The position numbers and the translations under genes are program-made. Below, one piece after another: positions 1 through 64,000 of a stretch of 64,000 nucleotides of DNA. Origin of the DNA: Erinaceus europaeus. Taxonomy: Eukaryota; Chordata; Mammalia; Eulipotyphla; Erinaceidae. The notes beneath the pieces are model-generated. The model saw only the letters and a list, made by a program, of their open reading frames with translations. It was not told the origin of the DNA and searched no databases. Within the stretch, counting starts at the first letter, position 1, and every line of letters begins with the position of its first letter. The DNA lies in assembly GCF_950295315.1 (NCBI RefSeq), contig NC_080171.1, positions 34,634,698 to 34,698,697 of the forward strand, in the 5' to 3' direction.

Positions 1-119
1 TATATATATATATTACAAAAATATCTGTTTCTCTGAAAGACAACTAGCAGATTGTTTAGCTGATATGTAAATTATAAAGAATTGAAATATGTGAACTTGT
101 GAAAAAAAATGTAGCTAAA
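1..119. other. Unassigned AT-rich sequence with TA dinucleotide start
   Basis: The window opens in a TA dinucleotide run of about 12 bases, followed by AT-rich DNA with no reading frame or repeat that I recognise. The TA run may continue outside the window. Confidence 0.4.
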
Positions 120-262
120 CTATCCCTAAGACTTTGTGAAAATTATGGTATTGGGGTGGAGGAACAGAACTGGTGATGAGTGCGATGTGTAACTATATCC
201 CTATAATCTTCTGATCTTGTAAACCATTATTAATCATTAATAAAAATAAATTTTAAAACAAC
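120..262 (+). mobile_element. L1 3' end, sense orientation
   Basis: The stretch ends with TAAACCATTATTAATCATTA and AATAAAAATAAA, then an A-rich tail. The same kind of ending (GTAAATCAGTATTAAATCAC, then AATAAAAAAT) occurs at 42,400-42,600 and near 30,100-30,180. These are L1 3' ends with adjacent polyadenylation signal and A tail. No coding part is retained here. Confidence 0.55.
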
Positions 263-309
263 AAAAGAAAGAAAGGAAGCAATGCTATTTATTTTGTATC
301 AGAATATAA

Positions 310-1395
310 ATTATCTGGGAGGATTGTGTCAGAGTTGGGAATAGGACCAGAAAGCTGGCTCAGGGCAGACAGTAGCTTCCAAATATGGGAAAAGTATATA
401 AATATCATTAACTGTAAACCCCATTGATCTGACCCCAGGGCTCATGTCTATTCATATTTAGCACAGGAGACTGTGTAACCTTTGTATCCTTGTCACTTTG
501 AGCTCACATTTCATTGTCACAGCTATGAACATTCTAAACTTCACTCATTTCAGGACTAGTCTTCCTGGAGTGGCAGAGTATGTTGACCCAGCCTCCCTTT
601 GGAGAGTGGGACAATTTCTACCAGTGTTATTCTACATTGAGGGCAAGGTCCTGTAAAAGGGTTTATGATGTTGTTCCTATTGGGGATGACCAAAAAACCC
701 AGCTTTTGTAGTCCTTACTTTATCTGACAGGCTTAAGTTTAGAGTGATTGAGGGAAATGCAACAGGAAGTAGGTGAGGAGGGTATTTAGGTCTAAATAGA
801 GAATAGCTGACTAAATACATTATGGTGACTCTTTTTAGGTCTCTCTACTTGTTTGCTGCATTTATTGAGTCACTGTAGACTATTGCACCCTTTTACTTTA
901 AAGTGTACATTTCCCCCCTAACTTATGAATACATGTTCACATGTACCCTTTCTCATAGGCCCTGGTCTATTATCTAGGTTTTTTTTTGTTTGTTTTTTGC
1001 CTCCAGGGTTATTGCTGGGACTTGGTGCCTGCACCATGAATCTGCTGCTCCTGAAGGTAATTTTTTTCCCCCTTTTGTTACCCTTGTTGTAGTAGCCTTG
1101 TTGTGGTTATTATTGTTGTTGATATTGTTCCTTGTTGGATAGGACAGAGAGAAATGGAGAGAGGAGGGGAAGACAGAGAGGGGGAGAGAAAGACAGACAC
1201 CTGCAAACCTGCTTCACTGCCTGTGAAACGACTCCCCTGCATGTGGGGAGCCAGATCATTAAGCGAGTCCTTGTGCTTTGTACCACGTGCACCCAACCCA
1301 CTACTCTACAGCCCGACCCCTATTATCTAGGTTCTATAACTTTGTTAGGAAGTGTGCCACCAAAAATGGAACTTAGGAGTCCTATGAGGAGCCCA
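310..1395 (-). mobile_element. L1 3' UTR fragment, antisense
   Basis: Positions about 310-900 align by eye with 38,040-39,080 and with 63,640-63,960. Shared landmarks are GTATATAAATA followed by a CCCCATYRATCTGA-type block, CATATTTAGCACAGGAG, GAGGGCAAGGTCC and CTACTTGYTTGCTG. Positions 930-960 and 1,334-1,395 match a more internal part of the L1 3' UTR also present at 15,430-15,545 and 52,735-52,850. A SINE (981-1,319) splits the fragment. The 3' end itself is not present at the left edge, so the copy is truncated or rearranged. Confidence 0.6.
981..1319 (-). mobile_element. tRNA-derived SINE, long form
   Basis: On the minus strand this reads from a tRNA-like head, through the CCTGCAAACCTGCTTCAC-type block, to a 3' unit ending CCTGGAGGC and an A-rich tail. 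It is flanked by the 14-bp duplication CTATTATCTAGGTT at 967-980 and 1,320-1,333, so the insertion is complete. It landed in an older L1 3' UTR. Confidence 0.85.
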
Positions 1396-1840
1396 AATTA
1401 TTAAACGGAGGAAGGAGCATCTCTTTAATAAATGGTGCTGGGAAGATTGGGTTGAAATGTTCAGAAGAATGAAACTGCACTACTTTATCTCACCAGAAAC
1501 AAAAGTAAACTTCAAGTGGACCAAGGGCCTGGATATTAGACCAGAAACTATCAATACTTAGAAAGTATTGGAACACTTTCCCATCTAAATTTTAAGGGCA
1601 TCTTTAATGATACAGACCCAATTGCAAGGAAGACTAAAACAAAAATGAACCAATGGGACTACATCAAATTGAAAAGCTTCTGCACAGCAAAAGAAACCAC
1701 CACCCAAAGGAAGAATGGGAGAAACCACCACCCTCACAGAATGGGAGATGATCTTTACATGCCCTATATCAGACAAGAGGCTAATAACCAAAATAGATAA
1801 AGAGCTCACCAAACTTAGCAACAAAGAAAGCAAATGATGA
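1396..1840 (+). pseudogene. L1 ORF2 C-terminal fragment, sense
   Basis: Contains the nucleotide landmarks of the L1 ORF2 region after the RT: AATAAATGGTGCTGGGAAGA, AGAAGAATGAAACTGCAC, AGACCAGAAACTATCAA and CCAATGGGACTACATCAAA. Frames are broken by stops, so it is dead. It abuts an antisense L1 piece on the left, so either two copies meet at about 1,395 or one copy was inverted. A SINE inserted at its right end. Confidence 0.75.
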
Positions 1841-1841
1841 G

Positions 1842-2131
1842 CCTTTTTTTTTTTTTTTTTTGCCACCAGGGGCTTGGTGTTGGCACTAAGAATCCACTGC
1901 TCCTGGCAGCCATTTTTTTCCTTTTCTTTTTTTTTTTTCCCATCTTTTATTTGACAGGACAGGGAAAAATTGAAAGGGGACGGGGTGGGGAGGTAGTGAG
2001 GGGGGAAAGAGAGATAGCTGCAGACCTGCACATGAAGCGTCCCTCCTGCAGGTGGGGAGCAGGGGGCTCAAACCATGGTCCTTGCTCATGGTGATGTGTG
2101 GACTTAACCAGGTGTGCCACTGCCCGGCCCC
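1842..2131 (-). mobile_element. tRNA-derived SINE with A/T-rich centre
   Basis: The left end has a T run followed by GCCACCAGGGGCTTGGTG, the 3' unit of the long SINE form. The right end is the complement of the tRNA-like head (CCAGGTGTGCCACTGCCCGG). Its head variant (GGCCGGGCAGTGGC) differs from that of the SINE at 981, indicating a different subfamily. Confidence 0.8.
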
Positions 2132-2163
2132 CAAAAGTTTCTTTTCTGTTTATAGTAGTGTAG

Positions 2164-2418
2164 CTTTTTTTTTTTAATATTTATTTATTCACTTTTGTTG
2201 TCTTTGTTGTTGTCATTGTTGGATATGACAGAAAGAAGTGGAGAGAGGAAGGGAAGACAAAGAGGGAGAGAGAAAGATAGACACCAGCAGAACTGCTTCA
2301 CCACTTGTTAAGTGACTTCCCTGCAGGTGGGGAGCCAGGGCTCAAACCAGGATCCTTATGCAGGTACTTGCGCTTTGCACCACCTGAGCTTAACCCACTG
2401 TGCTACTGCCCAACTCCC
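2164..2418 (-). mobile_element. tRNA-derived SINE, short form
   Basis: The short 3' form ends in an AAATATT-rich tail (TTTAATATTTATTTATTC on the plus strand). It is flanked by a 12-bp duplication ATAGTAGTGTAG at 2,152-2,163 and 2,419-2,430. The right copy of that duplication was later reused by the next SINE. Confidence 0.85.
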
Positions 2419-2434
2419 ATAGTAGTGTAGTCTT

Positions 2435-2733
2435 TTTTTAAAAGATTTTTTTATATTTATTTATTTTCCCTTTTGTTGCCCTTGCTTTTTTTTTTTATTG
2501 TTGTAGTTATTATTGTTGTTGTTATTAATGTTGTTGGATAGGACAGAGAGAAATGGAGAGAGGAGGTGAAGTCAGAGTGGGGAAGAGAAAGACAGACACC
2601 TGCAGACCTGCTTCACCACCTGTGAAGCAACCCCCCTGCAGGTGGGGACCAGGGGCTCAAACAGGGATTCTTATGCTGGTCCTTGCACTTTGCACCATGT
2701 GCACTTAACATGCTGCACTACAGCCCAACTCCC
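2435..2733 (-). mobile_element. tRNA-derived SINE, inserted beside the previous one
   Basis: Same family and strand as 2,164-2,418. Its duplication AGTAGTGTAGTCTT (2,421-2,434 and 2,734-2,747) overlaps the right duplication of that SINE, so this insertion is the younger of the two. Confidence 0.85.
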
Positions 2734-3021
2734 AGTAGTGTAGTCTTATAGTGCTCTTGAGGCATTTATGTTCACAGTTTTAATGTATACCTGTCTACAT
2801 TAATGTCTACAGATTTTAATGTATACTGTATATATAAGGATAAACAAATAACAATAGAAAAGCAGACATTGCATTTCTAAAATATGTAATATTCATAGTG
2901 TATCACTATTTTAACTAATTCTGTCATGCAAGTATATCTTTGTACTGTGAAATGAAATATTTAAAAGTACAGTATTTTCAAAGGTTCTTAATAATCAAAC
3001 TAAGTTAAATGAAGTTACAGT

Positions 3022-3182
3022 ATTTTTGTAAATTTATTTTTATTTATTTGGAGAGAGAGGGAGAGAGTGAGATCAGTCAGTGCACTGCTCAGTTCTGGTT
3101 CATTGTGGTACTGGGGATTGAACCTGGGACCTCAGGCATGAAAGTCTTTTGCATAACCATTATGCTATCTCCCTAGCCCAAG
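3022..3182 (-). mobile_element. Second SINE family (GAGAGA/CCTCAGGCATGA type)
   Basis: Carries GAGAGAGAGGGAGAG, then CACTGCTCAGTTCTGG, GGGGATTGAACCTGGGACCT, CTCAGGCATGAAAGTC and CATAACCATTATGCTATC. The complement GGTTCAATCCC resembles a tRNA-type B box. The same block recurs at 9,567, 14,604, 25,532, 43,525 and 62,690, defining a separate short SINE family of about 140-190 bp. Confidence 0.75.
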
Positions 3183-3184
3183 GT

Positions 3185-4940
3185 ACAGTACTGAAGGTGG
3201 GTCTTTTTTTTTTTTTCCATGAGAGTTTTCAAATGATGGTTGAGGTATAAAATGTGTAATAATTAGTTGCTGCTTAGGTATCAACAAATCCTTCTTCAAT
3301 ATTTTTTATACGTACAATAAAGAAGAAACCGAAATATTTTTCCTTTATGTCAACATTCTCACTCCTCGTACTTCATTAAATCAAGATGATATAAATCCCT
3401 GAAGACTGAAGTACAAATTTTAGAGCTGTATTGATTTAACCTTCCCTTTGTAAATATTTCATCGTTCTATAATGTGCAAATGCAGTCACACACAGAACAA
3501 AGAATTCCACTGTTCTGTCAGTATGTAGAAGGAGTGACTGGCAATTTTTATTATACTATTTAGAAAATAATACAAAAATGTGTAATAATATTTTGTCATT
3601 ATGGACTAATAAAACATGATTTTTTATAGCAAACCTTTTGCAGTGGGTACACCATTTTTCCAGTGTAAATCTACTTATATTTTTAATAATGTTTTCCTAA
3701 GATTTGTTTAAATTAACTATTTGATTTTTCACATAAGAAGATATCCTTTCAGTGAATTTTTTTTCTCTCTCATTGACACTGAAGAAAAGAGATGAATATT
3801 TGATTTATCTGTAACTTCTTTAACAGCAATATGAACTCAAGGTGGTATAAGGTTATGTATTTTGTTGGAAGACCCACCAGGGAAGAAGTAACATTTTTAG
3901 TTTAAGAGTTGGAGTAACACTATAAAAATGACAAAAATAATACAGTTTAATATTTCCCTTTTCTGATCTTTCTAGAAAGTAAAGCCATATACAACCTAAC
4001 AGATTTTTGTGAATGTTGACATATCAAGACATAAGATGATTGTTATTTCAATACTTGCTAAGGAAATTTAAAGAATGAATCTTTGGGAGAATGATAGAAG
4101 ACTGCTATCATGTGATATCAGTGTGAGTTATTCTCATTAAACAAAAAGATTGGTAATTATACACACAAATGTTTCAGACTTATAAACTAGCAACTTAGTG
4201 TAAAGAGACAAAAATTCACCTATACCAAAAAAAATTTCACTTAGAATTCTAAGAACACAGATGTGAATTTCACTTGTAAAGGCAGCTTCTATGAACAAGG
4301 GGCAATCCTTCACTAAAAGGAAAAATATAATCAATACAGATAGACTTCTCAGTATTTAACTTTGGTCATTCATTTTTTTCATAAAAAACTTCTATGAGGA
4401 CAACAAAAGGGAATAAATAAATAAATATTAAAAAATTATATGCAAGCATAATAATACAGCTATGTAAAGGGAATGTGAGCCATATATTGTATGAATCATT
4501 TAATTTAATACTTGATAGTTTTTATTAATGTGTTATATGCTGTATGTATAGAGGTTAACATGTTTATAAGTGATATTATACATGTGGCATAATTTAAAAT
4601 GAGTTTTATTTTCTCAGAAACAGTTGAAGATTTACTGATTTTACTCTTTTTGATTATTCTCTCGGTTTTTTTGTAGATGTCTAGATATCTCATTATACAT
4701 TCAAATTAAAATATACAGAAAAATATGTCTACACATAAATGTTCCTCAGACATGTCCTTTCATCATATGCATATCTGAAATCTAGTTATTTGGAGATATC
4801 TTCGTGGACAGAAGTCTCACCATAGTGAGTTTAAAGTTATTTTAAACTCTGTCATGGGGATGTTATTTCCAGGTTAAACGCAGGAGTTATATTCTCCCAA
4901 CTTACTGTAATAACTTACATTTTGTAACTCGTTACTCTTT
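3185..4940. other. Unassigned AT-rich sequence
   Basis: No repeat, splice-bounded exon or long open frame that I can recognise. Short frames here have no family features. Homopolymer runs and AT-rich words are ordinary for this window. Confidence 0.5.
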
Positions 4941-5045
4941 ATTAGTGATTTAATAATGATTCACAAGATTGCAGGATAAGAGGGGTACAATTCCATATAA
5001 TCTCACCACCAGAGTTCTATATCCCATCCCTTCCATTTAGCAAGT
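4941..5045 (-). mobile_element. L1 3' end remnant, antisense
   Basis: TTAGTGATTTAATAATGATT, then AAGATTGCAGGATAAGAGG, ACAATTCCATATAA, and CACCAGAGTTCTRTATCCC. This order is shared with the antisense L1 3' ends at 17,235, 23,130 and 37,110. Only the last ~100 bp is kept. Confidence 0.7.
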
Positions 5046-7650
5046 GTTTATGGATCACTTACAACATGCAGGAAATAGCTCCTGTTGGGACTAGAAAGAT
5101 TTGCTTTTTGAAAACCATCTGTATTACTTCTCTTCCTTCTTCCCCTACATTGAAAAGGTTTCAGGGACGGTATAGTCACTTCTTATAAATGATATAAATG
5201 ACATGACATTACCTGTGGTTATAATCATAAATACTTCACTGAAGTAGCTGTCAGTGAAGAAATCTTCAGGGAAGGGTTTTTGTTGTTTTGCTTTGCTCCC
5301 TACCTTTCCCACTGTGAGGTTTATTCTGCACCTAAGAGCAGTCCTCCTCTCTCCCCTAATAAATCCCCCCAGTGTAAGAGGCCTCTGGTCATCTGTCTAA
5401 AATCCTTTTCCTCTCCTGGCTTTCACTGTCAGGAAGAAACCAAGTTGGTTTTCCAATCATTAGCCCAGAGGGGCAGAAGATAGGTAGGTAGGTTGAGAAC
5501 TTTTATTTGGAACTTGGGCCTTGGGTTCCAGGTGTGATGCTTTTGGGTATACAGAGCTTTCTTTAAGTACTGAGCACTAGTGGGCTAATTGGGGATGACT
5601 TGGCAGGGAAAAACAGGATAACTGTGTTCCTGAAAGATCTTCCTGCTGCCAAGAGAATGGATGGGTAGTGACATTTTGACTTCAATTCAAGGCCAGCAAA
5701 TAGGCTTGAAGAAACAACTAATATAGCTTAGGAACAGCCCATGAGACCCCAGGAGAGCCTCATGAAAGAAGGTGGCTTCCTGAGGCACTGTTATCTAGCC
5801 CTTCTTAGTCACTCCCCAGGCACTTCCACATCAACACCCTCAGATTCACCATGGGGGCACTGGCTAATTCCCAGCCCTCGACCTTTAGTGTACACCCTGA
5901 GAGGTCAGCCCAGGGGGCGTCCTCTTGGAACCATGCCTGCAACCCAATCATTCAGAACCTGTCTTTTCTTTTGGGTAGAAGAAAGAAAGGTATATTCATA
6001 CCCAGAAATATTTATTTATGGGTCAACCACCAGGTGCCCCTCCCCTCAGCCAGTGAGGATCAAAAAGATGGCTTTAGAGAGAGGTTGACAAAGGAAACAG
6101 AGGATTCAAAAAATACATACTGCTTTCATTTATTTCAACAGCCAAATAAATATGTTAATGGGACACATTATATGTACCAGAAAATTTCTAGCCACTTTCA
6201 AACTGTGAAGAGTGAACAAAACTAACAAGATGTCTCTAAGGAATGTACATTCTATTGGAAGTAATAACAAACAGTAAACATATCAGTAAATTATATGGTT
6301 GAATAATTGAATGAAGACCTCTCAGGGAAAAAATGTATAATTGGATCAGGGTAGGAGTGACCAGGAGGCTCTGATGCATAGTGGCTAGTTTTAAATTTTA
6401 GGTGGGATGATTACATTCTACACAAAGACTGCTCAGCATGGAAAGGTGAAATTTGAAAGAGGTAAGAGAAAAAAACAAGCTGAACTTTAGGAAAGGCCCT
6501 TACAGGCAGGAGAAACTCTAGGAGAAATTGAAAATTATGCCCAGGAAGCCATGAAATTATATTGCTAAAAAGCTAGTAAGGGAGAAATAAGTGATCTAGT
6601 ACAATTGACTGACATCCTAGGGCCTCGTAGAGCTTGTAGAGCCCCTGCAACATAGTAAACTTTATTTGTGTTTCCACTATTTAATTTGAACTTTAGTGAG
6701 GTTCAATCACTTCTTAAATGGTTCTTAAAATGTGCTGAGTTATATGGGATGTATATAATCATCAATTGCAATCTGTTTTCCACTCTCACTTTCCAATATT
6801 TGTGTGCTTATTTAGCAATACTACATCATCTGGTTCTGTGGACTTTTGAATAACTTGGACATTTGTTAGGCATTTTATTTCAGTCAAAAATTTATGCTTT
6901 TAGCTCTCTATGTCTAGTTAAATATGAAGTCTTAATAGGGACTAAAAAGTAAAGACAAAGACATGAAATGCTCCATAGATTGTGGTGCCTTCACAGAGAC
7001 AGTTCCTTCTTTAGAGGAAAAACAAGGTTGGAAGTGGTATTTAGGTTAAGGTTTTGGTGGTTAATTTTTCTGGCTCACAATTAAACACTTCTTCCTTCCT
7101 TTATTTTTTTGTCATTTAATAGCCAGAGTTACTAAGTTGGACACCCTCCATATATTGACTATTATAAGGATAATGCTTGAGAACTCAGGTCCATGCTTTT
7201 TCATTAATGTGGTTTGAGGTCTGAATAAAGTTCTATAGATTTGATTTTGGTGTTTATTATTGCTAGACAGATCCTTTACATTAATTGGTGAATTGGTGTG
7301 TATTTTCCTTCAATGAATATCAGTAGGGATTTGTGGATGTTAAATGACTTTCATCTCAGACAACATCTCCCACAAATGAAATGTCATAATGATCAACAGT
7401 CTTTATTTTCCATAATGGATAATCAAAACCAGACTTTTGCTAACTTGACAGGTTTGAATGCTACCACATCCCTTGAAGAGTCTCTTTGATGAATTCTCCA
7501 GCTAAGAGGAAGGCATTGAAATTATCTAGATAGTATATTGTGACTTAAAATGAATAATTGGAATCATGAAATAGGGTAAAACATAAATTATATGTAAAGA
7601 CTTCAAAGATACAATATACAAATTATTGCCAGCCATCAAAATGCATAGTA
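5046..7650. other. Unassigned sequence, no gene recognised
   Basis: The section 5,741-6,225 is less AT-rich than its surroundings and holds two overlapping frames of 115 and 124 codons. Neither shows a signal peptide, domain, repeat or composition typical of a protein, and no splice context is convincing. It could be an old interspersed repeat or unique DNA. Confidence 0.45.
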
Positions 7651-7657
7651 GTTAGTA

Positions 7658-7673
7658 ATATATATATGTGTAT

Positions 7674-7724
<51 letters not shown>

Positions 7725-7766
7725 TACATATACATATACATATACTGTATGTGTGTGTGTGTAGAT
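7658..7766. repeat. CA/ACACAT microsatellite
   Basis: Begins with TA/TG steps, continues as an imperfect ACACAT hexamer array and ends in TGTGTG. Purine-pyrimidine alternation runs through the block, so it is a candidate length-variable locus. Confidence 0.9.
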
Positions 7767-7865
7767 ATATACAGACTAAGGAAGCCCAGTGAAGAATTTG
7801 AATGATGGCATATGTTTTCTCTTATGGATCAACCCAGAATGAAAATTACTGGTATATATATTTTA

Positions 7866-8115
7866 CTACCCGGGTTATTGTTGGGACTTGGTGCTTGCAT
7901 GATGAATCTGCTGCTCCCAGCTACCATTTTTTTTCTTTCTCCTTCTCTTTCTCTCTTTCTTATATAGCACAGATAGAAAGTGAGAGAGGAGGGGGAGAGA
8001 AAAAGGGAGAGACAAAGAGAGACATCTGCTTCACTACTCATGCAGCTTCCCGCATGCAGGTGGGGAGCAGGGGTTTGAACTCAGGTCCTGGAGCATGGTA
8101 CTATGTGATCCCCAG
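7866..8115 (-). mobile_element. tRNA-derived SINE, older copy
   Basis: The left end GGGTTATTGTTGGGACTTGG is the 3' unit of the long form. The middle is GAGAGAGGAGGGGGAGAG and the right part GCAGGTGGGGAGCAGGGG. The tRNA head end is degraded (ATGTGATCCCC), and no clear duplication is visible. Confidence 0.75.
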
Positions 8116-8583
8116 GAGCATTTTCTAAAGATTGGAAAGCTATTTTCTTCTTAGTGGTGAAGTGTGCTCTTTGTAAGCATCAGGTGCATAGAGAAATGCA
8201 AGATGGAGAAATGTCACCATTCATATACCTGTTCACCGTTCTGACATTAAGCAAAGCCTCAGATTAGTTCTACAGGAAATATAGGTCCATTTTACTAATT
8301 CCAGAATTTACTGGAATGTTCTGGATGTCTCTTTCATAATTACCAGGTAATTTATTCCCATTGACATATTTTTCAAATTAAATCTAGTGCTGTTATCTAC
8401 AATGTGATAACTAAATAAGAAATAGAGTAGAGGTACTTTGAGTTCGTGAATTATTGTATCTCCTAGGACTTATTGACAGCAGAAGCAAACTCGGATGGAA
8501 TTCTGTCACTCTCCTCAAGCAGACCGGCTTGCCATCATGTAATGTATATAAACATAGCCAGCCCTGTGCTGTGTAGCATTCTT

Positions 8584-8852
8584 TTTTTTTTTAAAAATTT
8601 TATTTATTTATTCCCTTTTGTTGCCCTTTGTAGTTATTATTGTTGTTGTTGTTGGATAGGACAGAGAGAAATAGAGAGAGGGAGGGGAAGACAGAGAGGA
8701 GGAGAGAAAGACAGACACCTGCAGACCTGCTTCACCACCTGTGAAGCGACTCCCCTGCAGGTGGGGAGCCAGGGTTGGAACCGTGATCCTTATGCCGGTC
8801 CTTGTACTTTGCGCCACCTGCGCTTAGCCCGCTGCACTACAGCCCGACTCCC
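8584..8852 (-). mobile_element. tRNA-derived SINE, well preserved
   Basis: Complete short-form copy with a 16-bp duplication GCTGTGTAGCATTCTT at 8,568-8,583 and 8,853-8,868. The head complement GCGCCACCTGCGCTTAGCCC retains several CpGs, suggesting a young insertion. Confidence 0.9.
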
Positions 8853-8869
8853 GCTGTGTAGCATTCTTA

Positions 8870-9565
8870 AAAACAAAACAAAACAAAACACTAAATACAA
8901 ATATTGCAAAGCTATTTATTAGCCTCTGTTTTAAGGGCTTGTTGACTCTGAGCTATCCTAGAAAAAATAATATTATTTTTAGTATTATCTCCCTAAGGTG
9001 GTATTTAGCTATAATTTAAATCAGGGAGGTCCCAAATGGGTCTTTAGCATTTTACTGCTCTCCTGTACCACTCTGTAGGAGATTTTCTATCTCATAATAT
9101 TGCCTAAGGGGGTTCTTTCCAGAATCTGTTGCCAAACTTAATGACTTACATTACAATTCAAGGTAAATATCTGAAACTCATACTTAGGTTGTTGGATTCC
9201 CAAAATCTGGTGTGTTTAAGACTTTGCACATGAGGTTCTTGTTGAAAGGTGTGTATGTGTTTGTGTGTGTTCAAAGATCAAAATATATTTATATTCCTAG
9301 TTTCCATACATGACTGATAGAAAATGTATCCCAAGCCACTCTTTCCTTTTTTTTTCTCTTCCTTCCTTTCCCGAGTTGATCAATCAGTCAATAAATGTAT
9401 AATAAATATGCCGTCTGATTTAAATAGTGAATGGAGAGTAGGCATTACCACAGCTCAAAGACCTGCTACTCAGTTCATAAAATATTGACTGAATAACAGT
9501 CAATTTATTAAAAATTGACAGTTAAGCATGCATTATTTCCAAATGTAGATACAGCGTTAATTTTT
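8870..9565. other. Unassigned sequence
   Basis: AT-rich, with a short GTGTGT tract near 9,250. No gene or repeat recognised. Confidence 0.45.
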
Positions 9566-9566
9566 A

Positions 9567-9760
9567 AAAATAGAATTTTAAGTATATTTATTTTCTTTTA
9601 TGAGAGAGAGAGACAGATACAGAAGCAGACAGAGATAGAGACAGAGACCAAAGTGCTGCTCAGCTCTGGCTTATGATGGTGTGTGGTGACTGAACCTAGA
9701 ACTTCGTAGCCTCAGGCATGAAAGTCCTTATGCATAACCATTATCTCCCCCTACCAGCAT
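9567..9760 (-). mobile_element. Second-family SINE (CCTCAGGCATGA type)
   Basis: GAGAGAGAGACAGATAC, GCTGCTCAGCTCTGGC, GCCTCAGGCATGAAAGTC and CATAACCATTATCTCCC in the same order as at 3,022. The B-box region is altered (GGTGACTGAACCTAGAAC), which points to an older copy. Confidence 0.7.
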
Positions 9761-9764
9761 AAAG

Positions 9765-11160
9765 CCTTATTAAATGGTCTTGAGCAGGTTTTCAGGAAGG
9801 CATCTGGGATGCATCCCTGTTTTTTTTTCCTGGGTTTTTCACTTACAGCTAATATCACAAAAAAATATGAATGCCAGGAAATAAACACTCTGCCATTTTT
9901 GTTGTAATTTCTCCCAGTTTGTTCTTTTGATCATTCAGGTTAGTCACTGAATCATCTGGTGATCAGTTCTAAGTCAGGATCTATTGGTACAGTGGACACA
10001 GTCGATGAAACCTGACTCAGAGAAATGATGAATGGTTCTAAACACAGCCTCCCTCCCTATCACGTTCTTCAGTCTCCTGTTGGCTTTGAAGATGAGTTTA
10101 GCTGAATGAACTAAACAGATTTTTCCCCCTCCTTTTTCCAGGATTAAAGTGCTTGGTTTTAACAAGAATTTCAGAATTAATTTTTGTGTGCTCCCTTATC
10201 TTTTCTTTCTCCACTGAGCTTTTTAAACAGAAATGCCCTGAAGCAGCACACTACTCATCTTAAAATACTGGAGGCTCGGAACATCACAACCACAGGGTTC
10301 TCTTTACCACCAGTACTAGAAACAAATCACAGACCTCTTTCTCCTTTTTATACTCAGCTGGGAAATCCAGCCCCTCAGAGCTTCCAACCTGCCATACATG
10401 CCCTGTGATTGAATCTCCATATTGTCTTATCCACCCACACCATGGCGGGCATTTTCTCTACCCATTAAATTGTAACACCTGTTCATTAACTTGGAAATGC
10501 TTGACATATTCTAATTGTTGGGGGCCAAAATAAAAGCCTTCCACAAAAGCTAACCTCAAAAGGGCACCTTTTGTTGTTGTTGTTTGTTTTTTCACCAGGT
10601 ATGCACAATTCCAGTGAAGGTGTCCAAATAATTCAAGAATTCTTTCTTGCTGCTACTAGTGACAATGATGCTATTTGACATGTAGTTTTCCTTTATAAAA
10701 TTTTAAGCAAGGAAGAGTTACTTTACTACCACTCTTGCCCAGCACATATAAATTAAATGGAATGATCATTTAGATACTGATACGTACATATTTCAAAGGT
10801 CAGTGTAAAATAATACGGTCATTTTAGAAGGAGGAGATTTTTTTAAGAATAGTTGTCACATGACAAAACAGGCTATCCATGACTAACCCAGGTGGTAAGA
10901 AATTCAGTAATTCTCAGGCCTCCTGGATCTGTCTGCTCCTCAAGGTCTGTAAGAGAATAAGCCGGAATATAAGCATAATGGAGAGACCTCCTGCATGTTC
11001 CTTTTTCTTCTCTCCACTCGTTTCTCTACACAAAGCTCTTTCTTACACTCTGTGCACTATTGCCTCTAATAATGAGAAAGGGAAGATCTTCATTATCTTC
11101 TAAAACTAGGTACATGACATTTGGTAATATGAAAGAGATAAAGAAGAAAGAAAAAAAGCA
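9765..11160. other. Unassigned sequence
   Basis: Contains no open frame longer than about 74 codons and nothing that resembles an exon. A TTGTTG run lies near 10,570. No interspersed repeat recognised. Confidence 0.45.
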
Positions 11161-11167
11161 GTGTTGT

Positions 11168-11371
11168 TCTTTTTTATTTATTTAGTTTGATTAGAGATTG
11201 AGAGGGAAGGAGTAGAAAGGGGTGACCGAGAAGGAGAGAAAAAGAAAGACATCTGCAGCACTGCTTTTCCACTTATGAAGCTTTCCCCCTGCAGATAGGG
11301 AACAAGGGTTGAACCCAGTTTTCTTGTGCATTACAATATTTGTGTTCGACCAGGTCCACTAGCACCCAGCC
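11168..11371 (-). mobile_element. tRNA-derived SINE, older subfamily
   Basis: GAGATTGAGAGGGAAGGAG, CATCTGCAGCACTGC, GAAGCTTTCCCCCTGCAG and a degraded head complement ending GCACCCAGCC. Together with copies at 16,870 and 42,895 it represents an older subfamily with a GAAGCTTTCCCCCTGCAG centre. Confidence 0.7.
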
Positions 11372-11819
11372 ATAGAGAAAGCAATTTTGACTTTGACAGC
11401 TCTACAGCTTCTGCTCCACTCTCTGGTACCTGTTCTACAGAGGAGATTAAATACTGACTCTATGTCCAGCTTCATTTGAGGATCCCAATACAGTCCAAAC
11501 CCAGGGAGTGTGTGCACTGTGAACCAGCAGTCAGTAATTGACTCAGTTCTAAGTCAAGCATGATGCTAATCCTGCTACGAATGTGAACATCAGGACCCTG
11601 ACACTTGGACAGTTGACTTGTTCTGTTCTGGTGAAGTTTTTTGGTAACCCCCTACATTGTTCTTCATTCCTTCATGGGATCCCTGACTTGAGGATTCTAA
11701 TCAGTTCTAGTTAGCGACAGTCGTCTAGGAAGAGCCTGTATGATTTGCCATAGCTTTTAATAAAAAACAAAAAAACTTTGTCTAATCTGAAGAGAATTTA
11801 TAGTATGTGTTATATATAG

Positions 11820-11930
11820 CTTTTCATTTTATTATTGTTTGTTTGTTTGTTTTAAGGTAGAGAGACAAAAAAGAAAAAAAAAAATACAGAGTGAAAGAGA
11901 CCACAGCACCAATGCTGTACTATAGCTTTT
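11820..11930 (-). mobile_element. Probable third-family SINE remnant
   Basis: GTAGAGAGACAAAAAAG, then GAGTGAAAGAGACCACAGCACCAATGC on the plus strand in two pieces. It resembles the complement of the family seen in sense at 14,421 and 33,749. It is short and diverged, so the call is tentative. Confidence 0.35.
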
Positions 11931-12430
11931 AGGGCAAGGGTTTTTTTTTTTTTATTTTAATTTTTTTTAATTTTATTTTTCTGATGATCAGCTTCCCCAT
12001 GTTTAAATACATGATCATTCCAACCAGATTTCCCTAACAAGCAGCACTCTCCTACATGAATTTCAACTAGTGTTTTGCTTTCTTTTCAATTGACATCTCC
12101 ATTCCTCACCCTTCCTTGAAGAGAAGGCCAACGTTATAAAATATACAAAAACTGTTAAAGTTTTTACACTGATTTTCTAAAGCTGACATGGGATTAGTAT
12201 TAGATTATGCCTTTTCTCCAATAAGAGCTATTTGGTATGGCTTTGAATTTCTTGAAAATAAAATTGGCCATCTGCTCACAGTCAAAAAACCAACTTTCTC
12301 ACCACTCCCTGCAGTAGTCCGAATTTTTTAAATGCTTTCCAAGATTCTGCAATATAACTCCAAGAACCTCTGAATATGATTAGATCATTCCTCTGGATGT
12401 TATGTTTGAGACCTACTTGACCTGGAAATA

Positions 12431-12436
12431 GGGAAT
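12431..12436. repeat. 6-bp target duplication, left copy
   Basis: GGGAAT directly precedes the TGTC start of the LTR. The right copy is 13,287-13,292. Confidence 0.75.
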
Positions 12437-12513
12437 TGTCAGACTAGCGAAGTGAGAGAGAGAGAGAGTGATGACCCAGGAACGAAGCTCGTGGTGGCAA
12501 GGCGATTCAAATC

Positions 12514-12519
12514 TTTATT
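12514..12519 (-). promoter_or_regulatory. LTR polyadenylation signal
   Basis: AATAAA on the minus strand, inside the LTR and about 80 bp from its U5 terminus. This spacing fits the R region and a short U5. Confidence 0.6.
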
Positions 12520-12533
12520 CATCTGAGTGCCCA

Positions 12534-12593
12534 GAGTCGGGCAGTAGCACACCTGGTTAAGCCACGTGGCACAAACCGCAATGACTGGCGTCA
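12534..12593 (+). mobile_element. SINE tRNA-head fragment inside the LTR
   Basis: GAGTCGGGCAGTAGC, GGTTAAGC, ACGTGGC, CAAA and GGCGT appear in the order and spacing of the SINE head seen (complemented) at 8,805-8,852 and 62,400-62,458. It stops before the B box, and the SINE body is absent. It is opposite in orientation to the LTR. Either a truncated SINE inserted here or the LTR family carries a captured SINE head. Confidence 0.6.
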
Positions 12594-12902
12594 GCCTTCC
12601 AGTCTACCCGCACGCCCCCCTCCAGGTTGGAACACGGAAGAGACAAGACAGAAACGGAAGTGGCTTGACAATACCACACATGGTTAGCAAAGGGGTGGAG
12701 AAAGGCAAAAGGGGCTGGGAATGGTATGGACCTCCCTGGCAATTGTTGCTAGGGGTTCAACTGGTAGAAGTAACAATACCCTTCAGGGAATTAGGAAGGA
12801 GACCTTTAGTCATTTGTAAGACAAAGCAGAAGATTGATATCTAGGTAGTAAAAGGATGGGCCATAGTATCAAGGAATGCAGGGTGGAGCAGGCTTAATGT
12901 TT

Positions 12903-13072
12903 TTTTTTTAATTAATTAATTTATTTAAGAAAGGAGACATTAACAAAATCATAGGATTGGGGGGTACAACTCCACACAATTCCTGCCACCCAATCTCCAT
13001 ATCCCATCCCCTCCCCAATAGCTTTCCCATTCTCTATCCTTCTGGGAGCATGGACCCAGGGTCATTGTGGGT
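12903..13072 (-). mobile_element. Very short L1 3' end, inserted in the LTR
   Basis: A T run, then AAGAAAGGAGACATTAAC, GGTACAACTCCACACAATTC and CTGGGAGCATGGACCCAGG. It is flanked by CAGGCTTAATGTTT at 12,889-12,902 and 13,073-13,086. This is a complete but strongly 5'-truncated L1 insertion of about 170 bp, younger than the LTR. Confidence 0.85.
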
Positions 13073-13286
13073 CAGGCTTAATGTTTTAAGGAATGCTGGG
13101 CTCCTGGAGGCAAAAAAAATGCAGGGTGTTTTGTGAGGCAGGGAAGTCTGATATGGTGGGCAACCTTTTGAGGTTCCTGTGTCCCCCTTACTCAGCCTCT
13201 CTGTAGAGAGAGAGACTAACAGGATGGGACATACCTCTCAGGTCAAACCTTGCCAGGCTCCACCACATCCCCACAATTTCCCTACA

Positions 13287-13292
13287 GGGAAT
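13287..13292. repeat. 6-bp target duplication, right copy
   Basis: GGGAAT directly follows the CA end of the LTR. Confidence 0.75.
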
Positions 13293-14420
13293 TACTGCAC
13301 ATAATTCTATATTAACAGGGTTTAACAGAGTTAAGAATTTGCTGTCACTAGTCAAAGATATCAGATGCTGTTTTGTTAATCTAAAGATGGAAGGGTCACA
13401 AGCCAGTCAAAGTAAATAGCCTTTGAGAGCTAAGAATGCCTTCACTCTACCCCTGGCTGAAGTCAGCTAGGAAAGATTTAATACCCATGAGAAACTGAAG
13501 CCTAACAACTTCAGTGAAGTTGTGAGCCAGCGTATTTCCACAGTCTTTAAATAAGAATCCACCCTGGTAACACCTTGATTTTGACCTTACTGAGACCCTG
13601 ATGATACAACTAAGTTCTTTCCACCTAGATTTCTGACTGAAAAAACTGTGTGTTAATAAATAGATGTGAGCTTTAGTTGCTAAATCTATTTTTTTTTTAA
13701 ACAACATAGAAAATATATCTGTTGTCCTTATTGTGTCTCAAGTCTTGATGAAAATAAAGCAGAATTGAAATACAATGATTTTAATCATGGGTAAAATGTG
13801 ATATTGAAATTTTTTATTCTCCTTGCATGCTGGAATTTGATTGAAAAAAGTTCAGGAACTGATATATGCAAGCTATGATAGCTTCTTGTTAATAACTGTC
13901 CATCATTGTCTTATCATACATTCTGAAGTAAATCCAATAACTTTTAAGATAGGATAATAGAAGCTTTTATATGCTAAGCAATGAAGGTACTCTGTCTTAT
14001 AAGCACAATGTGCTTCTCTTTGTACCTAACAGGAGCTGACAGGAATGAGAGAGAATTAGATGTTCTGAGACTGAAAGATTAAAGAGGAAACATCATAGCC
14101 ATTTACTTATCAACTTTAGAAATTATTAACACATTGGGAGGAATCTAGCTTTTACAATAATACATTTTGCTACATCATTTAATATTTGATTCACTTGGAT
14201 TTATCTTTAGGGAAATAAGTATTTAGCATTCATTGTAACTTTTCTATATGACAAAATAAATGCCTTATGGAAGCACACTTTTTAATTAGACTACTAGAAA
14301 GGTTCATCTAAGATCAGTAAAGGATTGTGTGATAGTCATATGAGCATACATTTAGCTTCTGCTTTCATCTGGGAATGGATTTTATTTCCATAAAATATTT
14401 TTTATTCATTTGTGACTGTT
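13293..14420. other. Unassigned sequence
   Basis: No exon-like frame and no repeat recognised. The 86-codon minus-strand frame at 13,447-13,707 has no recognisable feature. Confidence 0.45.
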
Positions 14421-14575
14421 AAAATAGTTCACTTGGATAATGTGCTGCTTTGCCATATGTGTAGCTCAGGTTTGAACCTGGCCCCTATAACATTGAAGGA
14501 AGCCTTATGCTAGATTTTTATCCCTCACCCCCTATCTCTGTGTCTTGCTTTTTCTAACCAAAATAAAATCCAGAG
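14421..14575 (+). mobile_element. Third SINE family, sense orientation
   Basis: TGTGCTGCTTTGCCATATGT, then AGGTTTGAACCTGGCCCC (B-box-like GGTTTGAACCTGG), GAAGGAAGCCTTATGC and a CTATCTCTGTGTCTTGC tail ending in AAAATAAAATCC. It shares the TGCTTTGC...GGTTCRA...GAAGGAAGC order with the element at 33,749. Confidence 0.6.
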
Positions 14576-14603
14576 CAGTTAATCCCCAGAGTCAGAAAAA
14601 CAA

Positions 14604-14743
14604 AATTATTATTGATTTTTCTGACAGAGACTAGCGAGCTGCTCAGCTTTGGTTTGTGGTAGTATTGGGGAGTGAACCTGGGTCACTTGAGCCTCAGGCA
14701 TGCAGACTTTGTACTCTAACACATTGAGCACTTTCCCTAACCT
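14604..14743 (-). mobile_element. Second-family SINE
   Basis: GCTGCTCAGCTTTGG, GGGGAGTGAACCTGGGTC, GAGCCTCAGGCATGCAG and CATTGAGCACTTTCCC, a diverged copy of the family seen at 3,022. Confidence 0.65.
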
Positions 14744-14814
14744 GAACTTCACTGTTAATTAATTAATTAACTAAAACAAATTAGTTTATTGATTCATTTT
14801 ATTGCCATAAAAGT

Positions 14815-14890
14815 TATTACGGGGGCTTGGTGCTTGCATGTGAGTTTACCACTCCTGGTAGCCATTTTTAGCCACCTTCTTTCGTTCCTT
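14815..14890 (-). mobile_element. SINE 3'-unit fragment
   Basis: GGGGGCTTGGTGCTTGCATG and CCACTCCTGGTAGCCATTTT are the 3' unit of the long SINE form. The remainder was probably displaced by the adjacent L1. Confidence 0.6.
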
Positions 14891-14895
14891 CCTTT

Positions 14896-16372
14896 TTTTT
14901 TTTTTTTTTTTTTTTAATTTTTTATTTAAGAAAGGATTAGTGAACAAAGGCATAAGGTAGGAGGGGTACAACTCCACACAATTCCCACCACCCAATCCCC
15001 ATAACCCACCCTCTCCCATGATAGCCTTCCCATTCTCTAGCCCTCTGGGAGCATGGACCCAGGGTCGTTGAGGGTTGCAGAAGGTAGAGGGTCTGGCTTC
15101 TGTAATTGCTTCCCCGCTGAACATGGGCGTTGACTGGTCGGTCCATACTCCCAGTCTGCCTCTCTCTTTCCCTAGTAAGGTGTGTCTCTGGGGAATCTGA
15201 GCTCCAGGACACATTGGTGGGGTCTTCAATCCAGGGAAGCCTAGTCAGCATCCTGGTGGCATCTGGAACCTGGTGATTGAAAAGAGAGTTAACATACAAA
15301 GCCAAACAATTTGTTGAGCAATCATGGATCCCAAGTTTGGAATAGTGGAGAGGAAGTGTTAGGGAGGTACTCACTGCAAACTCTAGTGTAATCCTGCTTT
15401 CAGGTATATATTTTGCAGTAGTTTATGGATACGTGTGAACATAAGCTCTCTCTCACAGAAACTGTTGTATGTCTAGGTTATGGGACTTTGTTAGAAAGTG
15501 AACTACCTGAGATGAAATTAGAGTGTACTATTAAAGGAAAGGTCTCACCCGAGTAATGAAGCTGAAGGGTTGTCATTCCACACGTGAAGTCTCTGGATAC
15601 AGTCTGAGGTGAAGCATGTTGAGATGGCAATCGTTGCTTTGGTTAGGTTGTGATCGGCGGATGCAATATTATTTGGTTTGGATTGGGAGATGCATACGGG
15701 AAAGTAGGCCCTATCCAAGGGTGCCAGGACTGAGGGAAGTAGGGGCTCTATAGTGAAGATGTGAGGTTCCTGCTGTCTTAGGGTTCAAAAAGACAATCAA
15801 TAGTTAATATTATCATCACATTATTTGTTAATAGGGTTAACTTTGAAAAGTCCCTTTGTTATGGTTTGCTGTACAGTATCCAGTATCTTGTATATAGCTG
15901 TGCTATTGGAAGCTTCTAATCTACTTGGTCTAGGCTTTTGAGAGAGTCCGCATATCAAATATGTAGCCTATCTATTTAAAAGATTCAAGTTTGTCTTTTG
16001 AGAACCTTTGAGACATACAATTGATTTCCCCCTCTCATATTAATTAACTACTGATTTATATGTCTACATTTTGCTAGGAGTGTACATAAACACCATTCCC
16101 ATCACCAAAGGACCGTGACCCATCCCTCCCGCCCACTCCCACCCCCCACTGGCCCAGGAATCTACATGTCTACCCCTCACCACTGAGTTTTTACTTTGGT
16201 GCCCTACTTACAATTTGATCAGGTCCTGCTTTTAGTTTCCCTTTCAGATCTTCTAAGTCAGCTTCTGTTGATGAGTGGGATCATCCCATACTCATCTTTA
16301 ACTTTCTGACTTAGTTCACTTAACATAATTCCTTCTAGCTCTGTCCAAGATGGGTCAGAGAAGGTGGGGTTC
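14896..16372 (-). mobile_element. L1 3' UTR with the tail of ORF2
   Basis: The complement of a poly(A) tail (T run at about 14,896-14,915) is followed by AAGAAAGGATTAGTGAAC, CATGGACCCAGGGTCG, AACATGGGCGTTGACTGG and about 1.3 kb of further 3' UTR. The right end (TTAGTTCACTTAACATAATT, TAGCTCTGTCCAAGATGG) is the complement of the typical C-terminal end of L1 ORF2. It is 5'-truncated at about 16,372. This is the longest clean copy of the younger L1 3' UTR here and a good reference for the others. Confidence 0.85.
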
Positions 16373-16377
16373 CTTCC

Positions 16378-16651
16378 TTTTTTTTTCTTCTTTATTTGAT
16401 AGGACAAATAGAACTGTACCTGTCTTATCCTATGTTCTTGTCAGTGTTTCCATTTTATAAATAAAAAATTATATATAAAAAAAGACATTGAGAGAGAAGG
16501 GAAATATAAAGAGGGAAAGAGAGAAACACTTGCAGCACTTACTTCACTTCTCATGAAGCTTCCCTTCTGCAAATGAGGAATGATATCTTTATCCTGGGTT
16601 CTTGCTCACTGTAACCTATGCACTTAACCATGTGTACCACCACTCAGTCCT
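16378..16651 (-). mobile_element. tRNA-derived SINE with internal AT insertion
   Basis: GATAGGACAAATAGAACTG on the left, GACATTGAGAGAGAAGGGAA, CTTGCAGCACTTACTTCAC, GAAGCTTCCCTTCTGC, and head complement ACCATGTGTACCACCACTCA. About 60 bp of AT-rich sequence (around 16,405-16,480) interrupts it. Confidence 0.7.
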
Positions 16652-16667
16652 AAAAAAAAAAAAAAAA

Positions 16668-16861
16668 TCCTTCTTTATTTCTTTACAGGACAGAGAGAAA
16701 GAAATTTGGAGTGGGGGAATAGAGAAGGATGAAGAAAACATAGCTTCAGCACTGCTTTATCACTCATGAAGTTTCCTTCCTACAGGTGGGGAGTGGGTGC
16801 TTGAATGCAGGTCCTTGCACATCGTAATGTGTGTGTTCAACTGTGTGTGCCACTGACCAGC
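16668..16861 (-). mobile_element. tRNA-derived SINE
   Basis: GGACAGAGAGAAAGAAATTTGG, TTCAGCACTGCTTTATCAC, TACAGGTGGGGAGTGGG and head complement GTGTGTGCCACTGACCAG. It is tandem with its neighbours on the same strand. Confidence 0.75.
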
Positions 16862-16869
16862 ATGGGCTT

Positions 16870-17075
16870 TCAATTTTTTTAATTAATTTTATTTATTAAT
16901 TATTGAATATAGAGAGAGAGAAATTGAGAGGGGAGGAGGAGGGAGAGAGAGCTACACCTGCAGCCCTGCTTCATCTGTGAAGCTTTCCCCCTGCAGGTGG
17001 GGACCAGAGGCTTAACTCTGGGTCCTTTCTCACTGTAATGAGAGTGCTTAACCGGGTGTGTCACCACCTGGTCCC
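16870..17075 (-). mobile_element. tRNA-derived SINE
   Basis: AATATAGAGAGAGAGAAATTG, ACACCTGCAGCCCTGCTTCA, GAAGCTTTCCCCCTGCAGG and CCGGGTGTGTCACCACCTGG. It belongs to the older subfamily. Confidence 0.8.
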
Positions 17076-17089
17076 TTGGACTTTAACTT

Positions 17090-17582
17090 TTAAAGATTTA
17101 CTTTTATAAATGAGAGGGAGAAAGAGAAGGAGAGCGAGGATTGGGGAGGGGGGGAAGAGAGAGAACATACAACTAGAGCACCACCAAGCTTTTTGGTATA
17201 TGACAATAGCAGGGATCAAACCTAATTTTAAGTATTTTTAATTAGTGATTTAATAATGATTGACAAGACTCTAGGATAAGAGGGGTACAATTCCATACAA
17301 TTCCTACCACCAGAGTTCTGTATCCCATCCCTTCTATTAGATGTTTCCCTATTCTATATCCCTTTGGGAGTATGGACCAAAGATCTTTATGGGGTGCAGA
17401 AAGTGAAAGGTTTGGCCTCTGTAATTGCTTCTCTGCTGGACATGGGTGTTGACAGGTCGATCCATACCCTGAGCCTGTTTCTGCCTTTCCCTAGTAGAGT
17501 AGGGCTCTGAGGAGGTGGGGTTGAAACCTAGTTTTTTGAACATACAGGTTCTATGCTCTAATGTGATGGGCTATCTCCCCCA
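17090..17582 (-). mobile_element. Second-family SINE split by L1
   Basis: Left part 17,090-17,229 carries GAGAGGGAGAAAGAGAAGG, GAGCACCACCAAGC and GGGATCAAACC. Right part 17,524-17,582 carries GTTGAAACC, CAGGTTCTATGCTCTAATG and GGGCTATCTCCCC. The L1 at 17,230-17,523 separates them. Confidence 0.6.
17230..17523 (-). mobile_element. L1 3' end, inserted in a SINE
   Basis: TTAATTAGTGATTTAATAATG, AAGAGGGGTACAATTCC, CCAGAGTTCTGTATCCC and GACATGGGTGTTGACAGG. The flanking duplication is AAACCTAATTTT (17,218-17,229) against AAACCTAGTTTT (17,524-17,535), one mismatch. It is 5'-truncated. Confidence 0.8.
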
Positions 17583-17589
17583 CATGAAT

Positions 17590-18097
17590 ACATTTTAAGA
17601 TTTAACCTATAGATGTGAATAATTAACTTTTTAATGAGATTATAGATATGTATAGATCTTTGTGATAGTCTGAAAAATGAAACTGACTTTACTTGACTAA
17701 TGAATATTTAGAGTATATGTTCTGATTGAGTTTTGTGTTTAATTGGGGTTATTTTTGTCCATGATAACTGATTTTTTTTTCTCATGAATACTATTCTACT
17801 CTTTTTGTCTTTGAATATGTTTTGACATTTCACAGTATCAAAGCTATTATTAATGTAAGGATTAAAGTCAACAACTGAAGTCATTCACATGTCAAGATGT
17901 TTGTTTATGGAACAAATGTATGTTTATGTTCATATATATTCATCTGACTATATTTGAATATAATTTCTCTTCATTTAACTTTAAGAGGAACTTCCTGGCA
18001 ATTCATAAAAAAAAAAATCAGTTGTATGAGTTGTATGAAAGTTATTTGATTTGGTTCCAGGTAACTGTGGAGTATGTATGGGTCTGCGAATTTTAAT
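17590..18097. other. Unassigned AT-rich flank of the retrotransposon
   Basis: Ordinary AT-rich DNA with no repeat recognised. It contrasts in base composition with the element that starts at 18,108. Confidence 0.5.
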
Positions 18098-18107
18098 AAT
18101 TGTGCTT
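18098..18107. repeat. 10-bp target duplication, left copy
   Basis: AATTGTGCTT. The identical right copy is 21,190-21,199. The pair defines both ends of the retrotransposon. Confidence 0.9.
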
Positions 18108-18109
18108 TG

Positions 18110-18179
18110 GGGATGCATTGGATCGACCTTCCTGTGGTGCATCCCGTGAGTACCCATTCATTGGGGTAACTGACGATCC
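18110..18179 (+). ncRNA. Candidate HDV-like self-cleaving ribozyme
   Basis: Five segments pair as a nested double pseudoknot. P1: 18,110-18,116 with 18,139-18,145 (7 bp, GGGATGC/GCATCCC). P2: 18,120-18,125 with 18,174-18,179 (6 bp, GGATCG/CGATCC). P3: 18,126-18,128 with 18,136-18,138 (3 bp), closing a 7-nt L3 loop TTCCTGT that contains the UCCU seen in HDV L3. P4: 18,151-18,155 with 18,164-18,168 (5 bp). J4/2 is ACTGA, placing a C (18,170) followed by N-R-A where HDV has catalytic C75. P1.1 is weak: 18,132 can pair with 18,146 but the second pair is missing. In known families the ribozyme cuts at the first base of P1 and so sets the 5' end of the element; here P1 starts 2 nt after the target duplication. 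Such ribozymes are known in R2, RTE, L1Tc and Baggins. Activity is not shown. Confidence 0.8.
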
Positions 18180-18200
18180 TTCCTAGCCGACTGAATCCAC

Positions 18201-19265
18201 ATGGATCCCAGTCACTTTCAAAGCCAGCAACAAGCAGCTCCTGACAGCTTTCAAGCTGTTGGTCCTGCTCTTCGAGTCCTCCAACTTAATGTTGAGGGGC
18301 TGTCCTTTGACAAACGCGTTCTTATTGGTCAATTGGCGATAAAGCATCAGGCAGATGTTATTTGCCTACAAGAAACACATATAGCAGTCGATGAAGCTTC
18401 TCAATTCACCATCAGTGGATTCGATTTGATATGCTATAATCTCCATCCTAAACACGGCCGAGCCATCTACGCCAAATCGTGTCTTGCGGACGTTTACCAT
18501 ACGGCCTCTTCGACCTTCTATGACTCCATTACTATTGGAACTATTCAGCTCGTCAACGTATATAAGCCTCCCAGTGCCTCATGGGATAATGAAGTCCTGC
18601 ATAGCCCGAATCACCCAGCTGTTTACGTTGGAGACTTCAATAGTCATCACCAAGACTGGGGATATTCCTCCACTCGTGCTATCTTAGCCGACTGGGCTTC
18701 AGCGAATGACCTCTCCCTATTATACGATCCCAAACAGCCAGGCTCTTTTCACAGTGCTAGATGGAATAAAGACTCGTCACCCGACCTGTGCTGGATTAGC
18801 ACAGTCAACGGCCAAGCCTTTCCCACTACCAGACACGTTCTCAAGATCTTCCCGCACAGTCATCACCGCCCAGCTATCATCCACATTGGTCTCCAGCTCC
18901 CACTGATTCTGTGCTCGGAGAAACTAAGATGGAACTTTCGGAAAGCAAACTGGCGTCTGTTCAGTGATCTTACCAACAAATCTATTCCTGCAATTCCAAT
19001 TAACTCTATCCCCTCTGAAGATTCCTACAGGCGCTTCAGCCAAGCCATCTTCAAAGCAGCTTCCCAAGCCATTCCTCATGGGAGACATGCTAACTATATG
19101 CCTTGTCTTGATGCTGAATGCGAGCAACTACTAAAGCAGTATAATGAGTCGGGCGACCCAGATGTGGCTGACCATCTCATTGCCTCCCTGGATGCAGCAC
19201 GCCAAGCCTGCTGGCAACAACTCACGGAAAGTCTGAACTTCACCCACTCAAGTAGGAAGGCCTAG
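18201..19265 (+). pseudogene. APE-type endonuclease domain of the LINE polyprotein
   Basis: 354 codons from the first in-frame ATG (an in-frame TGA lies 9 nt upstream) to an in-frame TAG at 19,263. It is the N-terminal endonuclease that nicks target DNA for target-primed reverse transcription. Visible APE/exonuclease III-family motifs: LQLN (Asn30), QETH (Glu58), GDFN (Asp145, Asn147), SPD (Asp195) and SHHRP (His222). The last motif is S-H-H rather than the usual S-D-H. Residues 1-20 are a short Gln- and Ala-rich leader, and the part after about 235 is the linker to the RT. The TAG is the only break before the RT, and the frame continues in phase beyond it, so it is a point nonsense rather than a domain boundary. 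Confidence 0.9.
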
Positions 19266-20162
19266 AAGCTTCTTCATAGTCTGGGTGCCGGTAGCCAACC
19301 CCCTCCCATCTCCCGTCCTCCCGTATCTCCAAACTCAGTGGCCAGTCACCTAACTCAAGTTGGATGTGCTAAGATCGACCCAGTCTGGAAAAGAGAAATT
19401 TCCCATGAGTGGTCATCCCACTTCCGTTTATCTTGTCCATCTCCAAAACTCTCTCCCTTTACACTGTCTGAACTGGAAGACGCTTTGAAGAGGGTTAAAC
19501 CGGGAACGGCTGTTGGCTATGATAACATCACCCCAGAACTCATTCTTAACTTGGGCCCCGCGGCAAAGAAGTGGCTCACTTCATTCCTGTCCCACAACTT
19601 GGAATCTGAATCTATGCCCAAAATTTGGCATCGCGTGAAGATAATAGCAGTTTTGAAACCAAAGAAAGACCCAACACTGGCCGCCAGCTATAGACCAATT
19701 TCTCTCCTCTCCGTGTGTTACAAACTCCTTGAGAGGCTGCTTCTGTCACGTATTTCTCCTCTTACAGAGAAATTCCTATCACCTGCCCAAGCTGGTTTCC
19801 GCCCAGGAAGATCTACCTGCGAACAAGCCCTGGCCCTCTCAACTTACATTAAAAATGGATTCCAGAAGAATTTAAAGACGGGTGCTGTCTTTGTTGATCT
19901 CACAGCAGCCTATGACATGGTCTGGCACCGTGGTCTCCTAGTCAAGATCTCAAGATGCCTGCCTCCATGGGTGGCCAACACTATATCGTTTCTTATCCAA
20001 AACAGAAGATTCCGGGTGCATCTGGGTGACAAGTCTAGCAGATGGAGACTTGTCTCAAGTGGCCTCCCCCAGGGCTCTCTTCTGGCTCCTATGCTATTTA
20101 ATATTTACATCAATGACCCCCCAGAAACTTCTTCAAGGAAGTTCATCTACGCCGGCCGATGA
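19266..20162 (+). pseudogene. Reverse transcriptase fingers and palm, N-terminal part
   Basis: Continues in the same frame as the endonuclease. A later ATG (19,338) gives a 274-codon open stretch, but nothing suggests it is a genuine start. RT motifs in order: KPKKDP...SYRPISLL, QAGFRPGRST, the A motif FVDLTAAYDMVW with the catalytic Asp codon at 19,896, and the B motif SGLPQGSLLAP at about 20,055-20,087. The frame ends in TGA at 20,160 because an extra GGCC (or equivalent 4-bp unit) lies between the Ala and the first Asp of the YADD motif. The role in the intact element would be copying its RNA from the nicked target. Confidence 0.9.
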
Positions 20163-21177
20163 CATCTGCTGTGCAACTCAGGCATCCAAGTTCGACATCC
20201 TCGAGGAAACACTCACGAAAGACATGTCTCTGATATCTGATTACTGTAAAAAATGGCGACTAATCCCTAGCACTGCAAAAACGGTATCATCTGTTTTCCA
20301 TCTACACCATGCCTCGGCCTCGCGTGAGCTTAATGTGCAGCTTGGTGATACAAGAATCCGGCATGAAGCCCAGCCAGTCTATCTTGGCGTTACTCTCGAT
20401 CGCACTCTGTCATTTCACAAACATCTCATAAAAACTGCAGCAAAGGTGGGCATGAGGAATAATATCATTGCAAGACTGGCCAGCTCCTCATGGGGTGCGA
20501 GCGCTTCCACACTACGATCATCATCTCTGGCATTATGCTATTCCACTGCAGAATACTGTGCCCCAGTTTGGTTCCGTAGCCCCCATGTCCACTTGGTCGA
20601 TTCCAAATTACACTCCTCCATGAGGATAATTTCTGGAACCATCCGTTCCACCCTGGTTCCATGGCTGCCAGTTCTTAGCAACATCGCCCCACCATATATT
20701 CGTCGGGATGCAGCATCATCTAAGTTCATTTCCCACATCTATGCTCGACCGGACCTGCCAATATATGCGGATATCTTCGCCCACCCTGTCCAACGCTTGA
20801 CGTCTCGTCACCCAATCTGGTCCCCTACACCTGCACTGAACTTCTCTGTTCCAGTCTCTTGGAAACAGAGTTGGCAGTCAGCTGAGGTAAAGAACAAACA
20901 CCTCATCACAGACCCCTCCAAGCGTCAACCCGGCTTTGACCTAGCACGTTATGATAGGGCCCTCCTCAGTCGCTATCGAACAGGCCATGGCCTGTGTGCT
21001 GCTATGTTCCATCGCTGAGGAGCCACAGACGACCCGAACTGCCCCTGCGGCTACAGACAGACTATGACCCACATAGTCAACGACTGCCACCTCTCCAGAT
21101 TCAAAGGAGGTCTCGAAACTTTACATCAGGCTCAACCTGACGCTGTTGACTGGCTATGGAAGAAGGGCAAACACTAG
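20158..21177 (+). pseudogene. Reverse transcriptase C motif, thumb and C-terminal zinc-knuckle-like region
   Basis: Resumes at the catalytic Asp-Asp in the +1 frame and stays open to TGA 21,016. Beyond that TGA the frame continues 52 codons to TAG 21,175. The section after 21,018 holds CPCGYRQTMTHIVNDC, a CxC-x7-H-x4-C motif typical of the C terminus of jockey/CR1-type LINEs. Further landmarks are WRLIPSTAKTVSSVF, YLGVTLDRTLSFHKH and RYRTGHGLCAAMFHR. The TGA replaces a codon in the segment where relatives usually have an aromatic residue after the His-Arg/Lys, as I recall, so a point nonsense is likely. Confidence 0.88.
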
Positions 21178-21189
21178 AAGAAGAAGAAG
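21178..21189 (+). repeat. (AAG)n 3' tail of the LINE
   Basis: Four AAG units follow the TAG stop without any intervening 3' UTR and run to the right target duplication. Such short microsatellite tails, rather than poly(A), are typical of RTE-, CR1- and jockey-like LINEs and unlike the L1 copies in this window. Confidence 0.85.
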
Positions 21190-21199
21190 AATTGTGCTT
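21190..21199. repeat. 10-bp target duplication, right copy
   Basis: AATTGTGCTT, identical to 18,098-18,107. The first A is also compatible with the AAG tail. Confidence 0.9.
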
Positions 21200-23100
21200 A
21201 CAATCTATAAAATGAAAAAAAAGAAAGAAATGAAACACAAAGGGGAGAATAAAAGGATCATGCATAATTTTACTTCTACTTTCATTTCCTAGGAAATTTT
21301 TTGAGTTATTTGCTCTTCTATTCATGCAATAAAGTTAATTAAGTGAATATTCTAATGATTTTATTAAATATAAAAATAATAACTGGTCATACAAAACTAT
21401 ATTAACATTACACCAATGTAATATAAAATTACAATCATTAAAGCCTTATACCTATACCTAAATTTAAAGAAATATTTAAAATGTGACTACATGTAGAAGA
21501 GATGAAGAAATCAGATTTTAAGAATGAGAAGACATGGATGGAGTGGGTAGAGTGTTAGAATTTCAGACATAAATATAGGATAATTTTCTAGTGTATGGAA
21601 GGTGACAGCAGAATGGGTAATTTAGAAGGTGTTTATGTTAGTCTTGGAATGTTGTCAGAGAGACAAATACATATCCACACTCAGACTCATATATATTCTT
21701 CCCTGGACCTGAGTGGGTGGTAGTAAGGAAATACTGTGTTACTGAGAATAAACCACAAAGAATTTCATCACTGATGAATAATTGAGAGTGACTTTCCTCT
21801 CAACAATGCACAATCTGTTAAGAGTCCCTAACTTTCAAAGAGACCAGTGTTACTGAACATGGTGAAGAATTTTCTCATGTACTGAAGGATATCTTTTCTT
21901 TTCTCTAGGTTACAATTTTAGAACTGTAAGGAATCTCAGAAATTTTTTATATTACATCATTTAATACAAGAAGATATTAAAATGCAGGGAGGGAAAATGA
22001 CTTACTGAGGGTCATTAAACTTTTCTAATAGTGGTCAAGAATTCTTGACCTTAAATTCCAGCCTACTGCTTGTCTCAGTGTAGGATAAAATTTAATTAGT
22101 AAACACTTGCTCAGGATTTTCTGTCTTTAGAAAGATATTTAAATGTAAAGATAATAATGAAATTTATTATAAAGTCTCTGTACTCAAGGCATGTGTGAAG
22201 CAATTTGGAAATAGAGCTATACAATATAAAACTAGTAATGTGAATTAGATTGAGAGCAGTAACAGATACCAGAAGAAAGATTATTGGATTAGAACCAATG
22301 TAAAAGATATTTTGAAGACTATAAATATTAGAATTAAATGAAAACAGTTTGGGGTTGAAATAGAACTGCCTTTGGAAATACTTATCACAATGTATATATC
22401 TCAGTTTTCAAGATGCTATGTTGCTGAGGTTATAATTATTAGAGGATGTAGTTTGCAAACTTTATATTATCAATATTTTACTAATACTTTTATGCAATTG
22501 GCAGATACTCCATATTTACTGTGTAATACATTATTTAAATCTTTTTTACTTTTCTAACATTTTCTAGACTTTCCTTAGTTTGTTTTTATGTAAGAGCTAT
22601 TCCATCAATATTTCCTTTCTAAACTTTTGCTTCATTCAATACTATGTTATAAGCACACAAATTTTACTGAATTTCATATTTTCATGAATTAAAGAAGTTA
22701 CTGACCCCAGATTTCCTGAAGCTCGTTCTTAGAAGTCCTACTGATTGTTATCTTTGCATTTGTGTCTTCAAAATATGTTATTTATATGTCAGTTACCTTT
22801 CTTTGACTAGTGATATTATGAGGCTTGTTTTTGAGGCTTTGTCCCATTACTATAAGGATCTTACTTTAGGGCAAAGTCTGGATATGTCAGAGATTTTACT
22901 GGCCCACAGGCAGTAGAGGGGTGTGACACTTACCACACATGAACACCCATAATTCTGATGTCTGGCTGCTGCTCTAAGAGTGTGGAGATTGTTCATGTGA
23001 TAATTAGAATAAACTCAAAATCTTATGACATCAAACGAATGTAACTGATGTAATGACACTTGGACAATGACAGTTCTTTTCCCCTCTGATATCTGGGCTT
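21200..23100. other. Unassigned AT-rich sequence
   Basis: No exon-like frame, no SINE or L1 landmark recognised. The element upstream split what was continuous AT-rich DNA. Confidence 0.5.
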
Positions 23101-23103
23101 TAT

Positions 23104-23585
23104 TTTTATTTTTTAAATTTTACTTTATAAGTGATTTAATAATGATTGACAAGATTGTGGGACAAGAGGAGTACAATTCCATATAATTCCCACCACCATA
23201 TTCCATACCTTCCACTGGAAGCTTCTCTATTCTTTATCCCTCTGGGTATATGGACCAAAAATTTTCATGGGTTGCAGAAGGTGGGAGGTCTGCCATCTAT
23301 AATTGCTTTTCTGCTGGACATGAGTGTTCACAGGTCAATCCATACCCCCAGCCTGTTTGTCTTTCCCTAGTGGGGTAGGGCTCTGGCGAGGTGGGATTCC
23401 AGGACACATTGGTGAGGTTGTCTGCCCCAGAAATTCAGATTGGCATCACGGTAGCATCTACAACTTGGTGACTGAAAGGCATTGAGATACAAAGCAGAAC
23501 AAATTGTTTAATAACCAGGAACCCAAAGGTAAGAGTATAGCATATGAAATTTGGGGTCTTCATGTTGGAAGAAGGTAGGCACTTT
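23104..23585 (-). mobile_element. L1 3' UTR fragment, antisense
   Basis: TTTTATTTTTTAAATTTTAC, then AGTGATTTAATAATGATTG, GTACAATTCCATATAATTCC, TTGCTTTTCTGCTGGACATG, CAGGACACATTGGTGAGG and TTGAGATACAAAGCAG, in the same order as 37,110-37,930. Truncated near 23,585. Confidence 0.8.
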
Positions 23586-23589
23586 TAAG

Positions 23590-24474
23590 GACACTATCGC
23601 TGATGTTTTCCCCCTTATAAATGTATTCTGATCTTTATGTGATGTTATTTATGTCTTAACATTTACTACTGATGCATATTTTAGTTAAAAAACATCTTGA
23701 ATCTTTTTCATGCCTTTTTGATGTTACACACAATTTTACAAATAAATACTCCTAGAAGCTTAGGTTGGGCATACACACACTGGACAGTGTCCCAGCTTAG
23801 GCCATGCTGAGTGTCCCACCTGATCTGTTCTGACCAACAGTATGGCAACTGGCCATGGTTATTGTCTTTCCACAATGGGATGCATCTAATCTCAGGGCTC
23901 TGGCAACTGGCTAAGCTTCTCCACCTGTTTCTCTGTATTCATCCTTTCCTTTTTTTGTAACTACTTTCTTAATATTAAATGCTCTCAGTTCACATGACAA
24001 TCTTTATTTTTCTCTCTACTTGAAACGAATGTGCTCACTTTATCTGCTCAAGTTTTTGCTATGAAGTTTTTTCTCTTTCTGCAAGTGGGAACCCAAGACT
24101 TGAACCAGGGTTGTTAGCATTGTAACATACATCGTTTACCAGGTGTGCCAGTCATCAAACCATTAAGTAATTTTCTAATACCAGCTCTCCCACACATCTT
24201 CATCCAAATTGTTTTAGGTGAGCATTTCTTTGTTTACTTTGCTGTACTCGTAGTTCCTTACTTGTACTTAAATACTGCTTTTCATTGATGATCACTTAAA
24301 ATCTACACTCATGTAAATCTTTCTGCATTTCTCCCCTTTTCCATGCTTGACATATAATGGTTTTTCTTTAGTCAGAATAATTAGTCCCTAGGAGTATTTG
24401 AGCCAGGACCTGAGTCACACACGTGATGAAGCAGGCACACTATCCAGGTGTACTTTGACAGGCTTCCAGAATGA
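23590..24474. other. Mostly unassigned, with SINE remnants
   Basis: Two possible old SINE relics: 24,075-24,160 (GACTTGAACCAGGGTTG, CCAGGTGTGCCAG, complement of the main-family head) and, less certainly, 24,395-24,470 (GAGCCAGGACCTGAGTC). The rest is unassigned. Confidence 0.4.
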
Positions 24475-24943
24475 ACCATATGTTAGACTGCAAGATAACT
24501 TTCAATACATTTTAAAAGATAAACCTCAAAAAATGTCATCTTTGACCACAATGGGTAACATAAATATAAATAACTAGAAAATCCACATGTTTGTAGAAAT
24601 TAAATAATGTACTTAAACAACCAGATTAAAAAAGGTACCAAGGGAAAATCAGTAAGTGTTTAGAGATGAATAAGAATGAAAACATGGCTTACCTAACTTA
24701 TGGTACACAGTAAATAAATTAATGACTATAAGTTCTTATATTAAAAATATAAGCTCTCAAATTAACATGCTAACTTTATAGATTGAGAAGCTAGAAGAAA
24801 AAGAGAATCAAACTATTTCCAGACTAGTAGAAATGATGATCTAATTAAGAGTGGAGCAGAGATAAATGAAACAGAATAGAAAAAAACAATATTCAGTGAC
24901 AGCGAGTGCTCCCTCTTTAAAAGACATATAAGGAATCACAATT

Positions 24944-25127
24944 TTTTAAAGGTTTTTTAAAATATTTTTTAAATTTATTTTCCCTTTTGTTTCCCTTGTT
25001 GTTTAACATTGTTGTGGTTTTTGATGTCATTGTTGTTGGATAGAACAGAGAGAAATGGAGAGAGGAGGGAAAGACAGAGAGGGGGAGAGAAAGACAGACA
25101 CCAGCAGACCTGCTTCACTGCTGTGAA
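24944..25127 (-). mobile_element. SINE lacking its tRNA head
   Basis: Has the 3' tail complement and body (TTGGATAGAACAGAGAGAAA, GCAGACCTGCTTCACTGC) but stops at GTGAAGG, before the head region. TCACAATT flanks both sides (about 24,936 and 25,131), so this may be a 5'-truncated insertion. Confidence 0.7.
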
Positions 25128-25203
25128 GGATTCACAATTATCTAGCTAGGTGGCCTAAGAAAAATAGCTGAGAAAGCTCAAATTACTAAAATCAGGAATA
25201 ATT

Positions 25204-25437
25204 TGGGGCCAGGCAGTATCATGCTTGGTTAAGTGTACACATTATAGTGTGCACATTATATGTGCAAGGACACGGGTTCAAGCCTCTGGTCCCTTCCTAA
25301 AGGTGGAAAACTTCATGAATGGCGAAGCAGGGCTGCAGGTGTTTCTCTGTCTCTCTCACCCTCTCTATCTCCCCTTCTCCTCTCAATTTATCTGTCTCTA
25401 TCCAATAATGAATAAATAAAATAAAAGCATATTTATA
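25204..25437 (+). mobile_element. tRNA-derived SINE, sense orientation
   Basis: Head GGGGCCAGGCAGTATCATGC, GGTTAAGTG, B box GGTTCAAGCC, then GAAGCAGGGCTGCAGGTG, CTATCCAATAATGAATAAAT and an A-rich tail. A short AATAATTT duplication is possible on both sides. About 20 bp near 25,240-25,260 is locally repeated. Confidence 0.8.
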
Positions 25438-25531
25438 AAATAAATAATTTTAGGGACACTAATGACAATTCTACAAAAGTAGAAGGGCTTGTAATAGAGC
25501 ACTATAAACAAGTTTATGAAAATTTGGTCAT

Positions 25532-25669
25532 GGACAGAGGGTAAATAGCATAATGGTTATGCAAACAAACTCTCATTCCTGAGGCTTCAAAGTCCCCCCC
25601 CCCCCTCCCCGCACCACCATAAGCCAGAGCTGAACAGTGCTCTGGTTAAAAAATTAAAAAAAGAAAAAA
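25532..25669 (+). mobile_element. Second-family SINE, sense orientation
   Basis: ATAATGGTTATGCAAACAAA, CCTGAGGCTTCAAAGTCC, a 12-base C run, ACCACCATAAGCCAGAGC and GAACAGTGCTCTGG, then A-rich tail. A 14-bp duplication GAAAATTTGGTCAT (25,518-25,531 and 25,670-25,683) proves insertion into the L1 ORF2 fragment and gives exact ends for this family. Confidence 0.88.
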
Positions 25670-26246
25670 GAAAATTTGGTCATAAGAACAATTTGGATAA
25701 TTTATACAAAATGAGCAAATTCTTAGAAACAAAAAACCTACCCAAACTAAATAATTAAGGAATAGAAGATTTGAATAAACTATAATCAGTTGTCAGAAAA
25801 ACCTCCAGGCAAAGAGACTCTTTGAGATTGATGACTTAATTGGTGAATTGCACCACAAAATGTGAACAACTCATACCCAGCCTTCACAATCTTGCAATCA
25901 ATTGAAAAGAGGCTTGACAATTTCTTGACTTCTTGACTATTTCTATGAGGCCATTATTATCTAGATGTAAAAGTTACAAATAGACAAGGCTAGCAAAGTA
26001 AACTACACAACAATTTTCTGTTATTAACACTGATGCAAAAACTCTCAACAAAATACTAGCAAAATTAATTCAGTAGCATATGAAGAGGATTATGTACCAT
26101 GACCAAGTGGAATTTATTTTTGAAATGCAAGAATGGTTCAACATATGAAAGTATCAATGTAATATACCACATTAGCATAAAAATAAACCTACACCATCAA
26201 CTCAACTAACACAGAGAAACTGACAAAATCCAACTTTTTAATGATA

Positions 26247-26545
26247 AAAAGAGAGAGGCAGACTGGGGGTATGGACCGACCAGTCAACGCCCATGTTCAG
26301 CGGGGAAGCAATTACAGAAGCCAGACCTTCTACCTTCTGCAACCCTCAATGACCCTGGGTCCATGCTCCCAGAGGGATAGAGAATGGGAAAGCTACCATG
26401 GGAGGGGGTGGGTTATGGGGATTGGGTGTTGAGAATTGTGTGGAGTTGTACCCCTTCTACCTTATGCTTTTGTTCACTAATCCTTTCTTAAATAAAAAAT
26501 TTAAAAAAATAAAAAATAAAAAATAAAAAAAAAATAAAAAAAAAA
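26247..26545 (+). mobile_element. Young L1 3' end, sense orientation
   Basis: Sense equivalent of 14,916-15,175: GGGGAAGCAATTACAGAAGC, CCTGGGTCCATGCTCCCAG, GGAGTTGTACCCCTTCTACC and TTTCTTAAATAAAAAATTT, then a long A-rich tail. It gives the true L1 3' end: AATAAA followed by poly(A). Strongly 5'-truncated. Confidence 0.85.
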
Positions 26546-27681
26546 CACTTAAAATGAGGAGTATCAGGGAACTTTCATGTAACATGAAACACCTACTGTG
26601 ATGTGAGCACACTGTTCAATAGGTATACTCTGAAATATTTCCTCTAAGATTTTACAAAAAGCTATTAGCAGTAGTAAATGACTTCATCAAAGTAGCAGGA
26701 TATTATCGACACACAGAAGCTTGTTACATTTCTACTCACTAATAGTGAACAATCTGAACAATTGTGGAAACAGTTCCTTATAATTGCATCATAAAGAACA
26801 TAATACTTTGAATTTGACTTAACCATGGAGGTACAAGACTTAATATAAACTATATAGTAATGTTGAAAGATAGAAGACAAAAAAAGTGAAAACATAACTC
26901 ATGCATTGGGGTACTTTATCACATGGTTCATGGATTAAAAGACTTCGTATTGTTTAAGACTTAAAATCTCAAGAGCATTTTTAATCATCTAAAGACTCAG
27001 TGGGACCCCAACCCCCCTACTCCCTCCCCCCACCTTCTTTTGCATAAACATAAAAGCCATCCTAAAATTTGTGAAATCTCTGGTGACCTAAAGACTCAGA
27101 TTATACTGAAGAGAACAAAACTGGGAGACCACAGTTATCAATTTTGAAATTTACTACAAAGCTACAGTAGCTAAAACAGTCTAGTAGTGGCATAACTTTA
27201 GACATATAACCAATGGAATAAAATAGCTGAGAAATAGATCTTTGAATATATGATCAAATGATTTTAGGCAAGAGTGTTATTATCCCTCTATCTGGAAGGC
27301 TACTTCCTTCAATGTATGGTTGTAGAAAACTAGATATATACATGCAAAATAATGAAGTTTGAAGTAGAAGTATGTATGTTAGACCCATACTTGACATTTT
27401 ATCAAAATATTAACTATGAAATAAACATCTAAAACAATAAAATTCCTGGAAAAAATATAGGACAAAAACTTCCATCTTTTTGGGTATTTCAATAATCTCC
27501 TGTGTATAGCAACAAAGAAGTAAACAACAAGAAAAAAAGAATAAATTGGACTACATGAAAATTATATTTTTATGCATCAAAAGACTTCATTAATGGAGTA
27601 AAAATGGACTCAGAAAATTTAGAAACATTTTCAGATCATATATATTATAAGGAACTGATGTATAAAATACATCTTTCTTTT

Positions 27682-27796
27682 CTTTTTTTTTTTTGCCTCC
27701 AGGGTTATCATTGGGGCTTGGTGCCTGCACTACGAATTCACTGCTCATGGATGCCGTTTTTTTCCCCTCTATTTTTGTTGCCCTTGTTGACCTCAG
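27682..27796 (-). mobile_element. SINE 3'-unit fragment
   Basis: T run, GCCTCCAGGGTTATCATTGG, CTTGGTGCCTGCACTACG and GTTGCCCTTGTTGACC. Only the 3' third of a long-form SINE is present. Confidence 0.65.
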
Positions 27797-27807
27797 AGAG
27801 TTTCTTA

Positions 27808-28088
27808 TTTTTTTTAAATTTTTTTATTATTTATTCCCTTTTGTTGTCCTTGTTTTTTTATTGTTGTTGTTATTGATGTCGTCATTGTAGCATAGGACAG
27901 AGAGAAGTGGAGAGACGAGGGGAAGACAGAGAGGGGGAGAGAAAGATAGACACCTACAGACCTGCTTCACTTCTTGTGAAGTGACTCCCCTGCAGGTGGG
28001 GAGTAGGGGGCTCGAACCAGGATCCTTATGCTGGTCCTTGCACTTCGCGCCACATACGCTTAACCCGCTGCACTACCACCTGACTCCC
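27808..28088 (-). mobile_element. tRNA-derived SINE
   Basis: Short-form copy with body CACCTACAGACCTGCTTCAC, GGGGGCTCGAACCAGGATCC (B box complement) and head complement GCGCCACATACGCTTAACCC. AGTTTCTTA occurs at both flanks (27,799-27,807 and 28,096-28,104), with a few extra bases on the right. Confidence 0.8.
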
Positions 28089-28570
28089 TTTGGAAAGTTT
28101 CTTAAACTAACACCTCCAAAACAACAGTCTTAGTGTAAACTGTGGTAAGGATATGATACTTCTTCATAGAAGATATATGTGTGATCAACAAGCATGTGTA
28201 AATATTCTTAACATAAGTAATCATAAGAGAAATGCAAATACAAACTACAAAAAGATACCATTTATTGCAGGGTGTCATAAAAATAGAAAATAACAAATAT
28301 TGGGAAGATGTAAAGACATTAGAATATTTGTGCACTGCTGGATGTAATATAAGATGATACAGATGCTGTGGAAAATAGTACAGTGGGTCCTAAAATAACT
28401 AAAAAATAGATTCATCATATGATTCAACAATTTGACTTTGCTTATATGTCCCCAAAGACTTGGAAATCTATTCTCAATAAAATATTATATACTAATGCTC
28501 AGAGCAGATTTATTCACAATAACTAAAGCAAGGAAACAATCCACGCGCCCAAGAATAGTATTCAAAGAAT

Positions 28571-28780
28571 AATAAAAAATACCCAATTATTTCTACTATC
28601 AGACCTTCGCTTCCAACCAAAGTCAATTGCTGATTTCTTTCCCATTCTTACCTAAGCACATCTTGGAGACACCTGAGACTCTATTTAGATTTTTGTGTCG
28701 AATTGTTCACCTCACTCTCTTCATTACCCACCTGCTGTGCATTACAATAAAGATGGCAGAAGCTACAAAAAAAAAAAGAT
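28571..28780 (+). pseudogene. Unidentified retrocopy with poly(A)
   Basis: Sequence without L1 or SINE features that ends CATTACAATAAAGATGGCAG, then AAGCTAC and a run of A. A polyadenylation signal about 15 nt before a genomic A run is the signature of a retrotransposed 3' end, either of a host mRNA or of an unrecognised element. No coding part is visible. Confidence 0.4.
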
Positions 28781-28789
28781 TGCATTAGG

Positions 28790-29995
28790 AAGTCTTTAAG
28801 TTGCACAAAAAGTCAGTGGTAGGAGCACATTATAAATTTGCTTTGTCTGTAAGCTTTTCACAGTAATGACAAAATTGACTCAGCCTGAACAATAATAACA
28901 AATGTCTCTTACTCAGATGAACCTTGTGTGGCATTTTCCTTACACATTGAAGCAGTTGCTTTCTCCTTGTACTCACAATTGACTCATCATTATTGTTTAG
29001 TTCCTGATGAACACTGATAAAATATTCAGTGGTGCCTGAAATTTTTATCTTTTTTTCTTAATGGAGTTCTGGAATGATGCTCTTTGAGTTTATGACTAAA
29101 GGTATTCTGTAATAAAAGTGTGTAAAAAATGGGTTAACAAAATGAAAGTGTCAATAAAAGTAGGCTTTATGATGACTTTTAAAGGATTCTTGCTGCTGAC
29201 CTGGCTTTTATTTCTTCTTTAAATATTAATTATTGATTTTCTGGTTTGAAGCTAAGCTATAAGTACCAATAAATAGGTTGTATAGCCACAGATTTCTGCT
29301 TTTTTTCACTAGAAAGCAAAAAAAAAAAAGATTCTACAACAACTCCCATCAGGAGTGTTGGTGTCTGTGTGCTAGTTCCTCCTATATGTGATATGTTGCT
29401 ACTTCTAGCTGAGTCTCCATGTCTTATTTTAATACATCATTGTGTAGAGAAGATGGTGAGGAAATGTGCCTGTGAAAAATAGTGGAGTATAAAAAGGGAA
29501 AAAAATAAAGAGCAAAGGCAGCACTTTCCATTCTAAATGTGATCCTGTGATCCTCCCCAATCCTATTTCCTCTCCTCACACATCCCAAGGAGGTAGTTGA
29601 ATGTGATAGAAATTATAAACTTTGGTGTGTATCCACTTTTGAACCTGCAACCTGAAAATAAATGATTTTTAGGATTATTCTTTCTAAAACCGAGGGTAAT
29701 ATCTACTTTTCAAGGATTTTATGAGACTTAGGTTAAAAAAAATGTGTGTAAAACCGAGCCCAGCTATTAGAACATGCATTTTTTGTTTTCATATAACATC
29801 TGACTTTGCCGTGGTTCCTCTGTTTTATATGTTTAACTACTTGTGTGTTTTCTGTGTGGCTAAACGGCATGCAATATTGAAAGCTACCCTACATACTTTT
29901 GGAAGATGTTGGGGTATGACAGTCATTAATGTATTGTTTGTCATATGGAAGCCAAAAGATTCCCACCTTCTGTACCCTATGAAGAATTTTGGTTC
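28790..29995. other. Unassigned sequence
   Basis: No exon-like frame. The part just before 30,000 may belong to the following L1 3' end but is not recognisable. Confidence 0.4.
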
Positions 29996-30182
29996 ATAAT
30001 ACAGATAGTTACAGATATAGTAGCCAACCCTTATCTGTGACATTGGGAGAATTATTTCAGTTTCGAATGGAGGAAATGGGGACACAAAACTCTAGTGGTG
30101 GGACTGAAATGGAACTATACAACCTTGTTATCTCATAATTTTGTCAATCAATAGTAAATCATTAATAAAATAAAAATATACA
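29996..30182 (+). mobile_element. L1 3' end, sense orientation
   Basis: ATAGTAGCCAACCCTTATC, GAATGGAGGAAATGGGGAC, CTAGTGGTGGGA, AATCATTAATAAAATAAAAA. Parallel to 42,440-42,600, where the same words occur in the same order. Confidence 0.65.
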
Positions 30183-30350
30183 ATAAGAATGTATGGCTTG
30201 TCAGTATCTAACCCACACTTCATTTTCTTAATTTGAGCAACTGGAGTTGGACTCAGCCAACACTTACTCTTTGCCAGTGTGTCAGTGCTGCATTCTGACA
30301 CTCATTTTTTGGTATGGCATATATCTGTATATATTTATACATCTATATAT

Positions 30351-30705
30351 TTTTTAATTGCCACCAGCGTTATCACTGGGGTTCAGTGCTGGCATTAAAA
30401 TCTTCTGCTCCTGTCAGCCATTTTTACCTTTTTTTTTTTTCTTTCTATTTTTATTAGATAGGACAGAGATAAATGGAGAGAGGAGGGGGAGGCAGAGAGG
30501 GAGAAAGACAGTTGTAGACCTGCTTCACCACTAGTGAAGTGTTTCTCCTGTAGGTGGAGAATGGAGCTCAAACCTTGGTTTCTTTTTTTTTTTTTTTTTT
30601 TTTTGAGGGAGGGGAGGAAGGGTGAGGGCAGCTGGGCATGCTAATGGTTTACAATATAGTCCTTAACATGTGTGCTCAACCACGTGCGCCACAACTCAAC
30701 CCCCT
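30351..30705 (-). mobile_element. SINE interrupted by an L1 3' fragment
   Basis: Left part: GCCACCAGCGTTATCACTGG, TTAGATAGGACAGAGATAAA, GTAGGTGGAGAATGGAGCTC. Right end: GTGCTCAACCACGTGCGCCA. Between them, a T run and GAGGGAGGGGAGGAAGGG (30,580-30,670) look like the 3' end of a second antisense L1 type. Confidence 0.55.
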
Positions 30706-30990
30706 ACAATATAGTCTTTAATACATAGGCACAACCTCTCATCTCCCCTTGATTGGTGCCTAGGAGACACAAAAGAATCCCAATGTCCTTGCATCCTGTC
30801 TTTTTCTCTCCTTCCCCGGAGTCCTTTGCTTTGGTGCAATACGCCACTCCCGGTCTAAGTTTTCATCTTAAGTTTTCCCTTACTTTGTTCTTAAGTTCCA
30901 TCTCTAAGTGAGATCATTTAATATTTGTCTTATTCTTTCTTACTTGTCTCACTCAACATGATGCCTTTGAATTCTGACCATGATATTGCA
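30706..30990 (-). mobile_element. L1 3' UTR, second type, antisense
   Basis: CTACAATATAGTCTTTAATAC, CTTTGCTTTGGTGCAATACG, AAGTGAGATCATTTAATATT and CTCACTCAACATGATGCC. The last two are complement landmarks of the 3' end of L1 ORF2. A related start is present at 59,125. Confidence 0.55.
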
Positions 30991-31009
30991 AAGAAAATGA
31001 CCACAGTGG

Positions 31010-31500
31010 TCATTTCTACCACCAGAGTTCTGTATCCCTAATCCCTCCATTGGAAGCTACAGCAGTTCTCCCAAGGTTGCAACTACAGGTTAACTATTAT
31101 TTCTACAACTACCTGTCTGTATTTGTATGTATTTGCCCATTCTTTTTCTATGGTCCCATTTTTTCTTTCTTTCCAAGTCACACATATATCTATTATTACA
31201 TCCAAACATTCCTCTTTTTTCCCTCTTCTATCTCTGGGTATTTATGGAGATGGAGTTCAGAGCCCTTTGGTCATCTTCCCCCTAGCATTTCTCCCCTACT
31301 AGAAGTATGGGCCAAAATTGTTTTGGGGGTGCAGAAGGTGGGAGTTCTGGCTCCTGTAATTGCTTCTCTGCTGTACATGGGCATTGGCTGGTCAGTCCAT
31401 ACTCTGAGCTTATTTCTATCTTCCTCTCATATGGTAGGACTCTGGAGAGGTGAGGTTCCAGCAGGACACACTGCTATATTGAGTACTACAAGGGATCAAA
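31010..31500 (-). mobile_element. L1 3' UTR fragment, antisense
   Basis: ACCACCAGAGTTCTGTATCC, TCCATTGGAAGCTACAGCAG, TTTCTATGGTCCCATTTTT, AGTATGGGCCAAAATTGTTT, TTGCTTCTCTGCTGTACATG. It shares the CTATGGTCC...AAGTCACAC segment with 44,515-44,560 and 47,190-47,225, which the younger L1 copies lack. Confidence 0.7.
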
Positions 31501-31559
31501 AATAATGTTTCATTGGTTCTGATTACAAAGGTAAATACACTGTTCTGTATTAAGAAGAT

Positions 31560-32030
31560 TCCATCATTGTAATAGAATGTTGTTTCTATAAAACTGAAAT
31601 TTTATAGAAAACTTTCAGTTAGCTCTAATCATTACTTTAGGTAAAATTAATATAATGCTATTTTTATTCTTTTTTAAAAAATATTTATTTATTTGCTTAT
31701 TCCCTTTTGTTGCCCTTGTTGTAGTTATTATTGTTGTAGTTATTGATGTCGTCCTTGTTGGATAGGACAGAGAGAAATGGAGAGAGAAGGGGAAGACAGA
31801 GGGGGGAGAGAAAGATAGACACCTGCAGACCTGCTTCACTGCTTGTGAAGCGATTCTTCTGCAGGTGGGGAGCCAGGGGATCGAACCGGGATCCTTAGGC
31901 TGGTCCTTGTACTTTGCACCACCTAAGCTTAACCCGCTGTACTACTGCCCGACTCCCAATGCTATTTTTATTCTAAACAAGATGAGTATAATATTCATGA
32001 GTGTTCTTTCTAGTATAATGTGCTATGTTA
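31560..32030. repeat. Duplicated segment, SINE-filled copy
   Basis: 31,560-31,670 and 31,975-32,028 align closely with 34,533-34,700 (shared ATCATTGTAATAGAAT, GAAAACTTTCAGTTAG, AATTAATATAATGCTATTTT, AACAAGATGAG, TAATATTCATGAG). A SINE occupies the middle of this copy only. Confidence 0.8.
31671..31957 (-). mobile_element. tRNA-derived SINE, well preserved
   Basis: Full short-form copy with the 17-bp duplication AATGCTATTTTTATTCT at 31,654-31,670 and 31,958-31,974. The empty site is preserved in the paralogous segment at 34,625-34,640. Confidence 0.92.
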
Positions 32031-32079
32031 ATGATTGTTGATGACTTTTCATTTTTCTAAATCAGAAACTTAAGGGGTC

Positions 32080-33505
32080 AATTTGTTTGCTTTTACCCAT
32101 CATCTCTCCCACCCACCATACTAAAAACTTTGTCACTGAAGAACAGTTTTTAATGACTGTTGAGTAGTTTGTTTATTTACTTACTGAGAGTAAAAAATTT
32201 TGCTTCCATCTTTTGTGATTCTGAGTAAAGTTATATTAAGTATGTTTTCATTTTGAACTCAGCTGAAGAAATATCTAGGACTACAATAGTTGGATCATAT
32301 GGTTCAATTTATATTTGAGTTTGTAAAAAAAAAAGGTCAAACTCTCTTCCAAATTAACTGTGCCATTTTACATTCTCATTAGTAATGTATAAGAAATTGT
32401 GCTGTTCTCAGTCCTTGAAAATACTTGATATTGCCAGTATCATCTAAGAACTGTGTTGTATTAGCTCACTGTTCTTTGATTTATAGTTCCCTAGTAACTT
32501 TTCATCTACTTGCTATAACTGGTTACTATCTTAGTACTTAATCTATTAAGTATTAACGTAAATTTATTTTAAAAATTTTATTTATTTTAGAATGATTATT
32601 TTTCTTTTTTATTTTCATTTTATTTGTTAGGACAGAGAGAAATTCAAAAGGAGAGGGGAGATAGAATAAAGAGCGACACCTGCTACTTTACTCCATTGCT
32701 AATAAAGCATCCCACTGTGTGTGGGTGGACCTAGGGCTTAACCTTGTTAATATTGTATGATCAACTGGGTGTGCCACAACCAGCCCTTACATTTTTTAAA
32801 AATTTCCATATGAATTTATGGAAGGACCACTAACATTGTATTTATCATATACAAAGTTATATAGTTGGTTTACAACATTGCTATAGTTGGTTATTAGTTT
32901 CAGGTGACATTTATTGTTATTTCTTTTGTATTTTCTATATAGATTATCATCTCTGTTAAGAAAATAGTTATTTAACACTTCCTAGTTTGTATACATGTGT
33001 TTAATTTTCTTTTCTCATTAAATTATCCAGAACATCCAGTATGATACTGAAGAAGAGGGGTGAGAGAGGATAGACTGTTCTTGATATCACAAATAGGGCA
33101 TCTAGTTTCATAAATACAAGCTACACGTTTTTTTTTTGGTAAATATTTATCAGATTAGGGAAATTATACTCTGTTCTTTATTTTTGAAATAAGTATATGA
33201 TGAATAGATATTGAATTGTGTAATTTTTTTTCCTGCTTTTAATGATATGATCACATCACTTTTTTTTTTAACCTGTTGATGTGATAATACTATTGCCTAT
33301 CTAAAATAAGTCTCTATGGTCATAGTATGTAATCATTTTGTTAAGAAATTTTATGTCTGTGCTTATGAGAAATGATGGTAATTTTCTTTCAATGTAATGT
33401 TTTTGGTTTTGGTATTGGAGTAAAACTGATCTCATAGAATAGGTAAGGTAATATTAACTCTGCTACTATATTCTGGAATAGTGTGTAGTAATTTTGTATT
33501 ACCTT
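32080..33505 (-). pseudogene. Old L1 ORF2 fragment, antisense
   Basis: Complement landmarks of ORF2: AAATATCTAGGACTACAATAG, GGATCATATGGTTCAATT, CCATTTTACATTCTCATTAG (32,365), CTGTTGATGTGATAATAC (33,275), TTTTGGTATTGGAGTAAAAC (33,405) and GATCTCATAGAATAGGTAAG. It covers part of the RT and C-terminal region, with many stops. A SINE (32,590-32,785) interrupts it. Confidence 0.7.
32590..32785 (-). mobile_element. tRNA-derived SINE, diverged
   Basis: TTGTTAGGACAGAGAGAAATTC, CACCTGCTACTTTACTCC, CTAATAAAGCATCCCACTG and CAACTGGGTGTGCCACAACC. Older subfamily. Confidence 0.7.
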
Positions 33506-33748
33506 AAATGTTTGGTGATGGAGGAAGATGGTAATTTGGTGGGTGAAGAGTCAGGTGTGTGCTGGTAACTATCTTTGGGGTGACATGAAACTACCTCTGT
33601 GGCAACAGTCTCATAAATCAATAACTCCTCAAAGAGTGATCTAAAAATGAACAAAATCAGTAATGTGGCCTACACAAACATGCATATTGTGGCAAATAAC
33701 TTTATTAGTTTGGCCTGAAGAGAAAAGAACTTTAAGGAAGTTGAAGAC

Positions 33749-34145
33749 AGGGCCAGAGAAATAGCTTACCCAAGTAGTGCAGTGCTTTGCTTTTTTTTTA
33801 AATTGTTGTTGTAGTTATTATTATTGTTGATGTCGTTGTTGTTAGATAGGACAGGGAGAGAAAGACAGAGAGGGGGAGAGAAAGATAGATACCTGCAGAC
33901 CTGCTGCACCTCTTGTGAAGCAACTCCCCTGCAGGTGGGGAGCCGGGTGGCTCGAACCGGGATCCTTAACGCTGGTCCTTGAGCTTTGCATCATGTGTGC
34001 TTAACCCGCTGTGCCACCACCTGGCTCCCCAGTGCTTTGCTTTTACATGACCCAAGTTCAAATGCAATATCCACCACACTGAAGGAAGCATTGCTGATGT
34101 GATTCTTTTCATTCTGCCTCTCTGTATTAAAGGGAAAAAAATATA
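33749..34145 (+). mobile_element. Third-family SINE, sense, split by another SINE
   Basis: Left: GGGCCAGAGAAATAGCTTAC, then AGTAGTGCAGTGCTTTGC. Right (from 34,045): ACATGACCCAAGTTCAAATG (B-box-like), CACCACACTGAAGGAAGC, CTGCCTCTCTGTATTAAAGG and an A-rich tail. The order TGCTTTGC-GACCCRRGTTCRA-CACCACACTG matches a tRNA-derived SINE family distinct from the main one. Confidence 0.65.
33795..34030 (-). mobile_element. tRNA-derived SINE inside an older SINE
   Basis: Short-form copy flanked by AGTGCTTTGCTTTT at 33,781-33,794 and 34,031-34,044. It keeps GGTGGCTCGAACCGGGATCC and several CpGs, so it is young. The host is the sense-strand third-family SINE. Confidence 0.9.
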
Positions 34146-34313
34146 CAAATTAAAGAAAAATAAGAAAGTTAAAGGCAAATAGTATTTTGATAAACTGTGG
34201 GCAGGTAGACTTGGAAGTCTTTTCTAGGACAAGTGGTCTACCAGGATCTTATATGTATCTGGTGGTTGAAAATAGTGAACTAATCAAGAAACTTAAATGA
34301 ACTTTTTGCATTC

Positions 34314-34456
34314 TCTCTCTCTCTCTCTCTCTCCCTCTCCCTCTCCCTCTTTCTCTCCCTTTTCTTTTTCCCTCTCCCTCTCCCTCTCCATCTCCCTCTC
34401 CCTCTCCCTCTTTCTCTCCCTCTCCCTCTTTCTCTCCGTCTCCCTCTCTCTCTCAA
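34314..34456. repeat. CT / CTCTCC pyrimidine microsatellite
   Basis: A run of CT dinucleotides passes into CCCTCT hexamers with occasional TTT interruptions, for a total of about 140 bp of nearly pure pyrimidine on the plus strand. Such mirror-like tracts can form triplex DNA. Confidence 0.9.
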
Positions 34457-34532
34457 CTGGGAGTTCTCTCAGTTAGCAGCTTAGTGTAATCACCCCCCTC
34501 CAGATTTATCTTCATTCAGAGACATGCCATGC

Positions 34533-34700
34533 CATCATTGTAATAGAATATTGTTTTTATAAAACTGAAATTTTATGGAAAACTTTCAGTTAGTTCTAAT
34601 GATTACTTTAGGTAAAATTAATATAATGCTATTTTATTCTAAACAAGATGAGCATAATATTCATGAGTTTTCTTTCTAGTATAATGTGGTATACTAATGC
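34533..34700. repeat. Duplicated segment, SINE-free copy
   Basis: Paralogue of 31,560-32,030 in direct orientation, about 3 kb away. It preserves the uninterrupted target AATGCTATTTTATTCT (34,625-34,640). Confidence 0.8.
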
Positions 34701-36118
34701 CCATGATCATTATCTCCTTCTCTGGTGTATCTCTCATCAAATGAGTAAAATGTGTGAGAATATAAAACCTTGACCCCTTTTTATAAAAGTAGACAACTTG
34801 GAAGAGCCATCCTAGTTTTAGAACCTCTAGCGGTTGTTTGAAGCTGCTCTCTAGGTTGTGCCTGACTTGTTCTTCTCCCTAATTTGCTTCTCTTCCCTTC
34901 TTTAGGTACTCTTCCCTTCTTTAGATAATGAGCCTAATGTAAATTTTCTACATTCCAACATCTGTGTTAGTATTCACTTCCCAGGCAGCCAAATATGCAA
35001 TAAATTCAAGCAAGAACTTGTTCAAGCAAGTGCAAGCAAGATGCGGTCCTTTAAAGGCACAATTGAGCAATGTGTACTCATGTTTTTTTTCTAGCACTAA
35101 AAGAATGACTTTGTAGGAGAAAATAAAATTAGAGAAATAATCGAGGACCTTGGATGCCATTTTAGTAGTTTGATTTTATGCTGACTGTAATATGCAGTGA
35201 TCAAAATGTTTTAAATGAAAGAGTAATGCATATTTTAGAAGAATAACTGACATCATGGTGAAAAAAAAAGTGTTCAGGCATTACAGTTAGGAGTCTTTCA
35301 TAGTATAATATAAGGGAAAGGAGAAATCTAGACTAGGAAAATGACACTGAGAACAGAATGGGGTGATAATCTGTTTCCTTGCTTGAGTGATTGGTCAGAT
35401 AAAATACTATTTACCAAGTGGGAAATATAGATGAAATATTGAATTTGTGAGAAGAAAATACTGAAATTAAATATGCTGAATTTGAGCTATCTATGGAGCA
35501 TCTAAGGGAAGCTGTAGTGCATCTACTGGATATAAAAATCTATTATATCAGACAGGACTCTTACTTGAATATAGATTTAAATATCTTCAGTCTAAGATGG
35601 TTGAAAATAGAGGCAATGGATAGGAGAATGGGTAAAGGGTAAGATTAGAGCATATAGGACAAACCCAGAGATGTCAATTCAAATAATTTGCATAATAAAT
35701 GGAGGCCTACAGTGGCGGGTTGAATAGGGAGTGAATTTTGTTCTTTGGAAGACAGGAAGAAAACATTCAAAAAATGTAGGCAAAGCAGAAAAAGGAGGAC
35801 AAGTGGGAAGAACAACAGACTGACCCTGCTGAGTATTTAAGCAAGTTAAGCACTGAATTTATTATTTGGAATTTAGTAAATTTACTAAATTTGGAATTTA
35901 GTAACAAGTAAAGGAACTGGCTCTGATATATTAATGTTCTGGGAAAATTAACACTATTTTTACAGTGGTTGAACTAAATGATCCTTAAGTCCCATTCTAA
36001 CGCTTAGTTCTATGAAATTGTCTGAGCTGTATGCTGTCATCTCAGTAAAGACCTCATTCCGAGAAATCAATTAATTGAACTGAACCATATACTGTCTTAG
36101 ATATAAGCAGAGTAATCC
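34701..36118. other. Unassigned sequence
   Basis: No repeat or gene recognised. AAGCAAGTGCAAGCAAG-type short repeats lie near 35,010-35,040, and a small direct repeat (GGAATTTAGTAA) lies near 35,870-35,905. Confidence 0.45.
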
Positions 36119-36218
36119 TTATACTGGATTACTTATTACTTATATTTATTATTACTTATATTATTACTTATATAATTACTTATATTATTACTTATATTAT
36201 TACTTATATTACTTATAT
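36119..36218. repeat. ATTACTTATATT minisatellite
   Basis: Imperfect tandem array of a 9- to 12-bp unit (ATTACTTATATT and shortened forms), about 100 bp. It is AT-only except for the single C of each unit. Confidence 0.9.
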
Positions 36219-37095
36219 CTGGATTTTAAGTGTCCAGAACAACAGAGAGTTCTAGGAAAATGGTAATTTGTGACAAAATACTTAAATTATTTTTTGCATT
36301 TATCAGCTAATACAATTTTGAAAAACAGATGTAAACTTAAAATCTTTAACATAATAATATATTTACTCAGGCAATTCTTGAAATGATACTGAATTATTTA
36401 TTTACAAAATAAAGTTCTGCTGGCCTTAGTGTTAGAGAAAACATTCAATTAGGCAGATTCTAATTAAATTTTCTTGAACAAGATTGGACTCATATCAAAA
36501 CACCATAGGCAAGAGGGAAAAAGATAGAAGTGGAAAAAATATCCACAAGTAACATCTTACCACTGAGGATTTGGCAGAAGCAGATGTTGTATCATTTGCC
36601 AGAACTATCTTGATGCTGAATTTATTAAAGTTTCTACTTGATTACATTACATGCCTTTTCTAAATATGTAGCTAAGATGACCTCTTGGCGAAACCTTCTA
36701 TTAGTAAGTATCCAAACTTGAGGTATGACATTAAGAATAAATAGAATTCATTTGCTCTTAAATAATCAGATTATTTCTGAATTCTGTGTGGAATTGAGTT
36801 AGTTTTTTCTTCTGTCTCATATCATGATCAATAGATTTTGTTTTGTTTATCATGTCATAGTATGATTGACAAGTGAATTAGCTTTTGAAAATTTACTGTT
36901 GACACAAAACACATACATATTTAACACAACTAATACAGTGAACTTATGATGTCAATAATAGAACTGAAAAATTAAACTCATATACTTCTGTAGGTTGTAA
37001 TATACCAACTCACCGATTTTTTTTATCATTTACTTTCTTTTTGTGTGTGTGTCAGGAGGCTTCAGGAATGCATGGTACTTTAATTTTATTTTTAC
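36219..37095. other. Unassigned AT-rich sequence
   Basis: No exon-like frame and no recognised repeat. Confidence 0.45.
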
Positions 37096-37099
37096 TTTT

Positions 37100-39090
37100 T
37101 ATTTTTTATTAGTGATTTAATAATGATTCATAAGATTATAGAGAGTTTGGGTATAATTCAATACAGTTCCCACCAGCAGCAGTTCTGTGTCCCATCTCCT
37201 CCATTGCAAATTTTCCTATTTTTTTTTTTGCCTCCAGGGTTACTGCTGGGGCTCAGTGCCTGCACCATGAATTCACTCCTCCTGGAGGTCATACTCCCCC
37301 CACCCCTTTGTTGTCCTTGTTGTTACAGCCTTGTTGTGGTTCTTGTTGTTGTTGATGTCATTAGTTGTTGGATAGGACAGAGATAAATGGAGAGAGGAGG
37401 GGAAGACAGAGAGGGGGGAGAGAAAGATAGACACCTGCAGACCTGCTTCACTGCCTGTGAAGCGACTCCCCTGCAGGTGGGGAGCCGGGCCTTGAACCGG
37501 GATCCCCACGCTTATCCCTGCGCTTTGCACAACATGCGCTTAACCCGCTGCACTACCGCCTAACTCCCACAAATTTTCCTATTCTTTATGGTTCTGGTAG
37601 AATGGACCAGAATTCTTTTTAGTATGCAGAAGATGGAAGTTCTGGCTTCTGTAATTGCTTCTCTGCTGGACATGAGCATTGGCAGGTATATCCACACCCC
37701 CAGGCTGTTTCTATTTTTCCATAGTTGGGGGTAGGGTTCTGGAGAAGTGAGGCTTCAGGACACATTGGTGAGGTTGTCTGCCCAGGGAAGTAAGGATGGA
37801 ATTGTAGTAGCATCTGCAACTTGGTGGTTGAAAGGTAGTAAGATATAAAGCAGGAAAAAATTGTTTAATAAACTAGAACCAAAAGGCAGGAATCAAGCAG
37901 ATGAAATTTAGGGGTCTTAGGGGTGGGAAGAAACTAAGAAAGTCTATTTTAGATGTGTTCTAAGAAGACTATAACTTTAGTAATTTTTGCCTGAGATTGA
38001 TAGCTAACATGTAGGTAGACTAAAAATATTGCGTGAGAAGGTAGTATCCAAGTTGAGAATTGGGCTAGAAAGCTGAATTAGGTCCGAGACTAGTTCCCAA
38101 GCTTGAAGAAAGTATATAAATACAAATACCTGTTTACCCCATCGATCTGACCTAGGTTCAATATCTATTCATATTTAGCACAGGAGCCTGTGTAACCACA
38201 GAGCCCCTGTGTGTTTGAACTTGCAGTCCATGGTCACAGGTGGTAACATTCTAGGTTGCACTCATTTCTGGACCAGTCTTCCCAAGTGGTGAGTAGGATA
38301 ACCCAGCCTCTCTTCTGAGAATGGGGCAGTCTCTATCATTGCTACTTTATAGTGAGGGCAAGGTCCAGAAGAGACCTACAAGAAGATTTATGATGACGTT
38401 CCTGATGGAAGTGACCAGAGATGGTGGAGAAAGGGATCTGTTTGATGTCTATGCCCACCAGCTATGTGGAAATCCAAGGATTTCCTAACTAGAGCCTCAG
38501 ATGATGGAGTGGCCTGTTATTGACCAAGAAGGCCATGATAAGTGAACAAGTCTTTTTCGTAGTCCTTTCTTTATCTGACAAGCTTAGACTTCTGCCCAGT
38601 TATTAAAAGTGTTGAAAGTTGGTTGTTGTATCAGATATTGAGCTTTTGGAATTTGGCCTCAAGTTATGGAGGCAATAGACCTAGAGTTTAAGTGGGATCA
38701 AAGTTAACCTTAAGTTTTACTGAATTTTATTTGTTTGATGGTTATAATAAAGGTTGTCATAGGGACAGTTATTGTCCTTTAGTCAATACATATACTTTTG
38801 CCACTATATCTCTTGGCCAATTGGGTACAGTCTTTCTTGTAAATATCATCAAGGGGATGATGTTAATGCTGTTGCTGTCAGCTAATATATCTTACTTTCA
38901 TTTGTGTAGTTAATTGAATGGACAGACTGAGGGAATTGGAGGGGTAGGAGAGGAATGTGTCTAGGCCTAAGTAGTAACTATTTGATTAGACACTTTATGG
39001 TGTCTTCTTTAGCTCTTTCTACTTGCTTGCTGAGATTATTAAATCTAAGTCTAATCACAGCAAACTATGTTTTGTACTTACTCCTGGTAC
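37100..39090 (-). mobile_element. L1 3' UTR of a long antisense L1
   Basis: TTTTTATTAGTGATTTAATA (complement of the A tail and AATAAA region), CCCACCAGCAGCAGTTCTGT, then after the SINE CTTCTCTGCTGGACATGAGC, CAGGACACATTGGTGAGGTT, and from 38,040 the block shared with 310-900 and 63,640-63,960. The 38,900-39,080 part also matches 735-900. A SINE splits it at 37,221. The L1 coding parts follow on the right in the same orientation. Confidence 0.75.
37221..37569 (-). mobile_element. tRNA-derived SINE, long form
   Basis: Complete copy with both the 3' unit (GCCTCCAGGGTTACTGCTGG) and the head complement (CATGCGCTTAACCCGCTGC). The 14-bp duplication CAAATTTTCCTATT lies at 37,207-37,220 and 37,570-37,583. 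Confidence 0.92.
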
Positions 39091-39099
39091 ACTTTTGGA

Positions 39100-40320
39100 A
39101 CATTATATGTCTTTATGAACTCTTCCATAACTTCCAGGTTCTCTAGCTTGGTGGCATATAGTTGTTCATAGACGTTTCCCATGATACTTTGAATTTCTTT
39201 GGTGTCTATTGTTATATCTCCTCTTTTATTTACAGTTATATTTATTTGAGTCTTTTCTCTCTTTTTTTAGTGAGTCTGGCCATGGGTTTGTCAGTTTTGT
39301 TTACTTTTTCAAAGAACCAACATTTAGCTTCATTGATTTTTTTATATGGTTCTCTTATTTTTTATGTTATTTATTTTTGCCCTAATTTTAATGATTTCAG
39401 TCCTTCTGGTTGCTTTAGGTTCTTTTGTTTTTCTTCTAAATCTTTAATTTGTGCAGTAAGGTTATTTACTTGGGCTTTTCATTGTTTTCTAATATATTAT
39501 GGTATTACTTTGAATTTCTCTCTCAGTACTATTTTCGCTGTGTACCAAATATTTTGATAGCTCCTGTCTTTGTTTTCATTGGATTCTAAGAACATTTTAA
39601 TTTCTTCTTTGACCTAGCAACTGTTCAGTGGTGTGCTTAACTTCCATATTTTGGGACTTTCACTAATTTTCTGTTTGATATTGAGTGTTAGTTTAATTCC
39701 ATTGTGGTCTGAGAAGATGCTTGGGATGATTTTAATGTTCTTGTTGTTGACACTATCGTTGAGGCCTAACATATGGTCTGTCCTTCAGAATGCCCCATGT
39801 GGAATTGAAAAAAATATGTATTCCTGTTTCTCTGAAAATGTCCATAAGGTCTGGTCTGTCTCTTCATTTAATTCTCTTGTTACTATATTGACTTTCTGCC
39901 TAGATGATCTGTCTATTTGAAAGAGTGGGGTGTTGAAGTCTCTTATTATTACTATTTTGCTATTGAGGTATTTTTGTACCTCTTTCAGTAGATGTTTGAC
40001 TTATTTAGATGGTTCCCTCACTGGGTGCATAGATACTAGTAATTGTTAAATCCTCTTAGTTGACTAATCCTTTAAGCATTGTATAATGTTCATCCCTATC
40101 TTCTATTACTTCATTTTAAAGTCTATTGTGTCAGATATGAGAATAGCTTTTCTTGCCCTTTTTTGTGGTCCATTAGCCTGTATGATAGTTTTCCATCTTT
40201 TCAATATGAGTGTTTGTCTTGTTAAGTTAGGTTGGATTCTTGGTAGGATTACATTTTCTGGTCCATCTTCCTACTTTGTGCCTTTTAATGGGTGGAGTTA
40301 GGCCATTTACATTTAGTTAT
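39100..40320 (-). pseudogene. L1 ORF2, N-terminal half (endonuclease and linker)
   Basis: Minus strand. Reading from the right: NVNGLTPPIKR-like start near 40,310, the GDFNTPL-like segment near 39,940 (here RDFNTPL), and further left the linker before the RT (complement of AGTCTGGCCATGGGTTTGTC). Stops and frameshifts are frequent. The RT and C-terminal region that should follow are missing: 3' UTR-type sequence adjoins near 39,090. Plus-strand frames of 95 to 131 codons here are antisense artefacts. Confidence 0.75.
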
Positions 40321-40424
40321 ATTATGGATTTGAGATATTTCAGTGCCACTACTCTATAATTTTCTGTGTGCTGATATATGGCACATTTTTTTGTGATATT
40401 TTTATTGTTTATAGGATACCTTTT

Positions 40425-41045
40425 AGAACTTTTTGCAGTCCAGGTTTGGTGATAGTTGCTTCCTTCAGCTGTTGTTTGTTTGAGAAGTTTTTTTAATCTC
40501 TCCATCTAGTCTCAATGACAGTCTAGCAGGATACAAAAATTTTAGTTGAAAACCATTCTTGTTGAGTGCTTTATATATGTCTTGCAATTCTCTTCTTGGT
40601 TTTAGTATTCATGTGCAGACATATGCTGGTGTTTTTAGGTTTGGGTAAATTTTGTTTGAAATTCTCTGGGCTTGAATGTTTATATCCTTCTTGCTTTTAG
40701 AATGGGGAAGTTATCTTCTGTTGTGTCCTCTAGAATGCTTTGTCCCTCATCTTTTTCTTTTTCCCCTGGCAAGGCAAAAATGTGTATATTACTTCTGTTA
40801 AGGTCATCCCATATGTCCTTGTTGTTTTTAGTGTCTCTTAATCTCTATTTTTTTAGTTCTCCCTAATTCATCCTTGTTCTTGATAATTCTATATTCTGCC
40901 TCAGTTATTGTGCTCTCATTTCCCTCATCTCCATTATTTATTTCAGCTATTTTGTTACTATGTTCAGTTACAACATTAGCTTGTCCTGCTCTTAATTCCA
41001 CTATTTCAGCTTTCAACTCTATCTTATGATAGTTTGTGTTCTTTT
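40425..41045 (-). pseudogene. L1 ORF1 (RNA-binding chaperone) remnant
   Basis: Minus strand, order N to C. 41,016-40,828 gives a 62-codon open piece starting MKAEIVELRAG, the end of the coiled coil. Next comes an RRM-like part containing EDTTEDNFPILKARRI, which parallels the ENFPNL segment of L1 ORF1p. Then a C-terminal part with KPRREL, IETRW and TTKPGLQKVLKG-like pieces, interrupted by stops. ORF1p normally trimerises and coats L1 RNA; this copy cannot. Confidence 0.75.
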
Positions 41046-42070
41046 TTTTTCAGAGTCTCATTTGTTTTCTACCCATTTCTAATAATATTTCCCCCAAAAG
41101 CTTTCCTCTCATTCCTGTAACTATCACATCATTTAATGTCTAGATGTTTTTATCATTCTTACTTATTTCTAGCTTGTTGGGATTTTTTTTTCCTGCGCTT
41201 CTGTCCTGCTTCACTATTGTAGTGGCTCTTATTAATTTGACCATTATATTTAGTATGTTTTGGAATTTGTGTCTTGAGTGTTACTGCTCACATATGGAGT
41301 TGTTGGTCCAAGTGCCTCTATAGCCAACCACATTGTGATTTGTCTTAGATGTAGGCAGACTGTTGCTCTAATGGTGTTGTAACTGTTTTTATATTTGTGC
41401 GTCTCTGCTTAGTGAGGAGTGGTTGAGGCTACAGATCTGAGTAAATGGAGTGGCTATCTGGTAGGTTTGACAAAAGATGTTCTCTGGGGAGTACAAACCA
41501 GTGGCCCTTGTCTAACACAGATAGATCATTGCCACTGAGTATGTTTATCACTTTAGGGTGCAGATAATGATTGTAGATATTCCACTGACCTGCCCACACT
41601 TCTAGATAGATGACAAGGCCCACTCCATCTGGGTACTTATTAAAGAAGGCTTTGAGTACCTTTCCACCACTGAGTTGAAAAACTTTTTACTCAGGGAAGT
41701 CGCCTTACTGCTCTTGTTGAAGGCAGAGTCTCTCTTGCAGAGATCAGCCCAGTATGCCTAATTAATGCAGTCAGGCAGATGTTCTGTGGGTGTTGGAGTC
41801 AAAATCTTAGCGAAGTCAACTCACCATTCTAGTCAGTCCTTCTGGGTTCGGGGAAGGTGGTGAGTAGGTGAGGCAGGGGACTAGTCATTGCACCTGTCCC
41901 TCTTCCCATGAGAGGACAATGGAAGAGGTCAGAGTTCAGTGAGAGGCTTGGCACACTCCTTTGGTGGTGGTGACAGCAGCAGTTGTATTGGGTAGTGGTG
42001 AGCTACAACTTTTGGATTACTGTGGAGGAAGTGAGAGGCAATGGACTTGGCAATAAGCCAAAGAAGTGTT
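41046..42070 (-). promoter_or_regulatory. L1 5' UTR remnant
   Basis: About 1 kb, less AT-rich than its surroundings, directly upstream of ORF1 on the minus strand, where L1 5' UTRs with the internal promoter lie. I recognise no promoter motif; the call rests on position. The right boundary is the T run near 42,068-42,085. Confidence 0.5.
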
Positions 42071-42085
42071 TTTTTTTTTTTTTTT

Positions 42086-42602
42086 CTCCTCAGCGAATGA
42101 TGTTCCTCGCTTCACCTGAAATCCCAGCTGTTGTCAGATGAAATTCATTGAATTATTTTATTGTAAAATTTCTCATCTAGGAGAGAGCCAACGTTCCATG
42201 ATTAGGTGCCATTGCTCTGACCTGCAAGGCAGGAATGCAGAGTTTCACTGGGTAGGCTTGCTTTCTTCCTTCTCCTCTTCCTTCTTGTGTTACCAGAGTT
42301 CTGAACTTCAGTTTCATCAAGACCTAGAGAGAAAAGAGGAAAAAAGAAGGAAACTCAGAAGTAGCAGTAGGTGGGGTTGTGACTTAGAAAGGCATAGACC
42401 ATAGAAAAAAAAATGGGGAAATATATGTAACTATTGATAGTTATAGAAATAATAGTCAACCCATATCTGTGACCTAGGGAGAACATGACAGTTACCAGTA
42501 GAGGGAATGGGGACATGAAACACTGGTGGTGGGAATGGTATCTAATTATACCTGTTATTACATAATTTTGTAAATCAGTATTAAATCACTAATAAAAAAT
42601 TA
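42086..42602 (+). mobile_element. L1 3' end, sense orientation
   Basis: 42,420-42,602 has AATAGTCAACCCATATCTG, GGGAATGGGGACATGAAAC, CTGGTGGTGGGAATGG and AAATCACTAATAAAAAATTA, the same 3' end as at 29,996. 42,086-42,400 is of uncertain origin. Facing the antisense L1 5' UTR, it could be the sense part of one insertion with 5' inversion, or a separate copy. Confidence 0.55.
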
Positions 42603-42894
42603 AATGTAAAATAAAGAGTACCACAAACAATACAGTAATGTTTCATATATTCAGAATGCTTAGGAATTCTTTGGATTACTCAAAGGAGCTCTTTTTTGAA
42701 AAATTTTCTCATCCTTCACTTTAATTTCAGAAATATTGGTTTAGTTGTTTTTATATTAAAACACAAAATTTCCAGGATTTTAATAGTTGGGTTTTATTTC
42801 TAAAAGATAACATGTTAAAAATTCAAAAAGCATCTCTTTTGCTGCTATCAACAGGAAGCTTCACTCCTTTCATTGATTTACTTGTCTATCTTTA

Positions 42895-43103
42895 ATATTT
42901 TATTTATTTATTTACTTTGGATAATGACAATGAGAAATTAAGAAGAAAGGGAAGATAAGAGAGGAAGAGGAATAAGGAGACAGAGATACCTACAGCCTTT
43001 GCCCTCTGCTCGTGAAGTTTCCCCCTGCCAGTTGGGGGCTTGAACCTGTGAGTCCTTTGCACTGTAACGTGTACACTCAGCTGGATGCACTATTGCCCAA
43101 CCC
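42895..43103 (-). mobile_element. tRNA-derived SINE, older subfamily
   Basis: GAGAAATTAAGAAGAAAGGG, ACCTACAGCCTTTGCCC, GAAGTTTCCCCCTGCCAG, GGGGGCTTGAACCTGTGAG and CAGCTGGATGCACTATTGCC. Confidence 0.75.
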
Positions 43104-43524
43104 TGTTTGGCTATCTTTATGACAACAAAAATCTGTCTTGTGAACTTTTTCCTATGTAGTAACCGGTAAGTCAGGTAATGTTAGCTCTTCAAATGTGTAC
43201 TTTTTCAAAGCTGTTTTCATCCTTTTCCTTTTCATATGAAGTTTAAATTATACCTGCAACTTCTATAAGGAAATCCTAGAGGGAATTTGGGATTATGTTG
43301 ACTCTATAAACCAATTAAAGGAGAATCCATATTTGAACAGTTTTGAGACTTTTGACATATGAGCATAATATTGATCTTTAGCTATGTAGGGCTTTTATTT
43401 TTCTAAGCAGTGTCTTGTTGTTTGAACTGTATAGATTTTAAAGTCCTTTTTTCATACTCATCCCAAATTATTTCATATTTTTTGATATAAGCCTTTTGTT
43501 GTCAAATATAGAATTTTGTATTTT

Positions 43525-43673
43525 AAAAATATTTAGTTATTTTCACGAGCAATAAAGAGAAACAGAAAGAAATCAGAACACTGCTCATCTCTGAAATACG
43601 GTAGTGAGAGGTTGAACCTGGAACCTCAGGCATGAATTTCTGATGTGTAACTTTTTGCTGTATTTCTGACCCT
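43525..43673 (-). mobile_element. Second-family SINE
   Basis: AGAACACTGCTCATCTCTG, GAGGTTGAACCTGGAACCTC and CTCAGGCATGAATTTCTG; diverged copy. Confidence 0.65.
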
Positions 43674-44194
43674 TAGAAAATATTTTTAAAATAATTTCAC
43701 TTATTTATAACTTAAATAAATATAACTGAATTTTGTAAATTCATCTTGTATCCTGGTGCCTTACTAAATTTACATACTAGTTGCAAGGGAAATTGCAAAG
43801 GCAATTAAGTGGAGAAAGGATAGATTTTTTTCTTTAAAAAATGATGCTAGAACATTTGGATATACATATTCAAAACCTGATCTTTAGTCCATATCTCATT
43901 TTAGTTTATGCAGAGACAGTTTACACATGTCTGTCTTTTCTACATAGGCAGTCATGTGATCTATAAATTAAAGCAGCTTCACTGCTTCCTTTCTGATTGG
44001 ATGCCTAGTGGTACATTTTCTAGCTTGATTGCATCAATTAGAACAACCAGTATATTTTATAAAAAGCATCTGAGGGGACATACTTTCTTTTTCCTGATCT
44101 TAGGGAGAAAGTTCTTTTTTTTTTTTTACTATTATGTATAATGTTTTTACAAGTTATTTCTTCTTAAAAATTGAATAAGTTCCACTCAATTCAT

Positions 44195-44218
44195 ATATGT
44201 GTGTGTGTGTGTGTGTAT
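44195..44218. repeat. GT microsatellite
   Basis: About eleven GT units. A second TA-rich simple tract lies at 44,465-44,502. Confidence 0.85.
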
Positions 44219-44319
44219 AATTTAAATAGTAGTGGATGAACAACTTTTTAAAATGAACTTTCAGTCTGTTATTTCTATTTTCTTTTTAAGGTTTATATAT
44301 TTTAGTGTATTTTTGTTAG

Positions 44320-44865
44320 TGTTTAAATATGGAGAAACATAATTGTAAGATAAAAGGGGTATAATTCCATATGGTTCCCATCACCAGAGTTGTGTCCCTA
44401 CCCCCTCCATTGGAATCTGCAATAGTTCTCTCAATGCCACTGATACAGATTGATTCTATAATTATTTATCTATATATATATGTACATATATATATATATA
44501 TATTCAACTTTTTATAATGGTCCTACCTTCTCTTCCTTTGTAAGTCACCCCTACCCCTATTGATACTCCCAGATGTCTTTCCTTTTTACCTCTTCTTTCT
44601 TAAAGAAGAGAAACAGTGCCTGGCTTCCTCTGATGTTCTCCAGATTGATTTTCTTTTCATTACTGGTAAAAACAATATTCCTGCTGACAAACACTTCAGG
44701 TCCTGGAGGAATTATTTACTTCCCTTACCATTTACCTTTCTGGGAGTATGGGCCAAAATTCTTTTTGGGGTCAAGAAAGTGGAGGCTCTGGCTTGTGTAA
44801 TTGCTTCTCTATTGGACATGGGCATTAGCAGGTCAATCCATAGCCCCATAAAAGTTTTATATATT
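44320..44865 (-). mobile_element. L1 3' UTR fragment, antisense
   Basis: TGTAAGATAAAAGGGGTATA, CATCACCAGAGTTGTGTCCC, CTCCATTGGAATCTGCAATAG, GGTCCTACCTTCTCTTCC, GAGTATGGGCCAAAATTC and ATTGCTTCTCTATTGGACATG, parallel to 31,010-31,400. Confidence 0.7.
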
Positions 44866-45250
44866 CACACAGGATAGAAATATAGATAATATCAGATGAG
44901 AAAACTAAAGCATCACTTTGGCCCATGGATACCAGGAGTCAGAGTTGGGTTTATGCTTCAAAGTTCAGCGCACTACTCACTGTGATACCTCCAGGCCCTC
45001 TTTTTATCTTTTTCAGTTTGCTGATACATTTGATTATACTGAATGATTTCCAGTGTTAATTTATTTTGAGTTGATAGAGGTACCTAACTTAATCTGTTGA
45101 GAAATATTTCCTAGAATTCTATCCACATTGTAGAATTATCTTTGTTAAACTTTAAAAATAAAAGTTGCTTCTATTTTATGATAGATATTAGCCTGAAGTT
45201 TTTTTAAAATCACTTCTTGATTTGAGTGTCACATAATGCTGCTTTCACAT

Positions 45251-45779
45251 CTTATATCTATGTGGTATCGTATGTGCTGTACTACTGTAATGAAGTAACT
45301 TAAGCATCCTGTCCCAATATGGAAGAGAAGGCTACTAGATAGTGGGAAGAACCTCACTTTATAGTTTGAGTTGGAAAATAGGGGCTAGAGTTTCCACTCT
45401 ATCAAGCACTAGTGTGATACCCTATCTTCTCTCTTATAAATGATGACAGAGAAGTGCTTATGGAGACTTAAGACTTTTTATCACAGCCCACCAACAATCA
45501 ACCTTCTCTCTCTTTATTTTGTATCAGTCACAGAAGGAACAATAATGAGTCATTTATATATCTCCCATCTTCGCAAGTACTAGCAGAGACTTAGATGTTT
45601 GTTGGATAATCTATGTTCAGCTAGCAGTAATGAGCCACCTCCATCTCATTGTCAATGAAGACAATTGAGGCACAGGATTTTTAAAGCAATTACAAAGGAT
45701 ACCTCTTTTTCTTTCTGAGCAAAACCTAGTTTTAACTTATGATCCATCAATTTTGCTTCGTTTTTCATCTAGAGTTGAG
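45251..45779. other. Unassigned sequence
   Basis: No gene or repeat recognised. Confidence 0.4.
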
Positions 45780-46630
45780 AGCTCATAGCCTCACAAAAAC
45801 CTTCACATGAATATTTATATCAGTCCTGTTCACATTTGCCCAAATTTGGAAACAACCAAGTTACTTTTCAGTAGGTGAATGGGTAGATAATTGATAGATC
45901 CAACCAGTAAAATATTATTCAGTTCTAAGAAGAAATTAACATTCAAGGCATGAAAAGACATGAAGGAAATTTAAAGACACATTTCTAGGTAAAGAAACCT
46001 AACTTGAATAGGCTGCAAAATATATGATCTTAACTGTATGACATTCTGAAGAAGGTAAAACTTTTAGACACAGTAAAGAGAGCAGAGGTTTTCAGACTAT
46101 AATCGGGGGGAAAGGATGAATAGATGAAAGGACGAGGCACTTTAATACTGTGAACTGTGGGGTGGGCAGTGGCACACTCTATAGAGTGCACATATTATAA
46201 TGCAAAAAGATATTGGTCCAAGTCTCCCCCCAACCCCATCTGTAAAGGGAAAAACTGAGAGTGGTGAAGCATTGCTGTATGTGTCTCTCTCCTCATTATC
46301 CTTTTCATTCAAAATTTCTCAGTCTTTATCTAATAAACAAACTGAACTGTTTTGTATCATACTGCTGTTGTAGATATATATTGTTGTACATTTGTCAAAA
46401 CCACAGACTATACAACACAGAGTGAATTCTAATTGCACTGTGAACTTCGTATGATAGTGACATGTCAATGTAACTTAATCAATTTTAACAAATGTTGATT
46501 AATTAAAATGTTGGGTTTTTCAGTAGTCTTGAGGGTCTGTGAGCTTGTAGAGGTCAAGGATATGTGGGAACTGTACTTTTTGCTTAATTTTACTGTGAAC
46601 CTGAAAGTACTTTAAAAATAAAATCTATTT
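45780..46630 (+). mobile_element. Old L1 (L1M-like) 3' end, sense
   Basis: GGAAACAACCAAGTTACTTT, GGTGAATGGGTAGATAATTG, AATATTATTCAGTTCTAAG, TGTTGTACATTTGTCAAAAC, ATGTCAATGTAACTTAATC and CTGTGAACCTGAAAGTAC, ending AAAAATAAAATCTATTTAAA. This is the known order of an old mammalian L1M 3' end, older than the window's other L1 3' ends. A SINE interrupts it at 46,155. Confidence 0.75.
46155..46345 (+). mobile_element. tRNA-derived SINE, sense, older
   Basis: GGGGTGGGCAGTGGCACACTC, TGCACATATTATAATGC, GGTCCAAGTC (altered B box), GTGGTGAAGCATTGCTGTATG, and TCTTTATCTAATAAACAAAC. Confidence 0.75.
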
Positions 46631-46740
46631 AAAAGACAAAAGTTATGTGATGCCTAATACGTCCATTTCAGGCCTGGTTCCTTATCAGTAGTCATAAAGG
46701 TTCTTATTGTCCTTCTATTTCAGGGCAATTCCATTAATTT

Positions 46741-47010
46741 TTTTAAAATATTTATTTATTCCCTTTTTTGTTGCCCTTGGTTTTTATTGTTGTTGTAGTT
46801 ATTGTTGCTATTGTTATTGATGTCGTCGTTGTTGGAGAGGACAGAGAGAAATAGAGAGAGGAGGGGAAGACAGACACCTGCACACATGCTTCACTGCTTG
46901 TAAAGCAACTTTCCTGCAGGTGGGGAGCTGGGGGCTCGAACCGATATCCTTACACAGTCCTTGCACTTTGTGGCACCTTCACTTAACCTGCTGCGCTACT
47001 GCCGGATTCC
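46741..47010 (-). mobile_element. tRNA-derived SINE, short form
   Basis: AAATATTTATTTATTCCC, GGACAGAGAGAAATAGAGAG, GACACCTGCACACATGC, GGGGGCTCGAACCGATATCC and CGCTACTGCCGGATTCCCC. Confidence 0.85.
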
Positions 47011-47012
47011 CC

Positions 47013-47460
47013 CTATTAAAAATTTTTATTATTGATTTACAAAATATAAGGTAACGGGTATAATTCCACACTTTCCCACCACCAGAGTTCTGTGTCCTTT
47101 CTTTGGTTAGCTTTCCCAAGATCACAGATATGGGTTGACAATTATTCTATTATTCTGTAACGATCTATCATAGTTATATATATCCACTTTTCTATGGTCC
47201 TGCCTTTTTTTCTAAGTCACACTTATTATTTTGCGTGTTTTTTTGTTTGTTTGTTTTTTCCCTCTCGTTTTTCTCCGGGTCCTGATGGAATTGGAGTTCA
47301 GAGCCCTCTGGTCATTTTTCCCTTCTTGCCCTTATTCTTCTTAGAGTTTGGACCAAAATTCTTTAATAGGTGCAGAAGATGGAAGTTCAGGCTTTTGTAA
47401 TTGCTTCCCTGCTAGACATGGGCCTCGGCAGGTCGATCCATACCAGGGACTTATGGATCC
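47013..47460 (-). mobile_element. L1 3' UTR fragment, antisense
   Basis: TTTATTATTGATTTACAAAA, ACGGGTATAATTCCACAC, ACCACCAGAGTTCTGTGTCC, CTTTTCTATGGTCCTGCC, TTCTTTAATAGGTGCAGAAG and TTGCTTCCCTGCTAGACATG. A short direct repeat (CCATACC, GGGACTTATGGATC) sits at its right end. Confidence 0.7.
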
Positions 47461-47819
47461 ATACCATTTAACTTAAGGGATTCATTGCCTGCTTTTTGCA
47501 GGGATAATGGAATATTATAGTATCCTTTTTTGCACCAGCTTTTGCCCCATTGGAAACTCTGAGAACCAATTACAATAAATACAGAGTGGTGTAAGGTTTT
47601 ATAACAATGAATAATTTAGAGTTTGCAGTGAAATCAAGGAGTATAGTGGCATGTGTGTATGTGTGTCTATATGTGTTTATGTGTATATTAAAGTATAGTA
47701 AAGAAAATATAAGCCATATACTGATGAGAAAGTAGGTAAAGTAGAAAGGTATGATCATATCTCTGCACTGAAGCAACAACCTATGTAAACAAGACTCACC
47801 TCCTTCTGTCTCTCTCTTT

Positions 47820-47950
47820 CAACATTTTTGTTAGTGAATTAATAATGGTTTACATGGGACTAGATCTATACTACATTCACCACCAAAATTCTGTGCCCCA
47901 CTACCCTCTCAACTTCTGACAAAGTCCTGCAGTAATCATGCTTACCTCCT
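47820..47950 (-). mobile_element. L1 3' end remnant, antisense
   Basis: TTTTTGTTAGTGAATTAATA, ACCACCAAAATTCTGTGCCC and CAAAGTCCTGCAGTAATC: a weak match to the L1 3' end order. Confidence 0.5.
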
Positions 47951-48147
47951 TCTTAACAAACTTATAGTTAAGTAATGTGATCAGGGTTGAGGTTAGAATG
48001 GATAGAATGCATCCAGATCATACAAAATTGGGTTGAAAATATTAAGGATTTTCTTCTTTACCCCTAGAAAATAGAAAAAACACCAGAGGAGTTTAAAATG
48101 GGAATCAAAGGACTTTTTAAAATAATTATTCTGGTTGACTTGGGATG

Positions 48148-48160
48148 GATATATATATAT

Positions 48161-48200
<40 letters not shown>

Positions 48201-48202
48201 TC
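48148..48202. repeat. AT microsatellite
   Basis: Two AT runs separated by AAATAT, totalling about 55 bp. Confidence 0.9.
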
Positions 48203-48209
48203 AGAGAAA

Positions 48210-49530
48210 GTATGTTTTGGCAGACACTGCCTCTAACGCAGGAAAAACTAATCTATAATGGCCTGGACCAGTGGTGTTAAATGTAAAAACAGAATGTTGT
48301 TCAAAAAATCTGGTTCTTGATTGTATATGAGGGGTGAGGTGAGGACAAAGTCATATGTGAATAAGTCTCTAGTTTATCTAACTACAGGTGGAGAGTCTTC
48401 TTTAAAACACCAAACAATGAATGAACAGGCTGGCAGAGGAAACTGGTGAAGCTCAGTAGGTTGCCAGTGAGAATGCCAAGCAGAGATGTTGACAGCTGCA
48501 CATGTTCATGTGAAATTCAAAGGAAATATTTGGATTTGAAATAAAATAATTACACAACATTTCATGAAGAGTAAATATAAAAGTAAGTTAGGGATGGGGA
48601 CAAAGACCTTTGGTGATAGGAGAGGTGGACAAAATAATATAATAAAAAATAAAAAAGATCAAATTCCATTGGAATAAATGGGACATCAGATTTAAATATA
48701 TATAATAAGACAAGGACAGTTTTTAACTTTGAGGATCTTTTTGATCTAGTGCCCAAATGGAAAAAACAAGCAGGTAGACACAAAATAAAAGCAATATTTA
48801 CATGAGAGAAACTGATGGATAAGGTTCCATCCAAAGCAAAGAGAGTGCTTTGAGTATAGGGGAATGATAAATGTTGCTCTTCAGAATGAAATCTTAGTAC
48901 TTTGGAGAAAGGTTTGCTATGAGGTTTTTTTTTTATTTTTTTTTTTATTAATTTAATGCTAATGTTTCTTGACTCTGCCTAGAGTGATGGTCTACTTATT
49001 GCCTATGATAGGAAATAAAATCCTTGAGAAATGGTGACTTTATATTGCTAAGAGTGCATGGTGCCAACTCTATTCTTCAGTAACATTTATCTCTTGAATA
49101 GTATAATTTAGGATGTCTTCATTTAATTCACTGCTAATGTTGTATTAGAAGTTAATATGACTTGTCAGTGCATTATTGTATTCACATTGAAAGGAATTCT
49201 TTCTGACACTAAGTAAGAGCATCAAAAAGTCTGAATGTGTATGAAATCATGCATAAATGCAAGTATTACATAATCAGTTACTTATGTAAGAAATTTTCAT
49301 TCACTTTCCCATTCAGCAAACATTACTTAATTGCCTAGCATATGCCAGCAGTTACTAAGTGCTAGAAATGTAAAAGAGAAATATGAGACTTAGTTCTTAC
49401 AAGATAGTGTACTCTTGGAGGAAATTCATGGTATTAGTGAGTAGAGATTGAAACTGACAATATAGGATACGGTTGCATTGTAAAATGTTTTCAGTACAAA
49501 GCAGTTTAGGGTAACCAAATAATTAACCTG
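48210..49530. other. Unassigned sequence
   Basis: No gene or repeat recognised apart from a T-rich tract at 48,925-48,950. Confidence 0.45.
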
Positions 49531-49543
49531 AAAGAATTATTCT

Positions 49544-49848
49544 TTTTTTTTTTTTCCTCCAGAGTTATCCCTGGGGCTGGGTGTTTGCACTATGAATCCA
49601 CTGCTGCTGGTGGACATTTTTCCCATTTTGTTGCTGTTGTTATTGAATATGAAAGAGAGAGAAATCAAGAGAGGAAGGAAAGATAGAGAAGAGGAGAGAA
49701 AAATAGACACCTGCAGACCTGATTCATCACTTGTGAAGTGACCCCCCTGCTGGTGGGGAGCCGGGGGCTCGAACCAGGATCCTTGCTCCTACTTGTGCTT
49801 TGCACCATGTGCACTTAACCCAGTGCGCCACTGTCTGCCCTCCCCCCC
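49544..49848 (-). mobile_element. tRNA-derived SINE, long form
   Basis: 3' unit CCTCCAGAGTTATCCCTGG at the left, body CACCTGCAGACCTGATTCATC, and head complement CAGTGCGCCACTGTCTGCCC. The 13-bp duplication AAAGAATTATTCT lies at 49,531-49,543 and 49,849-49,861. Confidence 0.9.
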
Positions 49849-49931
49849 AAAGAATTATTCTCTTTAGAAAATTTCCAGCTAATCAATAAGAGATAATAAT
49901 ATATTACACTTTTGCTGGTAATATCTGATGC

Positions 49932-49979
<48 letters not shown>
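49932..49979. repeat. AT microsatellite
   Basis: About 23 uninterrupted TA units. Confidence 0.95.
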
Positions 49980-49985
<6 letters not shown>

Positions 49986-50750
49986 GAGGCTAGTAGCATA
50001 ACAATGACAGTGATTCTCTGCAAGTCTATGAGATGATCTAAAATTTTCTTGACTAAAATAATAAATCTAAAGAAGATCAAACCTCTAGGTCCAACCTCCA
50101 TCTTATGGGAAATATGTAGTAAGCAAACAAGTATGTTGGATGATACTATGGAAATGTAATTAGCAAAACACAGACCAAACAATCCATTTTCTTCAACTAT
50201 AGCAATAAAAGAAAATAAAAGAAAAGTAGACATCTTTACAGTAGAAAAATCTCTAAAGCTATAGGAACCATAGCAGTTATTTAGAACATGATTCGAACTA
50301 TACAATAAAATGTGCAAGATACTTGGGGAGCTATAAACACTGCTGCTTTGTTGTAAGTAGGAATTATAATTAATTTAAAATATGATGTCGTTTTGTAAAT
50401 AGGTTTCTACAAAGTGATTTGTATTCTTTAGTGTGAACTAATACTGTGCCTGGGATTTGTTTCCATATAATAGATATGTGATATCAATAAAAATAAGGTG
50501 TGCATGAATTGTGAACTATTGGAACTGCTTGATAGATACATGAATATATTTTATTTCTATTACCGTTATGTATGTATCTGTTTGAAATGTTCCACAATGA
50601 AAAAATGAATATTAAATGGCTAACTTGTAGAGAATGGAAGGAATGAAGGAAATAGCAGTTATTATTAAGAACCTGAATCAGAGATGAGGTGGGTTCTGCC
50701 AACTTTTTTTTTTTAGTACAGTGGGACTAAGGTAAAAACCTGGGAAGCTT
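49980..50750. other. Unassigned sequence
   Basis: A minus-strand frame of 137 codons (49,904-50,317) begins in the AT repeat and is hydrophobic by composition. I see no domain and do not call a gene. Confidence 0.45.
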
Positions 50751-50779
50751 ATGCATGTTTGCTATTATGACTGTCTATT

Positions 50780-50965
50780 ATTTAGAGAAAGGGAAAAGGG
50801 AGAGAGAAGTAGAGTCCCAGTGATAGGTGAAAACACAGCACTGCTCCACTATCCAGAGAGGATCCTGATACAATCCATGGTGCTTCCATGTGGTGTTAGT
50901 ACTGGTACACTCACAGCCCAGGTGTGTGCTATGCTAGGTGAGCTTTCTTTTGGCCCAACACTTTC
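50780..50965 (-). mobile_element. Possible further SINE remnant
   Basis: TTTAGAGAAAGGGAAAAGGG, ACAGCACTGCTCCACTATCC, CATGGTGCTTCCATGTGG, CAGCCCAGGTGTGTGCTATG and AGGTGAGC. The layout (purine-rich start, CACTGCTCC, end in tRNA-head-like complement) suggests another tRNA-derived SINE family, present once here. Confidence 0.4.
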
Positions 50966-50989
50966 ATGTTGGAAGTATCAATAGGCATT

Positions 50990-51570
50990 TGCAATGCATT
51001 CTTTATATCTGCACACTGAGCCTTTATTAATACCTGTATCACAAAATAAAAAATGAATGTGGCCATGTGCCTTGTCCAGCAAGAAATGTCGTTTGAAGAT
51101 TCCACAGAAGCATCAGAGAGGCAACTGGTATGGACCCCTTTTTATTGATCAAAACAAAACTGAGATACTGCTTATGCAAATTCTTTGATATACTTTGTGA
51201 TTGACAGATATGATTATCTGCATCCTCGCAGTCATTGTCACCTTTGTCATAAATCAGGAAAGCCAAGTGGAGAGAAAAAAGTGGATAAATGGAAACACCA
51301 TATGGACAGGAGCAGCTTCAGTGGCTAAAGCTTGCTGTGCTGCAGGAACATGTTCCAACACATTGGGTAGGATGCTCTGTTCTTTTGGTCTCCCTACCTC
51401 AGAATGGCAGCTATAGCTTCTACCTCCTGCAATTAGAAGCTTACTGTTATCTCCAGCCGGGCCGAGGGAACAGGAAGACCCATGTAATGCTGACAGATAT
51501 TTTCTTTAAAAAGAGCAATAGACGGCAGTCGGATAAATAATCAGGCATGCAAAGAAGAATGAAAAATCAG
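50990..51570. other. Candidate conserved noncoding block
   Basis: Repeat-free and compositionally complex, with an octamer-like TATGCAAAT (51,171-51,179), TGATTGACAG and AGACGGCAGTCGGATAAATAA. It holds overlapping frames of 71 and 83 codons without domain features. The call is an inference from complexity; no alignment was possible. Confidence 0.3.
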
Positions 51571-51947
51571 CCTGCAGATCTATTAAGCAGGGACAGAGTA
51601 GAGCTCAAAGAATAGGGAAAGTGTACTTGAGTCTGAATTGAGTCTGATTAATTCTGAAGAAGCACAACCTTGTGCTCAGGGGGCATGATTATTTGAGATA
51701 GATTCAGGTGATAACTACAAAAGAGAACATTACTGAAATTGGCTTCCTAATTAAAATATGGGAAGATCGGCACATTTCAGGGAAAAAGTTGGGGTTCTGT
51801 ATTAGACTGTCATAAAACAGCTAGTACAAATGTTGTCAAGGTTGATTCCCCGAAATAAGGGAGCATATTTTAGCACAGGCCATCTCAAGATCCTAAGCCT
51901 CATAGAGGTGAGATCCAATAGTTTTCTTTTGTCTCTCAACAATATTT

Positions 51948-52209
51948 CTTTTTTAAAAATCTTTTTAAAATATTTATTTTCCCTTTTGCTGCCCTTGTTG
52001 TGGTTATTGTTGTTGGATAGGACAGAGAGAAATGGAGAGAGGAGGGGAAGACAGAGAGGGGGAGAGAAAGATAGACACCTGCAGACCTGCTTCCCCACTT
52101 GTGAAGCGACTCCCCAGGTGGGGAGCCGGGGCTGGAACCGGGACCCTTCCTCTGGTCTTTGAGTTTTACACCACGTGCGCTTAACCCACTGCGCCACCGC
52201 CCGACTCCC
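51948..52209 (-). mobile_element. tRNA-derived SINE, short form
   Basis: TTAAAATATTTATTTTCCC, GACACCTGCAGACCTGC, GGGGCTGGAACCGGGACC and GCGCCACCGCCCGACTCCCC. Left duplication CTCAACAATATTT (51,935-51,947), right CTCACCAATATTT (52,210-52,222), one mismatch. It has several CpGs and is young. Confidence 0.88.
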
Positions 52210-52222
52210 CTCACCAATATTT

Positions 52223-52866
52223 TATTTATTTATTTTTATTTAAGAAAGGAGACATTAACAAAGTCATAGGATAAGAGGAGTACAGTTCCACACAATTCCC
52301 ACCACCTGATCTCTATATCACATCCCCTCCCCTGATAGCTTTCCCATTCTCTATCCCTCTGGGAGCATGGACCCAGAGTCTTTGTGGGTTGCAGAAGGTG
52401 GAAGGTCTGGCTTCTGTGACTGCGTCCCTGCTGAACATGGGCATTGACTGGTCCATCCATACTCCCAGTCTGCCTCTCTCTTTCCCTAGTAGGGTGGGTC
52501 TCTGGGGAAGTGGAGCTCTAGTACACATTGTTGGGGTTGTCTGTCCAAGGAAGTCTGATCAGTATCGTGCTGGCATCTGCAACCTGGTGGCTGAAAAGAG
52601 AGTTAACATACAAAGCCAAACAAATTGTTGAACAATTATGGACCTAAAGACTGGAATAGTGCAGATGAAGTGTTGGGAGGTGCTCCCTGCAGACTCTTGT
52701 GTACTTCTGCTTTCTGGTATATATTTTTCCCTAGCTTATGGGCACGTGTGAATATATGCTTTATCACAGGGGACCTGGACTATATCTAAGTTTGGGGACT
52801 TTATTGGGGGAGTGGAACACCTGGAATGGAATTAGAGTATACTATGAAAGTAAAGGTCTCACCCGA
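52223..52866 (-). mobile_element. L1 3' UTR, 5'-truncated insertion
   Basis: TTATTTAAGAAAGGAGACATT, CACCACCTGATCTCTATATC, CTGCTGAACATGGGCATTG and AAGTTTGGGGACTTTATTG, ending at GTCTCACCCGA. A perfect 13-bp duplication CTCACCAATATTT (52,210-52,222 and 52,867-52,879) frames it. It used the right duplication of the neighbouring SINE as its target. Confidence 0.9.
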
Positions 52867-52879
52867 CTCACCAATATTT

Positions 52880-55530
52880 CTAATACAGGCAGAAACATAA
52901 AGGGTAGTCAGAGATTTTAAAATTAATGATGCAGAATAGTGATCTAAAAGGAAGTTAGGTTGGAACCTTCTTCAAGATATCACTAGCTCTTTCACTCACC
53001 AGTCTTTTGATATAGGAAAAGTTCCTTTATTAATGAAATGAGCATTTTGGGATAGATCTTTTTGAAAATCTTATTTATGAGTCTCAGAGGAATTAATTTT
53101 CAGGTAAAAACACATAAGAAACCTAAAATTTTTCTTATGAAAATAAGTTCTGTGTACAAAATACATACGTAAAATACTGAATTTTTACACCAGGGCAAAC
53201 GTGTATAATATATCGACATTATTTCCTCCCCAGTGAAAACCCCATGACTCTGCCCTGACCCCACCCATTCCTTAACTACATAGTGTCTCTGTAGCTAATA
53301 AATTACAGATACTTCTTTCACTAGGCATTATCCTGAGTTGTAGAAACAAACTAAATCCCTATAAGGGAGCTATGCCAAACCTCAAACTGACTGCTATGGG
53401 GATAAAGACTAGAATCCTTGATTCATCTCATACAAATTTAGGTGTCCTTCTGTTCTTGGAATTCCCCACAATTGGTTGGATTCCCAGATGCAGCTCCTTT
53501 GCAATTTAGTTTCTTCTACTGCCTATCTCTGCCACTTTACTTCCTTACAGTTGGAATTCTCTAGGGTACTCTGGTTAGCTTTCTGCATGCAATTCGTTAT
53601 TTTAGTGTTTGTTGCCAGGAAATGCAATCTAATTCACAACATGTTCAAAATACCTGCTATCCACCTTTAGTTGCATTATCTGTAAGTGTACCTCAAACTT
53701 TAGCTCAAAATCTAAAATTCTGTCTGTGTTGAGTTCAGGTCCTATCTTTTCAGATTGCATGCATTGTTGTCTTGACCATAAAAAGTTGGGGTGGGGGAGT
53801 AAAATCATAATGACTTTTATTTGTTCACTTGAATTTTATTTTTTTACTTCTTTTGGAATGGAAAACTTTGTTCACAACACAAAAAAGGAGAAAAAGGTAA
53901 AATTTGTCATAAAAAAGAGTAGACATCCGATACTTAATAGTATATCTTTAAAAGCTTTTATATATGACATTTCTCTTTTTGAATACTCTGTAACAGGTGC
54001 AATAGTATTTATAGCTCCAGCTTTTTGATATTTGATGTCATAAGAAAGTAGAGCGGGACATAATTGGATATGGGAAAACCTCTGAAAACCCCTATAAATT
54101 TTATAGCAAAAAGTGCCTTTTAGCATGTCCATGAAGTCAAGTGAGAAGACAGTCTCTTTTAATTTTGATTATCATCTTAACTCTAATTCATTTTCTGTTT
54201 AGGATCTACTTACTATTGTTAACACTTGATAAATGATGCTAAGATATTCAAAACTTTTGGATTTCTATTCACCTTCTGCAGCAATCTTCAGGTAATTCTA
54301 GTATAATGGATAGCTCATTACTTAGTTATTAAAAGACACCTCCAAGGATTATACAATGGTACCAGGGATCACCTGAAGGTGATTTTAGCAGGAACTCTTC
54401 TGAAATTTTCTGATGTCTTCCCATTTTCCTCAAGATGAAGTGAGTTCAACTTTACCCCTTTCTCTTTTCATCCTTGTCTCTTATTTTCTTCATCAGCTTT
54501 ATTGTATTCTCTCCTGGGTTATAAAAAGAAAAGATGTTATGATGTTTTTTTTTTACACAATTTTCTGTATAGCACTGTACTTCAGGACCATCCAGCTTGA
54601 ACAAGTTAGAGAGTCCTCAGGATACAGCCAGAATTTATGTCTAATGATATAGTGCTCAGGAAATTGACCTATTAACGGATCCATTTCTTTGTGTCTTAAA
54701 TAGTGATGCTTTCCTTGGTCTGACAGTGTGCTCTTCTTCCTAGCATCTTACTTTACCATTTTCAATGGTTTCCTATTCAAAAAGTTAAGGTCAGTCATGG
54801 CTATATTCAGTCTATAACCTTAAGGAGCACTTTCCAGTTCTCAATTCCTATTATCATCTTGTTCTACTGAAGATATAAAAAATTTCAGTGCAAAAAAAAA
54901 TTTTTTTTTCAGTGAAAGTCCTTGTGTCTTTTGAGTTTATATCCTAAAACACAAAGAGGAACTGACTTGCCAAAATAAACCATGTTGTCAAGATTGACAC
55001 AGTGGTGATTTATTTGATTATGAAGTAAAATCATATAGGAAGGCATATTCAAAAAGGTGCCTGAATATCATTTTTAAAAAAGTTCTTAAATGTTGTAACT
55101 CTGAGGCACTGATTTTCTCATTCTATCTGAGATTTCCCTATCAATTTATTCCAGTCAAGAAAGTTTGAGGCTAAATTCCAAGTCACACAGTTGCAGGTAA
55201 AAGGCAGGAAGTCAGTAGACTATTATAAGCAGTACATCTGAAAAGTTCTGTTTTGACCCATCGTTGTTTTAGGGATCTCTATTTGTTATATCCTAGCCAC
55301 ACCTGTCTGATGCACAGCATGATGCTAAAGAGTGCAGCTTTTAACACTCACTGCACTATAAATAACCAAGGGTACTCTCTGTCCACAAAAAGCTATTAAA
55401 GGGATTACTTTGTCTAGACAACAGAAGAACAGTGGGTAGTGGCATTGCTAAAACATCCCAAAATCCACTGAGTGGACAGGGTGCATTTGAAACCTTGCAA
55501 ATTAAATCCAGGAAGTAAAGTGACAATTTC
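52880..55530. other. Unassigned sequence
   Basis: Long repeat-poor stretch. Frames of 61 to 100 codons occur on both strands (for example 53,726-54,028) but none shows a domain or splice context. No gene called. Confidence 0.45.
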
Positions 55531-55534
55531 TTTC

Positions 55535-56060
55535 CGCAAAATATGTCCTTCTCCTTATCGTGCCTTTAAATTACAGGGGCAGCAGCCACACCCCAGTGGA
55601 TTCCAGCGAATTGCATTATTTGTGAATAGAAGCCGTTTAGAATGAAGGAAAGGTTAGCCTTTACCATCATAAAAACGTTTTATGTGATTGGCAAATCAGA
55701 AAGTGGTCAATCAGCAGACAGTTATAGAGATGTTTTTCATCTCTAGTAACAGCAGGATGCTAACGGGAGAGTTAAGATGAAAAGGGAAAAAGATGCATTG
55801 ATTTGTTGACCAGCTGTCACAGTAAAACAGGGTTCTCTTGCACTTAATCAATGTCAGTCTCCAACCCAATCGTTTTGTAGCCCAGATGAGAAGCAATCAA
55901 GAGGAACACCTTCATAAGCATGAAGCTTGCTAGATGGGGTTCAATGAAGTGTGTTTTTAAGCTTGCCCACTCAGAATGTGATGCATGACCCAAAGCTAAT
56001 CAGAAACATTTTAACCCTTCGAAAGAAGGCAGCAATTAGTTGCCTGTTTCTTTTTTTTTT
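55535..56060. other. Candidate conserved noncoding block
   Basis: Repeat-free, balanced composition with homeodomain- and CCAAT-like words (GATTGGCAAATCAG, GGTCAATCAGCAG, CTTAATCAATG, AGCTAATCAG) and no coding frame longer than 61 codons. Resembles mammalian conserved enhancer sequence in texture only; inference. Confidence 0.3.
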
Positions 56061-57045
56061 TTTTTCTCAGACAGAAAATACACCTCTAAGTCCTCTACAA
56101 ATCTTTAAGATACTGTGAGTCTATTTTGAGGGACAAATCTTTTCCTTACTATGTAAGTTAAAGTACTATCATTAAGCATGGCTTCATATTAATGTATAGG
56201 TGGTATTTTAAAAACATCTCATTTCTCAGAAAGACAATACAGGAAAAGTGAGTAATATAACTACATAGTTTTTTCACAGTTACTTTTAAATGTGTGAATA
56301 TTTAGCCATATGAAAAGGCACTTTTATTCTTAGTGCCTCTGATCCCAAGAAAATGATTTGGTGGACTTGTGTCTCTGTAAATCAAGGCCAGCTTAGGAAG
56401 TTAAATCATACTTTCTGTAGAACAAGATTTAATCATATGAGATTCCTTTTCTGAGGATGAGTGAGAGAGATGCCTTGAGAAGCAGACCTCCATGACAGGT
56501 TCACTGGGATAGAGAGAAATGCGAGCCAATACTCCGAATCCCTTGCTTGGTGGAGATAGAATTTCTGGGTCACCTGGTCACCTCACATCTCTTCACACCC
56601 TTGTTCTGGTGGTGCACAGAAAAGCTGAGTCATTGGGTTGTGTTTTTTCTCTAGTTCTCACAGAAATGTAATTTGGGAGTGTGGTGGAGTTACATGGCTA
56701 GGAGTGGGCTATGAACTCTAGGGGAAAAAGCCAAAAACATGTTTTCTTGCTCTAGGAGTACCCAAAGAAACCAACTCATCAGGGCTTTTGTTTCTCTCTA
56801 GTGCTCACAGAAATGGGATTTGTGAGTGGTGGTAGAGTGAGTTGGTTGGGATGGGGCTGCAAACTCTCAGGACAAAAAAAAAAAAATCTGCTTCTTCATT
56901 TATCCTGAAGTATCCAAGCTAGTAAAATATATTTGTTATCATTTATTTGTATGACTTTTCACTTTATTTTATTTCAGAAATAATCTGAGTTAACAGTATT
57001 ATAAAAACTAACAGGCCTTGATAGAGAGTGGGAGATGAGGTATTC
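56061..57045. other. Unassigned sequence with a local imperfect repeat
   Basis: Two related segments, about 56,625-56,730 and 56,785-56,880, share TTTCTCTAGTKCTCACAGAA, ATGKRATTTGKGAGTG and GGGCTRYRAACTCT. They are likely a small tandem duplication of roughly 100-150 bp. No gene recognised. Confidence 0.5.
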
Positions 57046-57049
57046 AATA

Positions 57050-57235
57050 GGGCTGAGCCGTGACACACGGTAAGTACATGCTATGCTGAGCAAGAACCTG
57101 GGTTCAAGACCCCCCCCCATCTGCAGGGGGAAAGCTTTTCAAGTGGTGAAGCAGTGCTGCAGGTGTCCCCCTGTCTTCTTCTCTATCCCCTTACCTCTCA
57201 CTTTTGTGGTCTTATCAAATTAAATAAAGTATTAA
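57050..57235 (+). mobile_element. tRNA-derived SINE, sense
   Basis: GGGCTGAGCCGTGACACACG, GGGTTCAAGACCCCCC (B box), CTGCAGGGGGAAAGCTTTTC, GAAGCAGTGCTGCAGGTGTC, tail AAATTAAATAAAG. Older subfamily, in sense. Confidence 0.8.
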
Positions 57236-57890
57236 AAAGTGTTCATTAGAGATTAAGAAATATATAATTTATATGTAGTAATTTATTCTTGAAATTGTCA
57301 AAAAAATCTGAGCAAGGAAAAAATCTGACAAATTACAGTAGCTTTTATATGTAGTTCTTTTTTATTCTATTAAACTTATTTTAATTTCACAACTCAGGTA
57401 ACTAGCTGTTTAATAACTAAATTATAAAAGCAAGAGTTAGAAGGATCTATATTGACATTCTAATGGTCAGATATGTCAGTAGAATTTAATGCTTCCATTA
57501 ATATTTAATTAGCTGTTAAAAGATAAACTGAAGTTTCAAAGATTTTTTAAAAAGTTTATCTGAGCAAAAATGACTTTGACTGTGGTAGGGTCAAACAAGA
57601 AATGGATAGATGAGCTCTATTAAAAGGAACTAAGAAAAAGACAGTTACAGAGAAGATGAGGAAGCAAAGTAAAGAAACTATTTGATTGGTTACTAATAAA
57701 AAAAAATGGGATCAGAGAATGGAGGCAAAGAGACTGAGAGATACTATTTGAGGGCCGACACAGGTCTATTGTGGTAAACCTGAGAGTATCCAGCAGACAA
57801 AGGAATCAGACTAGTACCATTTTTCAAAAATCAGCATGTTTTATACCCTTGGAAGGGTGGGTGACTGGGTTGTGCAATTCTGTTTGTTTG
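57236..57890. other. Unassigned sequence
   Basis: No gene or repeat recognised. Confidence 0.4.
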
Positions 57891-57894
57891 TTTG

Positions 57895-58800
57895 TTTGTT
57901 TGTTTATTATTTGTGGTTAATAGTGGGTTACAAGATTGTAATATTACAGGGTATAATAGTTCCACACCATACTCACAAACCAAAGTTCTGTGTCCTCACC
58001 TTTCCACCTCTCAAAGATAACCATCGTGGTTCTCACAAAGTCATAGAAACTGCTTGCTTCTGTTTTTGTTTTTTTTCTTTTAAGGGAGGAGGTGTTTGCT
58101 TTTGCATTTTTGAAAGTTTATGTGTATTAGTTTTCTAGATTCTACATATGAATGAAACCATCTAGCAGTTGCCTTTTTTTTTTTTGCCTCCAGGGTTATT
58201 ACTGGGGCTCAGTGCCTGCACTATGAATCCACTGCTCCTGCACTTTTTCCCTTTGTTGCCATTGTTGTTTATTATTGTTGTTATTATTATTGTTTTATTG
58301 CTGTCGTTGTTGGGTAGGACAGAGAGAAATAGAGACAGGAAGGGAAGACAGAGAGGGGGAGAGAGAGATAGACACCTGCAGACCTACTTTACTGCTTGTG
58401 AAGTCACCCCCTACAGGTGAGGGCCAGGGTCTCGAACCAGTCCTTGGGCTTCGAGTCCTGTGCGCTTAACACACTGTGCTATGGCCCGGCCCCCAGCAGT
58501 TGTCTTTCATCTCTTATTTCACCAAGCATAATCATCTCTAGTTCTATCCATTTTGTTTCAAAGGATACAATATCATCTTTATTTGATTGAAGAGTAAGAT
58601 TCCATGAAGTATGTATCCTGTAACTTCTTTAGTCATCTTTTATGAGCATTTAGGCTGCTTCTACCCTATGGCTCTTGTAAATAATGTAGCTATGAACATA
58701 GAATCCCTTTTTCTTCCCATGGGTTGTATAATTCTGAGAGGAGGAAGGTGACTATATTGTTGTGGCTTAGTCATATCTTGTTTTGTTTGGAATGAAAGGG
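57895..58800 (-). mobile_element. L1 3' end with ORF2 tail, antisense, split by SINE
   Basis: Left: TTAATAGTGGGTTACAAGAT, CACCATACTCACAAACCAAAG, TCTAGATTCTACATATGAATG. Right of the SINE: TTATTTCACCAAGCATAATC, CTAGTTCTATCCATTTTG, CTTGTAAATAATGTAGC and CATAGAATCCC, complement of the L1 ORF2 C-terminal end. An older copy than 14,896-16,372. Confidence 0.7.
58177..58494 (-). mobile_element. tRNA-derived SINE, long form
   Basis: GCCTCCAGGGTTATTACTGG, GACACCTGCAGACCTAC, GGTCTCGAACC and head complement CTGTGCTATGGCCCGGCCCCC. Flanking AGCAGTTGCCTTT (58,164-58,176) and AGCAGTTGTCTTT (58,495-58,507), one mismatch. Confidence 0.88.
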
Positions 58801-59114
58801 GCTGTAATGGTTAATTTTTTATCCCATGGTAGGCCAGAGCTCCAGAAAAAGTCAGGAGTTGTGATGGTCATTTCCTCATTCTGAGATCTCTTAGCTATAG
58901 CCTAGGTGGTTTCAATACTTTGACGGGTCTAGTTAGATGTTTGTGTCTGTTTGTCCTTAGTTTTCAATTTCTTGAACAAGAAGCATGACAACCTTTGGTT
59001 TTTTTTTTTGCTTAAGTAGGTGACCTAGACATTGGGGCTACCTTCATCTAGTGGTCTTTTATTTAAATGAATGCCCCCCCCCATTACACGTTCTTGCACT
59101 GTGACATATAAATA

Positions 59115-59290
59115 CTTTTTTAAAAACCACTTTATTTGGGGAGGGGAGGCTAATGATTACAGTACAGTTGTTGACACACTTCTCATCTATCCATGATATG
59201 TGTCTGCAAGACACTCTCTCCCCCAGAGTTATTTTCCATCATCATGCACCAAGCTTCCTGCTTCCACATTTGCAAGTCTGGGGTCTAACA
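59115..59290 (-). mobile_element. L1 3' end, second type, antisense
   Basis: TTTGGGGAGGGGAGGCTAATG, TACAGTACAGTTGTTGACAC, GTGTCTGCAAGACACTCTC and CATCATGCACCAAGC. It shares the GAGGGGAGG...CTAATG start with 30,600-30,650. Confidence 0.55.
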
Positions 59291-59299
59291 TACAGAATT

Positions 59300-60720
59300 T
59301 CAACTTACTCTGACTAGTAAACAAAATGAAATTTAAAAATAGGATGGAGGAACAAATGGATTTTGTATGACTCCGCATATAGAATATATTGCAACAATAT
59401 AAAACAGATATATGGCCATCGCTATGGGGAAAGAATATTTTCACACTCCCCTTTGGAATAGGGCATTTAAATGTATTGTTTAATAGCCCCCCCCCCAAGA
59501 AATCAAGATATGTCAAAAATAATTGCTGTTGTTCTATAGTTACATATTGTCATCATCATCTTTTCCTCTTGTGCTGCTATTATTATATATAAGCTTTAAC
59601 AGATTTGTTCCACAGTCCAGTTCATGTTTACTTCACAAATGCTTAAATTACTCATAAGAGCAGATTCTTCTATAACTGAGACATTTAAAAGCATAACTAT
59701 GGGGTTTAGAGAGAGAGAATAAATTGATAAATCCTTAATGCCCCTTTCTCTTAATAAGATTTTGAGCAATTTTTCTTTCCCCATATATCCAAATTCAAGT
59801 GTTACCATTTTCCAAACAAGATGAAAGTGAGTAATGAGTGAATAATGTAGCCTGCCCTAAGCAAACTATCCTACTCCTGGCGTTCTTTAGCCTGTTTTTC
59901 CGTTAATACTTCTGTAAGTTGGCAGAGCTTATATTTCATATATCTGATACTTCTTCAGTGCTAGATTTTTCTGATCCTTGAAAGTGTTTGTGGAGAGTCT
60001 GTCTTTGCCTTTGTCAATCTTACGTCAATCCTTATCAGATTAGAGAATTTAGACTAGTAGTTTCTTTATTATCAATTATTCAAAGCTATTATGTTTTTAA
60101 TTAATTTGAATATTATATCAACAAATACAGACTGACAGGCTAGTTCTACCAAGACTAGGGTATCAGCTTAGGAAAAGATGGACTTTTTTTTTTATTGTCT
60201 GAACACAATTAGAGGGACATTTCAAAGTTCCCCTTCCTCAATAATAAGATGTGTTAGACACCTAAGTAATAGCAAAACCCACTGCATAAAGGAATGAGAC
60301 CTGCATTTCACATGCAGCTGCCATTGAAAGTACTAGAAATCTTTAATGAAATGGGAACCACTGGCTATAACTTGAATATATCCAAGCATAACTTGCGATG
60401 GTGAAAATTTTCAAATACAGATATATAGAATAGTGAAATGAACAACCCCATTCTGATTCTGTGCTTATTATTTGAGTATACATACACAAGCTTTTGTTGT
60501 TGCTCTAAAATATACTAAGATAAATTTATAGAAAGTGTGTGTGAAATCATTACAGCGTTGTAAACCTTTATGTTTATTTAGGTTATTTTCATTAGAGTTT
60601 TTTTTTGAGAGCCCTGAAATTTTTCAGACAGCACATTAAGTAAATGCTAAAGAATTCCAATGCCTTTAGGACTCTGCTTAGAACTCATTTTATATGTGTG
60701 ATTGCTATGCCAGAGAGGTC
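59300..60720. other. Unassigned sequence
   Basis: No gene or repeat recognised. A C run lies at 59,487-59,497. Confidence 0.4.
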
Positions 60721-61640
60721 CTACAGACTTCCAGTAGGGATAACACATTAGAGTGATTAAAGCCTCAGTTTGCTGGCCTGTCTAATTGAGACTCTGCAGC
60801 CTGGAATGAGAAAATTCACATGCCAATTGCAATCAATAATCAGTTTCTGTAAATCAGTCATACTATTGAGCTCTGAGATGGTTGGAAAAACAACTGATAG
60901 AGCATATTTCATTACATATACCCACAGCTCTGAAACCAGTTACTTGCTGGAAAGTTCTAATTTCCAAAGTTGCATCTGCTCACTGACAAGATTCCCTAGG
61001 ACTTACTACCCAAGTAGCACACCCAAGAGTCTCTTTCCAGAACAGCAACATTTATTAGCTCTCAAGTATTTTTAAAACTCTTACAAGAAGGCAAGGCAAA
61101 TGGTGCCCAGATGTTCTCAACTGACAGAAATTTCTGTCCATTTACACATGAAAGCATGTGCAATGAATGGGTTTGGAGGGAGAGTGGCGGTCTGTTTCAT
61201 AGGGCCAGCAGAGCTTGTCCTCATGTTAATGTGAGAAATTATAAGAAATCAGCTGTATGCATTATTAAAAAGAAGACTCACAGTTTTTAGTCATTTGGTC
61301 ACCTCTATGCACGCAGCATTTGGAAGGTAATTCTGGATGCTGTTTGATGAATGGAAAGTGATGAGTCATCACATTTCAAGAATACAGTATGTACAAGAAT
61401 GATAAATGAGCAAGTGATTGGTGTCCTGGTAATGAAAGGAAATGCAAGCAATGCAGATGTTGCTTAGCTCTGGATGTGAAAATTAACCAGTAAGGCACAT
61501 TTGACTGATAATTCTCACTCTGAATTTTATTTTTCCTTCATTCATCATCTAGCTCTTCTTAATGCTTAATTAGCAGTCCAAGTTTTGTTTAGGTAGCTAA
61601 GATCAAGGGTGCAGAAACATAACCAATAATTAAGAGTATG
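60721..61640. other. Candidate conserved noncoding block
   Basis: About 0.9 kb without recognisable repeats and of complex composition. Contains TGATGAGTCATCA (AP-1-like, palindromic core, 61,361-61,373), TTAATGCTTAATTAGCAG (homeodomain-like, 61,559-61,576) and AATCAATAATCAG. The 101-codon frame at 60,770-61,075 has no domain. Inference only. Confidence 0.35.
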
Positions 61641-62110
61641 CTCTTCCTATTGGTACTTCATTTTAGGTTTTTTTTTTTTTTTTCCACAAATGCATTGCAT
61701 TTTTCTAAGATGTTTTATGGTTAGTATTTAAAATAGATTTGTTATATATAATTACCATGTATATAAAGTCCTTCACATTTGTTCATTGTGATTTAATTTT
61801 AATTACTCTGCAACAAATTTAGAACTCTGAGAGATTTAGGATAAATATTGAGTTTTCAGATTTCTTCTTTGCAAATAAAAGTTCATGCATAAGTTATTTT
61901 ATCAGTAAGCAATGTGGGGAAATTAGTATGAGATGTCTTAAACCCAAAAAAGGACAAGAAAAAAAGAGTCCAATCTGTGTACATTCTATATGAAATATAA
62001 TTAAAATATGTTTCTGAAATTATTGGAGAACAATTCCCTTGAGAGTGAAGCACACTGTGTTTGGAAATAATTAGTAATTATTATATATGTGTTTTTTTTT
62101 TGTTATAGTT
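61641..62110. other. Unassigned AT-rich sequence
   Basis: No gene or repeat recognised. Confidence 0.4.
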
Positions 62111-62169
62111 CATGATAGACAAAGAAAAATGTTGGACTGAGTGGTGTGAGGACTCAGGTTTAAGCCTCC

Positions 62170-62458
62170 AGCCTCTTTTTTTTATTTATTATTTATTTAT
62201 TTATTCCCTTTTGTTGCCCTTATTGTTTTATTGTTGTAGTTATTATTGTTGTTGTTGTTGGATAGGACAGAGAGAAATGGAGAGAGGAGGGGGAAGACAG
62301 AGAGAGGGAGAGAAAGATAGACACCTGCAGACCTGCTTCACCGCTTATGAAGCAACTCTCCTGCAGGTGGGGAGCCTGGGCTTGAACCGGGATCCTTACG
62401 CCGGTCCTTGTGCTTTGCGCCACCTGCGCTTAACCCACTGCGCTACAGCCCGACTCCC
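62170..62458 (-). mobile_element. tRNA-derived SINE, well preserved
   Basis: ATTTATTTATTTATTCCC, CACCTGCAGACCTGCTTCAC, GGGCTTGAACCGGGATCC, GCGCCACCTGCGCTTAACCC and GCGCTACAGCCCGACTCCC. With many CpGs intact, it is one of the best references for the young subfamily. Confidence 0.9.
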
Positions 62459-62672
62459 CCTTTTTTTTTTAACAGTAAAATATTTATTACTGGATAGAGA
62501 CAGAGAAATTGAGAGGGGAAGGAGGATAGGGAGAAACAGCAAGACACTTGCATTGCAACTCTACTTTACTACTTGTGAAGCTTTCATCCCTGAAGGTGGG
62601 GACCAGGGGCTTGAACACAGGTCCTTGCATACTGTAATGTGTGTGTTTAATCAGATGTGCCATGCTAGTATC
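62459..62672 (-). mobile_element. tRNA-derived SINE, older subfamily
   Basis: GGATAGAGACAGAGAAATTG, CACTTGCATTGCAACTC, GAAGCTTTCATCCCTGAAGG, GGGGCTTGAACACAGGTCC and AATCAGATGTGCCATG. Confidence 0.75.
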
Positions 62673-62691
62673 TGGAACCCCCTGGAGCCTA

Positions 62692-62830
62692 AAGTATTTA
62701 TTTATTCATTTTTATTTGTAATTATTTTACCAGAACACTGCTCAGCTCTGGCTTACAGGGGATTAAATCTGGGATTTAAGAGCCTGAGGCATAAGAGTCC
62801 CTTTGGATAACCATTATGTTATCTACCCTC
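62692..62830 (-). mobile_element. Second-family SINE
   Basis: AGAACACTGCTCAGCTCTGG, GGGGATTAAATCTGGGATTT, GAGCCTGAGGCATAAGAGTC and ATAACCATTATGTTATC. Confidence 0.7.
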
Positions 62831-62845
62831 ATCCAAGTGTTTATT

Positions 62846-63053
62846 TGTTTTTTAAAATATTTTTATTTACTATTAGAGAAAGAGAGAAACTGAGATGGGA
62901 GGAGAGATAGGAAGGAAAAGAGGAGACAGACACTTGCAGCACTTCTTCACCACTTGTAAATCTTTCTCTCTGCAGGTGGGGCCAGTGGCTCGAACCGGGG
63001 TCCTTGAGCACTGTAATGTGTGCACTTAACCAGATGTGCCAACACTGACCCTT
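62846..63053 (-). mobile_element. tRNA-derived SINE, older subfamily
   Basis: TATTAGAGAAAGAGAGAAAC, ACTTGCAGCACTTCTTCAC, GTGGCTCGAACCGGGGTCC and CTTAACCAGATGTGCCAAC. Confidence 0.78.
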
Positions 63054-63094
63054 TAAAGTATTACTTTTAAAAAATATTTTTATTTACTTATTAT

Positions 63095-64000
63095 ACCTTC
63101 CTTTCTTTTTAATTTTTTTATTTATAAAAAGTAAATATTGACAAAACCATAAGATAAGAGGCGTACAACTCCACACAGTTCCCACCACCAGAACTCTGTA
63201 TCCCATCCCCTCCCCTGATAGCTTTCCTATTCTTTATCTCTCTGGGAGTATGGACCCAAGGTCATTGTGGGATGGAGAAGGTGGAAGGTCTGGCTTCTGT
63301 AATTGCTTCCCCGATGAACATGGGTGTTGACTGGTCGATCCATACTCCCAGCCTGCCTCTCTCTTTCCCTAGTAGGGTGGGGTTCTGGAGAAGCTGAGCT
63401 CCAGGACACACTGGTGTGGTAGTCTGTCCAGGGAAGTGTGGTCAGCATCATGTTAGTATCTGGAACCTGGTGCCTGAAAAGGGAGTTAACACAAAAAGCC
63501 AAACAAACTGTTGAACATTCATGCCTGGAATAGTGCAGATGAAGAGTTGGGGGTTACTCCCTTTTGTCAGTAGCTAGTAGGCATATTTTAGTTATATTCC
63601 AAAGGGCCTGTGGCTATGCTAGTTTTTTTTTTTTTCCCTGATCCTGAAATCTGATATACAGCTGGATCCAAGTTATTGTCTGGGAAGATGATGTCTTGGC
63701 TGGAAAAGGTACAGAAAGCTGGATCAGGGAAGAGCGTAGCTCCCTAATATGGGAAAGGGGTATAAATATTGTTGACTGTAAACCCCATCAATTTGATTTG
63801 GTCTGTGGCCCATATTCAGCTTAGGAGCCTATGTGATCTCTGCATCCCTGTAGATCTAAGCTCACATTCTGTGGTCATGAGTAGGAACATTCCAAGATGC
63901 CCCAGTATCGACCCATCTTCCTCAGGTGTAGCCTAGAGTATGTTGTCCATCCTCCCTTTGGAGGATGGAACTGTCCCTTTCTTTCTAAGCCACACTTCTA
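63095..64000 (-). mobile_element. L1 3' UTR, antisense, running off the window
   Basis: TTAATTTTTTTATTTATAAA, GGCGTACAACTCCACACAG, CTGGGAGTATGGACCCAAGG, GATGAACATGGGTGTTGACTGG and CAGGACACACTGGTGTGG. From about 63,640 it passes into the block shared with 310-760 and 38,040-38,500 (GGTATAAATATTGTTGACTG, ACATTCTGTGGTCATG). It continues past the right edge. Confidence 0.8.

What the first reader, a model, noticed from the sequence alone, without database searches (positions are those of the whole stretch)
18108..18180. HDV-like ribozyme at the exact 5' end of a LINE in a mammalian locus
Seen: four helices in the nested double-pseudoknot order. P1 is 7 bp (18,110-18,116 with 18,139-18,145), P2 6 bp (18,120-18,125 with 18,174-18,179), P3 3 bp (18,126-18,128 with 18,136-18,138) and P4 5 bp (18,151-18,155 with 18,164-18,168). 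L3 contains UCCU, and J4/2 is ACTGA with a C at 18,170 in the catalytic position. Known: HDV-like ribozymes set the 5' end of R2, RTE, L1Tc and Baggins LINEs. Inference: this element uses one, and P1 starting 2 nt inside the target duplication fits self-cleavage plus a few added bases. Weak points: P1.1 has only one good pair, and the extra bases T and G precede P1.
Basis: partly seen in the sequence, partly recalled or inferred. Interest (0 to 1): 0.95.

Follow-up and report, generated by a model that had tools for sequence, protein, structure and literature searches.

The report
Self-cutting RNA starts a hedgehog LINE
In an animal genome, likely a hedgehog's, most examined copies of a jumping gene that were not cut short begin at the very base where a predicted self-cutting RNA at their front end would cut, so this RNA likely trims each transcript to its proper start.

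Summary
Rfam's HDV model aligns end to end and puts its catalytic C on C18170, but with 25.5 bits against a cut-off of 50. The weight comes from other copies in the host genome. In 40 similarity-chosen copies homology begins at 18110 in 35, 18111 in 2, 18112 in 3, after flanks unrelated except in one pair. In 40 copies chosen by reverse transcriptase, 8 begin at 18110, 2 within the next two bases, 30 at scattered downstream places, none upstream beyond chance. Of 20 copies with a clear target duplication, 10 have no base between it and G18110. Short derivatives keep the ribozyme and the 3' end. The one reported genome-wide RF00094 match (86 of 48,892 candidates scored) is a copy of this element. 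Against: no covariation beyond shuffles, 115 copies with T18113, nearly all an uncompensated U.U in P1, a competing hairpin, no cleavage test. Best reading: a predicted HDV-like ribozyme that likely sets the 5' end of a Vingi-type LINE; a new member of a known kind.

The parts
18098..18107 (+). 5' copy of target-site duplication AATTGTGCTT
18108..18109 (+). two extra bases (TG) between duplication and element, not a shared part of the other copies
18110..18180 (+). predicted HDV-like self-cleaving ribozyme; predicted cleavage 5' of G18110
18110..18116 (+). P1 5' strand (with 18139-18145)
   Evidence: 7 of 7 pairs
18120..18125 (+). P2 5' strand (with 18174-18179)
   Evidence: 6 of 6 pairs
18126..18128 (+). 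P3 5' strand (with 18136-18138)
   Evidence: never varies in 38 distinct rows
18129..18135 (+). L3 UUCCUGU, with U18129 (49 of 49) and G18134 (48 of 49)
18139..18145 (+). P1 3' strand
18151..18168 (+). P4 stem-loop; 5-bp register in this copy, another register possible in most copies
18170..18170 (+). predicted catalytic C in J4/2
   Evidence: aligned to the model's C; C in 49 of 49 copies
18174..18179 (+). P2 3' strand
18110..21189 (+). non-LTR retrotransposon copy (about 3.08 kb) ending in (GAA)n
18201..19265 (+). start of reading frame, endonuclease domain; in-frame stop at its end
19266..20162 (+). reverse transcriptase domain, followed by a frame break
21190..21199 (+). 3' copy of target-site duplication

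Best explanation
The 71 bases 18110-18180 are predicted to fold into an HDV-like self-cleaving ribozyme that would cut the RNA just 5' of G18110, and the untruncated copies of this LINE examined here begin at that base or within two bases of it. Inferred mechanism: host transcription reads through the element, the ribozyme folds as it is made and removes all upstream RNA, leaving a 5'-OH G. That RNA, with a leader of 91 nt before the first ATG that is mostly ribozyme, is translated and reverse transcribed at a nick, so each new copy starts at G18110 whatever lay upstream of its source, sometimes with a few extra bases. Shown: the pairs, the shared 5' end, the duplications, the short derivatives. 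Inferred: cleavage, read-through transcription, any role in translation.
For: Fold and geometry. Rfam HDV model aligns over its whole length and places its catalytic C on C18170. 5' end: 35 of 40 similarity-chosen copies at 18110, 2 at 18111, 3 at 18112 (whose query began at 18110); flanks of 120 bases unrelated except one pair, L011/L023. RT-chosen copies: 8 of 40 at 18110, 1 at 18111, 1 at 18112, 30 at element positions 55-1316; two of the 8 match 3 and 8 bases further into flank, read as chance. Exact duplication of 8 or more next to the tail in 20 of 40 copies; bases between it and G18110: 0 in 10, 1 in 2, 2 in 4, 3 in 1, 4 in 2, 7 in 1. A nested copy in L024 sits in a known target, with one extra T before GGGATGC. 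C18170 in 49 of 49 copies, P3 invariant in 38 distinct rows. Short derivatives keep ribozyme and 3' end: 7 of 40, five with one junction, that junction 69 times genome-wide. The one RF00094 match at E 10 or less in 2.72 Gb (86 of 48,892 candidates scored) is a copy of this element.
Against: RF00094 score is half the gathering cut-off, lower in two other copies (21.6 and 18.5 bits, E 0.29 and 1.1; beside the first, an unrelated family has E 0.28). The genome-wide match has E 8.16, and sub-cut-off matches also occur in 4 of 14 control genomes. No covariation beyond shuffles: one pair with a double change, reached by 370 of 500. 115 pattern matches have T18113; 99 of the 100 listed keep T18142, a U.U mismatch in mid-P1. 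The ribozyme stretch varies more than the 120 bases after it among 40 copies (65 of 2840 against 23 of 4800 letters). The best nested fold is an extended P1 hairpin, -29.4 kcal/mol against -19.9 for P1+P3+P4, before P2 (duplex -7.5) is added. P1.1 has one good pair. No cleavage data.
Confidence: 0.86

Rival explanations
1. The 5' end is set by a promoter inside the element that starts transcription at G18110, and the fold is chance or a structured leader.
For: A fixed start site also gives copies that begin at one base. The leader folds best, without pseudoknots, as a plain extended hairpin, and no covariation is seen.
Against: The full double-pseudoknot geometry with the catalytic C at that very base is expected about 6e-7 times by chance (descriptor written afterwards). 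The one reported genome-wide HDV-model match is a copy of this element.
Confidence: 0.09
2. The ribozyme was active in the ancestor but is decaying in part of the family; those copies, above all the U.U subfamily, move by other means or in trans. This overlaps with the best explanation, which it limits to the ancestor or the majority form.
For: 115 pattern matches with T18113, nearly all with an uncompensated P1 mismatch. PMC3774820 (section 12) reports that P1 mismatches, one of them U-U, were postulated to explain inactivity except at high Mg2+. Variation is higher in the ribozyme than just downstream.
Against: The majority form has a perfect P1; the catalytic core is nearly invariant. PMC3774820 section 16 says about a quarter of R2 ribozymes carry 1-2 P1 mismatches, though at the top of the stem, not its middle.
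Confidence: 0.25
3. The finding is a chance fold at an arbitrary truncation point of a longer element.
For: Many copies of this family are truncated or rearranged (30 of 40).
Against: No copy in either set of 40 shows element sequence upstream of 18110, and many independent copies share this start.
Confidence: 0.01

Closest known systems
L1Tc/ingi ribozyme (Pr77 hallmark) of trypanosomatid LINEs
   Same: HDV-like fold in a 77-nt stretch at the 5' end; short relatives (NARTc, RIME) that are truncated versions; duplications of 7-11 nt used in that screen (PMC4035085, passages, section 5)
   Different: Protist hosts; Pr77 also acts as promoter (abstract listings); sequence relation to this element not tested, no Pr77 sequence was fetched
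R2 retrotransposon ribozyme and R2 SIDEs
   Same: Ribozyme sets the 5' end; extra bases at 5' junctions; short elements made of ribozyme plus 3' end (PMC3774820, passages, sections 12 and 16; PMC3414825, abstract and passages)
   Different: R2 inserts in 28S rRNA genes; this element has varied flanks and duplications and matches Exo_endo_phos endonuclease families. R2 not found in mammals per PMC5035012 and PMC5753468 (passages)
CPEB3 ribozyme of mammals
   Same: HDV-like ribozyme in mammalian DNA (PMC10919898, passages; PMC4908430, passages)
   Different: Lies in an intron of a host gene, not at the end of a transposon; not reported among matches
Vingi LINEs of hedgehogs and reptiles
   Same: Reported in hedgehogs and reptiles, in a paper whose title calls them an Ingi-related clade recently expanded in hedgehogs (PMC5753468, passages and reference list)
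   Different: No ribozyme mention found: terms vingi + ribozyme listed 3 papers, by title and abstract on other subjects; the Vingi paper itself is not held. Membership recalled, not tested

Membership tests
HDV-like ribozyme | Nested double pseudoknot with P1, P2, P3 (P4 variable) in order | tested here: met
   All pairs standard in this copy; 92.1% of cells paired over 38 distinct rows against 37-49% when slid
HDV-like ribozyme | Catalytic C in J4/2 | tested here: met
   C18170 aligned with the model C, C in 49 of 49 copies
HDV-like ribozyme | Conserved U and G in L3 (reverse wobble; PMC3774820 section 12) | tested here: met
   U18129 49 of 49, G18134 48 of 49
HDV-like ribozyme | P1.1 of one or two pairs (PMC4908430 passage) | tested here: inconclusive
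   One C-G pair possible between L3 and G18146; G in 44 of 49
Rfam RF00094 (HDV ribozyme) | Gathering score of 50 bits | tested here: not met
   25.5 bits; not filed under RF00094
HDV-like ribozyme | Compensatory changes in helices | tested here: inconclusive
   Copies too alike: one double change, reached by 370 of 500 shuffles; a P1 mismatch shared by a subfamily
HDV-like ribozyme | Self-cleavage 5' of P1, lost on C to U | not testable with these tools
   needs an assay
LINE with 5'-terminal ribozyme (R2/L1Tc kind) | Predicted cleavage site equals the element's 5' end | tested here: met
LINE with 5'-terminal ribozyme (R2/L1Tc kind) | Endonuclease and RT domains | tested here: met
   PF03372, PF14529, PF00078 in two of three frame pieces; the third piece matched none
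R2 | Insertion in 28S rRNA genes | tested here: not met
   flanks and duplications differ from copy to copy
Vingi clade | RT closest to Vingi reference elements | not tested
   no Vingi reference was at hand; none of the 120 hits listed bears that name; assignment is recalled

The most novel reading that the evidence does not exclude
A mammalian LINE lineage is processed by an HDV-like ribozyme inherited from the common ancestor of Ingi and Vingi elements. The ribozyme plus the 3' end forms a portable minimal unit that has spawned several ribozyme-headed short families in a hedgehog, down to about 206 nt, so self-cleaving RNAs have recently been scattered by the hundreds through a mammalian genome.
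Probability: 0.45. Interest if true: 0.78.

Novelty: new member of a known kind. Interest (0 to 1): 0.66.

Why it matters
HDV-like ribozymes are known to free R2 and L1Tc/ingi LINEs from host transcripts; in mammals the HDV-like case met in the passages read is the CPEB3 intron. Here the copies of a LINE in a likely hedgehog genome point to the same device at work on an element that is not tied to rRNA genes. That makes questions testable in one genome: how self-cleaved, uncapped RNAs would be translated, how a ribozyme copes with scattered insertion sites, and whether short ribozyme-headed families mobilise in trans. Judged by titles and abstract starts, the listings held no paper on a ribozyme in Vingi (one search listed only 10 of 1,297); most subscription papers are not held, so prior description cannot be excluded.

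Tried and rejected
Relatives elsewhere: scans of viral contigs with the RT and with an RT alignment gave none. The bacterial genome scan gave two contigs, L089 and L090, with an RT relative and without a fold fitting my descriptor; their element 5' ends are probably missing. So covariation over distant relatives could not be tested. A compensated form of T18113 was not seen: 99 of 100 listed keep T18142, one has C. Other copies in the window: none. Rival 'longer family': rejected. Rows: 50 copies have this 5' end (40 + 10); L055, deleted across P3 and P1, was left out of alignment A2, which holds 49; I entered L052 one base short at its 5' end by mistake, so its G1 shows as a gap, and it has a one-base gap in L3; L053 has a 7-base deletion in L4. 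Of the 40 similarity-chosen copies, 9 have no 3' end in the fetched stretch. Searches for changed T18142, for the 206-nt junction and for a host marker gene did not complete. A full count of ribozyme copies was not asked for.

Full report
What was checked. The stretch was read and each helix counted: P1 7, P2 6, P3 3, P4 5, all Watson-Crick. The order P1, P2, P3, P3', P1', P4, P4', P2' is the nested double pseudoknot of HDV-like ribozymes. Rfam at its own cut-offs finds nothing in the window. With relaxed cut-offs on 201 bases, RF00094 aligns over positions 1-89, 25.5 bits, E 0.053, and its C before uAA falls on C18170. Dividing that E-value by the 4227 families and scaling to 64 kb gives about 0.004 for this family alone; that is my arithmetic. 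Random sequence gives the full descriptor 5 times in 60 Mb (window composition) and 0 times in 60 Mb (element composition).

The element. 18110-21189 is a 3.08-kb non-LTR retrotransposon copy with a (GAA)n tail and a 10-base duplication, 18098-18107 and 21190-21199. Two of three pieces of its frame match endonuclease and reverse transcriptase families; the third matches none. This copy is broken: an in-frame stop after the endonuclease part, a frame break near 20,140-20,160, and a stop at 21016-21018. The first ATG of the frame is at 18201, so the ribozyme is most of the 91-nt leader. I take it for a Vingi element and the host for a hedgehog. This is recall plus paper passages (PMC5753468) and was not tested; no call names the host.

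The 5' end in the family. The host genome (2.72 Gb) is held. A 201-base query gave 1221 candidates, 40 scored. All 40 were examined, the window's own included. Homology to the element starts at 18110 in 35, at 18111 in 2 and at 18112 in 3 (whose query began at 18110). The 120 bases upstream, compared all against all, are unrelated except in one pair, L011/L023. Because that query favours complete 5' ends, I picked by hand, down the list, 40 of the 137 copies scored by an RT protein and compared them with a reference that includes 300 bases upstream of 18110. Eight start at 18110, counting L056 and L067, whose match runs 3 and 8 bases further into flank, which I read as chance; one starts at 18111 and one at 18112; 30 are cut or rearranged at element positions 55 to 1316. 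So there is a sharp 5' end among scattered truncations, and it is the base that the fold predicts.

Junctions. An exact duplication of 8 or more bases right after the tail was found in 20 of 40 copies; of the other 20, 9 lack the 3' end in the fetched stretch and the rest fail the strict test. The gap to G18110 is 0 in 10, 1 in 2, 2 in 4, 3 in 1, 4 in 2, 7 in 1. L024 holds a 206-nt copy nested in another copy, so its empty site is known from the other copies: duplication CTGAACTTCT, one extra T, then GGGATGC. PMC3774820 (passages) describes non-templated bases at R2 5' junctions and fewer than 40% canonical junctions in Drosophila.

Short derivatives. Seven of the 40 copies are short by internal deletion but keep both ends: five share the junction 211/2663, one has 316/2721, one 271/2617. 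The 211/2663 junction occurs 69 times genome-wide by an exact pattern. A smaller form, 1-149 plus 3023-3079, is in L024 and, read by eye, in L088. R2 SIDEs are built the same way, from ribozyme and 3' end (PMC3414825, abstract and passages).

An independent look. RF00094 run on the whole genome (48,892 first-look candidates, 86 scored) gave one match at E 10 or less: 32.3 bits, E 8.16; the same search rang below the cut-off in 4 of 14 control genomes. Fetched and read, the match is a copy of this element at its 5' end, with the 5' strand of P4 and most of J1.1/4 deleted. The E-value alone is not significant; that the one match should be this element is telling.

Evidence against. In 49 aligned copies (38 distinct), covariation does not exceed shuffles; one P2 pair in L086 changes on both sides, at CpG positions that mutate easily. 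P1 is paired in 93.6% and P2 in 96.1% of cells. T18113 is found in 115 pattern matches (55 + 60); of the 100 listed, 99 have T18142 and one C. So many copies suggest a change in a source lineage that breaks a P1 pair. PMC3774820 section 12 notes that a U-U mismatch in P1 was postulated to explain inactivity of a sunflower ribozyme except at high Mg2+; section 16 says about a quarter of R2 ribozymes have one or two P1 mismatches, at the top of the stem, whereas this one is in its middle. The ribozyme stretch varies more than the next 120 bases, mostly in P1, P2 and one L3 site, while P3 (0 of 294 letters) and J4/2 (1 of 294) are nearly fixed. Two other copies score 21.6 and 18.5 bits with RF00094, little or no better than chance matches beside them. 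A nested extended P1 hairpin is predicted to be more stable than P1+P3+P4; adding P2 brings the two close by my sum. Such a competing fold could also be a switch, as proposed for L1Tc (PMC4035085, passages).

Conclusion. What is shown: the pairs, the sharp 5' end at the predicted cleavage base, the duplications, and the short forms that keep this end. What is inferred: cleavage, release from host co-transcripts, a role in translation. It works like the ribozymes of R2 and L1Tc/ingi. As a member of HDV-like ribozymes it meets the fold, the catalytic C and the L3 letters; P1.1 and compensatory change are inconclusive, the RF00094 cut-off is not met, and cleavage could not be tested.

Noticed in passing
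L018, L022, L028, L030, L035 and genome-wide: A short family with one internal deletion junction (element 211 to 2663), at least 69 copies by exact pattern.
   Followed up: partly
L088:101-283; L024 nested copy: A roughly 206-nt form with only element 1-149 and 3023-3079, SINE-sized; copy number not obtained.
   Followed up: partly
18109 and its counterpart in 40 copies: The base just before G18110 is G in 19 and T in 17 of 40 copies, perhaps microhomology or added bases at second-strand priming.
   Followed up: no
18113 / 18142 in 115 pattern matches: A subfamily with a mostly uncompensated U.U mismatch in P1 has multiplied; how is unexplained.
   Followed up: partly
18170-18173: J4/2 contains UGA; PMC3414825 (passage) notes a stop codon in J4/2 of 18 of 19 R2 elements.
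   Followed up: no
L089, L090: Two bacterial assemblies (an uncultured proteobacterium bin and a Solemya symbiont) hold LINE-like RT fragments, likely eukaryote contamination.
   Followed up: partly
G000 protein search: 41,572 first-look RT candidates and many long open frames among 137 scored suggest a large, recently active family.
   Followed up: no
L070/L083 and L071/L077: Two pairs of RT-chosen copies share the same truncation point (element 883 and 507).
   Followed up: no
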